From contig JAFTHZ010000006.1 of NCBI GenBank assembly GCA_017457155.1, forward strand, positions 62,001 through 126,000: a stretch of 64,000 nt of DNA, given 5' to 3'. The position numbers and the translations under genes were made by a program. Shown in pieces: positions 1-64,000 of this stretch; the stretch's first letter is position 1, and every line of letters starts with the position of its first letter. A model generated the notes under the pieces. It saw nothing but the letters and a program-made list of their open reading frames with translations. It made no database searches and had not been told where the DNA came from. The stretch comes from Ruminococcus sp. (lineage in GTDB: Bacteria > Bacillota > Clostridia > Oscillospirales > Acutalibacteraceae).

Positions 1-1035
1 GTTCTCAATGAGCGCTACCTTACGGTTACTGATGTTGTGAGCCTCCAGATCTCTCAGGAGCTCCTCCATCCTGACAAACACTCCTGAGTTATAGGTAGGA
101 GATGCAAACACAAGATGGCTGTACTTGAAGCAAGCGGAAATTATATCCGAAGCAGGTGTCACGGATACATCATACATTACCGTGCGGACACCCCTCTCAC
201 GAAGCTCCGAAGAAAGTATCTCTGCAGCATTTTCTGTGTTGCCGTATATGGACGCGTAGGCAATCATCACACCCTGAACCTCGGGAGTATAGGTTGCCCA
301 CAGGCGATACTTGCCCACAATATATTCGATGTTCTCTCTCCATACAAAACCGTGGAGAGGACAGAGCATCTTAATATCCAGCCCCTGTGCTTTATCAAGG
401 ACAGCAGTCACCTGAGGGCCGTATTTGCCCACGATGTTAGTGTAGTAGCGTCTTGCTTCGTCAAGGTAGTCTCTCTCAAAATCCACCTCATCACAGAACA
501 GAGCGCCATTGAGTGCACCGAAGGAACCAAAGGCATCGGCAGAGAACAGAATTCCATCCTTTGAGTCATATGCAACCATAACCTCAGGCCAATGGACCAT
601 AGGTGCAGAGACAAACTGGAGCTGACGACTGCCTGTATCCAGCACATCCCCCTCAGCCACCACCTGAATGTTCGCTGAGTAATCCTCAGGGAAGAACTGG
701 TCGATAAGCTTCTTTGCCAGAGCGCTGCAGACAATCTTAACATCGGGATATCTGATGAGCAAGTCTCCCAGAGTTGCGCTGTGGTCAGGCTCCATATGGC
801 TGACTACCACATAGTCCAGAGGACGCTCCCCAAGTATGTGAGCTATATTTTCAAAGAACACCTTGGACACAGCGGCATCCACCGTGTCCATCAGCACTGT
901 TTTTTCGTCAGTAATAAGATATGAGTTATATGATACACCGTCGGGTACGGAGTACACACCCTCAAACATAGACAGCCTTCTGTCGTTGCTGCCTATCCAG
1001 TATACATCGTCTGTTACCTTTCTGTATCTGTACAA
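1..1035 (-). CDS. fprA: Flavodiiron protein (A-type flavoprotein, FprA family), 3' end cut by window
   Basis: Cytoplasmic flavodiiron protein; the family reduces O2 to water or NO to N2O at a di-iron site next to FMN, protecting anaerobes. I read 345 codons from a TTG start (1035-1033), chosen because AGAGGAG lies 8 nt upstream. The N-terminal metallo-beta-lactamase-like domain shows the iron motif HMEPDHS (residues 80-86), then PMVHWPE and LCPLHGFVW, which carry further iron-ligand histidines. A flavodoxin domain begins near residue 255 (IAYASIYGNTENA, an FMN phosphate loop). The reading frame is still open at base 1. Family members are about 400 residues, so roughly 50 C-terminal residues are missing. 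It appears to be a single-gene unit. Confidence 0.93.
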   Translation of the reverse strand, partial: MYRYRKVTDDVYWIGSNDRRLSMFEGVYSVPDGVSYNSYLITDEKTVLMDTVDAAVSKVFFENIAHILGERPLDYVVVSHMEPDHSATLGDLLIRYPDVKIVCSALAKKLIDQFFPEDYSANIQVVAEGDVLDTGSRQLQFVSAPMVHWPEVMVAYDSKDGILFSADAFGSFGALNGALFCDEVDFERDYLDEARRYYTNIVGKYGPQVTAVLDKAQGLDIKMLCPLHGFVWRENIEYIVGKYRLWATYTPEVQGVMIAYASIYGNTENAAEILSSELRERGVRTVMYDVSVTPASDIISACFKYSHLVFASPTYNSGVFVRMEELLRDLEAHNISNRKVALIEN

Positions 1036-1142
1036 ATATATCACTCCTCTTATAGTTATTATTCTTTCTGCTTTTGGAATGAAAATTCATCCATAATCTT
1101 TCGGAGGAAAAAACCTCCCCGAAATACACCTTCCGTCTGAAG

Positions 1143-1179
1143 AAAAACAGCCGAGACAATGGATATTGCCTCGGCTGTT
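1143..1179 (-). terminator. Rho-independent terminator after the dockerin glycosidase
   Basis: A 10-bp perfect stem (AACAGCCGAG with CTCGGCTGTT) is followed on the minus strand by TTTTT. It lies 37 nt beyond the glycosidase stop. Confidence 0.85.
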
Positions 1180-1215
1180 GTCAGTTTTATATCAGAATGT
1201 GAGCTTTATTACAGA

Positions 1216-4200
1216 TTATTTTACTGTGAAGCTCTTGCCGATAGCATAGGGCACCTCAAGCTGTGCAACATGCTTCTGAATAGCTGTTGCATCCTTGATA
1301 TTGATCTTTTCGTTTCCGTCAACGTCAGCTGTCAGTTCTGCGTCGCCTGCCAGTGTCAGCAGCATTGCTGCGTGCTTCTGGATAGCTGTTGCATCTCTGA
1401 TGTTTACAACATCGTTCAGGTCAGCATCACCGAGGATGAGGGTCTTCTGTGCACCAATGTCGCCTGTGCGGACCAGGTTGACTGTGTGATATGTTACGTT
1501 ATTGTTGTTCTCGCCGTGAGCCTGTGACATATTTCTGTCGTACCAGTTCTCGGTATCGTACTTGATAACGATCTCGTGGGCACCCTTTGTGAGCTCAAGT
1601 CTCAGGTGTGAGCTGTTCTGACGAGTCTGGCTCATTGCGGGGAATACCAGTGAACCAACATCCTCTCCGTCAACATATACAGAGCGGATGGCTGCGGTGA
1701 TACCTGCAGTGGGATCGCCCTGGTTGCTGTGGTTGACGTAGAGCTGATATGTGCCGTCAGAGGGAACATTCATGGTTACTGTGAAGGGACCTGCACCTAC
1801 AGAGCCTGTAGGTGTGAACTCTGTGTTGGTCCATGTACCTACAGTCCACTTGCCTGATACGTTCTTGTCCAGATAGAAACCTGCGTTATCAACAACACCT
1901 GTTGTGATATCCACTGTCTGACTGGAACCGTTGTTGAAGATAATGTTGGGAGTGTTCTTGCTCAGTGAGTAGCAGTATACATCCTGACCCATATCGTTCT
2001 TGCCAACATAGTTCATTGCCTCACCGGGCCAGCCTGTGCTGTCAGAGCCACCCCAGAAGAAGATATTAACATTAGACCAACCCTGGTTGTTTGTGAAGTA
2101 AACGGTCTTCTTGTCAGCAGAATCAGTAGAACCTGATGAAACAGGAGCTCTGTCGTAGTAGTTATTTGCATTTACCGAGACAGTTGTACCTGCAGGGCTG
2201 TATGTGAGGGGAGCACTGAGCTCTGACCACAGACCTGTAGTCTTGTCTACTGCAATAACTGAGTAGCAACCGTATACAGTTGTGTCGATTGTGTAGGATG
2301 TAGATGTAACATCAACGTACTCTGTGCCTGTCCATACCTTGTATGTGCAGTTTGCAACTGCATTCCAGGTGAGCTTGCCGGAAGCGAGTCTTGCTGTGGG
2401 AGCTGTGGGAGCCTTAGCAGTATTCTCGTCCTTCAGGTTTACTGTATCCTCTGCACCACTGTCCTTAAGGTTGATGACGATTTCATAGTCGCCCTGTGCG
2501 TCAACAGGAAGAACATAGTCGTTCTCTACCTTCTCGCCGTTTACGTAGATGGACTCTACTGTGTCGCCCTTGCCGTTAAGCTCAAGGTTCAGAACAGCAT
2601 CTCTGTACTTATAATCATAGATGTAGAAGGGACCTTCCATCCAATCGGGAACGTAAGGATCGAAGGTGATACCCTCGGTGGTATACTCCATACCGAAGAG
2701 AACTCTGTAGTAGCCTGCCATTGTAGCAGCAACAGACCAAAGCTGCTGAGTGGAGTGGAGACCCTCACCTGTTTCGTAGTCGATAACCTCGTAGTTTGTA
2801 AGGCATGCAACTGCACCACGGATACAGGAGTTCCAGATTTCCTCAGCAAGGAGGTTGTTTTCGTTCTCGTTATTAACTGCACCGATCATCAGGATTGCTT
2901 CCCAACCGGGCCATACACCTGAATCATGGTATTTGTAATCTGTCCAACGATAAGCATTCTTCTGGGGATATACTGTGTTTGCACCGAAGTTAACCAGAGT
3001 GTAGTTATCCATAATGGAGTTGATCTGGTCCTCAGAACCGATGTTGTACCATACAGCATAGCCGTTGCCCAGAACATCCTGCTTGTAAGAGAGGGGTGAA
3101 CCCATCCAATCAGGATACTCCCATGATGCGTATGTACCCAGCTCATCGTGCCACAGTCTTGTGGAGATAGCCTCCTCAAGGTCTGCTGCAAGGTCTGCCC
3201 ATGCCTGAGCCTCTTCCTCATCCTTGCCGAGGATTGTTGCAGCCTCAGAGAGGATCTTCATAGCCTGGCAGTAAATCACATTTGTGGAAGTTGCCTTGCC
3301 CTCTGCGATGGTAACGATACCGTTCTGGATTTCCTCGCTTGTCCAGTCGCCGTAGGTCTTGTCACGATGGTCCAAACCGCAGGTCTCGCCGCGGAACAGT
3401 CCTGCTTCCTTATCATATACTACTGTGTAGTCCTGCTCGATTGTGTTCTTTGCAACGTCGTAGAAGTACTCAAGAGTCTCCAGATTTCCGTCTGCAAGGT
3501 AGGTCTCCCATACAGCCAGCATCATGATGATACGGTCTGTGGATACGGGATAGGAACCGCCTGTACCTGTGTCCTCTTCAAATGTCAGGCTGCCTTCTTT
3601 GCCAACAACCTTAGCGTTTGCGCAGTTTGTAGAAATCTCGGGGAACAGCCAAGAGAGGATGTACTGCATGGAGATAGCAGTATCACGTGTCCATACCTTG
3701 TGCCAGTTGGTACCTGTATAGAAAACATCTCCGAAGTTCTCATCATAGTTGATGGACTTGAAGATCTCGTCCATTGTCAGGTTGTATGCTGCCTCTGCAA
3801 GAGGTGTGTTGGGAGCATAGAAGTAAGGAGCCTCTCCTGCGCCCAGATACTCATAGTTCCACTCTCTGTCAGAGCCTGTCTCAGATGTGAGGATGTGGTC
3901 ACCGGTGTTTGCAATAACACGGGAGTCGTCCTCTGTGAGACCATTAGCAAACAGGGTGTAATCCTGTGCGCTGCTTACGTTTGTTGTTGCACCCTTGAAG
4001 GTGTCGTCGCCGTATACCTGAACGGCTGTGTATGTAACCTCCTGACCAAAGTCAAGGTAGAAGCCGAAGGAGTATGTATCCTCGATCTCAAAGGTAACGT
4101 TATTGCCGCTCTTTGTACCTGTAATCTCAACTACCTTGTTGTCGGCAGTTGTGAGTGTTGCTTTTGTGGGAACCTTGTCATCTGCGCCGATAACAACGAT

Positions 4201-5727
4201 CTTCTCCACTGTGGCTTCCTTGTCAAAGCCGAAGCCCAGCTTGCCCTCTGTGGCAGTAGTTGTCAGGTAGGGATACTCTGCTGCAGGTACCCATCCCTCA
4301 GCTGTGCTTACATAACCATTCAGAGCGATATCTCTGTCTGATGCCATATCCTTGGCACCGATAACCCTAATCTCTGTGAACAGTGCACCCTCAGAATTAT
4401 AGGTGAACCATGTGATCTTCTCTGCAGGATCAAAGGTGAGAGTCTTGGACTCGCCCTCAGCAAGAGCTCCTACGGGGATCTCCTTGCCGTTAGAGAGGAG
4501 TACGGTTCCCTCTTCTGTATCTGCTGCAGAATCGATAACGATCTCATCGATCTCAAAGGTGTTTGCAAAACGATAGCCCAGATTGTTGCCTTCGGTGTCG
4601 TAGATAAGGCAGCCCATAAGCTCAACGTTCTCGATAAGCTCAAATGTAACATTGTTTACAGTAACGTTTGCCTTGGTAGCAGAGATGATGATCTCAGTCT
4701 TGCCCTCAATAACAATGCTGTCACCGCTGTCAAATATTGAGTCGCCTACCTGGATTAATGCATCCTTTGTGTTAAGAGATACAACGAAAACACCGTCCTG
4801 CTCGGGGCAGACAATGATTGATGCATAATCGTCAGCGTTCTTTGCTGTGAAAACGCCATCCTGGATGTGTGATGCATCGGAAGCAGCATCAAAACCTGAG
4901 AAGTCAAGAGTTGTCTTGCCATCTGTGATGGTCTCAGCAGCCTCAACAGGAGTGACTGTGATGCTGTCTACGTTATATGTACCCTCAACGTTGTCGATGG
5001 TGAGTCTGTTGTAACCGGGATTGAGAGTCTTTGTGATAACAACAGTCTTGTATGTCTGCCATGCACCTGTGGAGGTGAAGCTTGAGCGGAAGGTCTCCTC
5101 GCCTGCTGTAAAGTCGAAGTAACCATCGTCAGTCTCAGAAGCAACTTTGACCTCAAACTTGTAGGTCTGAGCCTTTGTGCCGGAGACAGTCACACCGTAG
5201 TTAAGAGAATCTCCCTCGTCAAATGCACCAACGTACTGACCTGCTGATGCAGCAGAGTCATCCCATACGTTTACTGCGCCGAGAGCATAGGTGTACTTCT
5301 CAGCCTCGATGGTCTGTGCAGAAGTACCTAGTGTGAAATCTGACTTTGTGTTCATGGACTCAGCTGTGTAGTTTCTTGTTCTTGTGTCAGCTGTGAACTT
5401 GATAATAGAGTCAGCCTCAATAGTGAGGTGTGCATTATCATTATCGTTGCTGGGATGTCCGATTGATGTACTCCAGTTGGGAGTAGCAATCTTGAATTCG
5501 TAGTTACCGCCTGTCATATCAAGCACGAGAGTGTAGATTCCGTTGGATTCCTCTACAAACTTGTACTCTTCGTAGCAGTTCCAGCCGTTCATGTTACCAC
5601 GAAGGTAAAGACCTGCGCTGAGACTGTTAGCAGAAACAGACAGCATACCCAGGGTTGTAGAGCCTACAACCATAAGAAGTGCCAGGATAATACTGAGCAC
5701 TGCTTTGAGTCGACTGTGTTTTTTCAT
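1216..5727 (-). CDS. Secreted multidomain (alpha/alpha)6 glycosidase with starch-binding modules and C-terminal dockerin
   Basis: Extracellular enzyme, probably acting on alpha-glucan and docked in a cellulosome or amylosome-like complex. Order: signal peptide (1-34); a CBM48/X25-like module (LRGNMNGW, about 40-125); a CBM35-like module (about 135-260); beta-rich linkers; a six-hairpin catalytic domain (about 620-1060, WHKVWTRDTAISMQYILSW, HDSGVWPGWEA); a CBM26-like starch module (about 1215-1300, VYFTNNQGWSNVNIFFWGG); a second CBM6/35-like module; and a dockerin with two DATAIQKH repeats at the end. I cannot fix the GH family (GH15, GH63 and GH133 are possible). The second ATG (5727) is chosen because AAGGA lies 9 nt upstream; the first ATG (5733) is too close. 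Substrate is inferred from the binding modules. Confidence 0.9.
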   Translation of the reverse strand: MKKHSRLKAVLSIILALLMVVGSTTLGMLSVSANSLSAGLYLRGNMNGWNCYEEYKFVEESNGIYTLVLDMTGGNYEFKIATPNWSTSIGHPSNDNDNAHLTIEADSIIKFTADTRTRNYTAESMNTKSDFTLGTSAQTIEAEKYTYALGAVNVWDDSAASAGQYVGAFDEGDSLNYGVTVSGTKAQTYKFEVKVASETDDGYFDFTAGEETFRSSFTSTGAWQTYKTVVITKTLNPGYNRLTIDNVEGTYNVDSITVTPVEAAETITDGKTTLDFSGFDAASDASHIQDGVFTAKNADDYASIIVCPEQDGVFVVSLNTKDALIQVGDSIFDSGDSIVIEGKTEIIISATKANVTVNNVTFELIENVELMGCLIYDTEGNNLGYRFANTFEIDEIVIDSAADTEEGTVLLSNGKEIPVGALAEGESKTLTFDPAEKITWFTYNSEGALFTEIRVIGAKDMASDRDIALNGYVSTAEGWVPAAEYPYLTTTATEGKLGFGFDKEATVEKIVVIGADDKVPTKATLTTADNKVVEITGTKSGNNVTFEIEDTYSFGFYLDFGQEVTYTAVQVYGDDTFKGATTNVSSAQDYTLFANGLTEDDSRVIANTGDHILTSETGSDREWNYEYLGAGEAPYFYAPNTPLAEAAYNLTMDEIFKSINYDENFGDVFYTGTNWHKVWTRDTAISMQYILSWLFPEISTNCANAKVVGKEGSLTFEEDTGTGGSYPVSTDRIIMMLAVWETYLADGNLETLEYFYDVAKNTIEQDYTVVYDKEAGLFRGETCGLDHRDKTYGDWTSEEIQNGIVTIAEGKATSTNVIYCQAMKILSEAATILGKDEEEAQAWADLAADLEEAISTRLWHDELGTYASWEYPDWMGSPLSYKQDVLGNGYAVWYNIGSEDQINSIMDNYTLVNFGANTVYPQKNAYRWTDYKYHDSGVWPGWEAILMIGAVNNENENNLLAEEIWNSCIRGAVACLTNYEVIDYETGEGLHSTQQLWSVAATMAGYYRVLFGMEYTTEGITFDPYVPDWMEGPFYIYDYKYRDAVLNLELNGKGDTVESIYVNGEKVENDYVLPVDAQGDYEIVINLKDSGAEDTVNLKDENTAKAPTAPTARLASGKLTWNAVANCTYKVWTGTEYVDVTSTSYTIDTTVYGCYSVIAVDKTTGLWSELSAPLTYSPAGTTVSVNANNYYDRAPVSSGSTDSADKKTVYFTNNQGWSNVNIFFWGGSDSTGWPGEAMNYVGKNDMGQDVYCYSLSKNTPNIIFNNGSSQTVDITTGVVDNAGFYLDKNVSGKWTVGTWTNTEFTPTGSVGAGPFTVTMNVPSDGTYQLYVNHSNQGDPTAGITAAIRSVYVDGEDVGSLVFPAMSQTRQNSSHLRLELTKGAHEIVIKYDTENWYDRNMSQAHGENNNNVTYHTVNLVRTGDIGAQKTLILGDADLNDVVNIRDATAIQKHAAMLLTLAGDAELTADVDGNEKINIKDATAIQKHVAQLEVPYAIGKSFTVK

Positions 5728-5763
5728 AGTCATTGGTCCTTTCTTTGCTTTTTTCGTACAAAC

Positions 5764-5812
5764 ACGTACATTTATACGTTATCATTTTATCACAACCCAA
5801 TGATTATTACAA
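5764..5812 (-). promoter_or_regulatory. Sigma-A-type promoter and possible operator of the dockerin glycosidase
   Basis: On the minus strand TTGTAA (5812-5807) and TAAAAT (5789-5784) are 17 bp apart. Just downstream, over the expected start of transcription, is an inverted repeat ACGTA-N6-TACGT (5764-5779), a plausible repressor site. No regulator gene adjoins it. Confidence 0.6.
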
Positions 5813-5922
5813 TAGATTTCCGTCAGTTTTTACAAATTATTTTGGACACATTCCGCAATTGCATATAAAATAACCACAAAAACCTCCAAACCACCTGTTT
5901 ATCTGAGCTTCGCTTTTGGCTA

Positions 5923-5957
5923 CAAAAAACAGCCGCCTCCATACAGAGACGGCTGTT
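5923..5957 (-). terminator. Terminator after the CarD-like gene
   Basis: Minus-strand hairpin AACAGCCG...CGGCTGTT followed by a run of T. It begins 13 nt past the CarD-like stop. Confidence 0.85.
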
Positions 5958-5969
5958 AATATGCGATTG

Positions 5970-6473
5970 TCAGTCCGATAGCTTCTGATTTATATAGTCT
6001 GTGACATCCTTCTTGTCAATTCCAAGGGAGAAAGCAAAAGCCTCAGCAACAGTCCTCTGGGCAGCGTTGAGCATCCGTTCATCATGAGCAAAGGTCTTTG
6101 CCTTGGTACGTACCGCTTCCTCCTTCTTTGCGCTGAGCAGTCTCATCATAGAAATAATCCTGACCAGATCCTCGCTGTGGATAATCTCCTCAAAGAAGCT
6201 TGCTCTCTCTGCGGTAACAGACACCCACTCTATCTCAGCATCTGCACTACTGCTGATGATGTTGTCAATCTCTTCCTTTGTGAGGATATGCTCCATCTGA
6301 GCAACCAGATCCTCTCTGCTTGCAGGAACATACACAGTGGAATTCTTGTCATATACAGACCTGAGTACAAAGTAATTCTCCAGCACTCCGCATATTTTTT
6401 CTCTCTTAATATCCGCAATCTGATACACTCCGTGCTTTTTATATGCTACGAATTCTCCTACCTGATGATTCAT
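5970..6473 (-). CDS. CarD/CdnL/TRCF-interaction-domain family transcription regulator
   Basis: Small cytoplasmic regulator, 167 residues. The N-terminal 60 or so residues (MNHQVGEFVAYKKHGVYQIADI) match the RNA-polymerase-interacting CarD/TRCF-RID fold, which in this family usually begins with VGDxVVYPxHGVG. The remainder is helical, as in CdnL proteins that bind the RNAP beta subunit and stabilise open promoter complexes. An alternative GTG start at 6488 has an AGAGG 9 nt upstream and would add five residues; the ATG at 6473 fits the family start better. Monocistronic with its own terminator. Targets cannot be told from the sequence. Confidence 0.82.
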   Translation of the reverse strand: MNHQVGEFVAYKKHGVYQIADIKREKICGVLENYFVLRSVYDKNSTVYVPASREDLVAQMEHILTKEEIDNIISSSADAEIEWVSVTAERASFFEEIIHSEDLVRIISMMRLLSAKKEEAVRTKAKTFAHDERMLNAAQRTVAEAFAFSLGIDKKDVTDYINQKLSD

Positions 6474-6768
6474 AATTTCCCTATTCACTGTATTCTACCT
6501 CTCATCATTCCTGTGCCCACAGGGGATTACATTATAATTATAGCTTTATCTCCTATTTTTTTCAAAGGGTAATATCACCAAAAATAGCCCTGCATATATT
6601 GACAATTTATACTCTGCACAAACCCGCCTCTCCCATACCGTTACCTCTGCTCTGTAAGTTAACGGAAATTTCAGAATTTTGGGACTTTCATTTCCTGATT
6701 CAGTATGATATTATTAAAATGGTGATATTTGACTTTTACCTACACCCACAGGGAAAGGAAGTTTTTCA

Positions 6769-7437
6769 ATGATTTACTTTGTAGAGGACGACGACAACAT
6801 CCGCGAGCTGGTTGTATACACCCTCAGCACTACGGGGCTTGAGGCAAAGGGCTTTGAAAACCCTCAGCTTTTCTGGGAGGCAATGGCAGAGAAAACTCCC
6901 ACCATGGTCCTGCTGGATATTATGCTTCCTCAGGAGGATGGCCTGACTATCCTCAGCAAAATCCGCTCAGAAAAATCCACAAAGAAGCTCCCCGTTATTA
7001 TCCTCACCGCCAAGGCCAACGAGTATGACAAGGTCAAGGGTCTGGATCTGGGAGCTGATGACTATATTCCCAAGCCTTTCGGTATGATGGAGCTTGTGGC
7101 AAGAGTGAAGGCGGTCCTGCGTCGCACCGAGGACACCCAGAGCCCCACCGAATACGAGATAGGCTGTCTGACAGTTTCCCCTCAGAAACACAAGGTCAAG
7201 GTAAACGGAGAGAAAGTCTCCCTCACCCTGAAGGAATTTGAGATGCTGTGTATGCTCCTGGAGAACCGAGGTATCGTCCTGTCCAGGGACCAGATCCTCA
7301 ATCACGTCTGGGGCTACTCCTTTGACGGAGAAAGCCGTACGGTTGACGTTCACATCCGAACCCTCAGACAGAAGCTCATGGAAGCAGGAGACCTTATCAC
7401 CACTGTCCGCGGCATCGGCTACACCATAGGAGAATAA
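6769..7437 (+). CDS. phoP: OmpR/PhoB-family response regulator, probably PhoP
   Basis: Cytoplasmic DNA-binding response regulator, 222 residues. The receiver domain (1-120) has the acidic pair EDDD (6-9), phospho-acceptor Asp50 (LLDIMLP) and the K of PKPF. The C-terminal winged helix (about 127-222) has the typical RTVDVHIRTLRQK recognition region. The kinase gene starts 3 nt after its stop, so the two form a pair. The PhoP assignment is inferred from the downstream Na/phosphate transporter and the Pho-box-like repeats in front of it; by sequence alone it could be another OmpR-type regulator. Confidence 0.9.
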   Translation: MIYFVEDDDNIRELVVYTLSTTGLEAKGFENPQLFWEAMAEKTPTMVLLDIMLPQEDGLTILSKIRSEKSTKKLPVIILTAKANEYDKVKGLDLGADDYIPKPFGMMELVARVKAVLRRTEDTQSPTEYEIGCLTVSPQKHKVKVNGEKVSLTLKEFEMLCMLLENRGIVLSRDQILNHVWGYSFDGESRTVDVHIRTLRQKLMEAGDLITTVRGIGYTIGE

Positions 7438-7440
7438 CCT

Positions 7441-8769
7441 ATGAAGAAAAAGATATTTTCAGGCATCTTCACCATTTGCCTGACCATACTTATGGTATGT
7501 GTTTTCATTGTCACAACCATACTATACAGTTACTATACAGAGTTGCAGGAAGAGAGCCTTCGTACAGAGCTCACCTATCTTGTGCACATGACAGAGAGCC
7601 ACGACGCAGAGCACATCCGCTCTCTGGACACTCCCAGACATATCATCCACCTTAGCAGCGACGGCAAGGTACTGGAGGAGATCCCCTCCTCAGACACAAG
7701 TCTCACAAAGTCTGTGACCGAGGCCTTTGAAGAAGCTGTCTCAAAGGGAGAAGGCAACGCCTGTGAATCTGTCAGCATCAGAGATAAGAAACTGTGTATC
7801 TCCACCCGACTGTCCGACGGGTCGGTGCTGTGCATAACCCACACCATCCGCACCTACCCCTCAGTCCTCCTTAACCTCATGGGATATGTCCTACTTGTAC
7901 TGGTGGTTGCAGCACTGTTGTCGCTGCTTCTGTCCTACAAGCTCTCACAGCGTATACTGAAGCCCGTCAACGACCTTGACCTGAACTATCCCGCAAGGAG
8001 CAAGGTATACCCGGAGCTTCAGCCTTTCATTGAGAAAATAAACATCAAAAATAAACAAATCAAAGACCACCTGACCGCTCTGGAAGAAGAGCACAAGGCT
8101 CAGGATAAAATGCGTCGGGAGTTCACCGCCAACGTATCTCACGAGCTGAAGACTCCCCTCACCTCTATCTCGGGCTATGCAGAGATAATCCGTGACGGGC
8201 TGGTTAAACCCGAGGATATCCCCCGCTTTGCAGGGAAGATCCACGACGAATCCAACCGTATGATAACCCTGGTAGGAGATATCATCAAGCTTTCTCAGCT
8301 GGACGAAAACGAAATTAATGTTAAGGTTGAGCGAATAGACCTGTATGCCTGCTGTCAGGCGGTCCTCAGTAATCTGGAGCCTCAGGCAAAGAAAAAGAAC
8401 GTGACCTGTACTCTCAGCGGAGACCACGCATACATCACAGGAGCAGAGATCATCGTTGACGAGATCGTCCACAACGTTATTGACAACGCCATCAAATACA
8501 ACAAAGACGGCGGCACGGTGCAGGTCAGACTCAACCAGTGCATCGACGGAGTAGAGCTGACCGTCACCGATACAGGTATCGGCATTGCCAAGGACGACAT
8601 CGACCATATATTTGACAGGTTCTATCGTGCAGACAAGAGCCACTCCAAAGAAATCGGCGGCACGGGACTGGGACTCTCAATCGTCAAGCACGGAGCAAAG
8701 TTTTTAGGTGCCTCTGTATCCGTAGACAGTCAGGTGGACGTCGGCACAACCATAAGAATACTTTTCTGA
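7441..8769 (+). CDS. phoR: Membrane sensor histidine kinase, probably PhoR-like
   Basis: Partner kinase of the preceding regulator, 442 residues. Two membrane segments (about 8-30 and 140-165) flank a roughly 110-residue extracytoplasmic sensor. A short linker leads to the HisKA H-box SHELKTPLTSISGYAE (phospho-His near 236) and a full HATPase domain with N-box NAIKYNKDGG, DTGIGIAK and GGTGLGLSI. No PAS domain is obvious. A terminator follows, so the two-component pair is its own transcription unit, apart from the transporter. The phosphate role is inferred from context. Confidence 0.9.
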   Translation: MKKKIFSGIFTICLTILMVCVFIVTTILYSYYTELQEESLRTELTYLVHMTESHDAEHIRSLDTPRHIIHLSSDGKVLEEIPSSDTSLTKSVTEAFEEAVSKGEGNACESVSIRDKKLCISTRLSDGSVLCITHTIRTYPSVLLNLMGYVLLVLVVAALLSLLLSYKLSQRILKPVNDLDLNYPARSKVYPELQPFIEKINIKNKQIKDHLTALEEEHKAQDKMRREFTANVSHELKTPLTSISGYAEIIRDGLVKPEDIPRFAGKIHDESNRMITLVGDIIKLSQLDENEINVKVERIDLYACCQAVLSNLEPQAKKKNVTCTLSGDHAYITGAEIIVDEIVHNVIDNAIKYNKDGGTVQVRLNQCIDGVELTVTDTGIGIAKDDIDHIFDRFYRADKSHSKEIGGTGLGLSIVKHGAKFLGASVSVDSQVDVGTTIRILF

Positions 8770-8775
8770 TAACAC

Positions 8776-8808
8776 AATGCTGTGGCAGTTATGTCACAGC
8801 ATTTTTCT
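8776..8808 (+). terminator. Terminator after the two-component operon
   Basis: AATGCTGTG pairs with CACAGCATT, followed by TTTTTCTTTT, 6 nt past the kinase stop. Confidence 0.85.
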
Positions 8809-8825
8809 TTTATCGCAAAAGGGAT

Positions 8826-8890
8826 TTTACATAGATTTAACATATATTTTACATAAAAAGAATTAAGATTTTACATAAATTTGATATTAT
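8826..8890 (+). promoter_or_regulatory. Pho-box-like direct repeats and -10 element of the Na/phosphate transporter
   Basis: Hexamers TTTACA (8826), TTAACA (8837), TTTACA (8848) and TTTACA (8870) lie in one 11-bp register; the slot at 8859 is degenerate. This matches the known PhoP box of Gram-positives (TT(A/T/C)ACA at 11-bp spacing). A TATTAT -10 element at 8885-8890 follows with no good -35, as expected for an activated promoter. Confidence 0.75.
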
Positions 8891-8950
8891 CTTTTTATAA
8901 GTTAATAAACTACTATTCTTCTGCTTTAGAAAGGATGTGCATGTTTTCTT

Positions 8951-10732
8951 ATGGGACTTAAGGACGTATTCAGTCTGATAACAGGTCTTGCACTGTTCCT
9001 GTTCGGCATGAACGCCATGGGAGACGGACTCAAGAGGGTCGCAGGCAACAAGCTTGAGACTATCCTCTGGAGGCTTTCCTCCACTCCCCTCAAGGGAGTT
9101 GCTCTGGGTACAGGTGTCACAGCTGTTATCCAGTCTTCCTCCGCAACCTCATGTATGGTTGTCGGCTTCGTAAACTCAGGCATGATGAGCATTGCTCAGG
9201 CTATCGGTATCATTATGGGAGCCAACATAGGCACAACCGCCACAGGATGGATCCTCTCCCTTTCTGCTGTTGAGGGCGAGGGTGAAGCCTGGTGGACAGC
9301 CCTTCTGTCTACTACCTTCATCTGTGCAATCTTCGCACTTATCGGCACACTGATGACAATGCTCACAAAAAAGAGTGTCTATCAGAACACAGGCGCCATT
9401 ATGCTGGGCTTTGCGGTTCTTATGAGTGGTATGAAGATGATGTCCGGTGCTATGGATGGTCTGGGAGAGAGCCCGGTCTTTACCGATATGATGTCTACCC
9501 TCTCTAATCCCCTGCTGGGCATATTGGTAGGAGCCGTTATCACCGCCATTCTGCAGAGTGCTTCTGCTTCCATCGGTATTTTGCAGTCGCTGGCTGCAGC
9601 CACAGCCACAGCAACCTCAGTAGGTGTCAGCAATGCTGCTGCACTGTACCTTGTTACCGGTATGTGTATCGGCGCTTCCATGCCCGTTCTGCTGTCAGCT
9701 ATTGGTGCAACAACCAACGGAAAACGCGCATCCATTATTTATCTGATATTTAACACCATTGGCGCTATCATTCTTACTCCCATCTTCTGGGGTCTGGACG
9801 TTATCTTCCAGCCTGCATTCATGGATGCATCTGCAAATGCCATAAGCATCGCAGCCATCAATACCGTATTCAACGTAGGCGCTACCTTGATTCTTCTTCC
9901 ATTTGTCAAGCAGTTTGATAAGCTGGTATGCTTCCTTATTAAGGACAAAACAACCGACAAAGAGACAGATATGCTGGATCGTCTGGACGAGCGTTTTCTG
10001 GAGCATCCCTCCGTTGCTATTGAACAGAGCCGCGAGGTACTCATCAGCATGGCAGACAAATCTGTCAGAAACCTTGTCCGCGCTATGGCACTGCTTACAA
10101 ACTACAATACCCACGACTACGAGGTCGTTCAGCAAAAAGAAGAAGTTATCGACACCTATGAAGACAAGCTGGGTACATATCTTGTTAAGATAACTGCTCT
10201 TAACCTGGAAAACAATCAGAGCCGAGAGGTTTCCAAGTTCCTGCATACAATCGGTGATTTTGAGAGAATTGCGGACCACGCAGTAAACATCTCCCACGTT
10301 GCAAAGGAGATACACGAGAAGAACCTTGTGTTCTCTCACGAAGCAAACCGAGAGCTGAACATTCTCTCCACCGCACTGGAAGAGATAGTTGCCCTCTCCG
10401 TCAAATGCTTCCGCAATACCAATGACCCCGACATCTATCGTGTTGAGCCCCTTGAAGAGATGATCGACCTGCTGTGTGACGAGATGAAGCTCCGTCATAT
10501 CAAGCGAGTTCAGAGCGGTAACTGCACACTGAATCAGGGCTTTGTTTACTCCGACCTTATCACAAACTACGAGCGTATTGCTGACCACTGCTCCAACATC
10601 GCCGTTGCTCTCATCGAGCTTGAGATGGACGAGCTCCAGACTCACGCATACCTCAGCGACCTGAAGGAACACAAGAGCGCAGAGTTTATACAGTACTATG
10701 ATGAGTACAAAGTAAAATACTCCCTCCAGTAA
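8951..10732 (+). CDS. Na/Pi cotransporter family protein with C-terminal PhoU domain
   Basis: Inner-membrane sodium-dependent phosphate transporter, 593 residues. The N-terminal half (about 1-310) holds two inverted Na/Pi-cotransport repeats with the signature QSSSATSCMVVGF and a second copy LQSASASIGILQSL. The C-terminal part (about 340-590) is a soluble helical PhoU-like domain with two three-helix repeats (DFERIADHAVNI and NYERIADHCSNI). The AGAAAGGA motif lies 15 nt before this ATG, unusually far; it suits a tiny upstream ORF (8941-8961, MFSYGT) that overlaps the start. Likely under control of the preceding two-component system. Confidence 0.92.
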   Translation: MGLKDVFSLITGLALFLFGMNAMGDGLKRVAGNKLETILWRLSSTPLKGVALGTGVTAVIQSSSATSCMVVGFVNSGMMSIAQAIGIIMGANIGTTATGWILSLSAVEGEGEAWWTALLSTTFICAIFALIGTLMTMLTKKSVYQNTGAIMLGFAVLMSGMKMMSGAMDGLGESPVFTDMMSTLSNPLLGILVGAVITAILQSASASIGILQSLAAATATATSVGVSNAAALYLVTGMCIGASMPVLLSAIGATTNGKRASIIYLIFNTIGAIILTPIFWGLDVIFQPAFMDASANAISIAAINTVFNVGATLILLPFVKQFDKLVCFLIKDKTTDKETDMLDRLDERFLEHPSVAIEQSREVLISMADKSVRNLVRAMALLTNYNTHDYEVVQQKEEVIDTYEDKLGTYLVKITALNLENNQSREVSKFLHTIGDFERIADHAVNISHVAKEIHEKNLVFSHEANRELNILSTALEEIVALSVKCFRNTNDPDIYRVEPLEEMIDLLCDEMKLRHIKRVQSGNCTLNQGFVYSDLITNYERIADHCSNIAVALIELEMDELQTHAYLSDLKEHKSAEFIQYYDEYKVKYSLQ

Positions 10733-10752
10733 TAATCATATAATTAATAAGC

Positions 10753-10793
10753 AACAGAGCTATGATGGTAAATCCCTCATAGCTCTGTTTTTT
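10753..10793 (+). terminator. Terminator after the Na/Pi transporter
   Basis: AACAGAGCTATGA pairs with TCATAGCTCTGTT, followed by TTTTTC. Confidence 0.88.
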
Positions 10794-10804
10794 CTGTAAC
10801 ATAT

Positions 10805-10846
10805 AAAAAAGGCAACCGTCCATCATCCGTGAGCGGTTGCCTTTTG
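10805..10846 (-). terminator. Terminator after shikimate kinase
   Basis: AAAAGGCAACCG pairs with CGGTTGCCTTTT. On the minus strand it ends in a T run, 9 nt beyond the aroK stop. It may work in both directions. Confidence 0.82.
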
Positions 10847-10854
10847 TTTTATTA

Positions 10855-11376
10855 TTAATTATTCTGACACTCTTCCATCAGCGGCAGAAGTCTTCCTACA
10901 AGCTTCTCCACTGTCTGCTCGAGGGTGCCGTCTTTTATGCTGACAACAAGGTCGGCGTATCTCTCATAGTACGGACGGCGAGATACAAATATATCTGCCA
11001 GAGTCTCTCCTTTGCTGAAGGTGATTCCGCGGGTAGTGATGTTGGTTATTCTTCGCTGAAGCTCAGGAAGCTCCACATCCACAAACACCACAATTCCGTT
11101 CTCTCTGAGGTGGTTCATAGCCTCCTCATACAGCACCATTGAGCCTCCTGTGGCGACCACAGTACCACTCACGTTCAGCCTGCTGCCTACACCGCTCTCT
11201 ATACGAGAGAACCCATCAAGTCCCGACCTTTCGATAATCTTCTGGAGAGTGGAGCCCTCCTGCCTGCAGATTATCAGGTCAGTATCAATAAAATCCATGC
11301 CCAGAGTTTTTGCAAGCACAACGCCTACTGTGCTTTTGCCGCATCCGGGCATACCAATAAGAATGATATTCTTCAT
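10855..11376 (-). CDS. aroK: Shikimate kinase
   Basis: Phosphorylates shikimate at the 3-hydroxyl with ATP, fifth step of chorismate synthesis; cytoplasmic. 173 residues, the usual length. Walker A GMPGCGKST (8-16), FIDTDLII (substrate Asp), FSRIES and the glycine-rich ATGGSM are all present; the lid region with the catalytic Arg is near FSKGETLADIFVSRRPYYERYADL. The start ATG follows the sortase stop TAA directly (TAA-ATG), so it is probably translated by coupling. No other aro gene is in the window. Confidence 0.95.
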   Translation of the reverse strand: MKNIILIGMPGCGKSTVGVVLAKTLGMDFIDTDLIICRQEGSTLQKIIERSGLDGFSRIESGVGSRLNVSGTVVATGGSMVLYEEAMNHLRENGIVVFVDVELPELQRRITNITTRGITFSKGETLADIFVSRRPYYERYADLVVSIKDGTLEQTVEKLVGRLLPLMEECQNN

Positions 11377-12624
11377 TTACTGCACCCTCAGCACCGGCTC
11401 GAACTTGGGCGCAACCGTCATGTTGCAATCCACAGAGGAGAAGTCCTGCTGCCATCCCTGGAACACATAGTCATAGTAATCATCAGAGGGCTTCACAGGG
11501 TCATCGGGTGCCACCGCGGCCTCGCCATGAACAACAGACTGAGTGTCAATTATACTGCCGTCATAGTTGATGAAGGTTACGGTGTAGCTGGAGTTACCCT
11601 GTACAGAGGGAAGCCACTCGTGTCCCTCAAGAACTCCGCTGCCGTCATACCAGCTGATGTTGCCCCTCTCGTACTCAGTCTTGAAGGTTGTCAGTGTGGG
11701 ACGTGTACCGCCGTAAGTGTCGTAATAAACCTCGGGCCACACAGGATCGCTGTTGGCTTTGGCGTTGTTTATATAGGAGCTGACGTTCTCGCCGGGGCGG
11801 ATCTTTCTTGCCACGGCAACCGTACGGAATTCTGTGAACTCGTAGGAGCAGGTAGACAATGTGATTATCTGGTCGTCCTCGTTGATAGGCACAGGCACAT
11901 CAATGAGTGAGCGCTCTTTCACATTGTATATATAGTTCATAAACTGTGCATCAGAGTCAAAGTCTCCCTGCAGATAGTTGAAGAAGTCTCCGTGGGCGGT
12001 CAGGGTACTGGTCTTATAATAAGCAAAGATAACCCACTGCTCGTTGCCTGCAGGTGTATTGAAGAACAGGGTGGGAGCATTCTTGTATGCAGAAACATTG
12101 GGAGACCACTTGCCGAATTGGGTAATTGCCGCATACATGGAGCCATTGTTCATATTATGTCCGTGAGTGAGAATATTCCTGCTGAAGGGGCCCTCTCCGC
12201 TTCTGTAGTCAATGAAGATGCTGCCTGCGTACAGATATGACCTGTCGTAGTTACGATGGATATAATACTGGCTGCCGTAGCCGTCACCATCGTGATACAG
12301 CACGGGATAATTGATAACAGTATTGGGCATATATATCCAGCCCACTATCTCGTTGTTTATCTTTGCAAGCTCTCCCCAGTCCTGAGTCAGGGTATACTCC
12401 TCCCCGTTGGGAGTGGTAACCTCCTCCGTAGTCTCGGTGAGGATAACCTCATCGTAGCTGGAAAAAACGGGATTCAGAGTTGTTACCTCGTCAGGAGTCG
12501 CCACAGAAGTATCCACCTGAAAGTAGTCGAGAGTGAGCATTACTCCAACCATCGCGACCACGAGAACAGCCACGGTAATTATTGCGATTATAAGATTACA
12601 TACGCTTTTTTTGTTACCTTCCAT
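11377..12624 (-). CDS. srtB: Class B sortase with C-terminal repeat-like extension
   Basis: Membrane-anchored transpeptidase that attaches or links surface proteins. 415 residues from ATG 12624, chosen for the GAGGTG 6 nt upstream. An N-terminal anchor (about 10-32) is followed by the sortase B fold, with catalytic His in THGHNMNNGS, Cys in TLSTCSYEF and Arg in RTVAVARK. After the catalytic domain there is a linker and a 60-residue beta domain (YTVTFINYDGSIIDTQ ... YVFQGWQQDF) like InlB/Flg_new repeats, which is not part of a minimal sortase. No NPxTN or LPxTG substrate gene is adjacent. Operon with aroK. Confidence 0.9.
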   Translation of the reverse strand: MEGNKKSVCNLIIAIITVAVLVVAMVGVMLTLDYFQVDTSVATPDEVTTLNPVFSSYDEVILTETTEEVTTPNGEEYTLTQDWGELAKINNEIVGWIYMPNTVINYPVLYHDGDGYGSQYYIHRNYDRSYLYAGSIFIDYRSGEGPFSRNILTHGHNMNNGSMYAAITQFGKWSPNVSAYKNAPTLFFNTPAGNEQWVIFAYYKTSTLTAHGDFFNYLQGDFDSDAQFMNYIYNVKERSLIDVPVPINEDDQIITLSTCSYEFTEFRTVAVARKIRPGENVSSYINNAKANSDPVWPEVYYDTYGGTRPTLTTFKTEYERGNISWYDGSGVLEGHEWLPSVQGNSSYTVTFINYDGSIIDTQSVVHGEAAVAPDDPVKPSDDYYDYVFQGWQQDFSSVDCNMTVAPKFEPVLRVQ

Positions 12625-12720
12625 CCATATCACCTCACAAAAGCGTCTACACATCATAATGATAACACAATTCGTCTATCTTGTAAACCTCGTGTTTTGG
12701 GTAAAATTCTGCTATCTGAC

Positions 12721-12752
12721 AAAAAAAGCGGAGCACCCGAAGGTACTCCGCA
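12721..12752 (-). terminator. Terminator after gpmI
   Basis: GCGGAGTACC-loop-GGTGCTCCGC on the minus strand (one weak pair) followed by seven T. Confidence 0.82.
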
Positions 12753-12767
12753 AAGAATAAACAATTA

Positions 12768-14279
12768 TCAGATAATGATAGACTTACCTGTCATCTCCTC
12801 AGGCTGAGGAAGGTTCAGAATCTTCAGCATTGTGGGGGCAATATCTGCCAGCACACCACCCTCTCGGAGTGTGCAGTCATAGCCGATAACTGAGAACTTA
12901 ACAGGATTTGTGGTATGAGCTGTGAAGGGTGTACCATCTGTGTCAACCATTCTGTCTGCGTTGCCGTGGTCGGCTGTGATGAGGGTCACGCCGCCCATCT
13001 TCTCAATAGAAGCCGCAACCTTGCCCACACAGGTATCAACTGCCTCAACAGCGCTTACTGCTGCCTCAAACACACCTGTATGACCAACCATATCACAGTT
13101 GGCAAAGTTAAGGATGATAACGTCATACTTACCGCTCTCAATAGCCTCACAGCACTTGTCACATACCTCGTATGCACTCATCTCAGGCTGCATATCATAG
13201 GTTGCAACCTTGGGAGATGCAACAAGGATTCTGTCCTCGCCATCGTACTGCTTCTCAACACCACCGTTGAAGAAGAAGGTTACATGAGCATACTTCTCTG
13301 TTTCTGCAATACGCAGCTGAGTCATACCCTTGTCTGACAGATACTCGCCCAGAGTATTCTTGAGGGACTGGGGCTTGAACGCAACCTGCACGTTGGGCAT
13401 TGTTGCATCATACTGAGTCATACATACATAGTACAGGGGGAAGAAGCCGTTCTTTCTCTCAAATCCCTCAAAGCTCTCATCAACCAGAGTACGGGTGATC
13501 TCTCTTGCTCTGTCGGGACGGAAGTTAAAGAACACAACGGAGTCGTTTGCCTTCATAGGCTCTCCGCCCTTGATAACAGCAGGCACAACAAACTCGTCTG
13601 TTACACCCTCTGCATAGGAGTCAGCCACTGCCTGAACAGCATCGTCACACTGGACTCCCTCACGAAGAACCATTGCATCGTATGCCTTCACAACACGCTC
13701 CCAGCGGTTGTCTCTGTCCATAGCGTAGTATCTGCCCATAACTGTTGCGATGGTACCAACGCCGATTTTCTTGATCTCATCTTCACAAGCCTGTACAAAA
13801 TCCTTGCCACTTGAGGGAGGTACATCACGTCCGTCAAGGAATGCATGGATGCAGACTCTGTCAAGTCCCTTGCGCTTTGCAAGCTCAAGGATACCGTACA
13901 GATGAGTATTGTGGCTGTGAACACCGCCGTCAGAGAGAAGTCCCATCAGGTGGAGGGTGGAGTTGTTCTTGATAGCGTTGTCGATAGCACCGCACAGAGC
14001 CTCATTCTCAAAGAAGTCGCCGTCCTTGATGGACTTGGTGATTCTTGTCAGCTCCTGATAAACGATACGACCTGCACCGATGTTGGTGTGGCCAACCTCG
14101 CTGTTACCCATCTGGCCGTCAGGCAGACCTACGTCCATACCGGATGCACCGATAGCGGTGGTAGGATTCTCTGCGAAGAGTCTGTCCAGGTTGGGAGTCT
14201 TTGCGGCATAGATGGCGTTGCCCGCCTCGGGTGCAATGCCAAAGCCGTCAAGTATACATAAGATAAGGGGTTTCTTCAT
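12768..14279 (-). CDS. gpmI: 2,3-bisphosphoglycerate-independent phosphoglycerate mutase
   Basis: Interconverts 3- and 2-phosphoglycerate; cytoplasmic, Mn2+-dependent. 503 residues, close to the usual 510. Metal and catalytic motifs: CILDGFG (N-terminal Asp), [14 protein letters not shown] with the phosphorylated Ser near 62, [35 protein letters not shown] and a final HTTNPV. Last gene of pgk-tpiA-gpmI, 14 nt after tpiA; a terminator follows. Confidence 0.97.
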
Positions 14280-14293
14280 ATTATTCTCTCCTA

Positions 14294-15061
14294 TTACTTA
14301 GAAGCAAATTCTACGATCTTTGCAAACTTCTCTGCAACAAGTGATGCACCGCCAATGAGACCGCCGTCAACGTTTACCTTGGAGAGGAGCTCCTCTGCGT
14401 TGCCGTCGTTCATAGAACCGCCGTACTGAATGGTGGTAGCCTCTGCAACCTCTGTGCTGTACAGCTCTGCGATAACCTCTCTGATAATACCGCAAACCTC
14501 GTCAGCCTGGTCGGATGTAGCAGTGAGGCCTGTGCCGATAGCCCATACAGGCTCGTATGCGATTACAATGCGGGACATCTCCTCTGCAGTAACACCCTGC
14601 AGAGCAATCTTTGTCTGCATTCTGCACAGCTCTGCTGTGATGCCCTGCTCACGCTGCTCCTTCAGCTCGCCTACACAGAGGATAACTGTCAGACCTGCGT
14701 CAAGTGCTGCACGTACTCTCTGGTTAACAGTCTCGTCTGTCTCGCCAAAGTACTGACGACGCTCGCTGTGACCGATGATAACATACTCGATGCCCATAGC
14801 AGCCAGCATCTTAGCAGAGATCTCGCCTGTGAATGCGCCGGACTCTGCCCAGTGGCAGTTCTCTGCGCCAATCTTGATGTTTGAGCCCTGTGCTGCCTCC
14901 TGTGCAACAGCCAGATCAACAAAGGGAACGCAAGCGATAACTTCGCAGTCAGCGTCCTTTACAAGGGGTACCATCTCAGCGATAAGTGCCTTTGCCTCAT
15001 CGGGAGTCTTGTTCATTTTCCAGTTGCCGGCGATGATAGTCTTTCTTGTTGCCTTATTCAT
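14294..15061 (-). CDS. tpiA: Triosephosphate isomerase
   Basis: Interconverts dihydroxyacetone phosphate and glyceraldehyde 3-phosphate. 255 residues. Substrate-binding Asn and Lys are in AGNWKMNKT, catalytic His in IIGHSERR, catalytic Glu in [11 protein letters not shown] (loop 6), and the phosphate site is GGSMN and LIGGAS. Middle gene of the lower-glycolysis operon, separated from pgk by 89 nt that contain a strong hairpin. Confidence 0.97.
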
Positions 15062-15111
15062 AATTTATATTTCCTTTCTCGAATTAAAATAAAAATATTC
15101 TTTAACATAGC

Positions 15112-15136
15112 TAAGGGCGGATGTGCTCCGCCCTTA
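15112..15136 (-). other. Intercistronic hairpin between pgk and tpiA
   Basis: Perfect 10-bp stem TAAGGGCGGA/TCCGCCCTTA with a 5-nt loop, 15 nt past the pgk stop. The minus strand has no T run right after it, so it is more likely a processing or mRNA-stability element, or a leaky terminator, than a full stop. Confidence 0.55.
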
Positions 15137-15150
15137 TGATATATTGTATC

Positions 15151-16359
15151 TTATTTCTCTGCGATAACAGCTACGCCGGGAAGAACCTTGCCCTCAAGAT
15201 ACTCAAGAGAAGCGCCGCCACCTGTGGAGATGTGGCTCATCTTGTCAGCAAAGCCCAGGTTGATAACTGCTGCTGCGGAGTCGCCGCCACCGATGATTGT
15301 GGTTGCGTCTGTCTCAGCCAGAGCCTTGGCAACTGCGATAGTACCCTTTGCGAGAGAGGGATTCTCGAATACACCCATGGGGCCGTTCCATACAACGGTC
15401 TTTGCATTCTTAACTGCCTCAGCATAGATCTCTGCGGTCTTGGGACCGATATCCAGACCCATGATATCGTCGGGGATAGCGTTGGATGCGCAGGGTGTGA
15501 TGTCGATGGGAGCATCGATGGGATCGGGGAAGTCCTTTGTTGTCATAGCGTCAACAGGAAGGAGCAGCTCCTTGCCCATAGCCTTTGCCTTCTCGATCAT
15601 CTCCTTGCAGTAATCAAGCTTTGTATCGTCAACAAGGGATGTACCAACGTTGCCACCCTGAGCCTTGATGAAGGTGTATGCCATACCGCCGCCGATGATG
15701 AGGGTATCGCACTTCTCAAGGAGGTTGGAGATTACGTTCAGCTTGTCAGCAACCTTTGCGCCGCCGAGGATTGCAACGAAGGGACGAACAGGATTCTCAA
15801 CTGCATTTCCGAGGAATGCGATCTCCTTCTGCATCAGGTAGCCTACTGCTGTATCCTTGATGTGGTCAGTAACGCCTGCTGTGGAGCAGTGTGCACGGTG
15901 AGCACTGCCGAATGCATCCATAACAAAAACCTCTGCCAGAGATGCAAGCTCAGATGAGAAGGGCTCCAGATTCTTTGTCTCTTCTTTTCTGAAACGGGTG
16001 TTCTGAAGAAGAACAACGTCGCCGTCATTCATAGCCTCAACAGCCTTCTTTGCGTTCTCGCCAACAACCTCGTCGTCATTTGCAAAAACAACATCCTGAC
16101 CCAGCAGCTCAGAGAGACGAACTGCAACAGGAGCCAGAGAGAACTTCTCCTCGGGGCCGTTCTTGGGCTTGCCCAGATGTGAGCAAAGGATAACCTTGCC
16201 ACCGTTCTCGATGAGCTTCTTGATTGTGGGCAGAGCAGCTGTGATACGGTTATCGTTGGTGATAACGCCCTCCTTCAGAGGAACGTTGAAGTCGCAACGA
16301 ACCAGGACTCTTTTGCCCTTAACATTAATGTCTTCGACTGTTACTTTGTTGAGATTCAT
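15151..16359 (-). CDS. pgk: Phosphoglycerate kinase
   Basis: Transfers phosphate from 1,3-bisphosphoglycerate to ADP. 402 residues, normal length. Substrate loop [19 protein letters not shown], hinge [17 protein letters not shown] and the ATP-site GGGDSAAAV are intact. First gene of pgk-tpiA-gpmI, with a strong sigma-A promoter upstream. gapA is not in the window. Confidence 0.97.
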
Positions 16360-16417
16360 AGTAAAAACCCTTTCCTATATGAATTGTGTTAAAAAATAGA
16401 CAAATTTAACCATCTAT

Positions 16418-16446
16418 ATTATACAGCAACGATGGGCGAGTTTCAA
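16418..16446 (-). promoter_or_regulatory. Sigma-A promoter of the pgk operon
   Basis: Minus-strand TTGAAA (16446-16441), 17-bp spacer, TATAAT (16423-16418), about 60 nt before the pgk start. Confidence 0.75.
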
Positions 16447-16576
16447 GCATTTTGGGCCGTATTTTTTCGCAAATTTACAGTATTAATATCTCAAAAATGC
16501 AAAACAATATACAAAACTGATTTTTTTATGTGTCAAAGAGGGATTTTTTCCTCCGAGAAGCTCCCCTGTGCCCTGC

Positions 16577-17086
16577 TCACTCCGCATCATCCCAGCTGTG
16601 ACGATGAAGCTCACCCATACACTGAAGCTGCGGAAAATCCCACTGGCGGAGAGTCTCATACACCGCAATGGCTACGGAGTTTGACAGATTCAGCGAACGG
16701 GCATCCGACAGCATGGGAATCCGCACCGTGGACTCACGGTTCTTCATAAGCAGCCACTCGGGCAGACCCCTTGTCTCTTTGCCAAACACCAGATACGCTT
16801 TGTCAGGGTAATCGATCTGAGTATACTTCTTCTGTGCTTTTGTGGAGAAATAATAGAAGTTTCCGTCGGGATTCTTCTCAAAAAAATCATCCATATTGTC
16901 ATAATATGTAATATCCAGCAGATACCAGTAGTCAAGCCCTGCACGCTTGAGCTTGCGGTCATCCACCTCAAATCCCATAGGTCTCACAAGATGCAACCTT
17001 GCGCCTGTTGCGGCACAGGTGCGGGCTATGTTGCCTGTATTCTGGGGAATTTCCGGTTCAATAAGTACAATGTTCAGTTCTGCCAA
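16577..17086 (-). CDS. trmL: tRNA (cytidine/uridine-2'-O-)-methyltransferase TrmL
   Basis: SPOUT-class methyltransferase acting on the wobble nucleotide of tRNA-Leu with S-adenosylmethionine. 169 residues, single domain. Motif 1 EPEIPQNTGNIARTCAATG, motif 2 VFGKETRGLPE and motif 3 RIPMLSDARSLNLSNSVAIAVYE, which form the knotted SAM site, are all clear. Single gene, divergent from the small membrane protein at 17170. Confidence 0.94.
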   Translation of the reverse strand: MAELNIVLIEPEIPQNTGNIARTCAATGARLHLVRPMGFEVDDRKLKRAGLDYWYLLDITYYDNMDDFFEKNPDGNFYYFSTKAQKKYTQIDYPDKAYLVFGKETRGLPEWLLMKNRESTVRIPMLSDARSLNLSNSVAIAVYETLRQWDFPQLQCMGELHRHSWDDAE

Positions 17087-17169
17087 AACTTATCACCTCT
17101 ATCACATTTTAATCTGCCAATACTAATAAAGCAAGCAGTTCTTGCATTTTTATTACGGGAGGTTATTGA

Positions 17170-17352
17170 ATGAGTAACTCGGTTATGAACGTAGTCAAGG
17201 GTGTCACCTTCGGGATGATGGCAGGAATGGCTGCAGGATATGTAGGCTCGAAGGTAATGGCAAATAACAAGAAAACCGTCAAGAAAAGGGCGGTCAAAGC
17301 TCTGCGTAATGTAGAGAACGTCCTCGACACCGCTTCGTCCATGCTCAGGTAG
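17170..17352 (+). CDS. Small YtxH-like membrane protein
   Basis: 60 residues with a very good SD (GGGAGGTTATTGAATG). One glycine-rich membrane segment (VTFGMMAGMAAGYVGSKVM, about 11-30) is followed by a basic amphipathic tail (KKTVKKRAVKALRNVENVL). This resembles YtxH/GlpM-like small envelope proteins common next to cell-wall genes. Function unknown. Confidence 0.72.
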   Translation: MSNSVMNVVKGVTFGMMAGMAAGYVGSKVMANNKKTVKKRAVKALRNVENVLDTASSMLR

Positions 17353-17360
17353 CAAAACGC

Positions 17361-17391
17361 AAAAACACCCTGCCACAATCGTGACAGGGTG
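17361..17391 (-). terminator. Terminator after the G5-M23 peptidase
   Basis: CACCCTG pairs with CAGGGTG; on the minus strand it is followed by TTTTTG, 10 nt past the peptidase stop. Confidence 0.75.
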
Positions 17392-17400
17392 CATAGTTTA

Positions 17401-18843
17401 TCAGGAAATATAGGGATAGGGATCCACCTTGACACCATTCTCGATGATCTCAAAGTGCAGATGTGTACCGGTAACATTACCTGTGGCACCCATAGCGCCT
17501 ACAACATCTCCCTGGTTAACCTTATCGCCAATGGAAACATATACCTCACAGCAGTGACCGTAGAGGGTCTTGTATCCGTTGCCGTGGTCAATGATAACAT
17601 AGTTGCCGTAGCCTGAGCTGTCCCAGCCTGCCCATTCAACAGTACCTGCGTCAGAAGCTACGATATCAACGCCGTAGCAACCGCTGTCAGCAATATCGAT
17701 ACCATTATGCATTCTGCCCCAACGCCACTTGTAATGGCTGGTAACATTGGATGTATAGGGAACGGGCCAGATAAAGTCACCTGTAGGCTGGTAGCTCTCC
17801 TGAGTACCAACAACAACAACCTCATCCACTGCCTCAGTGATAACAGTCTCTGAGCTGAACACTGCATCGGTCTGAACACCATCTACATATACAAGACGGT
17901 ATGAAACCTCCTTGAGTCCGTTGGAGCCCTGAGTCTTGACCTCGCTGTAAGTATCAAGCTGAGTGTCGTCGGTCTCTGTGATGGTGGAGTATGCAATCTC
18001 CTCCTCCACTACGTAGTCTGTCTCAAGTCTGATAGAGAAGCTGCTGCGGGCTGCATCGATGATTTCTGCAGCTGTCTTGATGTCAGCAGTAGCGTATACG
18101 TCGGTGGAAATCTGAACATCATTGTTGAATGATGTAACTGTTGCGTCGTCATAGCCTGCCTTTGCATCAGCAAGGATTCCCTCCAGTGCTGTTGCCAGAG
18201 CATTGACCTCTGTGGTTGCACCATAGAAAACGCCGTCTACATACAGGCCGTCTGCATCGGGGATGATCTCCTCGTGCTGAACAACCATCATCTCATATAC
18301 ATCAGCAGCGCTTGCGGTCTCAACCTCTGCAAAGCTGGGATATGAAACCTGGATGGCAGGTGTGGATTTATTTGTAGCAGGAACATCGGACAGAGCATGA
18401 TTCATCTGTACGGATGCCTGTGTGAGAACCTGATCGTTCTCGATAGTTGCGATGTACTCGCCGTCAACACTGACGGTCAGAGGCTTGTCAGAGCAGGTCC
18501 AGAAGCATACTGTCAGGATAAGTACCATTGCGGCCAGCACAGGTGCGGCCATGGTAGCAATACCCTTGGGGCTTCTCATAAACTCAAAGTAGGAACCGCT
18601 GATATGGAAGTTGCGCACACCTCTGAAGAACTTACCGGGTGTGAGTGTAGGCCAGGTGATGTCACCGATCTTGCGACCTACTGCCTTCATATCCTTGCCG
18701 ATCTCTCTTGCAAGTCTCTTTGAAAAGCGAACCAGCTTGTAAACTCTGCTTGCCTTATTATTAATATTGTTTTTACTCTGCTTTTTCTGATTGACAGAGG
18801 CGATTTTGCCGTATCCGTCAATGCCGATAAACTTTGTACCCAA
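17401..18843 (-). CDS. Membrane-anchored M23 endopeptidase with G5 domain
   Basis: Peptidoglycan hydrolase facing outward, 480 residues. TTG start at 18843 with AAGGAG 8 nt upstream. A basic cytoplasmic N-terminus of about 95 residues precedes one membrane segment (about 97-118). Then come a SPOR/YabD-like stretch, a G5 domain (about 270-345, EEIAYSTITETDDTQLDTYS ... DAVFSSETVITEAVDEVV) and a C-terminal LytM/M23 domain with zinc ligands in HNGIDIA and GTHLHFE plus YGHC. All catalytic residues look present. WalR-like repeats lie about 80 nt upstream of the start. Confidence 0.92.
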   Translation of the reverse strand: MGTKFIGIDGYGKIASVNQKKQSKNNINNKASRVYKLVRFSKRLAREIGKDMKAVGRKIGDITWPTLTPGKFFRGVRNFHISGSYFEFMRSPKGIATMAAPVLAAMVLILTVCFWTCSDKPLTVSVDGEYIATIENDQVLTQASVQMNHALSDVPATNKSTPAIQVSYPSFAEVETASAADVYEMMVVQHEEIIPDADGLYVDGVFYGATTEVNALATALEGILADAKAGYDDATVTSFNNDVQISTDVYATADIKTAAEIIDAARSSFSIRLETDYVVEEEIAYSTITETDDTQLDTYSEVKTQGSNGLKEVSYRLVYVDGVQTDAVFSSETVITEAVDEVVVVGTQESYQPTGDFIWPVPYTSNVTSHYKWRWGRMHNGIDIADSGCYGVDIVASDAGTVEWAGWDSSGYGNYVIIDHGNGYKTLYGHCCEVYVSIGDKVNQGDVVGAMGATGNVTGTHLHFEIIENGVKVDPYPYIS

Positions 18844-18923
18844 ACAAATTTCTCCTTAAGTTTTATAGTGTGTCGGCGGCAAGATTTGCCCCTGACTCAA
18901 TATATTTCTCTTTGGAAATCAAC

Positions 18924-18961
18924 TGTTACAAATCTGTAACCTTTGTAACAACTTCTGTAAT
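18924..18961 (+). promoter_or_regulatory. WalR-like box (TGTWAH-N5-TGTWAH) upstream of the M23 gene
   Basis: TGTTAC (18924-18929) and TGTAAC (18935-18940) are separated by exactly 5 nt, as in the WalR (YycF) consensus. Two more hexamers follow, TGTAAC at 18944 and TGTAAT at 18956. The repeats read on the strand opposite to the M23 gene; WalR-repressed sites are sometimes in that orientation. Confidence 0.5.
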
Positions 18962-19064
18962 TATACAAAAAAGCTTCCGAAATTACAAGCTTTATTTTGC
19001 TTTTTCGGAACATTTAGCTCTTATGCATAAAGACGCTTGGGTATTTTTGTGCAATATTACAACA

Positions 19065-19520
19065 TTATTTATACTGAAGGTTATAAATATTCCAATCTTT
19101 CAACACAGAGTAATATTTCCGCATTGCAACCTTTGCTCCCTCAAGGTCATGATCCAGGTAATTACCACATTCCTTCTTCTGAGAACCGGGAATCTCGCCT
19201 GTGTGAGCAATAGCTTTCTCCAGAGTTTCGTTGATGAGAGCTATGGTATCCTTGCCGGAAAGGTCTCTGACAATGAGATAGAAGCCCGTGCGGCAGCCCA
19301 TAGGTCCAAAGTAGATGATGCTGCCTGCGTCCTTGCTGTTTCTGGCATAGGTAGCAAACAGATGCTCAATAGTATGGAGAGCGCCGTTTGAAAGGAAGGG
19401 CTCTGTGTTAGGTTTTACAAATCTCAGGTCATAGGTTACGATATCTCCGTCAATGCGGGACACATAGCAACCTACCTCCAGAGTATCGTGGTCAACCTGA
19501 AAGCTTGCGATTTTGTTCAT
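19065..19520 (-). CDS. luxS: S-ribosylhomocysteine lyase LuxS
   Basis: Cleaves S-ribosylhomocysteine to homocysteine and the autoinducer-2 precursor DPD in the activated methyl cycle. 151 residues, family-typical. The metal-binding HTIEH (49-53), the catalytic-Cys loop FGPMGCRTGFY and the third metal ligand in ECGNY are all present. It follows the GH25 lysozyme gene with a 15-nt gap, so the two may be co-transcribed. No pfs gene is nearby. Confidence 0.97.
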   Translation of the reverse strand: MNKIASFQVDHDTLEVGCYVSRIDGDIVTYDLRFVKPNTEPFLSNGALHTIEHLFATYARNSKDAGSIIYFGPMGCRTGFYLIVRDLSGKDTIALINETLEKAIAHTGEIPGSQKKECGNYLDHDLEGAKVAMRKYYSVLKDWNIYNLQYK

Positions 19521-19535
19521 AATAATTACCTCTTA

Positions 19536-20576
19536 TCAATAATTCTTAAAACAGATGTTCAGATCCACATCCCCGTCGATACCATCCACGGTACCCGAGT
19601 CTGTGTACTGCCACATCATATAATTGTAGTACAGGTCAGCGGTAGTGTTGTACTGAGCATACCAGATATCAATATCGCTGAGCTGTGACAGATCATATTT
19701 ATAGTATGCGAGAGAGTAGCCTGTATATAACGAAGGCTCATAACCCTCTGCCTTCACAGTGTCACAGAATGCCCTTGCGGCCTCTGTGAGGGTGTCAGGC
19801 ATAACATCGTCGATTCGGGTGTAGTCTGCAGACTCGATTATCTCCCAGTCAAAGGCCAGAGGATAATCCAGCTTTTTGCCGTCGAGAATCTCCAGGGCAT
19901 ACTCTGCCTCCTCAACAGCCTCTTCTACAGTAGCTGCCTGAGAGAAGAAGTATGCACCAACCTGAAGTCCTGCAGCCTTTGCTCCGCGGTAGTTATCAAG
20001 GAAATACTCGTCCTCGTACATAACTCCCTCTTCGCCATAACCTCTGCCGCCGATTCTCAGCATTGCAAAGTCCACTCCGCAGGCCTTGACAGCCTTCCAG
20101 TCGATTTCTCCGTTATATGCCGACACATCAACTCCCACATAGGAGCACAGCTCATCGTTCTCATAGTAGTACTTGAAGCCCTTGTTGTCTGTCATAAAGC
20201 CTTCGTCGTCATAGGTATTAACAGGCACACCCTCCAGAGCAGGTATTGCGATGTTACCCAGAGCATAATTATGAAGCTGAATCCTGTCACCCTTGGCAGC
20301 AACGGTTATCTTGTCCTCGTCATCATAGACCGCCTTGTGGCGCTCCTCAGACTTAACCAACATAACCGAAACAACAGCCAGTGCACCGCTGAGCAGAATA
20401 CACAGCACCAGCAACACCGAAACCGCAGGAGTAAAGCTCTTCTTTATACGGGCAAATAACCCCTTGCCCGGGGTCTTCTCTTTTTTTCTTTTTGACCGTC
20501 TGCTCTTGGGAGCCTCTTGAGTCACAGTCTCTTGCGATATGTTCATCTCTTTTTCATTATAATAATTATTATCCAT
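19536..20576 (-). CDS. Membrane-anchored GH25 lysozyme (N-acetylmuramidase)
   Basis: Cell-wall hydrolase. 346 residues: a basic cytoplasmic N-terminus (1-50, SRRSKRKKEK), one membrane anchor (about 52-75), a linker, then a GH25 TIM barrel (about 140-346). Diagnostic pieces are VGVDVSAYNGEIDW, DFAMLRIGGRG, GAYFFSQA, the catalytic pair in FDWEI, YTGYS, WYAQY and MWQYTDSG. Upstream of luxS with a 15-nt gap. Confidence 0.92.
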   Translation of the reverse strand: MDNNYYNEKEMNISQETVTQEAPKSRRSKRKKEKTPGKGLFARIKKSFTPAVSVLLVLCILLSGALAVVSVMLVKSEERHKAVYDDEDKITVAAKGDRIQLHNYALGNIAIPALEGVPVNTYDDEGFMTDNKGFKYYYENDELCSYVGVDVSAYNGEIDWKAVKACGVDFAMLRIGGRGYGEEGVMYEDEYFLDNYRGAKAAGLQVGAYFFSQAATVEEAVEEAEYALEILDGKKLDYPLAFDWEIIESADYTRIDDVMPDTLTEAARAFCDTVKAEGYEPSLYTGYSLAYYKYDLSQLSDIDIWYAQYNTTADLYYNYMMWQYTDSGTVDGIDGDVDLNICFKNY

Positions 20577-20737
20577 ACTGACCTCCCTTTATTCAAAACA
20601 CAATGTACATAGGATACCACAAAATTCGACATATGTAAATATAATATCTGTTACATGTGTCTCTTGAATTTGATGGAAATGATATGTATAATTATAATCA
20701 GGGTATTTTTTCAGCTTTTCAGGAAGGAGGGTAACAG

Positions 20738-20977
20738 ATGAGTCAGAGCAGCACAAATCCACATAAAGAGCAGATTATGGACAGCATTCGCAGCTGCACA
20801 TCTATCGGAGAGCTCTTTGAGATTGTCAGGAAAGAACAGATAGATATCCGTATGCAGACACTTTGCAGCGCCTCATCTGTACCCGCAAAAGACCTGACCT
20901 TCCTGTCAGATGCAGACTCCTCCCCGCTGGACAGACTCAAGTCCGCTGTCCTGCTGGCTGCACAGCTTCACCTGTAA
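20738..20977 (+). CDS. Hypothetical 79-residue protein
   Basis: I do not recognise this protein. It has a strong SD (AGGAAGGAGGG, 6 nt before ATG) and an own terminator, which support it as a real gene. It is mostly helical, hydrophilic, with no signal peptide or membrane segment, and carries single cysteines near residues 19 and 42. It is divergent from the lysozyme-luxS pair. Confidence 0.6.
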   Translation: MSQSSTNPHKEQIMDSIRSCTSIGELFEIVRKEQIDIRMQTLCSASSVPAKDLTFLSDADSSPLDRLKSAVLLAAQLHL

Positions 20978-21018
20978 TAATCTCATCCACCCGATGCCTA
21001 TACTATATATAATATAAT

Positions 21019-21053
21019 AAAACCGTCCTGACTGAGTTTTGTCAGGACGGTTT
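21019..21053. terminator. Bidirectional terminator
   Basis: AAACCGTCCTGAC pairs with GTCAGGACGGTTT between two convergent genes, with T-rich flanks on both strands. Confidence 0.85.
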
Positions 21054-21068
21054 GTTGTTTATAGGTTA

Positions 21069-22235
21069 TTACTCTTCGGTTTTTGATTCCTTCTTGCGGA
21101 ATGCCCCCGCAAACACTTTCTTTGCAGAAGAGAAGATTCCTTTTCTCTCTTCATTATCATCTTTCTCAGGTATATTCCAGATATGAATAACACCGCTCTC
21201 CTGAAGCTTGACAATGATGATGATTGTAACAGGGAACAGCATCATTCCCAGAATTCCCATGGCCTTCAGACCTACATACATAGCAAGAAGTGTCACAATG
21301 GGAGGCAGGCCCACCTGCTGACCAATGATACGGGGCTCGATGATGTTTCGGATAACGGTAATGGAAACATACACTATCAGCAGTCCCACACCTCTCCACA
21401 GATCTCCCATCAGCATACTGATAACCGCCCAGGGCAGAAGCACGGTTCCTGTGCCCAGCACAGGCAGGATATCCAGCACAGCAATAAACGCTGCAAGCAC
21501 TCCTGCGTAGTTCACCTTCAGCACAGACAGTCCCAAGAAAATCTCCAGATAAGTGATAAACATAATAATAATGTATCCGCGGAGCATCTTCAGTATATTT
21601 GTGACAAAAAGCTGTTTAGCCTTCACAACCAGATGTCTCTTTCGCTCGCTAAGCTGAGAGAGGAGGAAGTTTGTAATCTTTCGGTAGTCCTTTGTGATAT
21701 AGCAGGATGCAACCACTGAGAACACAGAGGAGATAAGCAGTCCGGGGCCGCTGACAACAATGGATCCCAGCATACCTGTCACAACTCCGCCAACAACGCC
21801 CACAACCTCGTCAATGATAACCGAAGGCGCAGACTGGAGATAGTCAGCCATCTCCTTGGGCATTTTTGCGGCAATACCCGTAAACCACAGAGACAATTCT
21901 GAGAAGGTGTTCTTCATCTCAGGAGCCAGGTCCTTTATCATCCATGTTGCAAAACCCGAGGCGTTGTCGTATATAGCCCACATGGCAAGTATAACCACTC
22001 CAAACAGCAGACACAACACCAACAGCACCAACAGCACAGACCAGAAAGCCCTCGACAGCTTTGTCTTCTCTGTGAGAAATGCCACAGGTCGCTGCAGACA
22101 GACTGCAACTACAAAACCAATGATAAAAGGCAGAACCAATCCTGTCAGGTATTTTACGGCAAGATAGGCTCCCGCAAGTATCATAACGATGAAGATAACA
22201 TCAATTATGATCCTTCGTTTCTTTTCTGTTGTCAT
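21069..22235 (-). CDS. AI-2E family transporter (YtvI/TqsA-like permease)
   Basis: Polytopic inner-membrane protein, 388 residues from ATG 22235, chosen because an AGGTGGAGG SD sits just upstream while the ATG at 22253 has none. About seven to eight membrane segments. The family's conserved second half is visible: YVGVLAAFIAVLDILPVLGTGTVLLPW reads here as AGVLAAFIAVLDILPVLGTG, then EPRIIGQQVGLPPIVTLLAMYVGLKA. The hydrophilic tail (KKVFAGAFRKKE) is cytoplasmic. Despite the family name, most members are not proven AI-2 exporters; many Clostridia members resemble sporulation protein YtvI. Substrate unknown. Confidence 0.88.
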   Translation of the reverse strand: MTTEKKRRIIIDVIFIVMILAGAYLAVKYLTGLVLPFIIGFVVAVCLQRPVAFLTEKTKLSRAFWSVLLVLLVLCLLFGVVILAMWAIYDNASGFATWMIKDLAPEMKNTFSELSLWFTGIAAKMPKEMADYLQSAPSVIIDEVVGVVGGVVTGMLGSIVVSGPGLLISSVFSVVASCYITKDYRKITNFLLSQLSERKRHLVVKAKQLFVTNILKMLRGYIIIMFITYLEIFLGLSVLKVNYAGVLAAFIAVLDILPVLGTGTVLLPWAVISMLMGDLWRGVGLLIVYVSITVIRNIIEPRIIGQQVGLPPIVTLLAMYVGLKAMGILGMMLFPVTIIIIVKLQESGVIHIWNIPEKDDNEERKGIFSSAKKVFAGAFRKKESKTEE

Positions 22236-22428
22236 ATTCCCTCCACCTTTCATTAAGTAATCAGAAACACATAAATAATAATCAGAAATATAATACCAGT
22301 ATATATAAAATCCGCCTAAATATCAATGAGAAATTTACAGATAAAGGGATTTTTTTGAAAACATATTATTAACACTTCCCCGATTCCACAAAAAAGTCAT
22401 TCAACTCAAGAATTATCGAGGATTATCA

Positions 22429-22457
22429 TTGACGAAAAAACCTCAATATATTATACT
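22429..22457 (+). promoter_or_regulatory. Sigma-A promoter of the LRR-dockerin gene
   Basis: TTGACG (22429-22434), 17-bp spacer, TATACT (22452-22457), 36 nt before the start codon. Confidence 0.72.
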
Positions 22458-22493
22458 ATATAGTACAAATATACTAGCAAGGTTGTGTGAACT

Positions 22494-23720
22494 ATGAAAA
22501 AAATCATTTCCATAATACTTACTCTCAGCTTGATTATGACCTGCTGCATGCTTGCAGGCATGACAGTATCCGCAGCAGAGAGTGACTTCACCTACTCCGC
22601 TACCTCTGCAACCACAGCCGAGATCACCGGCTACAAGGGTACAAGCGCCAACGTATCTGTCCCCTCCACCATCGGCGGACTGACTGTTATGGGTATCGGA
22701 AAACAGGCTTTCTATCAGAACAAAACTATCGAGAAGGTAACCATCCCCTCAGGTGTAACCTATATCGGGGACAAGGCATTCGCAGGTTCCTATATCAAGA
22801 CAGTATCAATCCCCGACACCGTTATGGTTATGGGAAACTCCGCATTCTCATACTGCATCTATCTGACAGATGTAACTCTCTCCAAAGGAGCAAAGACCAT
22901 CAGCAATAACTGCTTCTCCAACTGCACACGTCTCGAGAGCATTGTTATTCCCGAGGGAGTCACAACCATCGCCACAGGTGCATTTGAAAACTGTACTCAT
23001 CTTGCAGAGATCACCTTACCTTCCACACTGAAGACTATCGAGACCTACGGATTTGCATATACCGACTTCACTGAGCTTATACTTCCCGAGGGTCTGGAGA
23101 CTATCGGAAGCTTTGCGTTCTTCCTGTGTCCCAAGCTGAAGGCTGTCACCTTCCCCTCTACCCTGAAGACTATTGATGACTGGGCATTCTGTTCCTGCTC
23201 CGCTCTGAAGAACCTGAACTTCTCTATCAAGGGTTCTCTGGAGACCATTGGCGACAATGCCTTTGACTCCTGTCCTCTGGGTATCACCATTCTCCCTGCA
23301 TCAGTAACCTCCATCGGAGACTACGCAATGGGATACTACTACAGTAACGAGACCTTTGACTATGTCAAGTACGGCAGCTTCTCTGTTGTATGTACAGAAG
23401 GCAGCGCAGCCCTTGACTATGCAGCAAACAACAACTTCCCCTACAATATCTATACCGTAGATACTCCCACAGAGCCCAACACTTCTGAGCCTGTTACTTC
23501 TGAGCCCACTACATCCGAGCCTGAAGCAAAGTATGAGCTGGGTGATGTAAACCTTGACGGCAAGGTAAACATCAAGGATGCCACCGCTATCCAGAAGCAT
23601 CTGGCATCACTGGAGTCTCTCTCTGAGGAGGGTCTGGCTGTTGCAGACTACGACGCAGACAACAGACTCAGCGTCAAGGATGCAACCGCAATCCAGAAGG
23701 TCCTGGCAGGAATCGTATAA
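22494..23720 (+). CDS. Secreted BspA-type leucine-rich-repeat protein with dockerin
   Basis: Extracellular, non-catalytic, 408 residues. Signal peptide (1-27, ending TVSAAE). Then about ten BspA/LRR_5 repeats (about 40-310) of the type IGDKAFAGS...VSIPDTV, a Thr/Pro/Glu/Ser linker (TSEPVTSEPTTSEPE, about 328-345), and a type I dockerin with two calcium loops (GDVNLDGKVNIKDATAIQKH and DYDADNRLSVKDATAIQKVL). The dockerin implies docking onto a cohesin scaffold. LRR_5 proteins are often adhesins, so a binding role is likely. No cohesin gene is in the window. Confidence 0.93.
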   Translation: MKKIISIILTLSLIMTCCMLAGMTVSAAESDFTYSATSATTAEITGYKGTSANVSVPSTIGGLTVMGIGKQAFYQNKTIEKVTIPSGVTYIGDKAFAGSYIKTVSIPDTVMVMGNSAFSYCIYLTDVTLSKGAKTISNNCFSNCTRLESIVIPEGVTTIATGAFENCTHLAEITLPSTLKTIETYGFAYTDFTELILPEGLETIGSFAFFLCPKLKAVTFPSTLKTIDDWAFCSCSALKNLNFSIKGSLETIGDNAFDSCPLGITILPASVTSIGDYAMGYYYSNETFDYVKYGSFSVVCTEGSAALDYAANNNFPYNIYTVDTPTEPNTSEPVTSEPTTSEPEAKYELGDVNLDGKVNIKDATAIQKHLASLESLSEEGLAVADYDADNRLSVKDATAIQKVLAGIV

Positions 23721-23740
23721 TCACTCAATAAAAACTCAGC

Positions 23741-23776
23741 AAAGACCGCTTGAAAGATTCAGGCGGTCTTTTTCTA
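23741..23776 (+). terminator. Terminator after the LRR-dockerin gene
   Basis: AAAGACCGCTTGAA pairs with TTCAGGCGGTCTTT, followed by a T run. Confidence 0.85.
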
Positions 23777-23795
23777 TACACAACCGCCACAAGCA

Positions 23796-23833
23796 GAAAA
23801 AACAGCTCCGCAGAAAGATACTGCGAAGCTGTT
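23796..23833 (-). terminator. Terminator after the EF-G-like gene
   Basis: Minus-strand AACAGCTTCGCAG...CTGCGGAGCTGTT followed by T6. Confidence 0.82.
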
Positions 23834-23876
23834 GTTTTTTATATTTATTGAGATTTACTTAGGAACAACAGAGAGA

Positions 23877-25943
23877 TTACTCCTCCTGTTCCTGCTTTGC
23901 CTTCTCGATAACCTTCTGGGCAACGTTTGCGGGAGCATCTTCATAGCGGAGGAATTCGAAGTTAAAGCGACCTCTGCCCTGAGTTACCTGACGAATATAT
24001 GTACTGAAGTCGTGCATCTCTGCCATAGGAACCTCAGCCTCGATAACCTGCTGATTATCCTCACCGGGGCTCATACCCAGCACTCTTCCGCGACGCTTTG
24101 TGACCTCGCCCATAATATCGCCCATGTTTGCATCAGGAACAGTACACTGGAGAGAACCAACAGGCTCAAGCAGTGTGGGGTTAGCGATGGAGACACCGTT
24201 CTTGAACGCAATCTTTGCGGCCATCTTGAATGCCATTTCGTTGGAGTCAACGGGATGGTAGGAACCATCATAGAGAGTAGCCTTCAGGCCGACAACAGGA
24301 TATCCTGCCAGGGGTCCCTTGAGGATAGCCTCACGCAGACCCTTCTCAACTGCAGGGAAGAAGTTTCTGGGAACAGAACCGCCCACAACTCTCTCTGCAA
24401 ACTCCAGATCAGCGCAATCACAGGGCTCAAACTCGATCCATACATCACCGAACTGACCGGAACCACCGGACTGCTTCTTGTGTCTGCCCTGAACCTGAAC
24501 CTTCTTGCGGATAGCCTCACGATATGCAACCTTCGGCTTCTGGAGGATAACCTCAACGTTGAACTTGCTCTTGAGCTTGCAAACAACTATATCAAGATGC
24601 TGGTCGCCCTTACCGGAGATAACCATTTCCTTGGTTTCTTTGTCAGACTTGAACTTCAGGGAGGGATCTTCCTCGATGAGTCTTGCAATACCCTGAGCAA
24701 CCTTATCTTCCTCACCCTTCTTCTTGGGGAATACTGCCATTGAGAAGGAAGGCTTGTTGTATGCAGGGCCGGGGAGTGTAACCTTGCGGTTGGGAGCACA
24801 GAGGGTGTCACCTGTTACTGCACCGGACAGCTTAGGAATTGCTCCAATGTCGCCTGCGCCGATATATGGCATCTCGATCTGCTTTTTGCCGCGGACTACC
24901 AGAACCTTGGAGATTCTGTCGGACTCGCCTGTGCGCGCATTGATGAGAGCTGTCTCGGAAGAAATCTTTCCGGAAATAACCTTGAAGTATGACAGCTTGC
25001 CTACGAAGGGGTCGGCAACTGTCTTGAAGATTGTAGCAACTGCGGGCTCGGACTCGCTGACAACCAGCTGAACATCCTCATCGTTCTCGTTCTTTGCAAT
25101 CTCTGCAGCTGCCTCAGCAGCAGTGGGGGTGTAGCTCTCGATGGAGGACATAACAACATCCATACCCTCAAGAGTAACAACATCACAGCAAAGGATGGGA
25201 GAAAGTGATCCGAAGATAACAGCATTCTTGATACCTGTTGCCATTTCTTCAGCTGTAAACTCCTCACCGCTGAAGAACTTATCCATCAGAACGTCATCAG
25301 TCTCAGCAACGGCCTCCTTGATAGCCTCAGTAAACTCCTCAAGTCTGTCGAATGCAGGCATGGGAATCTCCTCAGCCTTGGCACCGTTATATTTGTATGC
25401 CTTCTGAGTTGCGATATTGATATATGCAGTAGCCTTGCCACCCTCAACAACAGGAATGAACATAGGAACAACTGTGTTTCCGTATCTTTCCTTCAACTCA
25501 TCTATGAGAGCATAGTAGTCTACGTTGGGGTCACACATACCGTTGACAACAAAGAACTTGGGACGGCCTGCCTTCTTGGCAAACTTGACACCACGCTCTG
25601 TTCCAACGTTGATGCCGCCCTTTGCGGATACAACAACAGCTACTGTGTCTGCGGCACGTACAGCCTCAACAGCACCTGCCATAAAGTCATACAGACCGGG
25701 AGCATCCAGAATATTGAACTTTGAACTATGCCACTCAACAGGAGCAACTGCCAGTGCAACAGAAACCTTTCTCTTAATCTCCTCAGGATCAAAGTCTGTG
25801 ACTGTGTTGCCGTCGGCGGTCTTACCCATACGGTCAATAACACCTGTCATGTACAGCATTGCCTCAGCCATAGTGGTCTTACCTGCACCACTATGGCCCG
25901 TTAGGGCGATGTTATAAATCTTGTCTGCAGCATACTGTTTCAT
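23877..25943 (-). CDS. Elongation factor G-like GTPase (EF-G paralogue)
   Basis: 688 residues from ATG 25943 (AAGGAG 11 nt upstream); the first ATG (25964) lies before the SD. All five EF-G domains are present. The GTPase domain has an intact P-loop GHSGAGKTT, but switch II reads DAPGLYDF instead of DTPGHVDF, so the GTPase-activating His is a Leu, and the G4 motif reads NGMCD where EF-G has NKMD. Domain IV (QSGGSGQFGDVWIEFEP) and domain V (RGRVLGMSPGEDNQQVIEAEVPMAEMHDFSTYIR) look normal. Probably a divergent paralogue and not the housekeeping factor; the role is not known. Confidence 0.9.
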   Translation of the reverse strand: MKQYAADKIYNIALTGHSGAGKTTMAEAMLYMTGVIDRMGKTADGNTVTDFDPEEIKRKVSVALAVAPVEWHSSKFNILDAPGLYDFMAGAVEAVRAADTVAVVVSAKGGINVGTERGVKFAKKAGRPKFFVVNGMCDPNVDYYALIDELKERYGNTVVPMFIPVVEGGKATAYINIATQKAYKYNGAKAEEIPMPAFDRLEEFTEAIKEAVAETDDVLMDKFFSGEEFTAEEMATGIKNAVIFGSLSPILCCDVVTLEGMDVVMSSIESYTPTAAEAAAEIAKNENDEDVQLVVSESEPAVATIFKTVADPFVGKLSYFKVISGKISSETALINARTGESDRISKVLVVRGKKQIEMPYIGAGDIGAIPKLSGAVTGDTLCAPNRKVTLPGPAYNKPSFSMAVFPKKKGEEDKVAQGIARLIEEDPSLKFKSDKETKEMVISGKGDQHLDIVVCKLKSKFNVEVILQKPKVAYREAIRKKVQVQGRHKKQSGGSGQFGDVWIEFEPCDCADLEFAERVVGGSVPRNFFPAVEKGLREAILKGPLAGYPVVGLKATLYDGSYHPVDSNEMAFKMAAKIAFKNGVSIANPTLLEPVGSLQCTVPDANMGDIMGEVTKRRGRVLGMSPGEDNQQVIEAEVPMAEMHDFSTYIRQVTQGRGRFNFEFLRYEDAPANVAQKVIEKAKQEQEE

Positions 25944-26256
25944 AATTAATATATCTCCTTTCATGCCAAAAGGCAGAACGATTGTGGATTACCATAAGCT
26001 GAATAGTGATTTTATACAAAAATATTCTGATACTTAAAGTAACTAATAACAATTATAACAAAGGGATTTTAAGAACACAATAAAAAATTGGCTTCCATAC
26101 AGAATTTTGACTTTTCGCTCAATACTCTCCTGTTCCATTTGTACACTTTGCACAATAGTTGTTAAGATGTTTTGAACTTTTTATTAGAGAGTATTATATT
26201 TTTGCTCCAAAATCTCATCTTTTTATTAAATATATAATGCATTCCCTCCGTGTATA

Positions 26257-26265
26257 TGATATAAT
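26257..26265 (+). promoter_or_regulatory. Extended -10 promoter of the cysteine desulfidase gene
   Basis: TGA followed by TATAAT (26260-26265) makes an extended -10 element, 37 nt before the start; no clear -35 is seen. The rest of the 25944-26301 gap is AT-rich and I see no gene in it. Confidence 0.6.
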
Positions 26266-26301
26266 TATCAGAAGAAAAACATCCTCAAAGGAGAGGGTTT
26301 T

Positions 26302-27576
26302 ATGTCGCAGAACACCATACATACTACCGAATACATCAGCATACTGAAAGAGGAGCTTATCCCCGCAATGGGATGCACAGAACCCATCGCTATTGCTTAC
26401 GCCGCCGCCAAAGCAAGGCAGGTGCTGGGGAAGCTTCCGGACAGAGTCCTCATAGAGGTAAGCGGCAACATCCTCAAGAATGTGAAGAGCGTTGTTGTTC
26501 CTCACACAGGAGGCCTGAGAGGAATCCCCGGAGCCGCAGCTGCGGGAATCGTGGCAGGAGAGTGCGAGCTGGAGCTGGAGGTGCTGTCCTGTATATCGGA
26601 CGAGCAGATTGCCCTCACAAGAGAGTTCCTGAACAAAACACCCGTTTCCGTACACTTTGCGGACACGCCTCACATCTTTGATATTATGATAAGTCTGTAC
26701 TCAGGAGAGGACTCCTCCTTTGTGAGAATCACAGAGCACCACACAAACATTGTCTGCATCAGGCACAACGACCAGATACTTTTTGAGAAAGACACCACTC
26801 CCGTAGAGAACGGTCTCACCGACCACAGCATACTGAATATAGAGGAGATCATTCAATTTGTCGACAGTGTGGATCTGAGCCTTGTGGCACCCACTCTGGA
26901 GCGACAGATAGACTTTAATATGGCAATCGCCGAAGAAGGCCTGCGGGGATGCTACGGAGCCAACATAGGACGTACCCTGCTGAATCAGCGCAGCGATACA
27001 TACCAGAAGATGTGCGCCTACGCGGCGGCTGCCAGCGACGCACGAATGAACGGCTGTGAAATGCCCGTTATCATCAACTCAGGCAGCGGAAACCAGGGAA
27101 TCACCACCAGCGTACCTGTGATTGTATATGCCCGCGAGTGCCACGCGGACCACGAGACCCTGCTGCGTGCTCTGTGCATTGCAAATCTTGTGACAACCCA
27201 CCTGAAAGCAGGCATCGGCAGACTCTCTGCCTACTGCGGAGTTGTGAGCGCCGCCTGCGGTGCCGCCTCAGGAGTGGCATATATTCAGGGCGGCAGATAT
27301 GACACCATCGCCCACACAGTAGTCAACGCCCTGGCCATGGACTCAGGAATCATCTGCGACGGAGCAAAAGCCAGCTGTGCCGCAAAGATAGCCTCTGCCG
27401 TCAACGCCGCCTTGCTGGCGCTGGTTATGTACAAGGACGGCAACCAGTTCTACAGCGGAGAGGGACTGGTGGCGAAGGGCGTGGAGAACACCATACGCAA
27501 CATCGGCTGTCTCGCCCGCAACGGCATGGCAGACACCGACAGAGAGATTATCCGTATTATGCTGGAGACAGAGTAA
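26302..27576 (+). CDS. cyuA: L-cysteine desulfidase / UPF0597 serine dehydratase alpha-like protein
   Basis: Cytoplasmic Fe-S enzyme family that splits L-cysteine into pyruvate, ammonia and sulfide (CyuA/CdsB). 424 residues. The conserved MGCTEPIAIAYAAA N-terminus carries the first cluster Cys. Further family motifs are SGNILKNVKSVVVPHTGG, INSGSGNQGITTSVPV, GRLSAYCGVVSAACGAASG and ICDGAKASCAAKIASAV, with the remaining Cys ligands. SD AAAGGAGAGGG is 5 nt before ATG. Stand-alone, with promoter and terminator; no transporter is adjacent. The alternative reading, an unspecific L-serine deaminase, cannot be excluded by sequence. Confidence 0.9.
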   Translation: MSQNTIHTTEYISILKEELIPAMGCTEPIAIAYAAAKARQVLGKLPDRVLIEVSGNILKNVKSVVVPHTGGLRGIPGAAAAGIVAGECELELEVLSCISDEQIALTREFLNKTPVSVHFADTPHIFDIMISLYSGEDSSFVRITEHHTNIVCIRHNDQILFEKDTTPVENGLTDHSILNIEEIIQFVDSVDLSLVAPTLERQIDFNMAIAEEGLRGCYGANIGRTLLNQRSDTYQKMCAYAAAASDARMNGCEMPVIINSGSGNQGITTSVPVIVYARECHADHETLLRALCIANLVTTHLKAGIGRLSAYCGVVSAACGAASGVAYIQGGRYDTIAHTVVNALAMDSGIICDGAKASCAAKIASAVNAALLALVMYKDGNQFYSGEGLVAKGVENTIRNIGCLARNGMADTDREIIRIMLETE

Positions 27577-27593
27577 TTCTTTATGTAAATAAC

Positions 27594-27626
27594 AAAACCG
27601 AGGACTATGTTTTGTCCTCGGTTTTT
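27594..27626 (+). terminator. Terminator after the cysteine desulfidase gene
   Basis: AAAACCGAGGAC pairs with GTCCTCGGTTTT, followed by T. Confidence 0.85.
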
Positions 27627-27666
27627 ATTTTGCGTGCATCATATTCTTCAGAAGCATCTTCCCCCC

Positions 27667-27697
27667 AAAAAAACACCCCGACCAAAAAGTCGGGGTG
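27667..27697 (-). terminator. Terminator after lysS
   Basis: CACCCCGAC pairs with GTCGGGGTG, with T7 following on the minus strand. Confidence 0.88.
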
Positions 27698-27707
27698 AAT
27701 CTGACTA

Positions 27708-29639
27708 TTAATAAAGCTTTGCGCCTGCGGGGATGTGATTGTCAACCATCAGCAGGTGGAGTTTCTCCTGTCCTTCCTCTGAGTGAACAGCAGACAGAAG
27801 CATACCGTTGGACTCAATTCCCATCATAGCTCTGGGGGGAAGGTTTGTGATAGCGATGAGGGTCTTGCCCACAAGCTCCTCGGGCTCGTAGTATGCGTGG
27901 ATACCGCTGAGTATGGTGCGGTCCTCACCTGTGCCGTCATCAAGGGTAAACTGCAGAAGCTTCTTTGACTTCTTCACAGCCTCACAAGCCTTGACCTTAA
28001 CCGCACGGAAGTCGGACTTGCTGAAAGTTTCAAAGTCCACAAACTCCTCAAACAGAGGCTCGATCTCTACCTTTGAGAAATCAATAACCTCAATTTTTTC
28101 TTCTGAAGAAGAATTATCAGCAACTCTTGTGGCCTTCTTGCCTTCCTCGATAGGCTTCATTGTGGGGAAGATGATGACATCGCGGATGGATGCTGAATCT
28201 GTGAGCAGCATTACCAGTCTGTCGATACCCATACCCATACCGCCTGTGGGAGGCATACCGTAGCTGAGAGCTGTGAGGAAATCCTCGTCTATCTCGTTAG
28301 CCTCATCGTCGCCTGCCTCGCGGAGCATCATCTGATGCTCAAAGCGGGAGCGCTGGTCGATGGGGTCGTTAAGCTCTGTGTATGCGTTTGCAAGCTCTCG
28401 TCTGGTGACAAACAGCTCGAAGCGGTCAACCATCATAGGCTTGTCTGCAAGACGCTTTGTAAGGGGTGAAACCTCTACGGGATATTCTGTGATGAAGGTA
28501 GGCTGAACCAGCTTGTCCTCTACATACTCCTCAAAAGCTGTGTTGAGGATGTTGCCCCATGTGTCGGTGGCCTTAACCTCCAGGTTAAGCTCCTTTGCAA
28601 CTTCCTTTGCCTTCTCGGTGTCGCCCATAAACTCGCCGAAGTCCACACCTGCGTACTTCTTGACGGCGTCGATCATTGTCATACGTGCAAAGGGCACAGA
28701 CAGGTCGATATCCTCGCCCTGGTACTGAATCTGATCTGTGCCGTTGGCAGCGATACAACAGCGGTTCACAATCTGCTCGGTTCTGTCCATCATGCCGCGC
28801 AGGTCAGTGAATGCCTCGTATAACTCAATGGTAGTAAATTCGGGATTGTGCTTAACGTCCATTCCCTCGTTGCGGAAGAGTCGGCCTATCTCGTACACTC
28901 TCTCCATACCGCCTACGATAAGTCTCTTAAGGTACAGCTCTGTGGCAATACGAAGATACATATCCAGATTGAGGGTGTTGTGATGTGTGATGAAAGGACG
29001 TGCGTTAGCTCCGCCTGCGATTGTTGAAAGCACGGGAGTCTCTACCTCAAAGTAGTTGAGAGAATCCAGATAGCTTCTGATCTCGGAGACGATTTTTGTA
29101 CGCTTCTTGAAGGTACCCATAACATCGGGATTCATAATCATATCCACGTATCTCTGGCGATAGCGCAGGTCGGGGTCCTTAAGTCCGTGGAACTTCTCGG
29201 GAAGAGGAATAAGGGATTTTGCCAGCAGGGTCACAGCGGTAGCATGAATGCTGACCTCGCCCATCTGGGTTCTGAATACAAAGCCCTTGATCTCTGCAAC
29301 ATCGCCGATATCCCATTTCTTAAGTCCTGCGTAGACCTCCTCGCCAAGGTCGTCAAACTTTGCAAAAATCTGAATCTTGCCGGAAACATCCCACAAGTCC
29401 ATAAACATAACCTTGCCCTTGCCGCGCTTGGACTTGATTCGGCCTGCAACACAGACGGTCTTGCCCTCAAGCTCGTCAAACTTCTCAGCGATATCTGCAG
29501 CGTAGGTATCCCTGTCAGATGTGTTCACCATGAAGGGGTCATTGCCTGCCTGCTGCAAAGCCGCCAGCTTATCCATACGAATCTGCTGCTGCTCGCTGAT
29601 ATTCTCCTGTGATACTGCGGTGTTGTTCTTCTCGCTCAT
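27708..29639 (-). CDS. lysS: Class II lysyl-tRNA synthetase with C-terminal tRNA-binding domain
   Basis: Charges tRNA-Lys. 643 residues, about 145 longer than the usual 490-510. Anticodon OB-fold (about 50-165), then the class II core with motif 2 (FRNEGMDVKHNPEFTTIELYEA) and motif 3 (GMGMGIDRLVMLLTD). After a linker, residues about 535-643 form an EMAP II/Trbp111-type OB-fold domain (FRAVKVKACEAVKKSKKLLQFTLDDGTG ... IAITNLPPRAMMGIESNGMLLSA). This domain is normally seen on MetRS or as free Trbp111. Frame is continuous, so the fusion is real. Gene order greA-lysS, 78 nt apart with a terminator between. Confidence 0.96.
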   Translation of the reverse strand: MSEKNNTAVSQENISEQQQIRMDKLAALQQAGNDPFMVNTSDRDTYAADIAEKFDELEGKTVCVAGRIKSKRGKGKVMFMDLWDVSGKIQIFAKFDDLGEEVYAGLKKWDIGDVAEIKGFVFRTQMGEVSIHATAVTLLAKSLIPLPEKFHGLKDPDLRYRQRYVDMIMNPDVMGTFKKRTKIVSEIRSYLDSLNYFEVETPVLSTIAGGANARPFITHHNTLNLDMYLRIATELYLKRLIVGGMERVYEIGRLFRNEGMDVKHNPEFTTIELYEAFTDLRGMMDRTEQIVNRCCIAANGTDQIQYQGEDIDLSVPFARMTMIDAVKKYAGVDFGEFMGDTEKAKEVAKELNLEVKATDTWGNILNTAFEEYVEDKLVQPTFITEYPVEVSPLTKRLADKPMMVDRFELFVTRRELANAYTELNDPIDQRSRFEHQMMLREAGDDEANEIDEDFLTALSYGMPPTGGMGMGIDRLVMLLTDSASIRDVIIFPTMKPIEEGKKATRVADNSSSEEKIEVIDFSKVEIEPLFEEFVDFETFSKSDFRAVKVKACEAVKKSKKLLQFTLDDGTGEDRTILSGIHAYYEPEELVGKTLIAITNLPPRAMMGIESNGMLLSAVHSEEGQEKLHLLMVDNHIPAGAKLY

Positions 29640-29681
29640 AACACAATTCCTTTCCCTTTATATTAATGAAATATTATACAC

Positions 29682-29708
29682 AAAAAAGGGCGACTCAAAG
29701 GCCGCCCG
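29682..29708 (-). terminator. Terminator after greA
   Basis: Minus-strand GGGCG...CGCCC stem followed by TTTTTT. Confidence 0.8.
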
Positions 29709-29717
29709 AAAAATCGA

Positions 29718-30191
29718 TTATTTGGAAATCTCAAGCACCTTGAAACCAATCACACCTGCAGGTGTCTCAATCTCAGTCACATCGCCCACCTTAAGTCCCA
29801 GCAGGCCCTTGCCTACAGGAGACTCGTCGGAGATCTTGAACTCTCTGGGATTAGCCTCGTTGGAGCCTGTGATGCGATAGGTAACCTCTCTGCCTGCGGT
29901 GATGTTCTCCAGTCTGACGTTGGAGCCGATACGAACGGTTTCGTTTGTAATTTCGCTTTCGTCGATGATGACAGCATGTTTCAGAGTAGCCTCGATGGTG
30001 GCAATTCTTGCCTCCAGGATAGCCTGCTCGTTCTTTGCGTCATCGTACTCACTGTTTTCTGACAGGTCGCCATAGGAACGGGCAACCTTGATTTTCTCTG
30101 CGATTTCGGGACGTTTCACTCCCAAAAGAATATCCAGTTCTTCCTCTAACTGTTTGTAACCCTCTGCAGTTACCATAATGGATTTAGCCAT
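29718..30191 (-). CDS. greA: Transcription elongation factor GreA
   Basis: Rescues backtracked RNA polymerase by stimulating transcript cleavage. 157 residues, typical. The N-terminal coiled coil (about 1-75) holds the acidic tip region DLSENSEYDDAKNEQ. The C-terminal FKBP-like domain includes ESPVGKGLLGLKVGDVTEIETP. It lies upstream of lysS, an arrangement found in many Firmicutes. Confidence 0.96.
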   Translation of the reverse strand: MAKSIMVTAEGYKQLEEELDILLGVKRPEIAEKIKVARSYGDLSENSEYDDAKNEQAILEARIATIEATLKHAVIIDESEITNETVRIGSNVRLENITAGREVTYRITGSNEANPREFKISDESPVGKGLLGLKVGDVTEIETPAGVIGFKVLEISK

Positions 30192-30260
30192 GCTTGTGAC
30201 CGTCCTTTCAAAATCGTTCTTTTAGCATAAATAATATTATATGTTTATTTTTGTCCAATG

Positions 30261-31160
30261 TCAAGTACCGAAACACTCTTCCAGATAATTACTTATTACG
30301 GAGGGGGTGACTCCTTCCCTGCCACAGCTAAGATTTGCAGGAGATAAAGCCCCCAACTCATATACTCCGCACAAGGAGTAAAGCCCTCCTGCAAGCACAT
30401 CGGAGCCTATCTCCCCGGGACAGAACTCTGACAACCCCTCACTCAGCTCCACCTCATATCTGAAGTACACCTGACCCCTGAGCGACACCATAGGCAGCTG
30501 TGGACAGAGCACCACCGAATCCGAGCGAAGGCTCAGCCTGCGGTCTATCCCCCCGGGTGCAATCACAAGACCACAGTCAAACAGCTCCGACACCCCACAA
30601 CTTACACGCAGCACCGCTCCCATCTCCTCCATGAGTATTCCCGCCTGCTCCATATACAGATTCCTGTTATCCGTCACCACAACAAGATTGTTCGTCAGCC
30701 GCAGGATATGGCGGGGCATATCCTGCACTTCGCCTTTTGGGTCATAGAGTCCTATCCTCAGGGACGGGGGAACACATCTCATCTGACGCAGTATCTCAAG
30801 CCCTGCGTTTGCACACAAACGGCTCCTGAACTCCCAAGGCTCAAATTTTTTCATTCCCGAATCCGAGGGGATATACACGTCTTCGCCACACAACAGCTCA
30901 GTAGTCTCTGCCTTGCGGTGTATCCTCCTCCAGTTTATCCTGCCACGGTTATGTATATACCTTATGTGTCTGATGTTGATTCCCATAAAAGACCTGTCCT
31001 CTGTGATAATCCTGTCTCTTCTCAGATACCTCACAAAGGATAGCACCCCTCCTCTGTGAGAAGTGCTTATGGTCAGCAAAGCAAGCATAAAAAATCCTCC
31101 CGCACATACTACGTACAGTATATGCGGAAGGAATCCGAGTTTATTATTTATTCTGAGCAT
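30261..31160 (-). CDS. Unrecognised 299-residue membrane-anchored protein
   Basis: I do not recognise this family. One N-terminal membrane segment (about 11-30) is followed by a basic linker (RYLRRDRIITEDRS, HNRGRINWRRIHRK) and a soluble domain of about 200 residues with alternating strands and helices (LRIGLYDPKGEV, LVVVTDNRNLY, CGLVIAPGGIDRRLS), which reads like a Rossmann-type fold. Its ATG overlaps the stop of the preceding gene (TAATG), so translation is coupled. It is the last gene of the ftsE-ftsX-EnvC run, pointing to a role in division or the cell wall. Confidence 0.72.
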   Translation of the reverse strand: MLRINNKLGFLPHILYVVCAGGFFMLALLTISTSHRGGVLSFVRYLRRDRIITEDRSFMGINIRHIRYIHNRGRINWRRIHRKAETTELLCGEDVYIPSDSGMKKFEPWEFRSRLCANAGLEILRQMRCVPPSLRIGLYDPKGEVQDMPRHILRLTNNLVVVTDNRNLYMEQAGILMEEMGAVLRVSCGVSELFDCGLVIAPGGIDRRLSLRSDSVVLCPQLPMVSLRGQVYFRYEVELSEGLSEFCPGEIGSDVLAGGLYSLCGVYELGALSPANLSCGREGVTPSVISNYLEECFGT

Positions 31161-31543
31161 TACTCAGCTGAATTTGAAGCCTCAGCAGAAATCACAACAG
31201 CAGAACCATCGGGCAAAGGCAGAACCTGATATCCGTTCTCCTCGGTGTACTCGCTGTCCTTGACCTCATCTGCAGTCAGGTAGATAACCTGACCGTCAAA
31301 GGCTTCTGCGTATCCTTCGCACAGCTGCTGAGACAGCTTTTCCTCGTCGATTTCGCCGTTGTACTTCTCTCTCACAAAGCTGTCAACATCTGCCAGAGTA
31401 GAGAACATCTCTTGCTTTTCGTTCACATCTGTCAGCTTTGCATTCATAGAGCTTGTGGCGATAATATACGCCGCAGAAAAAGCGATGGCTGCTGCAAGCA
31501 ACGCTATGGCGATAACGATTGAAATAGGAATTCTTTTCTTCAT
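31160..31543 (-). CDS. Short membrane protein resembling the N-terminal prodomain of S41/CtpA peptidases
   Basis: 127 residues: one N-terminal membrane segment (about 5-30), then a helical region (FSTLADVDSFVREKYNGEID ... EGYAEAFDG) that resembles the start of tail-specific proteases, where a similar helix pair precedes the PDZ domain. No PDZ or Ser/Lys protease domain follows; after about residue 80 the chain ends in a short beta-rich, acidic part (YQVLPLPDGSAVVIS). It occupies the place where ctpA commonly follows ftsE-ftsX-M23 in Firmicutes. The similarity is recalled and short. Confidence 0.68.
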   Translation of the reverse strand: MKKRIPISIVIAIALLAAAIAFSAAYIIATSSMNAKLTDVNEKQEMFSTLADVDSFVREKYNGEIDEEKLSQQLCEGYAEAFDGQVIYLTADEVKDSEYTEENGYQVLPLPDGSAVVISAEASNSAE

Positions 31544-31563
31544 AATATCAATCTCCTGTCATA

Positions 31564-32814
31564 TTACAGGGAGGGATACTCTGACATTGGGTCGTATCTC
31601 TCTCCGTAGTATCTGCATTCAAAGTGCAGGTGAGCTCCTGATGAACGGCCTGTGGAACCACCGTAGCCTATGACCTGTCCTGCAGAGACATAGTCGCCTA
31701 CAGAAACCGCACAGGATGAGAAGTGAGCATACAAAGTGGACTTTCCGCCGCCGTGGTCAATAATTACATAGTTGCCGTAGTGGCCGCCGCATCCGCAGCT
31801 GCCGTTTTTGCCCCAGTTATGTACACATGAGTTGTATGTATAGATTACTGTGCCTGAGGCTGCCGCAACAACGGCAGAACCCATATATCCGCCTCCGGAT
31901 ATATCAATACCACCATGGTAGCGTCCTGTTCTGGGCTCGTAATACTTAGATGTCAGGTAGTAAATACCGGGAGTAGGCCAGACGTATGAACCGCCTGCAG
32001 TGCTGGGAGGCTGGCTCGAACCGCCCGAGCTGCCTGAACTGCCTGAGCTACCTGAGGAGCTACTGCCTGAGGAGCTGCCTGAGCTGCTTGAGCTTTGCAG
32101 AGAAGAATAGTAGTCTCGGATAGAATCCTCCAGCGCCTGCTGAGCTGCCTCGTTGGCATCCAGCTGCTCCTGGGTTGCGTTCAGATCGTCATACTTGAGA
32201 GCAAGCTCATCCTCGTACTCTGTGAGCAAATCATTGAGCTCTGCAAGGCTTGCATCCAGAGCATCCTGCTCCAGCTGCTGAGCCTCCTTTGCATCGTTGA
32301 GCTCTGTCATCTCTGTATTGATAAGTGTGAGCTGTGCCTCGATATCTGCCACAAGCTGCTCATCATAATCAGACAGATTCTCCAGAAGCTGAACCCTGTC
32401 AACAAAGTCGCTGAAGTCCTTTGCCCCAAGGATTATCTCCAGAGTTGAGGTTTCTCCTGCCATATAGATAGCTCTGATTCTCTCACGGAGAGCATCCATA
32501 TTCTCTTCGTTTTCCTGATTGAGAGCATCGATCTCGTCAGACTTCTCTGCAATCTCAACATCATAATCTGCAATTATCTGACGGCTTTCTGCGATGTCCT
32601 CATTGAGGGCGATGATGTCGCTCTCAACAGCAGCGATCTCATCCTCCTGCAGAGCGATGTCTTCCTCCTGCTGTGCGATAGAGTCCTCGTAGTCCTGTGC
32701 CTCCTGCTCAAGCTCTGACTGCTGATCCTCAAGGTCGCTGATAGGAGTTGCACCTACCGTCACAATACAAAGCACCATGATTGCCGCAAGGACGATGGAC
32801 AGTATCTTCTTCAT
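31564..32814 (-). CDS. EnvC-like murein hydrolase activator (coiled coil + M23)
   Basis: Secreted protein, 416 residues. Signal peptide (1-22, ending VGATP), long coiled coil (about 25-240, e.g. DEIAAVESDIIALNEDIAES), a Ser/Gly linker of about 30 residues (SSSGSSSGSSSSGSSGSSG), then a LytM/M23 domain (about 285-416) with metal ligands in YHGGIDISGG and GAHLHFEC and with LYAHFS. In Gram-positives the FtsEX ABC complex drives such coiled-coil hydrolases. Located 38 nt after ftsX and in the same direction, so very probably the FtsEX partner. Confidence 0.93.
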   Translation of the reverse strand: MKKILSIVLAAIMVLCIVTVGATPISDLEDQQSELEQEAQDYEDSIAQQEEDIALQEDEIAAVESDIIALNEDIAESRQIIADYDVEIAEKSDEIDALNQENEENMDALRERIRAIYMAGETSTLEIILGAKDFSDFVDRVQLLENLSDYDEQLVADIEAQLTLINTEMTELNDAKEAQQLEQDALDASLAELNDLLTEYEDELALKYDDLNATQEQLDANEAAQQALEDSIRDYYSSLQSSSSSGSSSGSSSSGSSGSSGSSGGSSQPPSTAGGSYVWPTPGIYYLTSKYYEPRTGRYHGGIDISGGGYMGSAVVAAASGTVIYTYNSCVHNWGKNGSCGCGGHYGNYVIIDHGGGKSTLYAHFSSCAVSVGDYVSAGQVIGYGGSTGRSSGAHLHFECRYYGERYDPMSEYPSL

Positions 32815-32852
32815 AAAGCCTTCACCTCTTTTTTCTCATATTGCGCTGCGGC

Positions 32853-33758
32853 TTACCAGCCGAGCAGCTCGTTACCTTCCTTCTTCAGATAGCGTCCGAT
32901 AGAAACAACGCTACCCAGTGCGCCGATGACAACACCGGCTCCGATAAATACGATTGTGGTCCATACACCAACCTGTGAGTATGGCACAAAGCTGAATTCG
33001 ATAATATTCTGGGCTGTCTTCATGATGATATCATACAGGAAGAACAGCAGCACGGATGTGACAATACCCGAAACAAGTCCGATGGTCATACCTTCCACCA
33101 CAAAGGGAATTCTGACGAAGGTATCCGTTGCACCCACGGACTTCATAATGCTTATCTCAAATCTGCGGGAGTACATAGTCATTCTGATTGTGTTGGAGAT
33201 AATGAAGATCGACACACAGGTCAGCGCAAGCACAATCCAGAAGCTGAGGGTTGTGACAAGATTGTTGAGGCTTGTGAGCTTCTGGGCAATCTCTCTGGTG
33301 TCTCTGATAGACTCAACACCCTCTACCGCCATTACCTGACTGATGGTTGTATCATACAGAGAAAGATCCTCCATAGTCACATCCACAGCATTGGGCAGGG
33401 GGTTGCCCTCGCCCTGAAGCTGCTCAAAAATAGCATCGCTGTATGTATCCTCCAGCTCCTTGATGGCGTCATCTCTGGGGATAAATACGGTTTCTGTTAC
33501 GTTGCTGATGGTTGCCAGCTCGTTGGTGATATACACCGCCTCAAGGTCAGTGACCTCCTGCTCAAGGTACACTCGGGTCACGTTCTCTCCGCCAACACTC
33601 TCAACCGCGCTGGTAACATTGACAGACAGCAGGCTTGCTGCACCTGTCATCAGAAGGCACGAGATCAGAACACCCACCGAAGCAATACTCATCATACGAT
33701 TGCTCCAGATGTTCTTCACACCCTCTTTTATCAAATATCCAAATCCACTGAATTTCAT
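32853..33758 (-). CDS. ftsX: Cell-division ABC permease FtsX
   Basis: Four-helix membrane partner of FtsE that relays ATP hydrolysis to an external cell-wall hydrolase. 301 residues from ATG 33758 (AGAGGA 8 nt upstream; a TTG at 33764 is too near the SD). The first helix (about 23-45) precedes a large extracellular loop (about 46-165, YLEQEVTDLEAVYI...), then three helices with TIRMTMYSRRFEISIMKSVGATDTFVRIPF, the coupling region. The stop of ftsE is 20 nt upstream. Confidence 0.95.
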   Translation of the reverse strand: MKFSGFGYLIKEGVKNIWSNRMMSIASVGVLISCLLMTGAASLLSVNVTSAVESVGGENVTRVYLEQEVTDLEAVYITNELATISNVTETVFIPRDDAIKELEDTYSDAIFEQLQGEGNPLPNAVDVTMEDLSLYDTTISQVMAVEGVESIRDTREIAQKLTSLNNLVTTLSFWIVLALTCVSIFIISNTIRMTMYSRRFEISIMKSVGATDTFVRIPFVVEGMTIGLVSGIVTSVLLFFLYDIIMKTAQNIIEFSFVPYSQVGVWTTIVFIGAGVVIGALGSVVSIGRYLKKEGNELLGW

Positions 33759-33778
33759 AGTCAAATTCCTCTTTACAC

Positions 33779-34462
33779 TCAGCTCTCTGAGGCTGAAACA
33801 CTCATGGTATCGTCAACCACTACGCCCTTGTCGATGGTGATGACTCTGCGTCCGAAGTTCTCCACAAGCTCATGCTCATGAGTAACAATGAGGATGGTGG
33901 TGCCTCTCTTGTTGATCTCTGAGAGAAGCTCCATAATCTCAAAGCTCATCTCAGGGTCAATGTTACCTGTAGGCTCGTCGGCAATAATCATCTTGGGGTT
34001 GTTGACCAATGCTCGTGCCAGGCCTACTCGCTGCTGCTCACCGCCCGACAGCTCTGAGGGGTAGTTATGTGACTTGCCCTCAAGTCCCACCAGCTCAAGA
34101 ATATACGGCACACGCTTCTTGATTGCCTTGGGGCTTGCGCCGATTGCGCGCATGGCAAAGGCCACGTTGTCGTATACGGTCATCTTATCTATAAGTCTGA
34201 AATCCTGGAACACAATACCCATGGTTCTTCTGAGCATGGGCACCTGGCGTCTCTTCATCTTGTCAAGCTGCATACCATTGACAATGATGGTGCCTGAGGT
34301 GGGGATTTCTTCTCTCATTATCAGCTTAAGAAAGGTACTCTTGCCGGCTCCTGATGAACCGACGATGAAAACAAACTCGCCTTTTTCAATGGTAAGGCTC
34401 GCCTTGTTGAGGGCGTGTGTTCCCGTAGAGTAAACCTTAGAAACATTACGAAATTCAATCAT
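33779..34462 (-). CDS. ftsE: Cell-division ATP-binding protein FtsE
   Basis: ATPase of the FtsEX complex, membrane-associated via FtsX. 227 residues. Walker A GSSGAGKST, Q-loop VFQDFRLI, ABC signature LSGGEQQRVGLARAL, Walker B MIIADEPTGNID and switch His in VTHEHEL are all present. First gene of ftsE-ftsX-EnvC-(CtpA stub)-unknown. No obvious terminator separates these genes. Confidence 0.96.
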   Translation of the reverse strand: MIEFRNVSKVYSTGTHALNKASLTIEKGEFVFIVGSSGAGKSTFLKLIMREEIPTSGTIIVNGMQLDKMKRRQVPMLRRTMGIVFQDFRLIDKMTVYDNVAFAMRAIGASPKAIKKRVPYILELVGLEGKSHNYPSELSGGEQQRVGLARALVNNPKMIIADEPTGNIDPEMSFEIMELLSEINKRGTTILIVTHEHELVENFGRRVITIDKGVVVDDTMSVSASES

Positions 34463-34618
34463 TTCCTATCCTGCCTTTTTCACCTGTGCGGGATGCAAAT
34501 CTGGACATCCTGCATACTACCAATTCCAATTTGTGGAAATTATCCCTTTACTCCAAAATCGCCTTGCACGAAGCCTAAGTCATATATGCCTGCGTACAAA
34601 GCGAATTTGTCGTTATTA

Positions 34619-35704
34619 TCAATATTTTGTGGGGCTTGCTGTCAGATACTTCTTAACCATGAGGGCTACCTTAAATACGATAGCGTCCTCAAACTCTCTC
34701 AGATCGAGACCGGTGAGCTTCTTGATCTTCTCCAGACGGTACACCAGAGTGTTTCTGTGTACAAAGAGCTTTCTGGATGTTTCGGAAACGTTCAGGTTGT
34801 TCTCAAAGAACTTCTGAATTGTGAAGAGTGTCTCCTGATCAAGACTGTCAATGGAGCCGCGCTTGAACACCTCTCTGAGGAACATATCACAGAGTGTGGT
34901 GGGAAGCTGATATACCAGACGGGCAATACCCAGGTTGTCGTAGTTGACGATGGAGCGCTCGGTGTCGAACACCTTGCCGACCTCAAGTGCAACCTGTGCT
35001 TCCTTGAAGGAATGAGCCAGATCCTTGATGCCTACAACAGAGGTACCGATACCGATGGAACAATGTGTGTAGAACTCGCTGGAGAGTGTATCCACAATAG
35101 AGCTTGCCAGCTTCTCCAGGTCCTTGCTGTCGATGCCTGACTTCAGCTCCTTGACAAGAGCGATATCAGTCTCGTTAATGTTAATGACAAAATCCTTGTT
35201 CTTGTCGGGGAACAGATTCTGAACGATATCATAAGCAGAGATCTCTGTCTTGGAAGTGATCTTGATGAGCATACATACTCGGGTCACCTCGTTGTTGAAG
35301 TGGAGCTCTCTTGCCTTGATGTATACATCGCCGGGGAGGATGTTGTCAAGGATTACGTTCTTGATGAAGTTGCTTCTATCGTACTTCTCGTCATAGTACT
35401 GCTTGATGCTGGAGAGAGACACGGACAAAAGCTGTACGTACTTCTGAGCCAGCTCATCAGAACCCGACACAAACACCGCATAGTCAGCTCTGGCGCTGTT
35501 GCCAAATGCCTTGTAGGTGCAGCCGTTGATGACAAAGGGAACAGTTGCGCTGAGAGTCTCTGAGTTGATATTCTCGTTAACCTCGCCGATACGGCCAAGC
35601 TCCGAGCAAGCAATAACAACCGAGGTCTCGTCCACAACACCGATAACCCTGTCGATAGCGTCCTTCATCTGATGAATAATACCCTGAAACAATCTGTTAG
35701 ACAT
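34619..35704 (-). CDS. CdaR/PucR-family transcriptional regulator
   Basis: Cytoplasmic activator-type regulator, 361 residues. Start ATG 35704 chosen for the GGAGG 7 nt upstream. The N-terminal 130 residues look like a ligand-sensing GAF/PAS-like region. A central GGDEF-like CdaR domain spans about 140-270 (CSIGIGTSVVGIKDLAHSFKEAQVALEVG), and the C-terminal HTH_30 domain ends the protein (FFENNLNVSETSRKLFVHRNTLVYRLEKI). Relatives sense sugar diacids, purines or amino acids. It lies beside ugpC, hinting at carbohydrate control; the inducer is unknown. Confidence 0.88.
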   Translation of the reverse strand: MSNRLFQGIIHQMKDAIDRVIGVVDETSVVIACSELGRIGEVNENINSETLSATVPFVINGCTYKAFGNSARADYAVFVSGSDELAQKYVQLLSVSLSSIKQYYDEKYDRSNFIKNVILDNILPGDVYIKARELHFNNEVTRVCMLIKITSKTEISAYDIVQNLFPDKNKDFVININETDIALVKELKSGIDSKDLEKLASSIVDTLSSEFYTHCSIGIGTSVVGIKDLAHSFKEAQVALEVGKVFDTERSIVNYDNLGIARLVYQLPTTLCDMFLREVFKRGSIDSLDQETLFTIQKFFENNLNVSETSRKLFVHRNTLVYRLEKIKKLTGLDLREFEDAIVFKVALMVKKYLTASPTKY

Positions 35705-35816
35705 AAACTTGCCTCCGCACACATCGTTATTGTATGGTCATTTTCCCGAATCATTTGGAGAAATGATACCAAAATCCATATGATTTCATATACATATTAC
35801 ACAAAAAAAAATAAAA

Positions 35817-35833
35817 TTGCAACCTTTTTGCAA
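35817..35833. promoter_or_regulatory. Twin palindromic TTGCAA sites upstream of the CdaR-family gene
   Basis: Two copies of the self-complementary hexamer TTGCAA start exactly 11 bp apart (35817 and 35828), about 115 nt upstream of the regulator start, within a very A/T-rich stretch. This spacing puts both on one DNA face and fits an autoregulatory operator. The rest of the 35705-36031 gap holds AT-rich DNA and the ugpC terminator. Confidence 0.4.
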
Positions 35834-35978
35834 AAAAAATTCTTCTTTTTTTATAAAAAATGCTGAAATTCATTTTTTGTTAACAGAATTATACTTTTTG
35901 TGCAGGGAGAAAACCGCCTCAACCCCTATTATTACTACCATAAATTGTAAAGCTTTTATCAAAAAGTCCTGATAAAGC

Positions 35979-36013
35979 AAAACGGCTCCGCAGAATAATC
36001 TGCGGAGCCAAAA
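35979..36013 (-). terminator. Terminator after ugpC
   Basis: GGCTCCGCAGA pairs with TCTGCGGAGCC, followed on the minus strand by GTTTTGC. Confidence 0.8.
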
Positions 36014-36031
36014 GTATCTGTGAATAGACTA

Positions 36032-37150
36032 TCAGTTAACGATTGTCTGCTCTGTCTCTTTGTCAAAGATGTGGATACGGGTAAGGTCGAAAGCAACCTT
36101 GATGCTGTCGCCGGGCTTTGCTGTTGATGTGGGAGCAACACGAGCTGTGAGAGGTGTGCCGTTAACATTAACATAGAGGTAGATCTCTGCACCCATAAGC
36201 TCAGTAACATCAACCTGTGCTTCAAGAAGGCCGTTGCCGTCAGTAATCTTCTCCAGGAAGTCGGGCTCGTCGTGAACGTGCTCAGGACGAATACCGAAGC
36301 GAACCTCCTTGCCGATGTAAGGAGTGAGCTTGCCGTCTGCATTCTTGGATGCAGGAAGCTTGATCTCATACTTGTCAAACTTCAGACCAACGCCGTCGCC
36401 CATCTTGATGAGGGTAGCATCAGCAAAGTTCATCTGGGGAGAACCGATGAAGCCTGCAACGAACTCATTACAAGGCATATCATACAGATGCTGAGGAGTA
36501 TCAACCTGCTGTACAAAGCCGTCCTTCATAACAACGATACGAGTACCCATTGTCATAGCCTCTGTCTGGTCATGAGTAACGTAGATAAATGTTGTGCCCA
36601 GTCTCTGATAGAGCTTGGAGATCTCGGTTCTCATGTTAGCACGGAGCTTAGCGTCCAGGTTGGAGAGGGGCTCGTCAAGAAGGAATACCTTAGGATCACG
36701 AACGATAGCACGACCCAGAGCAACACGCTGTCTCTGACCACCGGAGAGAGCCTTGGGACGTCTGTCAAGATACTCTTCGATACCGAGAATTCTGGCAGCC
36801 TCCTCAACTCTTCTCTTGATCTCTTCCTTAGGCATCTTTCTGAGCTTCAGACCGAAAGCCATATTGTCATATACGGACATATGAGGATACAGAGCATAGT
36901 TCTGGAAAACCATTGCGATGTCTCTATCCTTGGGAGCAACGTCGTTACAGAGCTGGTCACCAATGTAAAGCTCGCCCTTGGAAATATCCTCAAGACCTGC
37001 GATCATACGCAGGGTTGTGGACTTACCACAGCCTGAGGGACCAACCAGGATGATAAACTCCTTGTCAGCAATCTCCAAGTTAAAGTCTGTTACAGCAGTA
37101 ACGCCGCCGTCATAGATTTTGTACACATGTCTGAGTGATACATTTGCCAT
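36032..37150 (-). CDS. ugpC: Sugar ABC transporter ATP-binding protein (UgpC/MsmX type)
   Basis: Cytoplasmic ATPase of CUT1-type sugar importers, 372 residues. ABC domain 1-235: Walker A GPSGCGKST, signature LSGGQRQRVALGRAI, Walker B VFLLDEPLSNLD, VTHDQ. A C-terminal MalK/TOBE-like regulatory domain (about 240-372, VRFGIRPEHVHDEPDF) follows. No permease or binding protein is adjacent, so like B. subtilis MsmX it is probably a shared ATPase for several oligosaccharide importers, which fits a starch degrader. Own promoter and terminator. Confidence 0.95.
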   Translation of the reverse strand: MANVSLRHVYKIYDGGVTAVTDFNLEIADKEFIILVGPSGCGKSTTLRMIAGLEDISKGELYIGDQLCNDVAPKDRDIAMVFQNYALYPHMSVYDNMAFGLKLRKMPKEEIKRRVEEAARILGIEEYLDRRPKALSGGQRQRVALGRAIVRDPKVFLLDEPLSNLDAKLRANMRTEISKLYQRLGTTFIYVTHDQTEAMTMGTRIVVMKDGFVQQVDTPQHLYDMPCNEFVAGFIGSPQMNFADATLIKMGDGVGLKFDKYEIKLPASKNADGKLTPYIGKEVRFGIRPEHVHDEPDFLEKITDGNGLLEAQVDVTELMGAEIYLYVNVNGTPLTARVAPTSTAKPGDSIKVAFDLTRIHIFDKETEQTIVN

Positions 37151-37215
37151 TATAAAATACCTCCATATAGATAAAAAGCTACACTTTTTTCAGATTAGTA
37201 TTTAATCTACATAAT

Positions 37216-37244
37216 AATATACCACTTTTTATCTCACTTCACAA
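37216..37244 (-). promoter_or_regulatory. Promoter of ugpC
   Basis: Minus-strand TTGTGA (37244-37239), 17-bp spacer, TATATT (37221-37216), 66 nt before the start. Confidence 0.6.
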
Positions 37245-37396
37245 TTAATGTTTTCACTAAATATTCAGCCAATATTTTAGGTAAAACGAACATAAAGAAA
37301 AATATTAACCAAATGGAAGGCTCGTTTTTTGGTGATTTGGCATATATCTATGGTTCAGGCGAAGAACCACTTACAAGATGATGTGGAGAGGATTAA

Positions 37397-37906
37397 TCAG
37401 CCCGTCAAACTCTCAAGAGAAGCTGGATACTCAAAGTCTGTCAGATACGCCTCCACCACCCTGCCCTTATAGACGGTGATGACCCCGAAACTGTCAGAAG
37501 TCTCCTCATCCCCCACAAGCCTCAGGATATACTGCTGTGCCTGCTCTCCTGCGTAGTCAGAGCTTTTTAGTCCCATCTGCTCCTGAACATGGCGAAACTG
37601 CGCCGACACATACTCATCCTCGGGGATACGGACAGACCTGTCAGACAGGCTCTGCGCCTTGTATCCGAACTGTAAAAAGAAATCCTCCCGCAGGGCCTGA
37701 CTATCCGCCGCGAGAGAATACTCCCCCACACCCTCGGCAAAAGCGGTGTCAGGCACGGGGGAACAGCTGACCAAGATAGTCATAACCGCTCCGCCCACAG
37801 CGAGTATCCCCGCAACGATCCTGATTATTATTTTTTTCCTGTTTACAGGCTTTTTCTCCTTCTCGTGGGAGGACCGCCGCTTCCTGCTTATTGTAAAGAA
37901 AAACAA
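37397..37906 (-). CDS. DUF4830-like membrane-anchored protein
   Basis: 169 residues from a TTG start with GAGGTG 7 nt upstream. A basic N-terminus (RKRRSSHEKEKKPVNRKK) precedes one membrane segment (about 29-50). The outer part contains a DUF4830-like pattern: REDFFLQFGYK, SVRIPEDEYVSAQFRHVQEQMGL, DYAGEQAQQYILRLV and a final VITVYKGRVVEAYL. Function unknown. No strong neighbour link. Confidence 0.7.
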   Translation of the reverse strand: MFFFTISRKRRSSHEKEKKPVNRKKIIIRIVAGILAVGGAVMTILVSCSPVPDTAFAEGVGEYSLAADSQALREDFFLQFGYKAQSLSDRSVRIPEDEYVSAQFRHVQEQMGLKSSDYAGEQAQQYILRLVGDEETSDSFGVITVYKGRVVEAYLTDFEYPASLESLTG

Positions 37907-37961
37907 ATTCGCTCACCTCATAGATTAATATGAGACAAGCGAATGACTTTAGAATAATATA

Positions 37962-38456
37962 TTAAATTGTATCCTCAAAATCGTTGGTGACAATATGCTC
38001 AACACCCCGGGGAAGGTCTCTGAGCTTCTCTGCATAGAAAGTGGGATAAACCTGCATGTCACTCAGCTTATCTATCTTCACCCAGTGCATATGTTCAACT
38101 CCTGCTGAGCATACACTCTCCACCGATATCTCCTGTCTGCCCATAGGCTTCATCAGAAAGAACAGGGATATCTCGTGGACCTTCTTGCCTACCGCAACAA
38201 CATCATCCTCAAAGAAATTCTCATGCACAAAGAGGAGTCTGTCCGCAACATATCTTATGCCCGTCTCCTCAAAAACTTCTCTCTCCACCGCCTGCTGCGC
38301 AGTTTCGCCAAGATGCACCCCACCGCCTACGCTATAATAGTAGTCGGCGGCATCGCATTTTGCAAGGAGCACATATCCGTCCTCGATTATGACAGCTCCC
38401 ACACGATAGTGAAACCTATTGCCCAGCACGTCAAATTTGCAATCATTGATTTCCAT
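37962..38456 (-). CDS. NUDIX hydrolase
   Basis: Small cytoplasmic pyrophosphohydrolase, 164 residues. The Nudix box is complete: GGGVHLGETAQQAVEREVFEETGI (GX5EX7REVXEEXG). Start ATG 38456 has AAGGAG 6 nt upstream; an earlier ATG (38477) lies inside the preceding gene. Substrate cannot be told. Overlapping arrangement with the HAD phosphatase gene just upstream suggests an operon for nucleotide or metabolite clean-up. Confidence 0.9.
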   Translation of the reverse strand: MEINDCKFDVLGNRFHYRVGAVIIEDGYVLLAKCDAADYYYSVGGGVHLGETAQQAVEREVFEETGIRYVADRLLFVHENFFEDDVVAVGKKVHEISLFFLMKPMGRQEISVESVCSAGVEHMHWVKIDKLSDMQVYPTFYAEKLRDLPRGVEHIVTNDFEDTI

Positions 38457-38469
38457 ATAATTCTCCTTA

Positions 38470-39126
38470 TTATTCAAAAAGCAGAGCCATCAGCTGCGAA
38501 ACATCATCAGCAAAGAGGGTGGCACCCTCTGCCTCCATCATATCTTTTCTGCCGTATCCGTATGTAACTCCGATAAAGTCCACATTATTGTATACTGCAC
38601 CCTTTGCATCAAAGAAAGTGTCTCCTATCATCACTACCCTGTCGCCCTTGACAGCGCCCAGAGTCTGCATGGCATAGGGAATGATATCTTCCTTCTCGCG
38701 GCGCTTGCCTGTGCCGTCAGACCCGCACAGCGCATCAAAATATCCTAAAATATCAAGGAATGCACAAACCTTGTCCACAGACCCCTGAAACTTTGATGAG
38801 CAGACCGCCACCTTTGCGTTGCTGTCTCTGAGCTTTGAGAGCATCTCAGGGATCCCCTCAAAGAGACGGTTGCGGCACTCGCCCTCGGTATCGTATATCT
38901 TCAGATAATAGCTGAGGGCATACTTTGCCTCATCCTCCGAAAGTCCGCACAAACCCATGAAAGTCTTGATAAGCGGAGGACCGATGTATCTGCTGTAGTC
39001 AGACAGGTCGGGCACCTCCTTGCCCATATGCTGAAGGGTCAGTTCGATGCAACGTCTGATGCCCGGGGCGCTGGCAGATAGTGTGCCGTCCAGATCAAAG
39101 AGAACATAATCATATCTGCATTTCAT
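38470..39126 (-). CDS. HAD-family phosphatase (phosphoglycolate phosphatase-like)
   Basis: 218 residues from ATG 39126; a TTG at 39150 is possible but falls in a GTCCGC/GCGGAC hairpin. HAD motifs: I VLFDLDGTL, II AVCSSK, III Lys in GKRREKEDIIPYA, IV VMIGDTFFDAKGA. The helical cap (residues 15-85) is of the subfamily IA type. Substrate unknown; relatives act on phosphoglycolate, pyrophosphate or nucleotides. Followed closely by the NUDIX gene. Confidence 0.9.
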   Translation of the reverse strand: MKCRYDYVLFDLDGTLSASAPGIRRCIELTLQHMGKEVPDLSDYSRYIGPPLIKTFMGLCGLSEDEAKYALSYYLKIYDTEGECRNRLFEGIPEMLSKLRDSNAKVAVCSSKFQGSVDKVCAFLDILGYFDALCGSDGTGKRREKEDIIPYAMQTLGAVKGDRVVMIGDTFFDAKGAVYNNVDFIGVTYGYGRKDMMEAEGATLFADDVSQLMALLFE

Positions 39127-39240
39127 AGTATACCAACTTCCCGTCCGCAAAGCGGACTTGTATAATCATTATAATTATGATAATATATATTAATATATTT
39201 TCGCTTAACTTTCAACCCAAAAGCAGAGAGAGGTGATATT

Positions 39241-40002
39241 TTGGCTGAAAAAAAACGCATCCACACCCTGGACGAAATCCGAGGCTTCTGTGTATTCTGT
39301 ATGGTGTTTGACCACGGACTTTTCACCCTGGGATATATGTTCGGCCATCCCTTCAGCGCAAAACTGTTCGACTTCTTCACACACATAAGCCCCGCCTTTG
39401 CGGTGGCCTTCATACTGATGTGCGGTATCTCCTGCACACTCAGCCGAAACAACACCCTTCGCGGAGCGAAAATGCTGGGCGCCGCCATGGTGGTGACCAT
39501 AGTCTCCATAATCATTATGCCCGATGCTCCCATTATTTTCGGTATTCTGCACCTGCTGGGAGTGTGCGTAATGCTGTACGAACCCCTCAAGGGGATTCTG
39601 GACAAGACTCCCATCATCGCAGGCATACTCGTATGCACAGCCCTGTTTCTGCTGACCTACTCGGTAGAGATGGGAAATCTGGGATTCGGACCTTTTCAGA
39701 AACCCCTGCCCAAAGACCTGTACACAGGAGACCTGATGATTCTGGGATTTCGCAATCCCTGGCACGGCTACTCAGACTACTTCCCTCTGCTACCCTGGAT
39801 GTTCCCCTTCTTCGCCGGAGCCCTCATAGGAAAGCGCATCAGGGACGGAAAGGTCCCCAAGTGTTTCTACAAACCCCGCATTCCCTTCCTCTCCATGCTG
39901 GGACAAAACGCATTTTTCGTATATCTTGCTCATCAGCCTCTGGCCTACGGAGTGTTCTACATTATATATCTGCTCTCAGGTAGTCCCGAGGTTCTGATTT
40001 AG
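39241..40002 (+). CDS. DUF1624 membrane protein (heparan-alpha-glucosaminide N-acetyltransferase-like)
   Basis: 253 residues from a TTG start; AGAGGTGATATT precedes it and no in-frame ATG exists. About seven membrane segments. The N-terminal motif TLDEIRGFCVFCMVFDHG resembles the (R/D)xxDxxRGxxxxxMxxxH start of the DUF1624/acyltransferase-3-like superfamily, and the late GQNAFFVYLAHQPLAYG is also typical. Members are thought to move acetyl groups across the membrane to sugars; the bacterial substrate is unknown. Confidence 0.85.
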   Translation: MAEKKRIHTLDEIRGFCVFCMVFDHGLFTLGYMFGHPFSAKLFDFFTHISPAFAVAFILMCGISCTLSRNNTLRGAKMLGAAMVVTIVSIIIMPDAPIIFGILHLLGVCVMLYEPLKGILDKTPIIAGILVCTALFLLTYSVEMGNLGFGPFQKPLPKDLYTGDLMILGFRNPWHGYSDYFPLLPWMFPFFAGALIGKRIRDGKVPKCFYKPRIPFLSMLGQNAFFVYLAHQPLAYGVFYIIYLLSGSPEVLI

Positions 40003-40021
40003 CACATTGTGAATAAAACCA

Positions 40022-40059
40022 AAGAAAGCGCAAAGCCCCAAGGGCTCTGCGCTTTCTGT
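40022..40059. terminator. Bidirectional terminator
   Basis: AGAAAGCGCA pairs with TGCGCTTTCT between convergent genes; an inner AGCCC/GGGCT extends the stem. Confidence 0.82.
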
Positions 40060-40075
40060 TATTTATGACTGCTGG

Positions 40076-41002
40076 TTACTGCTCCAGCTCAACCTCGACC
40101 AGTTCTGTGTTCTCGCCTGAGTTGAGTACGGAGCCTCTGGTAATCTCGAAAGCCATCTCAAGACTCTCAAACTCGGTGATTCCGTTCTCTGCCAGATTGT
40201 CCTCATACAGAGAAACCTCAGATATCATACGTTTGCCTGTATATACAAACTCGCCGAAGGTAGCATCCACCTCGATTCCGTTCACACGGACCTCGGTATC
40301 CTGCACGTAGATTATCTCGTCGGATTCGTTCTTGATGAAGATAATGGGATAATACTCTGTATCGCCGTCGTAGGTATTGTCGGTGACAAAAAGTCTCTGG
40401 AATACGATCTTCACTCCGTCCTGATCATAGATAACAGATCCGCTCTCGTCGTAGGAGTAGTCAAAGCCCTCTGCGGCAGAAGTCTTGATCTCGATCATAT
40501 CAGTATCACCATCTACCATATAGTCATCGGTATAATAACTGAAACGTGCCTCTATGTCTGCAATCACATCGATCCCGTCATCCTGAAGCCACTTTTTTCT
40601 GAAGAAAAGTCTTCCGTCAACCTGCTCGCCGCTTGCAACATCCTCTGCCATAAGACCCTCCACAACAAAGTCGTTGACGGTGGTATCGTATGCAAGGAAA
40701 GACAGGTCTGTGTCTGTGTTGTTCTCGATACGCAGGTTCAGGTTAACGTATGTATCATCATAGGTCAGGCTCAGGGCTGTGATCTTGATGTTGTTCTCGT
40801 CATATAGCACAGTCTCCTCAATGGTGGCCTCCTGTGACTCCTCAGGAGCAGTTGTCTCCACCTGAGCATCGGACTCACCTGCTGCCTGTGTGGCAGACTG
40901 AGAATCCTCAGAAGCCTTGGTTTCTTCTCCGTTGTCATCTCCACAGGCTGCAAAAGGCAGAACCATCATAAGAGCCATGAGCAAACAAAGTAATTTTTTC
41001 AT
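40076..41002 (-). CDS. Hypothetical lipoprotein
   Basis: 308 residues from ATG 41002 (GAGGAGG with 8 nt spacing). Lipoprotein signal peptide with lipobox LPFAAC near 16-21. A low-complexity Glu/Ser/Thr/Gln linker (ETKASEDSQSATQ) follows. Two similar beta-rich domains then occur (about 70-170 and 185-308; compare LTYDDTYVNLNLRIENNT with FVTDNTYDGDTEYYPIIFIKN), resembling the DUF5067/DUF4352-type beta-sandwich of Gram-positive lipoproteins. Function unknown. Confidence 0.78.
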   Translation of the reverse strand: MKKLLCLLMALMMVLPFAACGDDNGEETKASEDSQSATQAAGESDAQVETTAPEESQEATIEETVLYDENNIKITALSLTYDDTYVNLNLRIENNTDTDLSFLAYDTTVNDFVVEGLMAEDVASGEQVDGRLFFRKKWLQDDGIDVIADIEARFSYYTDDYMVDGDTDMIEIKTSAAEGFDYSYDESGSVIYDQDGVKIVFQRLFVTDNTYDGDTEYYPIIFIKNESDEIIYVQDTEVRVNGIEVDATFGEFVYTGKRMISEVSLYEDNLAENGITEFESLEMAFEITRGSVLNSGENTELVEVELEQ

Positions 41003-41105
41003 AAAAATTTCCTCCTCGCAGAAATATAGGATAATTATATCACTCCATTTTTTACTATTCAAGAAAAAGTTGAGACCCACAGAGGAAAAAATCTCAAGTT
41101 AATTA

Positions 41106-41134
41106 TTGAACAGCAGAGGTTTTTGTGATAGAAT
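41106..41134 (+). promoter_or_regulatory. Promoter of ychF
   Basis: TTGAAC (41106-41111), 17-bp spacer, TAGAAT (41129-41134). Confidence 0.65.
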
Positions 41135-41227
41135 TATCAAAGCTATGACAAAAAAACCTGAAGCTGAATTTTCAACCTGTCCCATACAACCTGTGTGTGA
41201 CAGTATCAATAAAGGAGTTTTTATCTG

Positions 41228-42322
41228 ATGAAACTTGGTATCGTAGGTCTGCCCAATGTAGGCAAGAGCACACTCTTCAATGCTATCACAAACGCAGGCG
41301 CCCAGTCTGCCAACTATCCTTTCTGTACAATCGAGCCCAACGTAGGCGTAGTCGCTGTTCCTGACAAGCGACTGGACAAGCTGGCTGAAATGTACGACCC
41401 CGACAAGTACACCCCCGCAACCATCGAGTTTGTTGATATTGCAGGACTGGTAAAGGGTGCTTCCCGAGGCGAGGGTCTGGGCAACAAGTTCCTCTCAAAC
41501 ATCCGCGAGTGTGACGCCATTGTACACGTTGTCCGCTGCTTTGAGGATAACGACATCATCCATGTTGAGGGCAGCGTTGATCCTATACGCGACATCGAGA
41601 CCATCGACCTGGAGCTGATTCTCTCTGATGCAGAGATGGTAACAAGAAGAATCGACAAGGCCCAGAAGATGGTCAAGGCTGACAAGAAATATCAGGCAGA
41701 GGTTGACTTCTGGAAGAGAGTCTCTGCAGAGCTCAACGAGGGCCGCTCCGCCCGCTCTGTAGAGTGCACCGAGGAGGAGGCAGAGCTTCTGGCTACCGCC
41801 GCCCTGCTCACAAACAAGCCTATCATCTATGCTGCAAATATGAGCGAAGAGGACTTTGCTGCAGGAATCGAGAACAACGAAGGACTCAAGAAAGTCAGAG
41901 AAATCGCCAAAGCAGAGAACGCCGCCGTGCTTCCCATCTGTGCCAGAACCGAGGCTGACATCGCAGAGATGGACAAAGAAGACAAGGAGATGTTCCTTGC
42001 TGACATGGGACTGGAGCAGTCGGGTCTTGACAGACTTATCAACGAGTGCTACGCCCTGCTGGGACTTATCTCGTTCCTCACTGCAGGCAAGCAGGAGGTT
42101 CGTGCCTGGACAATCAAGAAGGGCACCAAGGCTCCCGGCGCCGCAGGCAAGATCCACACCGACTTTGAGCGTGGTTTCATCCGCGCAGAGGTTATTGCAT
42201 ACGACGACCTGATGGAGTGCGGTTCAATGACCGCCGCCAAGGAGAAGGGTCTTGTCCGCAGCGAGGGTAAAGAGTATGTTATGAAGGACGGAGACGTTGT
42301 ACTCTTCCGCTTCAATGTATAA
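41228..42322 (+). CDS. ychF: Redox-regulated ATPase YchF (OLA1 family)
   Basis: Obg-family ATPase associated with ribosomes, 364 residues, the usual length. G1 [10 protein letters not shown]3 [10 protein letters not shown] and G4-like YAANMSEE in place of NKxD, which explains ATP over GTP preference. A coiled-coil region lies at about 125-200 and a C-terminal TGS domain at about 280-364 ([33 protein letters not shown]). SD AAAGGAG. Single gene. Confidence 0.97.
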
Positions 42323-42351
42323 GGAACAAATCAATAGTATATTATAGAAAT

Positions 42352-42388
42352 AGCAGGTACTGTATAATACAGTGCCTGCTACTTTTAT
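42352..42388 (+). terminator. Terminator after ychF
   Basis: AGCAGGTACTGTAT pairs with ATACAGTGCCTGCT (one G-U), followed by ACTTTTATTTTT. Confidence 0.85.
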
Positions 42389-42419
42389 TTTTGTATTTAA
42401 TATGGTCTGTTGCCACCTG

Positions 42420-42536
42420 TTATTCCAGGATCCCTGCCGGGTACTTCTGGACAGCGGTGGCATCGTTGATATTAAAAGTTCCATCGTCATTAAAGCCAGA
42501 TATAGTTTCACCTGCGCTTATAGAGGAGATGTTCAC
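42420..42536 (-). pseudogene. Vestigial dockerin fragment
   Basis: On the minus strand, reading toward a TAA stop at 42422-42420, the frame gives GFNDDGTFNINDATAVQKY followed by PAGILE. This matches the second half of the window's dockerins (DVDGNEKINIKDATAIQKH). The similarity starts near 42510; upstream in frame is SISAGETIS, then only the terminator of the next gene, with no SD, start or signal peptide. It looks like the last repeat of a lost dockerin protein. Confidence 0.65.
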
Positions 42537-42548
42537 CCGAAGAGTCAG

Positions 42549-42587
42549 TACACAAAGCAGCCGTGTACCCCGAGGATACACGGCTGC
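42549..42587 (-). terminator. Terminator after the ABC operon
   Basis: GCAGCCGTGTA pairs with TACACGGCTGC; the minus-strand tail GCTTTGTGT is only moderately T-rich. Confidence 0.65.
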
Positions 42588-42630
42588 GCCTTGCTCTATA
42601 CTATATATATTATATTACACTGCATGAGAC

Positions 42631-43608
42631 TTACAGAAGTACTGTAAATAGTCCGATGCAGGCTGTCATAACAACCACTGAGCCTATTATCATGATGATG
42701 AATGCACGGTTGTATTTCTTGTCCTTGCTTATGATGAGCATAACTGTGCTGAACACAAGCAGACCGAAGGGAACGATTCCGAACACTATTGTACAGAATA
42801 CAGTTGCAAAGGTTGTGTTGACCTCGTCGGTCACCAGCCATTCCAGCTCATCCTCGGGCATAGTGTCATAGTACTCTATGACACTATTATAGAGCGCTTC
42901 ATCCTCCAGCTTGTAGAGGGTGACCTCTTTCTCGGTACTCAAGTCGAACTCACTCTCGCTGTAGAAGTACGAAATATCATAGTCATCGTACCAGATAAGA
43001 TACAGATCATCGGTATAGAGATCACGGAGAATCGTGCCGCACTCAAAGTTGTACACTCCCAGAGGATCCTTTACGTACAGATAGTAAACATCGCAATCCG
43101 CAATAATTACTTCCTCGTTAGTTGTTGTGGATGACTCACGCCAACTCTCTATTTCTTCACCGTCAAACTCAAAATTCTGCTCATAATCATAGTAGCTGTT
43201 TGTAAGGTATTGTTCAGCCTCGCCATTTGCAAGCTCTTTGTACTTTTCAAGGTAGGACTCCTCTATGTAAATCACGGTTCTTGAGAAAGAGAAGTTTACA
43301 AAAACCTCAACCTCTATGGCAGGGTTATTGCCGTCCTCGTAGAAGTATACCCCCGAGCCATCGTATCTGTCCTCGGTCTCGTCATCCTCAAACTCCAGTC
43401 GCTCGTACTCCTGCACATCATCTGTGTATGAATAGATATACTCAGGACAGGACTCCAGGGGATAGTAGACCTGGTCGCCATGAGTAATGTACTTGCCTCG
43501 CTCGCCCATTACCCACTCATCGTCAAACGCTCCGACGCTCACAATAGTAGAACAAAGTGAGGTCAGAAGCAACATAACTGTCAAAAATGATACTAAAAAT
43601 TTCTTCAT
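42631..43608 (-). CDS. Acidic extracytoplasmic protein with two C-terminal membrane segments
   Basis: I do not recognise this family. 325 residues from ATG 43608 (AAGGAGG upstream). Signal peptide (1-28, ending SVGAFDD), a highly acidic Tyr-rich outer domain (about 30-240, e.g. YERLEFEDDETEDRYDG), then two membrane helices (about 255-280 and 293-318) with a short basic loop (SKDKKYN). Last gene of the GntR-ABC operon; the SD lies at the end of the permease gene. May be an accessory or sensor subunit of that transporter. Confidence 0.8.
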   Translation of the reverse strand: MKKFLVSFLTVMLLLTSLCSTIVSVGAFDDEWVMGERGKYITHGDQVYYPLESCPEYIYSYTDDVQEYERLEFEDDETEDRYDGSGVYFYEDGNNPAIEVEVFVNFSFSRTVIYIEESYLEKYKELANGEAEQYLTNSYYDYEQNFEFDGEEIESWRESSTTTNEEVIIADCDVYYLYVKDPLGVYNFECGTILRDLYTDDLYLIWYDDYDISYFYSESEFDLSTEKEVTLYKLEDEALYNSVIEYYDTMPEDELEWLVTDEVNTTFATVFCTIVFGIVPFGLLVFSTVMLIISKDKKYNRAFIIMIIGSVVVMTACIGLFTVLL

Positions 43609-43621
43609 ATTCCCCACCTCC

Positions 43622-44449
43622 TTACTCAAGGTTCAGTCGCTTATCCAACAGGTAAAGCATAAACAGATACATTGCACTGATTGCAAGCACAATAAGTCCC
43701 AGGGTTCCCACCATCAGAAGCAGGACTGCCAGCTTGGCCTCTTCTGCCGGCAACTGTGACACAAGGCTGAAGACTGTGTAAATTCCGCCGTACGCCATAA
43801 TCTGCAGGCCAAAGGAAAGAATCATATTGATTCCATAGTAAAGACCGATTGCCATAAGCACCTTGTGCTTCTTTGCGATAACAGCCGCTAGGGTCACACA
43901 AACAAAGATGAACAGCGCCTGAACAACCGTGCTCAGAGAAATTATCAGGATAGCAAGCAGGGTGTAGGGTATTCCGTATGCACCAAACACCTTGTATATT
44001 TCGCCTATAATATCAAAGAACTTCTCCCACATATTCGGGTTGAGAAAATCCTCGGGAATACCAACGCTCAACATCACAAAGGCGTTGAAGATGGTCACAA
44101 GCAAGGCCGCAAAGCTGAAAAGGAAGGTGGTGGCCACCTTGGAATCCAGCAAAGAGGTCTTCTTAACAGGGAGAGTAAAGGTCAGGTATCCTTCATCTGT
44201 GAAGAAATGTTTATAATACCTGACAATCACAAGTATCAGGGTGAAGAAAGGCAGAAGGGTTATTCCGATAATGGCAAAAATAAGACCAATGGAGGCCAGC
44301 ACCTTAATAACCTCATACTCGGTATAATCGATATCGACAATCTGTATGCACACTCCGCCCATAACAGCTATGAACAGAGACGCCACCGCGCCTATCCACC
44401 AATATTTGAATACGGCACGGGTGTCATACTTCAGAAGTTTTGCGAACAT
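43622..44449 (-). CDS. ABC-2-type transporter permease
   Basis: 275 residues with about six membrane segments, beginning MFAKLLKYDTRAVFKYWW, a typical start of ABC-2 permeases paired with YtrB-like ATPases. The start overlaps the end of the ATPase gene by 19 nt, so translation is coupled. Likely an exporter of peptides or lipids or a defence transporter; substrate unknown. Confidence 0.86.
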   Translation of the reverse strand: MFAKLLKYDTRAVFKYWWIGAVASLFIAVMGGVCIQIVDIDYTEYEVIKVLASIGLIFAIIGITLLPFFTLILVIVRYYKHFFTDEGYLTFTLPVKKTSLLDSKVATTFLFSFAALLVTIFNAFVMLSVGIPEDFLNPNMWEKFFDIIGEIYKVFGAYGIPYTLLAILIISLSTVVQALFIFVCVTLAAVIAKKHKVLMAIGLYYGINMILSFGLQIMAYGGIYTVFSLVSQLPAEEAKLAVLLLMVGTLGLIVLAISAMYLFMLYLLDKRLNLE

Positions 44450-45144
44450 CTGAACACCTCCCTGAAATATTCATCAAGTGAGCAGGAGTTCTCCATTCTG
44501 ACCTGCTCCACAGATCCCTGCTTCATTACATATCCGCCGTAGCTGATAAACATAAAGTCATCCAGCACCTGCTCCACATCACTGATAAGATGGGTTGTGA
44601 TGATTATGGTGGAGTCGGGGTTATAGTTGCCCACGATGGTGCTGAGAATGTACTCTCTCGCTGCAGGGTCAACACCTGCAATAGGCTCATCAAGAAGATA
44701 CAGCTTGGCATTACGAGACATAACCAGTATCAGCTGAACCTTCTCTTTTGTGCCCTTTGAGAGGGTCTTGAGCTTTGCCTTGGGGTCAATGTTCAGGTCC
44801 TTGAGCAAGCGGTAAGCCTTATCTTTGTCAAAGTCCTGATAGAACTCTGCAAAGTAGCTCACAAGCTCCTCCACCCTCATCCATGCATTGAAGTATGTCC
44901 GCTCGGGCAGATAGGACACCAGCGCCTTGGTCTGCTCGCCCACAGGCTTGCCGTCTACAAATACCTCTCCCTCATTAGGCTGAAGTATGCCGGCAATAAT
45001 CTTGATAAGCGTGGATTTTCCGCAGCCGTTGGGACCCAGAAGTCCCACGATACGTCCTCCCGGAACCTGAATATTCAGTCCGTTGAGTACATTGTAGCCT
45101 TTCTTGTATGCCTTGGTAAGATTGCGACATTCAAGAACACTCAT
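44431..45144 (-). CDS. ABC transporter ATP-binding protein (YtrB-like)
   Basis: 237 residues. Walker A GPNGCGKST, signature LSKGTKEKVQLILVMSR (SKGTK in place of SGGQ, common in ABC-2 exporters), Walker B LYLLDEPIAGVDPAARE, switch His TTHLISDVE. ATGA overlap with the GntR gene upstream. Forms an ABC exporter with the next gene. Confidence 0.93.
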   Translation of the reverse strand: MSVLECRNLTKAYKKGYNVLNGLNIQVPGGRIVGLLGPNGCGKSTLIKIIAGILQPNEGEVFVDGKPVGEQTKALVSYLPERTYFNAWMRVEELVSYFAEFYQDFDKDKAYRLLKDLNIDPKAKLKTLSKGTKEKVQLILVMSRNAKLYLLDEPIAGVDPAAREYILSTIVGNYNPDSTIIITTHLISDVEQVLDDFMFISYGGYVMKQGSVEQVRMENSCSLDEYFREVFRCSQNF

Positions 45145-45500
45145 ATATCTTCCTCCTTTATCATTTCAATAAGTTCATCCTTGGATATAGACAGCTGTGC
45201 TGCTCGGGATACAAACTCCCCCACCAGCTGATGAGCTGCCTCTTGCCTCGCCGCATCAATAAGCTCTGTATTGTCTGTGACGAACCTGCCTGCTGTCCCC
45301 TCCGAGTAGATGATTCCCTCGGTCTCCAGCGCCGTCAGGGCATGCTGGACGGTGTTGGGGTTAACTGCAGCCGTCAGCGCAAGTTGTCTCACAGAGGGTA
45401 TCTGGGACTTGGGCGGATATGTTCCGCGGATTATCTCAGCCCGTATTCTCTGGGCTATCTGCAAATACACAGGGGTATGCCCCGAAAAACTCCATGCCAT
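45141..45500 (-). CDS. GntR-family regulator, YtrA subfamily
   Basis: 119 residues, short as in YtrA regulators. The N-terminal winged helix reads PVYLQIAQRIRAEIIRGTYPPKSQIPSVRQLALTAAVNPNTVQHALTALE; the C-terminal helical part (about 75-119) is a small dimerisation region with no large effector domain. It heads the ABC operon and most likely represses it. In known relatives, cell-wall antibiotics induce such operons. Confidence 0.93.
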   Translation of the reverse strand: MAWSFSGHTPVYLQIAQRIRAEIIRGTYPPKSQIPSVRQLALTAAVNPNTVQHALTALETEGIIYSEGTAGRFVTDNTELIDAARQEAAHQLVGEFVSRAAQLSISKDELIEMIKEEDI

Positions 45501-45606
45501 ATAACTCCTCCTTCTGTAATTTTTCTTTCTGCTGTACTACTGTACTACCACAATAATACAGTTTTGGTAAACGTTTGTCAATAGTTTCTGTAAAAAATAT
45601 TCCGAA

Positions 45607-45639
45607 CAAAAAAACAGCAGACACCTGAGCGCCTGCTGT
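45607..45639 (-). terminator. Second terminator downstream of 5S rRNA
   Basis: Minus-strand ACAGCAG...CTGCTGT stem followed by T7. Together with the hairpin at 45651 it insulates the GntR operon from the 5S promoter. Confidence 0.8.
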
Positions 45640-45650
45640 AAGTCAGAAAT

Positions 45651-45679
45651 AAAAAAAACGACCACCCTATTGGGTGGTA
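45651..45679 (-). terminator. First terminator of the 5S rRNA unit
   Basis: ACCACCC-AATA-GGGTGGT on the minus strand followed by eight T, only a few nt past the 5S 3' end. Confidence 0.9.
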
Positions 45680-45685
45680 GCTTTA

Positions 45686-45802
<117 letters not shown>

Positions 45803-45840
45803 ACTATTAATTTGTGTCGCTCTCTTGAAGCGACTCGTTT

Positions 45841-45869
45841 ATTATACTACCCCTTTTTGAAAAATGCAA
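45841..45869 (-). promoter_or_regulatory. Strong rRNA-type promoter of the 5S gene
   Basis: Minus-strand TTGCAT (45869-45864), 17-bp spacer, perfect TATAAT (45846-45841). An A/T-rich UP-element-like block lies upstream (45870-45905). The leader of about 35 nt holds a GTCGC/GCGAC hairpin. The divergent gap to 46039 is otherwise AT-rich without a gene. Confidence 0.8.
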
Positions 45870-46039
45870 GTCTTTTTTTAAAATTTTTTTAATTTTTTTG
45901 AAATAGTAAAAAACTCGACACCTATTCCCAAAATTCGTCTTTATATTTGACTAAACGATAAAATGATAGTATACTGTATTAGTATAGTTATATATACCCG
46001 AGAAAATAACTCCACCAGACTATATTACGGAGGTATAAT

Positions 46040-47608
46040 ATGTTTAAGAAATCATTGGCACTGGTTCTGGTTCTGATTATGAGCATCGGTATAGCAGTCA
46101 GCTTCAGCGGCTGCAAGGGCTCTGACGGAAACTACCCTGTGACAGTCGGACACACAAAAATCAAAGAAAAGCCCGAGAAGGTGGCTGTGCTGTCAGATAA
46201 TCTGGCAGACATTATCACCTACATGGGCTTCAGCACACAGATATGCGCCAGAAGCAACGAGTGTACTCAGGAGGAGCTGGTGAAGTACATCACTTCCGTA
46301 GGCAGTGAGACCGCCCCCTCTGTTGACAAGATCGTGGCAAGCGGAGCTCAGCTTGTGCTTATTGACACTCCCCTCCCCGACGAGACCATTCAGGCTCTGG
46401 AGGATAAGGACATCCAGGTTATCCAGATGATCCAGCCCTCCACACTGGAGGAAATCTCCACAGTATACAACGCTATGGGAACTCTGCTGGGCGGAAATAT
46501 TGACGGAAAGGCAAAGGCAACAGCCGCCTACAACCGTCTCACAACCACCCTGACTCAGGCAGAGATGGAGGTGGAAAACTCCACCATCATCAAGCTTCTC
46601 TGCTATCTTTATTTAGACGAGAACAACAACCTCTGCTCCTACAACAGCACCACAAGAGAGGGACTTGTTCTGGACCGTGTATGCGCAACCAACGTTGCCT
46701 CCAACTTCCCCGACAAAAATGTCCAGACACAGATTCTGGAGCTCTCTGACCCGGGATTCATCTTCTATGACAGTCAGGAGGTCCTTGACTATCTGACCAG
46801 CGAAAGCTCAGGTCTGTCTGATCTGTCTGCACTCACAGAGGGCAACGCCTACGAGCTGCCCAAGGAAGATCTCCAGCGTCAGGGTATGACTATGATAAAC
46901 ACCCAGAACTTCATCCTTGCTACAATGTTCCCCGAGAGTGTCAGCCTCAACAATGCCGAGGAGCCTACATCCCTGGCAGCTGACTACGGAATCACCATCA
47001 CAGACGATATGTCTTTCAACGTCGGCGCATCTGACCCTGCCATCAAGGCAGTCCAGCAGAGACTCATTGATCTGGGATATCTGGTACTGGATACAGACAC
47101 CACCGACTACTACGGAGAGAAGACCTCCGCAGCTGTCAAGCAGTTCCAGACAGCAAACGATCTGGAAGCTGACGGAGTAGCAGGCAAAGAAACTCTGGAC
47201 CTGCTCTTTATGTCTGACACACTCTCCGTCGAAGGCAAGCCCGTCAAGCCACAAAGCAGCACCTCAGACAACACCGCTGATGACTCCGGCAATGATGATA
47301 CAGAAAGCAATTCAACCACTACACAGTCCTCAGAGACCATCCAGAGCGGAGACTACACAATCACCCTGTCTGCAGACAAGTCCTACGCTCCCGGCGATGA
47401 TAACGAGGAAATCAAGGCAATCCAGAACAGACTTGTAGAGCTTGATTACCTTATTCTTACCGACGGACCCGTTACTACCTACGGCCCCGGCACAGAGAAT
47501 GCCATCAGCAACTTCCAGCTTGAGAACGGTATCGTAGCCACAGGTGTGGCAGACTATGACACCCTGAAGCTTCTGTTCAGCGACGAGGCTCTCCCCTATA
47601 CCGAATAA
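46040..47608 (+). CDS. Solute-binding lipoprotein (metal/B12 receptor fold) with two peptidoglycan-binding domains
   Basis: 522 residues. Lipoprotein signal peptide (1-25, VSFSGC). Residues about 30-310 match the helical-backbone binding-protein fold of Fe-siderophore/cobalamin receptors (EKPEKVAVLSDNLADIITYMGFS, GSETAPSVDKIVASGAQLVLID). Two PG_binding_1 repeats follow, about 328-395 (IKAVQQRLIDLGYLVLD ... AVKQFQTANDLEADGVAGKETL) and 450-515 (IKAIQNRLVELDYLI ... FQLENGIVATGVADYDTL), joined by an Asp/Ser/Thr linker. No ABC permease or ATPase is adjacent, so a transport role is doubtful. Confidence 0.88.
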   Translation: MFKKSLALVLVLIMSIGIAVSFSGCKGSDGNYPVTVGHTKIKEKPEKVAVLSDNLADIITYMGFSTQICARSNECTQEELVKYITSVGSETAPSVDKIVASGAQLVLIDTPLPDETIQALEDKDIQVIQMIQPSTLEEISTVYNAMGTLLGGNIDGKAKATAAYNRLTTTLTQAEMEVENSTIIKLLCYLYLDENNNLCSYNSTTREGLVLDRVCATNVASNFPDKNVQTQILELSDPGFIFYDSQEVLDYLTSESSGLSDLSALTEGNAYELPKEDLQRQGMTMINTQNFILATMFPESVSLNNAEEPTSLAADYGITITDDMSFNVGASDPAIKAVQQRLIDLGYLVLDTDTTDYYGEKTSAAVKQFQTANDLEADGVAGKETLDLLFMSDTLSVEGKPVKPQSSTSDNTADDSGNDDTESNSTTTQSSETIQSGDYTITLSADKSYAPGDDNEEIKAIQNRLVELDYLILTDGPVTTYGPGTENAISNFQLENGIVATGVADYDTLKLLFSDEALPYTE

Positions 47609-47614
47609 TCATAA

Positions 47615-47662
47615 AGAAAAAAACACACCGCTCTGAAATTCAAAGCGGTGTGTTATTTTTTT
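47615..47662. terminator. Bidirectional terminator
   Basis: AACACACCGCT pairs with AGCGGTGTGTT, with A and T runs on the two sides, between convergent genes. Confidence 0.88.
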
Positions 47663-47673
47663 ATCTTCGGGAC

Positions 47674-48879
47674 TTAACCTGCCATAACCTCGTTGTACTC
47701 CTCCTGAGTTACAACGTAGATTACTCTGTCAACACGGGTTGTACGTTTGAGGTTATCCGTACATTTGTATGAGATAATATACCTGCCCTCTTTGTTGCAG
47801 GGGACGGCACCATCCACATCAAAGCTGTCCTCCAGCTCGGCGCCACAGGTGTCGTATGCCTTGACTCCTGCATACACATCGAAGGTACTGTTGACTATTA
47901 CATAGGCATCGTCAACTCCCTCAAAACGGGGACCTCTGTCCTTGTAGGGATTCTCGTCCGCGTCATCTGTAGGATCCCATGTCAAACTGGGAGAATTCTT
48001 TGTAAGTTCAAGAGAATCAGGCACACCCAGAGGATCATAATCGTCGGTATATGCAAACTTCACCTGCGTATTCTCACCGCAGTTGTCATATATCCATTTG
48101 GCATCAGCTACAGACATCCAGATGTTGTTGTCCGAGGACTCCGTGCCCAGGGCGTTATAATCCTCTGTCACAAGGGTAGCTGCAGCCTGATTTGTGTAGG
48201 GAGCAGAGCAAAAATAAACATCGTCTACCTCTGTGGCGTACTGGTGAAATCTTCCGTCAGAATCCTTATACCATCTGTGTTTTGTATCCTTCAAATAACA
48301 GGAGGTCTCTGCGTCTTTTGTGTCACCACCCACAGAGCAAGCCATAGCCCTGACAGGGATATTGTAGATACCCTTATCGTTATAGGTATATACCGTTACG
48401 CAACAGGTTTTTGTATTAACAAAAATCGCGTAGGGAGTATTCATGCTTTCGCTACTGAAGTTCAGCTCTACCTTGGACTGATTGCCGATGATAGCTGTGC
48501 TCATGCTGACTTCCTTCTTCTGAGCCTCGGTCACCGTCAGCTCATAATCAATGCGAGCGCTGTTTGCATGGGCAGAAATCACAGTCTGGCCGGGAGAGAG
48601 GGCATCAACCCTGCCGTTACTGTCAACAACCGCAACAGAGGGATTGCTGGATGTCCACTGAACTGCGTACTCATAGTCGATCTTGATGATCACTCCAAAG
48701 AAGGCATACTCACCAACCGCAAGCTCGTCATCATAGGAGCCCTTGGAGAATCCCATGGCCAGCGCCTCGTCCGCACTGGATATATCCTCGGGATAAGGCA
48801 GGGACACCTTGCAGGAGCACAGGGTAATCATCATAACCAGAGCAATCAATAAAGCTGTGATGCTCTTTATTCTTTTCAT
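47674..48879 (-). CDS. Catalytically inactive L,D-transpeptidase (YkuD)-like lipoprotein with Ig-like domains
   Basis: 401 residues from ATG 48879 (GGAGG 10 nt upstream). Lipoprotein signal (LCSC). A Big_2-like Ig domain (about 55-120, WTSSNPSVAVVDSNGRVDAL) precedes a YkuD fold (about 145-290: YAIFVNTKTCCVTVYTYND, ALGTESSDNNIWMSVADAKW) and a C-terminal Ig-like domain. The YkuD active site SHGCIR reads SDNNIW and the upstream FHS reads FCS: the His, Cys and Arg needed for catalysis are all replaced, while flanking residues are kept. A pseudoenzyme is therefore likely, perhaps binding peptidoglycan. Confidence 0.85.
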   Translation of the reverse strand: MKRIKSITALLIALVMMITLCSCKVSLPYPEDISSADEALAMGFSKGSYDDELAVGEYAFFGVIIKIDYEYAVQWTSSNPSVAVVDSNGRVDALSPGQTVISAHANSARIDYELTVTEAQKKEVSMSTAIIGNQSKVELNFSSESMNTPYAIFVNTKTCCVTVYTYNDKGIYNIPVRAMACSVGGDTKDAETSCYLKDTKHRWYKDSDGRFHQYATEVDDVYFCSAPYTNQAAATLVTEDYNALGTESSDNNIWMSVADAKWIYDNCGENTQVKFAYTDDYDPLGVPDSLELTKNSPSLTWDPTDDADENPYKDRGPRFEGVDDAYVIVNSTFDVYAGVKAYDTCGAELEDSFDVDGAVPCNKEGRYIISYKCTDNLKRTTRVDRVIYVVTQEEYNEVMAG

Positions 48880-49060
48880 AGTATACAAACCTCCAGATTC
48901 AGAGTTCGTCTGCAAATAGTCATTCTTATCATTTATTATAATTCATTTTCATATACGTTGCAAGAATTTTTTATTGTTGTATACACATCCGCTCTCATTT
49001 ATGATATAATTCAGAATACAGATATTGAAATTGCCATAAACAGATAAAAGGTAAAGGATT

Positions 49061-50278
49061 ATGAACGAACAGAACTACTGCTCTGTCAGCAAAAAATGCA
49101 GCGGCTGTCAGCTCTCAAATATGGACTACACCCGACAGCTCAAATACAAACAGAATCAGCTGAGGATAAGGTTCAACCGCCTATGCAGTCTCAACCGCAT
49201 CATAGGCGCAGACTCCCCCACAGCCTATCGCAACAAAGCCCAGTTTGTTTTCAGAAAGCTCAAGGGCAAGGTCCGTTGCGGAATATACCAATCCGCAGAC
49301 AAAACCATAATCTTAACGGACAGCTGTGCCTTGCATACTCCACAGCAGAACAGCACCGCCCGCACCCTGTGCAGGCTATTTGACAGCTTTCGGATAGAGC
49401 CTTACGACTTCTACCGCCACACAGGCACCGTCAAAAGTGTCTTTGTGAGGCAGAGCTTTCATACAGGTGAGCTTATGGTAGTCATTGTCTGTGACAGCAA
49501 CTCCCGCTTCCTGTCAAAGGATAAGTTCGTACAAGCACTGGTAAAAGAAGTCCCCGCTGTCGCCTCTGTTATACTCACCACCCACCGAGGCACCACCCTC
49601 CATCAGGGAGATAACCCCAAGGTTATTTACGGCTCCTCACACATAACGGACAGAATATGCGGACTCAACTTTATCATTAGCTACAATTCCTTCTTCCAGA
49701 TAAATCCCAAACAAACGGAGAAACTCTACTCCACCGCCATCAGTATGGCAGACCTCACCCCTGAGGACACAGTTCTTGATGCTTACTGCGGTACGGGTAC
49801 CATCGGGCTTGTGAGTGCAGGAAGCTGCAAGAAGGTATACTCCGTTGAGCTCAACGAAAACGCAGTCCGTGACGCCCGCAAAAACGCAAAACTCAACAGC
49901 ATCTCAAATGCAGAGATCGTCTGTGCAGACTCAAAGGACTATATAGAATACCTGAGACAGGAAAACACACCCCTCAGCTGCGCGATACTTGACCCTCCAC
50001 GAGCCGGCTGCAGCCGAAGCTTTCTGAACTCTCTCTCAGCACTGGCACCCGAGAGGATAGTATATATATCCTGCAACATAGATACACAGCTTAGGGATAT
50101 ACGATATATGATGAAGAGAGGCTACAAACCCATAAAGGCACAGGGAGTGGATATGTTCCCCTATACAAAGCACATCGAAAGCGTAGTGCTGCTGTGCAGG
50201 ACTGATAAGGTCAAAGATGCTCAGTCACCCGAGAAAGATCAACAAAAGTCAAATAAAGACCCCCTCCCGAGGAGATGA
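49061..50278 (+). CDS. rlmD: 23S rRNA (uracil-C5)-methyltransferase, RlmC/RlmD (RumA) family
   Basis: Methylates a uridine of 23S rRNA with SAM, 405 residues. N-terminal Cys cluster CSVSKKCSGCQ, with a fourth Cys in DSCAL, fits a 4Fe-4S site. RNA/SAM core: YNSFFQINPKQTEKLY, LDAYCGTGTIGL, ILDPPRAGCS and catalytic-Cys loop VYISCNIDTQ. The TRAM domain that usually precedes the cluster in RlmD is absent, as in RlmC. Which uridine is modified cannot be decided. Leads a run rlmD-crtO-like-bioY-DUF5662. Confidence 0.92.
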   Translation: MNEQNYCSVSKKCSGCQLSNMDYTRQLKYKQNQLRIRFNRLCSLNRIIGADSPTAYRNKAQFVFRKLKGKVRCGIYQSADKTIILTDSCALHTPQQNSTARTLCRLFDSFRIEPYDFYRHTGTVKSVFVRQSFHTGELMVVIVCDSNSRFLSKDKFVQALVKEVPAVASVILTTHRGTTLHQGDNPKVIYGSSHITDRICGLNFIISYNSFFQINPKQTEKLYSTAISMADLTPEDTVLDAYCGTGTIGLVSAGSCKKVYSVELNENAVRDARKNAKLNSISNAEIVCADSKDYIEYLRQENTPLSCAILDPPRAGCSRSFLNSLSALAPERIVYISCNIDTQLRDIRYMMKRGYKPIKAQGVDMFPYTKHIESVVLLCRTDKVKDAQSPEKDQQKSNKDPLPRR

Positions 50279-50282
50279 TATT

Positions 50283-50882
50283 ATGACAAACAAAGAAAAA
50301 GCAAAGCCCAGCGGTTCAGCAGTATTTATGTACTGGGTCATAGGCATTACCGCTACCATAGCTGCGGTGAGTCTCAGCTTATATCACACAGACACCTACA
50401 CAACAAGGTGGATATTCTGGACAGGCTTTGTATGCTTCACAATTATGTACCACCTGTGGATGAGAATAATAATGGGTAATGTGACAAAACTCTGGAACCT
50501 CACCTACACAGGAAGATGGTTCCAAGAGAAGCGCTTTGAGAAAAAGCTCTACAAGATCCTGAGAGTAAAGAAATGGAAAAAATCAGCTCTGACCTACAAC
50601 CCCGAGCTGTACAACGTCAAAGAAAGAACCATGACACAGATAGCTGATGCCACCGCAAAAGCTGAGACAGACCACTGGATCAACGTGCTCATCTCATTTT
50701 CAACACTGCTGTTTGCGCTGGTATGGGGACATCCATGGCTTCTGCTGATTTCTGCTGTGGCAGCGGCACTGTTTGACTCACAGTTCATTGTTATTCAGCG
50801 ATACAACCGTCCGCGACTTCAAAGACTCATAGAGAAAGAATCCTTCCGTCAGAGCAGAAGAGTCGCCTCAAAAACCCTATGA
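50283..50882 (+). CDS. CrtO-like (glycosyl-4,4'-diaponeurosporenoate acyltransferase family) membrane protein
   Basis: 199 residues from ATG 50283 (GAGGAG upstream). Three to four membrane segments. The cytoplasmic loop WFQEKRFEKKLYKILRVKKWKK and the end FIVIQRYNRPRLQRLIEK follow the pattern I recall for CrtO, the last enzyme of staphyloxanthin synthesis. No other carotenoid gene is visible, so the substrate is probably another glycolipid. Its stop overlaps the bioY start (ATGA), indicating an operon. Confidence 0.72.
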   Translation: MTNKEKAKPSGSAVFMYWVIGITATIAAVSLSLYHTDTYTTRWIFWTGFVCFTIMYHLWMRIIMGNVTKLWNLTYTGRWFQEKRFEKKLYKILRVKKWKKSALTYNPELYNVKERTMTQIADATAKAETDHWINVLISFSTLLFALVWGHPWLLLISAVAAALFDSQFIVIQRYNRPRLQRLIEKESFRQSRRVASKTL

Positions 50883-51424
50883 AGAACAAGACCCTCTCCA
50901 TAGCCTATATACCTCTTATGGCTGTTGTCATAACCCTCTGTGCATGGATAACAATCCCCTTCGTCATACCTTTCACCCTGCAAAGCTTCGGGGTATATAT
51001 GACGCTTAGACTCCTTGGCGGAAGAAACGGCACCCTTTCCATCCTGCTTTACATTCTCATGGGAGCAGTCGGGTTGCCTGTGTTCTCCTCCTTCGGAGCA
51101 GGCATAGGATACATACTGGGCCCCACAGGAGGCTATCTTATGGGCTTTCTCTTGTGCGGACTCATCTATCTCCTATATGAAAACCTCCGTCAAAAAATCT
51201 CCTCGGACCTGCCCTTCCTGCTGGCAGGAACCGCCACGTACTATTTATGCGGCACCCTGTGGTATATGACAGTCACTGCTCACAATGGAGATTCCATAGG
51301 AATACTGCCTGCAGCAGCGATATGCATCCTACCCTATATTCTGCCTGATATGCTGAAGCTTCTGCTGGCAATAAGGCTATCCACAAAAATCAAAAGGACT
51401 ATCTCTTATGAACAAAACTCTTAA
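50879..51424 (+). CDS. bioY: Biotin transporter BioY
   Basis: S-component of an ECF biotin importer, 181 residues, six membrane segments. Family motifs: ITIPFVIPFTLQSFGVYM, YILMGAVGLPVFSSF, GIGYILGPTGGYLMGFL and a final YILPDMLKLLLAIRLS. No EcfA or EcfT gene nearby, so it may use a shared energising module. Overlaps the preceding gene by 4 nt and the next by 17 nt. Confidence 0.95.
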   Translation: MKNKTLSIAYIPLMAVVITLCAWITIPFVIPFTLQSFGVYMTLRLLGGRNGTLSILLYILMGAVGLPVFSSFGAGIGYILGPTGGYLMGFLLCGLIYLLYENLRQKISSDLPFLLAGTATYYLCGTLWYMTVTAHNGDSIGILPAAAICILPYILPDMLKLLLAIRLSTKIKRTISYEQNS

Positions 51425-51959
51425 TCATTTTCTGACAATCACAAAGCATCGCCACAAGGTTATAAGGCACTGTTTCAAGGCAGGAATAGGCTTTCAGGGA
51501 CTGTTTCATGACCTGTCAAAGTACTCCCCTGCAGAGTTCATTGTAGGCGCAAAATACTATCAGGGAAACAAAAGCCCCAACGAAGAGGAGCGCCGACTCT
51601 ACGGCTACTCAAAAGCCTGGATGCACCACAAAGGCAGAAACCGCCATCACTTTGAATACTGGACAGACTATAACCCTCAGCGCAGGGTTGTAGAACCTGT
51701 GAAGATGCCCTACAAATATGTAGCGGAAATGTTCTGCGATCGTGTTGCTGCCAGCAAAATATACAACTCAGATGCCTACAAGGACTCTGACCCTCTCAAC
51801 TACTTTCTCAAGTCAAAAGCCTCCCGCTTCATACATCCTGAAACTTCAGACGAATTGGAACAGCTTTTGGTTATGCTGAGCGAAAAGGGCGAAGAGGAAA
51901 CCTTCCTGTATCTTAAAAACAGAATCAAGGCAGAAAAAAACTCCGTACAACAAAGATAA
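51408..51959 (+). CDS. DUF5662 family protein
   Basis: 183 residues, helical, His-rich: LFHDLSKYSPAEF, WMHHKGRNRHHFEYW and FCDRVAASKIY. The spaced His/Asp resemble an HD-type metal site. DUF5662 proteins occur in Firmicutes and their phages; function unknown. Begins within the end of bioY, so co-translated. Confidence 0.8.
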   Translation: MNKTLNHFLTITKHRHKVIRHCFKAGIGFQGLFHDLSKYSPAEFIVGAKYYQGNKSPNEEERRLYGYSKAWMHHKGRNRHHFEYWTDYNPQRRVVEPVKMPYKYVAEMFCDRVAASKIYNSDAYKDSDPLNYFLKSKASRFIHPETSDELEQLLVMLSEKGEEETFLYLKNRIKAEKNSVQQR

Positions 51960-52055
51960 CCCCTGCTGAATAAGTAAACCTATTGTTTTTTTGCTGTATT
52001 TTTTTCGACAAATATGTGCAATAATACAGACTTTCGACACAATGCGTAAACTTCG

Positions 52056-52084
52056 TTGACAAAGGAATTTATTTGAGATAAAAT
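52056..52084 (+). promoter_or_regulatory. Sigma-A promoter of the gene at 52121
   Basis: Perfect TTGACA (52056-52061), 17-bp spacer, TAAAAT (52079-52084), 36 nt before the start. Confidence 0.75.
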
Positions 52085-52120
52085 AATTAAACCCCATAAA
52101 CATCAGGGAAGTGACAATTA

Positions 52121-53188
52121 ATGAAAATTTATCGCCGTGTTTTTTCAACGGTTCTTTGTATATTAATGTGTATTATCTGTATGTTCTGTGCAGGTGCTGA
52201 GGGGAACACCACCTCCTACGAGCTGGAGGCACTGGGTATGACCATTGATTTCCCCAACACCATGTCGGTCAAGACTCAGGACCTGGCAGAGGGAATCCAT
52301 CTGGAGGCTACCACTCAGGACGGCCAGCTTACCATCTCTGTCACTATGGAGATTACCCCCAAGAGCGAGGAGATATACAGCTTCACACAGCTGACCGAAG
52401 AGGACCTGCAGGACTACAGAGAGAAGATGCTCACTGAGGAAGAGTACATCGAGGGCAACATCACCCGTCGTGGCGAGGGCAAGGACACCATCCCCTACCT
52501 TGATTTCTACTGCAAGTCCACCACCCAGATGAACGTAAACGTCTACAGACGTCAGAGCGTGACCCTCATCAATGGTATGCTCATCACCATTGAGTCCCAG
52601 TCCTTCGGAGACGACATAAACTCTGACGAGCTGCTGCTCATTGAAAACGCTCTGCAGAGCATCCACTTCTCAAACATCCGCAGCACAGCTCCCAAGAAAA
52701 CCAACATCGGACTTATCATCACCCTCATTGTTGTGGGACTTCTGGTGCTGGCCATAGCCTTTGTGACACTGTCCTACTTCATGGGTAAATCCAGCGTCAA
52801 GAGAAAGCACGAGGCATCCCGCGAGCGAAGACACAAGGCTCAGAAAAACAACTACGATGTGCTTCGTAATGCTGATGAGACAAATCGCCGACTGGACAAA
52901 ATCGGCGGATACAAATCCAGCAAGGATTACTTTGACAGCAACTTCGGCGCTGATGAGTCCGACGCCATCTCCTCAGCCCCCGCTGAGAAAAGACCCCGCT
53001 CAACCTCATCCGCAGGCAAGCACTCATCCGCAGGCACAGCCTTCACACACATGGGATACTTCTTCAAAAACGTGAAGAAAGAAGTATCAAAGAATAAAAA
53101 GAAGTCTGCAAAATCATCTCACAGATATGCAAAAAATACCAAAGGCCGCAGACAAAGCCGTGACTATGATGTGTTCAGAGACAGATAA
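52121..53188 (+). CDS. Hypothetical single-pass membrane protein with basic cytoplasmic tail
   Basis: 355 residues. Signal peptide (1-26, MFCAGAEG), an outer domain (about 30-185) that looks like a beta-sandwich (MTIDFPNTMSVKTQDL, IESQSFGDDINSDELLLIENALQSIHF), one membrane helix (about 197-222, IGLIITLIVVGLLVLAIAFV), then a basic, Lys/Arg/Ser-rich tail of about 130 residues. The outer part resembles domains that follow a start like LGMTIDLP in other Firmicutes surface proteins. Function unknown. Own promoter and terminator. Confidence 0.75.
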   Translation: MKIYRRVFSTVLCILMCIICMFCAGAEGNTTSYELEALGMTIDFPNTMSVKTQDLAEGIHLEATTQDGQLTISVTMEITPKSEEIYSFTQLTEEDLQDYREKMLTEEEYIEGNITRRGEGKDTIPYLDFYCKSTTQMNVNVYRRQSVTLINGMLITIESQSFGDDINSDELLLIENALQSIHFSNIRSTAPKKTNIGLIITLIVVGLLVLAIAFVTLSYFMGKSSVKRKHEASRERRHKAQKNNYDVLRNADETNRRLDKIGGYKSSKDYFDSNFGADESDAISSAPAEKRPRSTSSAGKHSSAGTAFTHMGYFFKNVKKEVSKNKKKSAKSSHRYAKNTKGRRQSRDYDVFRDR

Positions 53189-53207
53189 ATTTATTTTATA
53201 GAATTAT

Positions 53208-53241
53208 CGCCGTTCATTTTTTTATGAACGGCGGTTTTTTT
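53208..53241 (+). terminator. Terminator after the 52121 gene
   Basis: CGCCGTTCAT-TTTTT-ATGAACGGCG followed by T7. Confidence 0.88.
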
Positions 53242-53252
53242 AGGCATTTTAC

Positions 53253-53281
53253 TTGACTATAATTTAACAAAGTAATATAAT
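53253..53281 (+). promoter_or_regulatory. Promoter of serC-serA
   Basis: TTGACT (53253-53258), 17-bp spacer, TATAAT (53276-53281). The leader of about 75 nt ends in a CACAGC/GCTGTG hairpin (53325-53342) just before the SD. Confidence 0.75.
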
Positions 53282-53365
53282 TATAACCTATAGTGTATAA
53301 ATCATTTATATAACTTAATTACTGCACAGCTTACTGCTGTGTGACAATACGAAAGGGTGTCAGTT

Positions 53366-54451
53366 ATGTCAAGAGTTATTAATTTTTCCGCAGGTCCTTC
53401 TGTTCTGCCTGAGGCAGTTCTGAAGATTGCAGCCGAGGAGATGCTGGATTACAAGGGCAGTGGCCAGTCCGTTATGGAAATGTCCCACCGCAGCAAGGTA
53501 TATGACGGCATCATTAAGGAGGCTGAGGCTCTCCTGCGCGAGGTAATGGAGATTCCCGACAATTACAAGGTTCTCTTCCTTCAGGGCGGCGCATCATCTC
53601 AGTTCGCTATGGTTCCCCTGAATCTTATGAACAAGTCAGGCAAGGCAGACTACGTTGTTACAGGTCAGTGGGCAAAGAAGGCAGCCAAGGAAGCTGCACG
53701 CTACGGCAATGTTAACATCGTTGCTTCCTCTGAGGATAAGACTTTCTCCTATATCCCCAAGCTGGATAAGTCCACCTTCACTCCCGATGCAGACTACTTC
53801 CACATCTGCATGAACAACACAATCTACGGTACAGTTTACAACGAGCTTCCCGATACAGGTGATGTTCCCCTGGTTGCAGATATTTCTTCCTGCATCCTCT
53901 CCCGCAAGATTGATGTAAGCAAGTTTGGCGTACTGTATGCAGGTGCACAGAAGAACATGGCTCCCGCAGGTCTGACCATCGTTATCATCCGCGAGGATCT
54001 CATCGGCAACGCTCAGGAGATCACCCCCACAATGTTCAACTACCAGACACACGCAGACAACGGCTCTATGTTCAACACTCCCCCCTGCTACACCATCTAC
54101 ATGGCTAAGCTGGTTCTCGAGTGGGTCAAGAACGAGATCGGCGGTCTCGACAAGATGTATGAGCTCAACCAGAAGAAGGCTGACCTGCTCTACAACTTCC
54201 TCGACAACTCCAAGCTCTTCAAGGGCACAGTTGTTAAGGAGGACCGTTCACTCATGAACGTTCCCTTCATCACAGGCGACGCTGACCTGGACGCAGAGTT
54301 CATCAAGGCTTGCACAGACGCAGGCATCGTAAACATCAAGGGTCACCGCTCAGTTGGCGGTATGCGTGCTTCTATCTACAACGCTATGCCCATCGAGGGT
54401 ATTGAGAAGCTTATCGAGGTTATGAAGGAGTTTGAAGCAAATCATGTATAA
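53366..54451 (+). CDS. serC: Phosphoserine aminotransferase
   Basis: PLP enzyme converting 3-phosphohydroxypyruvate and glutamate to phosphoserine. 361 residues from ATG 53366 (AAAGGG 8 nt upstream; a GTG at 53357 lies in the SD). Motifs: NFSAGPSVLPEAVL, MEMSHRSKVY, FLQGGASSQFAM, DISSCILSRKIDVSKFGVLYAGAQKNMAPAG (PLP Lys in AQKN) and KGHRSVGGMRASIYNAM. Overlaps serA by 8 nt. Confidence 0.96.
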   Translation: MSRVINFSAGPSVLPEAVLKIAAEEMLDYKGSGQSVMEMSHRSKVYDGIIKEAEALLREVMEIPDNYKVLFLQGGASSQFAMVPLNLMNKSGKADYVVTGQWAKKAAKEAARYGNVNIVASSEDKTFSYIPKLDKSTFTPDADYFHICMNNTIYGTVYNELPDTGDVPLVADISSCILSRKIDVSKFGVLYAGAQKNMAPAGLTIVIIREDLIGNAQEITPTMFNYQTHADNGSMFNTPPCYTIYMAKLVLEWVKNEIGGLDKMYELNQKKADLLYNFLDNSKLFKGTVVKEDRSLMNVPFITGDADLDAEFIKACTDAGIVNIKGHRSVGGMRASIYNAMPIEGIEKLIEVMKEFEANHV

Positions 54452-55604
54452 TATTCTTACACTTAACAAAATCGCCGCTATCGGCACAAACCGTCTCGGC
54501 GCAAACTATACAATCGGCGACGATGTACAGAATCCCGACGCTGTACTTGTACGCTCCGCTTCCATGCACGACATGGATATGCCTGAGAGCCTCCTTGCTA
54601 TTGCAAGAGCAGGCGCAGGTACCAACAACATCCCCACAGACAAGTGTGCAGAGCAGGGCATCGTAGTATTCAACACTCCCGGTGCCAACGCAAACGCTGT
54701 TAAGGAGCTTGTTATTGCAGGTCTGTTCCTTGCATCCCGTGATGTTATCGGAGGTATCGACTGGGCAAAGGGCCTCAAGGGCAAAGGCGACGAGGTAGGC
54801 AAGCTTGTTGAGAAGGGCAAGAGCCAGTTCGTAGGTCCTGAGATTCTCGGCAAGAAGCTGGGTGTTATCGGCCTGGGTGCTATCGGTATCCTGGTTGCAA
54901 ACACTGCTGTTTCTTTGGGCATGGATGTATATGGGTACGATCCCTTCCTGTCTGTTGATGCAGCATGGAAGCTCAACAAAAACATCCACCACGCAGCAAG
55001 CATGGATGAGATCTTCAAGGAGTGCGACTACATCACAATTCACATTCCTCTCAACGATAAGACAAAGAACACCATAAACGCTGACACCATCGCAATGATG
55101 AAAGACGGCGTTCGTATCCTCAACTACTCTCGTGCAGGTCTCGTAGACTCTGCAGCTATGATCGAGGCACTTGAGAACGACAAGGTAGCAAAGTATGTTA
55201 CAGACTTTGCAACAGACGACATTCTCTGTGTGAAGAACACAGTTTGTCTGCCCCACCTGGGTGCATCCACTCCCGAGAGCGAGGACAACTGCGCTGTTAT
55301 GGCTGCTGACCAGGTTAAGGATTATCTGGAGAATGGTAACATCATCAACTCCGTCAACTTCCCCAACCTCTCAATGCCCCGCTCAGGCGACACCCGCATC
55401 TGTGTTCTCCACTACAACAAGCCCAACGTTATCGCAGCAATCACAAACACAATCGCTGCTCAGGGCGCAAACATTGAGAACATGGAGAGTAAGAGCCGCG
55501 GCGAGTACGGCTACATGGTGCTTGATGTAACAGGCTCCAACGCTGAGGCCATCAAGGCAACTGATGCTCTGGAGGATGTTATCAGAGTAAGAGTTATCGA
55601 GTAA
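54444..55604 (+). CDS. serA: D-3-phosphoglycerate dehydrogenase
   Basis: First step of serine synthesis, NAD-dependent oxidation of 3-phosphoglycerate. 386 residues. Active-site motifs: RAGAGTNNIP, NTPGANANAVKELV, NAD-binding GVIGLGAIGILVAN, the Arg in NYSRAGLVD and His in LPHLGASTPESEDN. A single C-terminal ACT domain (about 315-386, ICVLHYNKPNVIAAITNTIA) suggests serine control. ATG 54444 lies inside the end of serC; a TTG at 54432 is less likely. Together with pgk and gpmI, the window links glycolysis to serine. Confidence 0.95.
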   Translation: MYNILTLNKIAAIGTNRLGANYTIGDDVQNPDAVLVRSASMHDMDMPESLLAIARAGAGTNNIPTDKCAEQGIVVFNTPGANANAVKELVIAGLFLASRDVIGGIDWAKGLKGKGDEVGKLVEKGKSQFVGPEILGKKLGVIGLGAIGILVANTAVSLGMDVYGYDPFLSVDAAWKLNKNIHHAASMDEIFKECDYITIHIPLNDKTKNTINADTIAMMKDGVRILNYSRAGLVDSAAMIEALENDKVAKYVTDFATDDILCVKNTVCLPHLGASTPESEDNCAVMAADQVKDYLENGNIINSVNFPNLSMPRSGDTRICVLHYNKPNVIAAITNTIAAQGANIENMESKSRGEYGYMVLDVTGSNAEAIKATDALEDVIRVRVIE

Positions 55605-55634
55605 TTCGATTCTCAGGTTTTTATATTAATAATC

Positions 55635-55669
55635 AAAAAGACTGTGTCATACGGGCACAGTCTTTTTTT
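55635..55669 (+). terminator. Terminator after serC-serA
   Basis: AAAAAGACTGTG pairs with CACAGTCTTTTT, then further T. Confidence 0.9.
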
Positions 55670-55726
55670 GTATTATCCGCCGAGAATTCTGCATAATATT
55701 TTATGCAACTTGATGCTCAACTTTAC

Positions 55727-55755
55727 TTGACACCCCCTTTTTTTAGGTGTAAAAT
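55727..55755 (+). promoter_or_regulatory. Strong sigma-A promoter of the mgtE leader
   Basis: Perfect TTGACA (55727-55732), 17-bp spacer, TAAAAT (55750-55755). Predicts a transcript start near 55762 and an untranslated leader of about 205 nt before mgtE. Confidence 0.78.
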
Positions 55756-55761
55756 TATTTA

Positions 55762-55962
55762 GTTAGAACATTGTCTTTTTGTTCTGCATATCATGTATTT
55801 AAGAGAGGTGAAAGTTAATGGACGCAGGAAGTAGTACCGGCACTGTTCCCGGGCGAAGTTGCACTTATTTTATATATCGCAGCCATGCTGCGTACATTAC
55901 CTTTGCACTTTAATACCTTGGAACCGTGTCTTTTACTTCCACCTATTAAACTTTAGGAGGAA
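55762..55962 (+). promoter_or_regulatory. Structured mgtE leader RNA, not a recognised riboswitch
   Basis: Small hairpin AGAACA/TGTTCT (55765-55785). A long-range stem joins 55827-55849 with 55920-55940: GGAAGTA with TACTTCC and GGCACTGTTCC with GGAACCGTGTC (10 of 11 pairs). Inside lies CGCAGC-CAT-GCTGCG (55879-55893). The 3' strand TTCCACCT (55937-55944) can instead pair with the mgtE SD AGGAGGAA (one mismatch), so the two folds are exclusive. The conserved M-box core is not seen. Confidence 0.6.
55818..55913 (+). CDS. 31-codon leader ORF before mgtE
   Basis: ATG at 55818 with SD AGAGAGGTGA 7 nt upstream; stop TAA at 55911-55913. Product starts MDAGSSTGTVPGRSC and ends in a hydrophobic stretch (YFIYRSHAAYITFAL). 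The ORF spans the 5' arm of the long leader stem, while the 3' arm starts 7 nt after its stop, so translating ribosomes would open that stem. Best read as a regulatory leader peptide; whether it is made is unknown. Confidence 0.6.
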   Translation: MDAGSSTGTVPGRSCTYFIYRSHAAYITFAL

Positions 55963-55968
55963 AAGACT

Positions 55969-57345
55969 ATGGAAAGGAACTATGTTACTGTCGATGTGAC
56001 CATCGGCAAGCTCCTTGATGAGAAGAAATACAAAACTCTCAAGGACATCCTCAGCACCATGAACGCCTATGATATAGCGGTTCTGCTTGAGGATATGCAT
56101 GACTCAAAAATCCAGCTTCTGTTCAGAATGCTGCCCAAGGAACTTGCGGCGGATGTATTCGTCGAGATGGACGAAGACACTCAACAGTTCCTTATCAAGG
56201 GCTTCTCTGACAGCGAGCTTAAGGATGTTGTTGACGAGCTGTCGGCTGACGATGCCGTTGACATTATCGAGGAGATGCCCGCAAACGTTGTCAAGCGTAT
56301 TCTGCGTCAGGCTGACCCCGAAACCCGCAAACAAATCAACGACCTGCTGAAGTATCCCGATGACTGCGCAGGCTCAATTATGACAACGGAGTTTGTCTCT
56401 CTCAGACCCAACATGACGGTAGAAGAAGCCATCAAGCGCATCCGTCGTACAGGTGTTGACAAGGAAACTATCTACACCTGCTATGTTGTAGGCAACGACT
56501 CCAGACTTATCGGTATCACAACCATCAAGGCTCTGCTGCTGGCAGAGGAGGACGAGATCATCGAGTCTCTCATGGAGACCAACGTCATATCCGTAGGCAC
56601 ACTGGATGACCAGGAGCTGGTTGCACAGACCATCTCCAACTACGACTTCCTGGCTGTTCCTGTTGTTGACACAGAGGGCAGACTGGTCGGTATCGTTACT
56701 GTTGACGATGCTGTTGACGTTATGGTTGAAGAGACCACCGAGGATATCCAGAAGATGGCGGCGATTGCCACCACCGACAAACCCTACAACAAAGTAGGAG
56801 TTTTTGAGACCACATGGCACCGCATCCCCTGGCTATTATTACTTATGATATCCTCCACATTTACGGGCATAATAATCTCGAGCTTTGAAGACAAGCTGGC
56901 CGCATCCATTGTCCTGACCGCCTTCATCCCCATGCTGATGGGTACCGGCGGTAACGCAGGCAGCCAGTCCTCGGTTACTATTATCCGAAGCCTGTCTCTG
57001 GAGGAGATCGAGTTCAAGGATATTCTCTGGGTAATCTTCAAGGAGAGTCGCGTATCCATTATCTGCGGTATCATCCTCGGAGTAGTCAACTTTGGCAAAA
57101 TGCTCCTTGTTGACGGATGGATGCTCCAGAATCCCAGCATAACCCCCACAATAGCCCTTGTCGTAAGCTTAACACTTGTTATCACAATCATTGTGGCAAA
57201 GATCATCGGTTGTTCACTGCCTATGATCGCAAAGAAGTTCAAGCTCGACCCGGCTGTTATGGCAAGCCCCTTTATTACTACCGTCGTAGACGTCGTATCC
57301 CTGCTTGTATACTTCTGGATTGCCACAGAAATACTGGGTATATAA
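55969..57345 (+). CDS. mgtE: Magnesium transporter MgtE
   Basis: Mg2+ channel of the inner membrane, 458 residues, typical. Cytoplasmic N domain (1-130, superhelical MgtE_N with LPKELAADVFVEMDEDTQ), two CBS domains (about 137-255, e.g. VSLRPNMTVEEAIKRIRR and AVPVVDTEGRLVGIVTVDDAVD), plug helix, then five membrane helices with the pore signature PMLMGTGGNAGSQSS. SD AGGAGG lies 8 nt before ATG. Expression probably controlled by the leader. The lipase gene follows after 12 nt. Confidence 0.96.
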   Translation: MERNYVTVDVTIGKLLDEKKYKTLKDILSTMNAYDIAVLLEDMHDSKIQLLFRMLPKELAADVFVEMDEDTQQFLIKGFSDSELKDVVDELSADDAVDIIEEMPANVVKRILRQADPETRKQINDLLKYPDDCAGSIMTTEFVSLRPNMTVEEAIKRIRRTGVDKETIYTCYVVGNDSRLIGITTIKALLLAEEDEIIESLMETNVISVGTLDDQELVAQTISNYDFLAVPVVDTEGRLVGIVTVDDAVDVMVEETTEDIQKMAAIATTDKPYNKVGVFETTWHRIPWLLLLMISSTFTGIIISSFEDKLAASIVLTAFIPMLMGTGGNAGSQSSVTIIRSLSLEEIEFKDILWVIFKESRVSIICGIILGVVNFGKMLLVDGWMLQNPSITPTIALVVSLTLVITIIVAKIIGCSLPMIAKKFKLDPAVMASPFITTVVDVVSLLVYFWIATEILGI

Positions 57346-57357
57346 GAAGGTCGTCCA

Positions 57358-58584
57358 TTGAAAAAAAGAATCTATCTCTTAATCGCCACAGCGACCCTGA
57401 TTTTCGGTCTCTGTGGCTTGTTTTTTTATCAGTCACACACGGGGATTTCTGCCCGTGCATCGGTGCCCACCCTGTCACCTGTATCCTCCGTACCATACGG
57501 AACATTCTCTCGGGATACCGCATCCAAAGCTCTGTCGCTGTGCTCTGTGTCCTACTACCCCGAGACCCTGGAGGCAAAGCTCAAGGAGCTGGGCTACGGA
57601 CAGTTCAAGTATTACAGCCGAGAGCAGGACACAGTCACTGGCAGCGGAATCGCTTTTGGTGTTGCAACCGCCTGGGAAAGCAACGGAAACGCCTCTGTCA
57701 TCGCCGTATTCAGAGGCACGAACGACTGCGAATGGTACTCTAACTTCAGTATCGGAGAAGAGACCGAGCACGCGGGATTCTCGGCGGCAGCTGACTTTGC
57801 TATGAGCAAGCTCAGCGAATATCTGGCCTTTGCAGGCATAGAAAACTCCTCCTGCGCCATCCTCATCACGGGTCATTCCCGAGGAGGAGCAGTTGCCAAC
57901 CTTTGTGCCAAAAGGCTCATCGACAACAACAGCTTCACCCACACCCTTGCATACACCTTCGCTTCTCCCAATACTACCACCTCCCCCTCTGCTCACAATG
58001 ACGAATACAGATGTATCTTCAACATTCAGAACCCCGAGGACTTCATCTGCTATATTCCCCTGGAGGAGTGGGGATACACAAAGTACGGAACAATCATAAA
58101 TCTCCCAAACAGAGATGCTGATGACTTTGAGACACTCTATGAAAATATGGAGAAAAAATTCCTGCAGTTTGCGGGCTATGAACACACGGGGTATCCCAAC
58201 AACCATGACGATGTAAAAGAATTTCTGGAGGCTGCATACACTATTGCTCCCACCATAAGTGACTATTACAACAGAAGAATCACAGCCTACCCTTATCAGG
58301 TCACCCTCCATGAGTATATGAACAAGGTGGCTTCTCTGCTGTGTGGCAGGGACACCATCTCCAACGGGATGTTCCTGATGGCAAGTGGTAATTCTCCCCT
58401 GTTCAGAGCTATGACGGAATTTATGCTTCAAGGAATTGATATAGAGAAAATCGCACAAAGCGGAGAGATGACAGGCAGTGCTGTCGCCTGCGGTCACACC
58501 TACGAAACCTACGAAGCATGGCTTGGGGTGCTGTCTGACAAATACTTTGAGAAATTCGCGGTCTATGCAGACTCCACCACATAA
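57358..58584 (+). CDS. Secreted/anchored class 3 lipase-like alpha/beta-hydrolase
   Basis: 408 residues from TTG 57358 with AGAAGG upstream. Signal anchor (about 5-25). Lipase 3 fold with oxyanion region VFRGTNDCEWYSNF, nucleophile elbow ITGHSRGGAVANL (Ser near 174) and AYTFASPNTT. Likely acid and His are downstream (EDFICYIPLEEWGY and HDDVKEF) but I cannot fix the triad. Substrate lipid unknown. Immediately after mgtE and probably co-transcribed. Confidence 0.85.
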   Translation: MKKRIYLLIATATLIFGLCGLFFYQSHTGISARASVPTLSPVSSVPYGTFSRDTASKALSLCSVSYYPETLEAKLKELGYGQFKYYSREQDTVTGSGIAFGVATAWESNGNASVIAVFRGTNDCEWYSNFSIGEETEHAGFSAAADFAMSKLSEYLAFAGIENSSCAILITGHSRGGAVANLCAKRLIDNNSFTHTLAYTFASPNTTTSPSAHNDEYRCIFNIQNPEDFICYIPLEEWGYTKYGTIINLPNRDADDFETLYENMEKKFLQFAGYEHTGYPNNHDDVKEFLEAAYTIAPTISDYYNRRITAYPYQVTLHEYMNKVASLLCGRDTISNGMFLMASGNSPLFRAMTEFMLQGIDIEKIAQSGEMTGSAVACGHTYETYEAWLGVLSDKYFEKFAVYADSTT

Positions 58585-58591
58585 AAACACC

Positions 58592-58630
58592 CTCCTTAGG
58601 AAAGACTAAAGAAAAAGTCGTCAGGGAGGA
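58592..58630 (+). promoter_or_regulatory. Hairpin that can mask the ldh ribosome-binding site
   Basis: CCCTCC (near 58592) can pair with the ldh SD GGGAGG (near 58625), enclosing a short GACT/AGTC hairpin. No T run follows, so it is not a terminator; it might tune ldh translation. Confidence 0.35.
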
Positions 58631-58636
58631 TTTAAT

Positions 58637-59587
58637 ATGAGAGGTAAAAGTAAGAAGGTCGTTCTCATCGGCACAGGAATGGTGGGCATGAGCTTTGCAT
58701 ATTCGGCACTGAACCGAAACCTTTGTGACGAAATGGTGCTGATTGATGTAGACAAAAAGCGTGCAGTGGGAGAGGCTATGGACCTGAATCACGGGCTGGC
58801 GTTCTCGGGCACAAGCATGAAAATCTATGCAGGAGACTACGACGAGTGCAGGGATGCAGACATTGTAGTTATCTGTGCAGGAGTCAATCAGAAGCCGGGA
58901 GAGTCCAGACTGGAACTGCTAAAAAGAAATGCAGAGGTTTTTGAAACAATTGTTGATCCTGTAGTGAGAAGCGGATTCTCGGGCATATTCATTGTAGCAA
59001 CAAACCCCGTTGATATTATGACACGAATAACCTACGAGCTGTCGCGATTTGAGCCTCACAGAGTCATCGGCACAGGCACAACCCTGGATACTGCCAGACT
59101 CCGCTACCTGCTGGGAGAATACTTCAGAATTGATCCCAGAAACGTCCACGCCTATGTAATCGGCGAACACGGAGACTCTGAGTTTACCCCTTGGTCTCAG
59201 GCTCTGCTGGCAACAAAACCTATCAGCAAAGTCCTTCAGGACAACAGTAACAAGTTCAGACAAAATGACCTGGATCAAATCAGCACTGAAGTTCGAAATG
59301 CCGCCCAGAAAATTATCCTTGCAAAGCGAGCCACCTACTACGGCATTGGTATGGCTATCACCCGAATTGTCAGAGCTGTGCTTTCTGACGAGCAGAGTGT
59401 GCTGACCGTGTCGGGGAGACTGCGAGGAGAATACGGCAGAAAAAACGTTTTTCTCGGCAACCCCTGTATCATAGGCAGAAACGGCATTGACCGCACTATT
59501 GAGCTATCCCTCACCCAAGATGAACTGAAGGCACTGCACAACTCCTACGATATACTGGAGGACAGCTTCCGACAAATAGAGCTTTGA
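58637..59587 (+). CDS. ldh: L-lactate dehydrogenase
   Basis: NADH-dependent reduction of pyruvate to L-lactate; cytoplasmic, 316 residues. Nucleotide loop LIGTGMVGMSFAYS, DVDKKRAVGEAMDL, VICAGVNQKPGESRLELL (active-site loop with Arg), NPVDIMT, GTGTTLDTARLRYLL and catalytic His in GEHGDSEF. The Gln in GVNQKPGESR fits LDH over malate dehydrogenase. Fermentative NAD+ recycling. Confidence 0.96.
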   Translation: MRGKSKKVVLIGTGMVGMSFAYSALNRNLCDEMVLIDVDKKRAVGEAMDLNHGLAFSGTSMKIYAGDYDECRDADIVVICAGVNQKPGESRLELLKRNAEVFETIVDPVVRSGFSGIFIVATNPVDIMTRITYELSRFEPHRVIGTGTTLDTARLRYLLGEYFRIDPRNVHAYVIGEHGDSEFTPWSQALLATKPISKVLQDNSNKFRQNDLDQISTEVRNAAQKIILAKRATYYGIGMAITRIVRAVLSDEQSVLTVSGRLRGEYGRKNVFLGNPCIIGRNGIDRTIELSLTQDELKALHNSYDILEDSFRQIEL

Positions 59588-59645
59588 TTTTTCCCATATC
59601 CCCAATACGAAGCTGATAAATTAACATATTGTTTACGCAATGATG

Positions 59646-59674
59646 TTGTCTTCGTAAATCCTGAATGATACAAT
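59646..59674 (+). promoter_or_regulatory. Promoter of the zinc-ribbon membrane protein
   Basis: TTGTCT (59646-59651), 17-bp spacer, TACAAT (59669-59674). A TTTACG...CGTAAA inverted repeat brackets the -35. Confidence 0.55.
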
Positions 59675-59710
59675 ATATGTATCAAGAAAAACTCAGGAGT
59701 GACCCCTCGG

Positions 59711-60118
59711 ATGAACAGATTTTTCCTCAGACTACAACAATTTATGCATGGCAGAAACGGACTGGACAAATTCTGCGGTTTCCTATTCATTATCTATACT
59801 ATCATTGTAGTGCTGAATTTTTTCTTTCACTCCATATATCTGCTGGCGGCGGAGCTGCTGGTAGCTGTATACATTGTTTTCCGCGCACTCTCACGCAATA
59901 TCTTCAAACGAAGCAAAGAGAACCAGGCTTATATCAAGGTCGAGAGGAAGGTCAAGGCATTTCTTCTCAGGCAGAAAGGTCGCCTGCGTGATATCAAAAC
60001 CCACCGCTACATCAAATGCAAAAACTGCAAGGCACAGCTGAGGGTAAAGAGAATCAAGGGCGAGCACACTGTCCATTGCCCCAAATGTCAATGTAACTTC
60101 AAAGTGAAAATCCACTGA
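59711..60118 (+). CDS. Small membrane protein with C-terminal zinc ribbon
   Basis: 135 residues from ATG 59711 (AGGAG 11 nt upstream). Two membrane helices (about 22-40 and 44-66) are followed by a basic linker (RKVKAFLLRQKGRLRDIKTHR) and a four-Cys zinc ribbon (CKNCKAQLRVKRIKGEHTVHCPKC). Such proteins are common and uncharacterised in Clostridia; basic residues suggest nucleic-acid or ribosome contact. Function unknown. Confidence 0.78.
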   Translation: MNRFFLRLQQFMHGRNGLDKFCGFLFIIYTIIVVLNFFFHSIYLLAAELLVAVYIVFRALSRNIFKRSKENQAYIKVERKVKAFLLRQKGRLRDIKTHRYIKCKNCKAQLRVKRIKGEHTVHCPKCQCNFKVKIH

Positions 60119-60136
60119 CATTCCTTAATATATAAA

Positions 60137-60171
60137 ATAATCCCCTGCACCACTCAGGTGCAGGGGATTTA
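60137..60171. terminator. Bidirectional terminator
   Basis: AATCCCCTGCAC pairs with GTGCAGGGGATT between convergent genes. Confidence 0.88.
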
Positions 60172-60189
60172 CTTTTCTCTTCTGTTATT

Positions 60190-61134
60190 TTATGCTGCTG
60201 CGTTCATCAGCAAGTATGCTGTGTATACCACATAACCCGATACACAGACACCACCAACGATTCTGCCCATGCCCTCTTTGAAGAGACAGGCAACGTATAC
60301 AGAAAGGGTGACTGCTATGAGAATGATTGTGTTGATAACAGCATCGAAATTGACAACAATGGGGCTGATTGCTGAAGAAAGTCCCAGTATCAACAGCAGA
60401 TTGAAAATATTTGAGCCGACAACATTTCCCAGTGCCAGACCGCTCTCGCCCTTTCTGGCGGCAACAATACTGGTCACAAGCTCAGGCAGGCTTGTACCGA
60501 TGGCAACAATAGTCAAGCCGATGAAGGTCTCGCTGAGTCCCATGGTCTGGGCAATAGAGGTTGCGTTATCAACAACAAGCTGTCCGCCAAAGATAACTGC
60601 TGCCAATCCGCCGATGATAGCAATCACACTCAGCACGGGAGACATCTTCTTGATATCCTCTCCATCATCAGCCGAATCTCTGTTGCGAAAAGCCATGACC
60701 AGCACCCAGATAAGATATCCCACAAAGAGAAGCAGAAGTGCAAGTCCGTCAATCAATCCCAGTGAGCTGCCGACTATCATAAGCACAAGCAACAGAACAT
60801 TAGCCACAATATTGACGGGGAAATCACGACGGAGCATTACCTTCTCGATCTTGTAGGGTTTTATCACAGCGCATATACCGGCTACAACCATAAGGTTGAA
60901 CATGTTGGAGCCGATAACATTACTGATGGCCAGAGCATTTGACCCCTCGATACCGGCGGTTATGCTGACCGCCGCCTCAGGAGCAGAGGTGCCCATTGCC
61001 ACCACGGTGAGTCCGATGACAAACCCGGGGATTCCGATGTGTTTTGCGATTGATGAGCTTCCGTCCACAAAGAAATCTGCGCCCTTGATAAGCAGCACAA
61101 ATCCCACAAGCAGAAAGAGAATATCCCATACCAT
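60190..61134 (-). CDS. CaCA-family cation antiporter (YrbG-like), probable Mn2+ exporter
   Basis: Inner-membrane antiporter, 314 residues, ten predicted membrane helices in two inverted repeats. The alpha repeats are clear: VVAMGTSAPEAAVSITAG...NVIGSNMFNL and IVAIGTSLPELVTSIVAA...NVVGSNIFNL. Annotated relatives are Na/Ca exchangers; here a yybP-ykoY Mn2+ riboswitch in the leader points to Mn2+ efflux. The acidic cytoplasmic loop (DSADDGEDIK) lies between repeats. Confidence 0.92.
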   Translation of the reverse strand: MVWDILFLLVGFVLLIKGADFFVDGSSSIAKHIGIPGFVIGLTVVAMGTSAPEAAVSITAGIEGSNALAISNVIGSNMFNLMVVAGICAVIKPYKIEKVMLRRDFPVNIVANVLLLVLMIVGSSLGLIDGLALLLLFVGYLIWVLVMAFRNRDSADDGEDIKKMSPVLSVIAIIGGLAAVIFGGQLVVDNATSIAQTMGLSETFIGLTIVAIGTSLPELVTSIVAARKGESGLALGNVVGSNIFNLLLILGLSSAISPIVVNFDAVINTIILIAVTLSVYVACLFKEGMGRIVGGVCVSGYVVYTAYLLMNAAA

Positions 61135-61169
61135 TTCTCATTCCTCCAATACAAATAATCAGATGCAAT

Positions 61170-61303
61170 AAAAAAAGACCTATACTGCACCCTTGTGCAG
61201 TAAAAGTCTCGTTACAAAACAGGATGTCTTGGGCAGGGTCCGGAATTGCTTCGTGATGACGAACCGTGCCGCGGCTATCGCCGCTGACTACTCCCTTTTA
61301 CTG
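61170..61303 (-). ncRNA. yybP-ykoY (Mn2+) riboswitch with terminator
   Basis: Minus-strand leader of the antiporter. Starts AAAAGGGAGTAG, contains the GTCATCACGA and CCGGACCCTG segments and the closing GAGACTTTTAC, as expected for this family. It runs into a terminator: AGAC...ACTGCAC-AAGG-GTGCAGT...GGTCT followed by T7 (61170-61209). In known cases Mn2+ binding prevents termination. Confidence 0.85.
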
Positions 61304-61309
61304 ACAACT

Positions 61310-61338
61310 ATTTTAATATAGTATCATTCCATTGTCAA
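61310..61338 (-). promoter_or_regulatory. Promoter of the Mn2+ riboswitch-antiporter unit
   Basis: Minus-strand TTGACA (61338-61333), 17-bp spacer, TAAAAT (61315-61310), directly upstream of the aptamer. Confidence 0.78.
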
Positions 61339-61360
61339 TAAGTCCCCGGAAAGTCTGTGC

Positions 61361-61398
61361 AAAAAAACATAAGCACCGCGGTATTTCGCGGTGCTTAT
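61361..61398 (-). terminator. Terminator after glnA
   Basis: AGCACCGCG pairs with CGCGGTGCT, followed on the minus strand by ATGTTTTTTT. Confidence 0.85.
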
Positions 61399-61421
61399 TG
61401 TCTGATATTATAATCCTGGGA

Positions 61422-62858
61422 TTACAGATCGTAGTAGGAAGCGAACTCTGCGGGATGAGGAATCTGATTGATCTTGGATGCCTCTGCACGCTTGTTCTTG
61501 ATCCAGAGCTTGAGGAGTCTCTCGGGGAATACGCCGCCTGCTGTCAGGTACTCGTAGTCAGCCTCCAGAGCATCCAGTGCCTCGTCCAGATTCTTGGGCA
61601 GACCCTGAAGCTTTGCCTTCTCCTCGTCAGAGAGGTTGTACAGGTTGTAGTCATAGGGACCCCAGCCGTTCTTCTCGGGATCGATCTTGTTCTTGATACC
61701 GTCAAGACCTGCCATCAGGATTGCTGCGTATGCGTAGTAGGGGTTACATGTTGCATCGGGGTTACGAAGCTCAAAGCGCTTTGTCTCGGGGCTCTTTGCG
61801 TATGCGGGGATACGGATAACAGCAGAGCGGTTGGAGGTAGCATAACCGATGGTAACAGGTGCCTCATAACCGGGAACCAGACGCTTGTAGGAGTTGGTTG
61901 AGGGGTTGGTGATTGCACACAAGGATGCAGCGTGCTTCAGCAGACCGCCCATAAACCAATGAGCCTGCTCTGACAGACCTGAGTAACCCTTCTCATCAAA
62001 GAACAGGGGCTTGCCATCCTTGAACAGGAGCATATGTACGTGCATACCGTTACCTGCCTCGCCAAAGATAGGCTTGGGCATAAAGGTTGCGGTCTTGCCG
62101 TTCTTGACGGCCTCGTTCTTAACTATGTACTTGATGATCATGGTCTTGTCAGCCATCTCAAGCATCTCGCCAAGCTCAACCTCAATCTCAACCTGGCCTG
62201 AGCCGCCTACCTCGTGGTGATGGTACTTAACCTTGACGCCCCACTCCTCCAGGAGCAGGCACATCTTGCTTCTCAGGTCATAGGTGATGTCCTGGGGAGC
62301 AGCGATATGGTAGCCGCCATGCTGAGGAACCTGATAGCCGAAGTTCTGGACCTCGTTCTCACCTGTGTTCCACTGAGCCTGATCTGTGTCTACCTCGTAA
62401 GCAACCTTGTTTGACTTGCACTCGTAGCTCACGTGGTCAAGAAGATGGAACTCAAACTCAGGTCCGATGATCATCTGATCAGCGATACCTGTCTCCTTCA
62501 TATATTCCTGTGCGCGGATAGCAACGTTTCTGGGATACTGGTCAAAGGGTCTGTTGTCCTCGCCCACGTTACCGATGATGCAAACGTCGCCTGTCATTGT
62601 GAGAGTATTCTCTACAAAGGGGTCAACCTGTGCGGAAGCAAGGTTGGGAATAAACACCATATCACTCTTCTCAACTGCAGCGAAACCGTAGTTGGAGCCG
62701 TCAAAGCCGATACCGTAAACCATGGTATCCTCGGTCAGACGAGCTGTGGGGATAGTGATGTGTCTCCAACGGCCGTTGATGTCGATCATCTTGAAGTCGA
62801 TCATCTTGATGCCGTTTTCTGCGCAGAAGTTCTGAACCTCCTGAACTGTCTTGAACAT
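61422..62858 (-). CDS. glnA: Glutamine synthetase, type I
   Basis: ATP-dependent amidation of glutamate; dodecameric cytoplasmic enzyme. 478 residues. Beta-grasp N-domain (DFKMIDINGRWRHITIP), Asp loop GFDGSNYGF, metal motifs GPEFEFHL and HHEVGGSGQVEIE, GNGMHVHMLLF, substrate NPSTNSYKRLVPGYEAPV and RSAVIRIP. The region of the adenylylated Tyr in GSI-beta reads NLYNLSDEE, so modification is possible but not shown. Single gene; no GlnR gene adjacent. Confidence 0.96.
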   Translation of the reverse strand: MFKTVQEVQNFCAENGIKMIDFKMIDINGRWRHITIPTARLTEDTMVYGIGFDGSNYGFAAVEKSDMVFIPNLASAQVDPFVENTLTMTGDVCIIGNVGEDNRPFDQYPRNVAIRAQEYMKETGIADQMIIGPEFEFHLLDHVSYECKSNKVAYEVDTDQAQWNTGENEVQNFGYQVPQHGGYHIAAPQDITYDLRSKMCLLLEEWGVKVKYHHHEVGGSGQVEIEVELGEMLEMADKTMIIKYIVKNEAVKNGKTATFMPKPIFGEAGNGMHVHMLLFKDGKPLFFDEKGYSGLSEQAHWFMGGLLKHAASLCAITNPSTNSYKRLVPGYEAPVTIGYATSNRSAVIRIPAYAKSPETKRFELRNPDATCNPYYAYAAILMAGLDGIKNKIDPEKNGWGPYDYNLYNLSDEEKAKLQGLPKNLDEALDALEADYEYLTAGGVFPERLLKLWIKNKRAEASKINQIPHPAEFASYYDL

Positions 62859-62928
62859 ATTAATCTCCTCCTAATATATAGGTATACAGGGAATATAACA
62901 TAAATTCCCCCGTACAGTCAACAAAAAA

Positions 62929-63360
62929 TTAAATTTCTGATACCTGAGCCTCTGTGATGGACTTGATTCCGTTCTGGAGCAAAAGCTCCTCAACCTTATC
63001 GTTATCGTCCACACGCAGTACCAGATATGCGTGGTGAGGAGTAGCGCCGTTGAAGGCGTACATATACTCCATATTGATGTCGTTATCATTGAGCACCTTG
63101 ACAACGGTTGCCAGTGCACCGGGCTCGTTACGCAGGCGGACACCCACTACCTGAGTCTCAGTAACAATACAGCTCTCCTTCTTGAGGACATCGATTGCCT
63201 TGTCTGTATCAGACACGATGAGACGCAGAATACCGAAATCCTGTGTATCAGCAATTGACATAGCTCTCAGGTCAACGCTCTCCTTTGCGAGGGTGTCGGT
63301 GATTCTCACGAGAGAACCCTTTTTGTTCTCAACAAAAACAGAAATTTGACGGATAGACAT
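62929..63360 (-). CDS. Tandem ACT-domain protein
   Basis: 143 residues made of two ACT domains: residues 3-67 (QISVFVENKKGSLVRITDTLA) and 71-135 (VVGVRLRNEPGALATVVKVLN). Such small amino-acid-binding proteins are commonly encoded next to phenylacetate-CoA ligase and indolepyruvate oxidoreductase genes. It starts 3 nt after the ligase stop, so it is co-transcribed. Likely an amino-acid sensor, ligand perhaps aromatic. Confidence 0.92.
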   Translation of the reverse strand: MSIRQISVFVENKKGSLVRITDTLAKESVDLRAMSIADTQDFGILRLIVSDTDKAIDVLKKESCIVTETQVVGVRLRNEPGALATVVKVLNDNDINMEYMYAFNGATPHHAYLVLRVDDNDKVEELLLQNGIKSITEAQVSEI

Positions 63361-63363
63361 AAT

Positions 63364-64000
63364 TTAGCCTCCTATAAGCTTTCTCTTATCAACAACTCTG
63401 ACAGCCTTGCCCATGCTTCTCTCAATAGAGCCGGGAGCAACAAGCTTAACATCAGCACCAATACCCAGCAGTGAGCGAAGCTCTGCTTCCAGCTTTGCCT
63501 CGTTTGCCTTGATATCTGCCACTGTGTCAGAGAACATATCCTCGTTCATCTCTACGTGAACTTCCAGTGTGTCGGTGTTGTTAACTCTGTCAACATAGAT
63601 CTTGTAGTTAGCAGAGTAGCCCATCTTGATGAGAACAGTCTCGATCTGTGAGGGGAATACGTTAACACCGCGGATGATCATCATATCGTCAGAGCGACCC
63701 ATGGGCTTTGACATCTTCACAAAGGTTCTTCCGCAGGAGCACTTATCAGCAGTGATAATGCCGATGTCACGGGTACGATAACGGATGAAGGGACAGCACT
63801 CCTTGGTGATACAGGTGAACACCAGCTCTCCTACCTCTCCGTAGGGAAGCACCTCTCCTGTTTCGGGGTTGATGGTCTCGATGATGAAGTGGTCCTCGTT
63901 AACGTGCATACCTGTCTGCTCAGAGCACTCATATGATACGCAGGGGCCCATAATCTCTGTGAGTCCGTATACATCGTATGCCTTGATATCCAGCAGCTCC
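63364..64000 (-). CDS. paaK: Phenylacetate-CoA ligase, 5' part outside the window
   Basis: The C-terminal 211 residues of an AMP-forming aryl-CoA ligase. The open frame runs to base 64000 (LLDIKAYDVYGLTEIMGPCV), so the Met at 63951 is internal. Seen here: the adenylate motif YGLTEIMGP, YGEVGELVFTCI, YRTRDIG, SDDMMIIRGVNVFPSQIE and the C-terminal domain. Family length is about 430, so half is missing. In anaerobes it activates aryl acids made by indolepyruvate oxidoreductase. Confidence 0.93.
   Translation of the reverse strand, partial: ELLDIKAYDVYGLTEIMGPCVSYECSEQTGMHVNEDHFIIETINPETGEVLPYGEVGELVFTCITKECCPFIRYRTRDIGIITADKCSCGRTFVKMSKPMGRSDDMMIIRGVNVFPSQIETVLIKMGYSANYKIYVDRVNNTDTLEVHVEMNEDMFSDTVADIKANEAKLEAELRSLLGIGADVKLVAPGSIERSMGKAVRVVDKRKLIGG

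Follow-up and report, generated by a model that had tools for sequence, protein, structure and literature searches.

Introduction

In the literature consulted, the leader open reading frames (ORFs) known to control Mg2+ transporters, namely mgtL, corL and mgtQ, are enterobacterial; this and the other literature below is cited from partial texts. Translation of the upstream ORF is inversely related to transporter expression both for mgtL, ahead of mgtA (PMC11282234), and for corL, ahead of corA (PMC11552253), and mgtL carries Glu2 and Asp4 (PMC11282234, PMC11552253). The mgtQ ORF of Salmonella mgtB, which lies between genes, has eight codons with Asp2 and Glu5 and is accompanied by alternative stem-loops, and the RBS is released translationally (PMC8092293). 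This ORF overlaps stem region 1, a ribosome there frees the RBS, and loss of the mgtQ start lowers mgtB (PMC8092293).

The M-box (RF00380) is known ahead of mgtE, mgtA and Nramp-related genes (PMC4072509). Behind the M-box of Mycobacterium tuberculosis (pe20, rv1805A), a conserved short ORF and a translational platform have been described, and the Rv1805A peptide, with a conserved proline at position 7, is stated to be mycobacteria-specific (PMC12810186). The mgtE motif (SRC-65-1) is a riboswitch candidate reported exclusively from Thioalkalivibrio (PMC11109978). A further study deals with NusG pausing within an mgtE riboswitch (PMC12288461) and has no bearing on the present leader.

Here we analyse the leader of an mgtE gene in a stretch of 64,000 nucleotides of Ruminococcus sp. 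DNA (contig JAFTHZ010000006.1, positions 62,001 to 126,000; hereafter the window, meaning this whole stretch) and its counterparts in related genomes. In the literature searched, which excluded most subscription papers and bioRxiv preprints, the leader was not found described.

Results

Elements of the mgtE leader

The leader is approximately 200 nt long behind its own promoter, as counted from an inferred transcription start, and contains the following elements.

55727-55755, + strand: promoter with -35 TTGACA (55727-55732) and -10 TAAAAT (55750-55755), from a consensus scan; 17-nt spacer, 11 of 12 consensus bases
55805-55810, + strand: SD of the leader ORF (GAGGTG), within GAGAGGTGAAAGTTAATG (55803-55820)
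55816-55827, + strand: A1, the start-codon region TAATGGACGCAG, 5' arm of a putative start-locking helix; pairing supported in relatives
55818-55913, + strand: leader ORF of 31 codons, MDAGSSTGTVPGRSCTYFIYRSHAAYITFAL, with a good SD and a frame conserved in relatives
55827-55849, + strand: A2, GGAAGTAGTACCGGCACTGTTCC, codons 4-11, 5' arm of the long-range stem
55888-55899, + strand: B1, CTGCGTACATTA, complement of A1 (11 of 12 bp, -11.8 kcal/mol)
55920-55940, + strand: B2, GGAACCGTGTCTTTTACTTCC, 3' arm of the long-range stem (partner of A2) and anti-SD segment
55928-55940, + strand: 5' strand of the SD sequestor, GTCTTTTACTTCC, part of B2
55956-55967, + strand: 3' strand of the SD sequestor, GGAGGAAAAGAC, overlapping the mgtE SD (AGGAGG, 55955-55960)
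55969-57345, + strand: mgtE, Mg2+ transporter of 458 aa; TIGR00400 at 478.6 bits (cut-off 232.75), Pfam PF03448 (MgtE_N), CBS and PF01769 (MgtE)

The A2:B2 duplex of the window comprises 18 bp (-22.0 kcal/mol), and the pairing of B2 with the SD (55928-55940 with 55956-55967) comprises 12 bp with one bulged A (-12.3 kcal/mol). The leader as a whole (55762-55975) has an MFE of -59.2, compared with -46.2 +/- 3.97 for its shuffles (z -3.27), and none of 200 shuffles folded as well. A first-pass annotation, made from the sequence alone, had claimed a near-consensus promoter, the 31-codon ORF with its good SD, the long-range stem whose 5' arm lies inside that ORF, and the mgtE SD as a second possible partner of its 3' arm; all of these were recovered, the stem at exactly 55827-55849 and 55920-55940. 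An element beyond that annotation is the third segment, B1, which is able to pair around the leader start codon and is conserved and covarying in relatives. In the window, B1 overlaps a possible local hairpin, CGCAGCCATGCTGCG (55878-55892).

A terminator-like (intrinsic) hairpin at 55635-55667, 3' of the upstream dehydrogenase gene, separates that gene from the mgtE promoter. Directly 3' of mgtE lies a gene for a Lipase_3-domain protein (PF01764; 57358-58584), followed by a lactate dehydrogenase gene. The same genome holds a second MgtE-domain gene (L309), and by eye this gene has an SD-preceded leader ORF, MDGSSSRSKTKVFLYSDFADRFTASAV (MDGSSSRSK...). Also read by eye are CGAAGT, CTGCGTCTG further downstream and a hairpin that might sequester the SD, GCCTTTAC/GTAAAGGAGGC.

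Comparison with known RNA families

No Rfam family matched the mgtE leader above its gathering score. The M-box core, which the first-pass annotation did not see, was not found here either: the RF00380 covariance model gave no match at E <= 10 in 55500-56200 and none in the window's own genome (89% complete), and the Rfam search of loci L001-L020 returned neither an M-box nor a NiCo riboswitch. At E <= 10, six matches occurred in 55500-56200, all of them in 55576-55710 on the terminator of the upstream gene, and the sole match of the window at gathering score was a 5S rRNA (45688-45804, - strand). We therefore reject a plain M-box identity for this leader, which has no aptamer match. Identity as an mgtL homologue is likewise rejected, because the window peptide, MDAGSSTGTVPG, has Asp2 only and no EPDP motif.

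Distribution of the leader in relatives

BLASTN over 98 genomes found the leader in 20, which are the window's own genome, 18 of the 59 other members of the genus and one more distant genome, and tblastn placed all 20 matches before mgtE. A sequence-only model, R1, was built from an alignment of 20 leaders; genomes with R1 matches number 67 of 394 in the order, 34 of 391 in the class and 10 of 299 in the phylum, the weakest matches being partly due to chance. Both searches are insensitive, since BLASTN found the leader in 20 of 98 genomes while direct reading, described below, found it at 28 of 28 loci; the R1 genome counts are thus lower bounds. Among the 59 R1 loci from the order and class (L022-L080), 52 have mgtE by tblastn. 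The other seven are one mgtA locus (L068), one locus cut by a contig end (L024) and five that look like chance matches (L049, L075, L078, L079 and L080). The phylum search added nine further R1 loci, five with mgtE and four (L229-L232) without.

A DNA pattern consisting of an SD plus ATGGACGCNGGNRGTAG was searched in a contig collection and gave 113 matches. In 93 cases mgtE followed within 900 nt, in nine an mgtA or mgtA-like frame followed, and in one, from a Chloroflexi bin (L139), an Nramp-family gene followed (PF01566). Nine of the remaining matches were unrelated, seven of them sharing one common repeat, and one was cut by a contig end. The gene downstream at L138 encodes an Mg2+-translocating P-type ATPase (TIGR01524), and that at L168 gave a weak partial match only. 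The repeated stretch, GGTGACGACTGCATGGACGCAGGAGGTAG, occurs at L085, L086, L108, L111, L120, L156 and L166, where an adjacent Mg2+ transporter was not found; six titled records among these are gammaproteobacterial, and it appears to be a dispersed repeat.

The records matched by the pattern beyond Ruminococcus include Evtepia, Bittarella and Clostridioides. With these pattern matches and the R1 matches across the order, class and phylum, we reject an element confined to one genus.

Both the pattern and R1 presuppose the leader, and mgtE genes of the genus were therefore also collected independently, by Pfam. Matches were present in 50 of 60 genus genomes, and 30 loci were taken, 28 of them with upstream DNA; this sample partly overlaps the BLASTN hits. 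All 28 genes with upstream DNA have before them an ORF of 8-70 codons that follows an SD and whose second codon encodes Asp in 27 cases and Glu in one (L292); one of the ORFs has a TTG start. The same scan upstream of 223 other long genes found such an ORF in 10, two of which begin MDAG and may be true leaders of unrecognised mgtE or mgtA genes.

The leader ORF in relatives

Frames and pairings were analysed on 139 leaders (130 mgtE, 9 mgtA), of which 136 had a distance below 320 nt and 104 (98 mgtE, 6 mgtA) were non-redundant; kinship was handled by this non-redundancy cut alone. The 104 comprise 55 leaders selected by the MDAG pattern and 49 found by BLAST or a model of it, and the constancy of codon 2 in this set is therefore partly by construction. 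MDAG begins 89 of the 104 leaders, including the 55 that the pattern required to do so.

In the six codons after codon 15, stops occur in none of the 104 leaders in the ORF frame, as against 23 and 21 in the other two frames. This frame test and the control genes (28 of 28 against 10 of 223) reject a chance ORF, and by its sequence the leader ORF looks coding. In an alignment of 20 leaders, the four G of its SD and the next A are invariant columns, and the T is nearly so. Past approximately codon 15, residues and length (21-46 aa) vary freely, and the distance from leader start to gene ranges from 116 to 287 nt. In 91 leaders the ORF ends 5' of the SD sequestor.

Three pairings in the leader RNA

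The helix between A1 and B1 joins, in relatives, the start-codon region AUGGACGCNG with a downstream UGCGU(C/U)(C/U)(A/G)U. In 49 of 104 leaders, compared with 77 of 2080 shuffles, the helix reaches 10 bp or more without a gap, and in 50 leaders it has at most 8 bp. Pair counting was done on an alignment of 35 leaders, drawn from 84 of suitable length; this alignment is too poor around B2, and only A1:B1 was counted on it. Two-sided changes are seen in five of the 12 pairs, a number reached by 22 of 500 shuffles; counted by cells they are 27, compared with 8.6 in shuffles, and none of the 500 equals this. Sliding the partner by 1-3 columns lowers the paired cells from 76.6% to 37-51%. Where the B1 helix has 9 bp or more (54 leaders), the leader stop lies beyond B1 in 53 cases, and B1 falls in all three reading frames (30, 16 and 8), which argues that it is conserved at the RNA level.

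The pairing of A2 with B2, tested over codons 4-16, has a mean energy of -27.0 kcal/mol for cognate partners, compared with -22.55 +/- 0.36 kcal/mol for permuted partners. Among the 104 possible partners, a leader's own ranks first for 8 leaders, in the best tenth for 42 and on the poorer side of the median for 27. Against its own shuffles the mean z is -2.05 (n = 104; 8 leaders above 0), compared with -0.30 for a control segment (n = 83). The pairing of B2 with the SD, at a mean z of -1.12 against shuffles (36 of 104 below -1.65, 24 above 0), is the weakest of the three comparatively supported pairings.

A2:B2 and B2:SD overlap by at least 5 nt in 78 of the 104 leaders (55.7 expected from sliding), so that the two stems would compete for B2. 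A1:B1 crosses A2:B2, so that the two, if formed together, would make a pseudoknot. The conservation expected of a real control element, an ORF kept in relatives and a stem with compensatory changes, is therefore present.

Association with M-boxes

The first-pass annotation had set M-box and leader peptide against each other as alternatives, and this opposition did not survive the comparison, since in relatives the leader is often coupled to an M-box. An Rfam search of 20 loci placed eight of nine mgtA or mgtA-like leaders behind an M-box on the same strand; the ninth, L152 (108-207), has a NiCo riboswitch (77.4 bits) upstream of its MDAG leader and no M-box. At the Chloroflexi Nramp locus L139 (4852-5500), an M-box (128.4 bits) is followed by the ORF MDAGGSSGRSR... 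and then by the Nramp-family gene. Where positions were compared, the distance from M-box to leader was roughly 70-290 nt. In the same search, none of the 10 mgtE loci had an M-box or NiCo riboswitch, and no M-box was found in the four genus genomes checked.

Within the order, 33 of 394 genomes have an M-box; eight of these also have an R1 match, and in five of the eight it lies within approximately 110 nt behind the M-box. At these five tandem loci and at L204, the order is M-box, terminator-like hairpin (by eye), leader ORF, and mgtE or mgtA. At L204 the M-box is followed by two successive short leader ORFs (MDAGSRRKYS..., then MESGSKRSPEPDGRH...) before mgtA, and L171 has the same first ORF. 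The position before mgtA and the tandem arrangement with M-boxes make the link to Mg2+ stronger than in the first-pass annotation.

The reverse comparison started from 72 M-box loci, namely the 30 best-scoring of the order, the 30 best-scoring of the phylum and 12 from the class of the Chloroflexi bin. At 41 of the 64 loci with at least 60 nt of room, the M-box is followed by a short ORF that has an SD and an acidic second residue (Asp or Glu). L278, the same place as L139, was scored as a miss because its ORF lies beyond the search distance. Counting related loci separately, 43 of 79 SD-preceded ORFs behind M-boxes have the acidic codon 2. In control regions the corresponding counts are 0 of 10 for the opposite strand, 3 of 25 for upstream DNA and 1 of 12 for the gene interior; shuffles give 7.2%, with such an ORF at no more than three loci per set. 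Such ORFs occur at 38 of 51 loci where the gene lies at least 130 nt behind the M-box and at 2 of 17 with a nearer gene. Codon 2 is GAC in 25, GAT in 11, GAA in 4 and GAG in 3; the use of four different codons indicates that the acidic residue is kept and not one codon. At five of the 12 loci from the Chloroflexi-bin class, the M-box is followed by ORFs beginning MDAGPS.

Some M-box-linked ORFs are acidic or proline-rich early (MESEEGDYY at L234, MESDDDYLK at L239, MDADPEPQMDHP at L244 and MDADPGNRSK at L200), and their starts are closer to the mgtL kind of destabilising sequence.

Discussion

The comparison shows, at the level of sequence, the ORF with its acidic codon 2, the pairings, two of which compete for B2, and an association with M-boxes and with genes for Mg2+ transport. 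We consider that the leader is probably a cis-acting, ribosome-dependent translational attenuator of the Mg2+ transporter, which would act alone here and in series with an M-box elsewhere. When Mg2+ is adequate, ribosomes would initiate on the MDAG... leader ORF and read it, keeping A1 with the start codon, A2 (codons 4-11) and B1 unwound; with A2 occupied, B2 would pair with the mgtE SD, and mgtE translation would be low. When Mg2+ is short, initiation on the leader would be poor, or ribosomes would drop off soon after its acidic Met-Asp start. A2 would then be free to capture B2, thereby releasing the mgtE SD, and the open state would be maintained by A1:B1, which would close the leader start. 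Where the module stands behind an M-box, as it often does in relatives, it would constitute a second layer.

From the elements described above we infer that the leader is translated and that Mg2+ is the signal. The direction of control is suggested by analogy with corL/corA and mgtL/mgtA, and it would fit the anatomy: the anti-SD segment is complementary to codons of the ORF itself, so that B2 would be available for pairing with the mgtE SD whenever a ribosome occupies codons 1-11, and the SD would be open when the ribosome is absent. Early drop-off at the acidic residue is a plausible Mg2+-sensitive step, given the conserved Asp or Glu at codon 2; the demonstrated cases of drop-off, as far as the partial texts describe them, have two acidic residues, whereas 66 of the 104 leaders have no further Asp or Glu in residues 3-12.

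Partition-function folding with a simulated ribosome bears on the direction. Across the 104 leaders, the mean unpaired probability of the SD was 0.28 without a ribosome and 0.21-0.22 with one at codons 4-14; with the ribosome at codons 2-6 the SD became less open in 30 leaders, more open in six and was unchanged in 68. The folding model thus agrees weakly in sign with the proposed direction across relatives, but not in the window's own leader, where the ribosome had essentially no effect (0.18 to 0.16). Hence, of the first-pass interpretation that ribosome movement on the ORF decides whether the mgtE SD is free, the ORF, the stem changes and the competing folds are kept in relatives, whereas the deciding step itself appears only weakly in folding.

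Other readings of the same elements have to be weighed. The nascent chain might arrest the ribosome in an Mg2+-dependent manner after MDAG...GRS, at about codon 14, the stalled ribosome setting the RNA fold. Arg-Ser is present in the first 20 residues of 61 of the 104 leaders and GRS in 43, the Chloroflexota leader MDAGGSSGRSR has it as well, and the CGA of that Arg codon is invariant in the 20-leader alignment. Conservation of the CGAAGT nucleotides may nevertheless be at the RNA level, 43 leaders lack Arg-Ser in this stretch, and a ribosome stalled near codon 14 would cover A2 and so predict the closed state; we regard arrest as unlikely.

The crossing helices, with their comparative support, and the invariant stretches would also suit a riboswitch made of RNA only, in which Mg2+ is bound by a pseudoknot of A1:B1 and A2:B2 and the presence of the ORF is incidental. 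Yet SD, start codon and frame are conserved, codon 2 of the M-box-linked ORFs stays acidic through four codons, and the distance from leader start to gene varies by the range given above. Moreover, an A2:B2 stem stabilised by Mg2+ would be expected to open the SD at high Mg2+, which is the wrong sign for an importer, and we find such a riboswitch quite unlikely.

A small functional peptide, for example one binding the transporter, with the mRNA structure secondary, would account for the conserved N-terminus, much of which the pattern required, and has a parallel in the conserved peptide behind the M. tuberculosis M-box (PMC12810186). We judge it improbable, given that residues and length are not conserved past about codon 15 and that the paired RNA arms covary; the use of all three frames by the conserved B1 nucleotides in particular disfavours a function of the peptide alone. 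That the module senses translation capacity in general is very improbable, for although a mechanism reading ribosome activity would presumably be altered by many stresses and the L152 leader stands behind a NiCo riboswitch and not an M-box, the module precedes genes for Mg2+ transporters and shows coupling to M-boxes.

Our analysis suggests that translation of a small peptide is part of Mg2+ sensing at mgtE and other Mg2+ transporter genes. The leader-ORF module described here occurs in Clostridia, with thinner evidence in one Chloroflexota class as well, and stands before mgtE, mgtA and one Nramp-family gene. It is conceivable that Mg2+ sensing by Met-Asp or Met-Glu leader ORFs is old and widespread, in Bacillota and at least one Chloroflexota class, with many M-boxes in series with such an ORF and the leader alone in this genus; we hold this view tentatively and stop short of favouring it. 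Should the module act in the proposed way, it would join ribosome-based and aptamer-based Mg2+ control, explain in a testable manner why the spacers behind many M-boxes are long, and provide natural material for analysing how early acidic residues make the ribosome respond to Mg2+.

Among described systems, the M-box is found upstream of the leader in relatives, where the leader forms a module of its own, located 3' of the aptamer. The upstream ORF of M. tuberculosis is a regulated output in the published account, as far as the partial text goes, whereas the leader ORF here is a proposed regulator, and residue 7 of the window leader is Thr. SRC-65-1 resembles our leader in that it is a candidate RNA ahead of mgtE in which the base of a stem contains the SD and the start codon (PMC11109978); an upstream ORF is not among the features described in the part of the source consulted.

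With mgtL, of E. coli and Salmonella mgtA, and corL, of corA, the window leader shares a short ORF in the leader of an Mg2+ importer gene, here equipped with an SD, and alternative folds. Unlike them it has no EPDP, the motif of demonstrated drop-off, and the RNA is different; mgtL and corL are described, in the partial texts, as acting through Rho-dependent termination, whereas the anatomy of the window leader points to SD sequestration. A lock on the leader's own start codon, such as A1:B1 would provide, is not among the mgtL or corL features described in those texts.

The likeness to mgtQ, as the partial text presents it, lies in a short ORF with Asp2, alternative stems and translational control of the transporter RBS. 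By sequence complementarity, one stem could sequester the mgtE RBS, and a second, alternative stem would compete with it. The opening of the RBS by a ribosome is where the two would part, since the ORF codons here pair directly with the anti-SD arm and the predicted sign of occupation is opposite to that of mgtQ, which is also the tendency of the simulated footprints. We make no claim of family membership; judged by analogy, the leader most likely works like mgtL, corL and mgtQ, as a variant of leader-ORF control.
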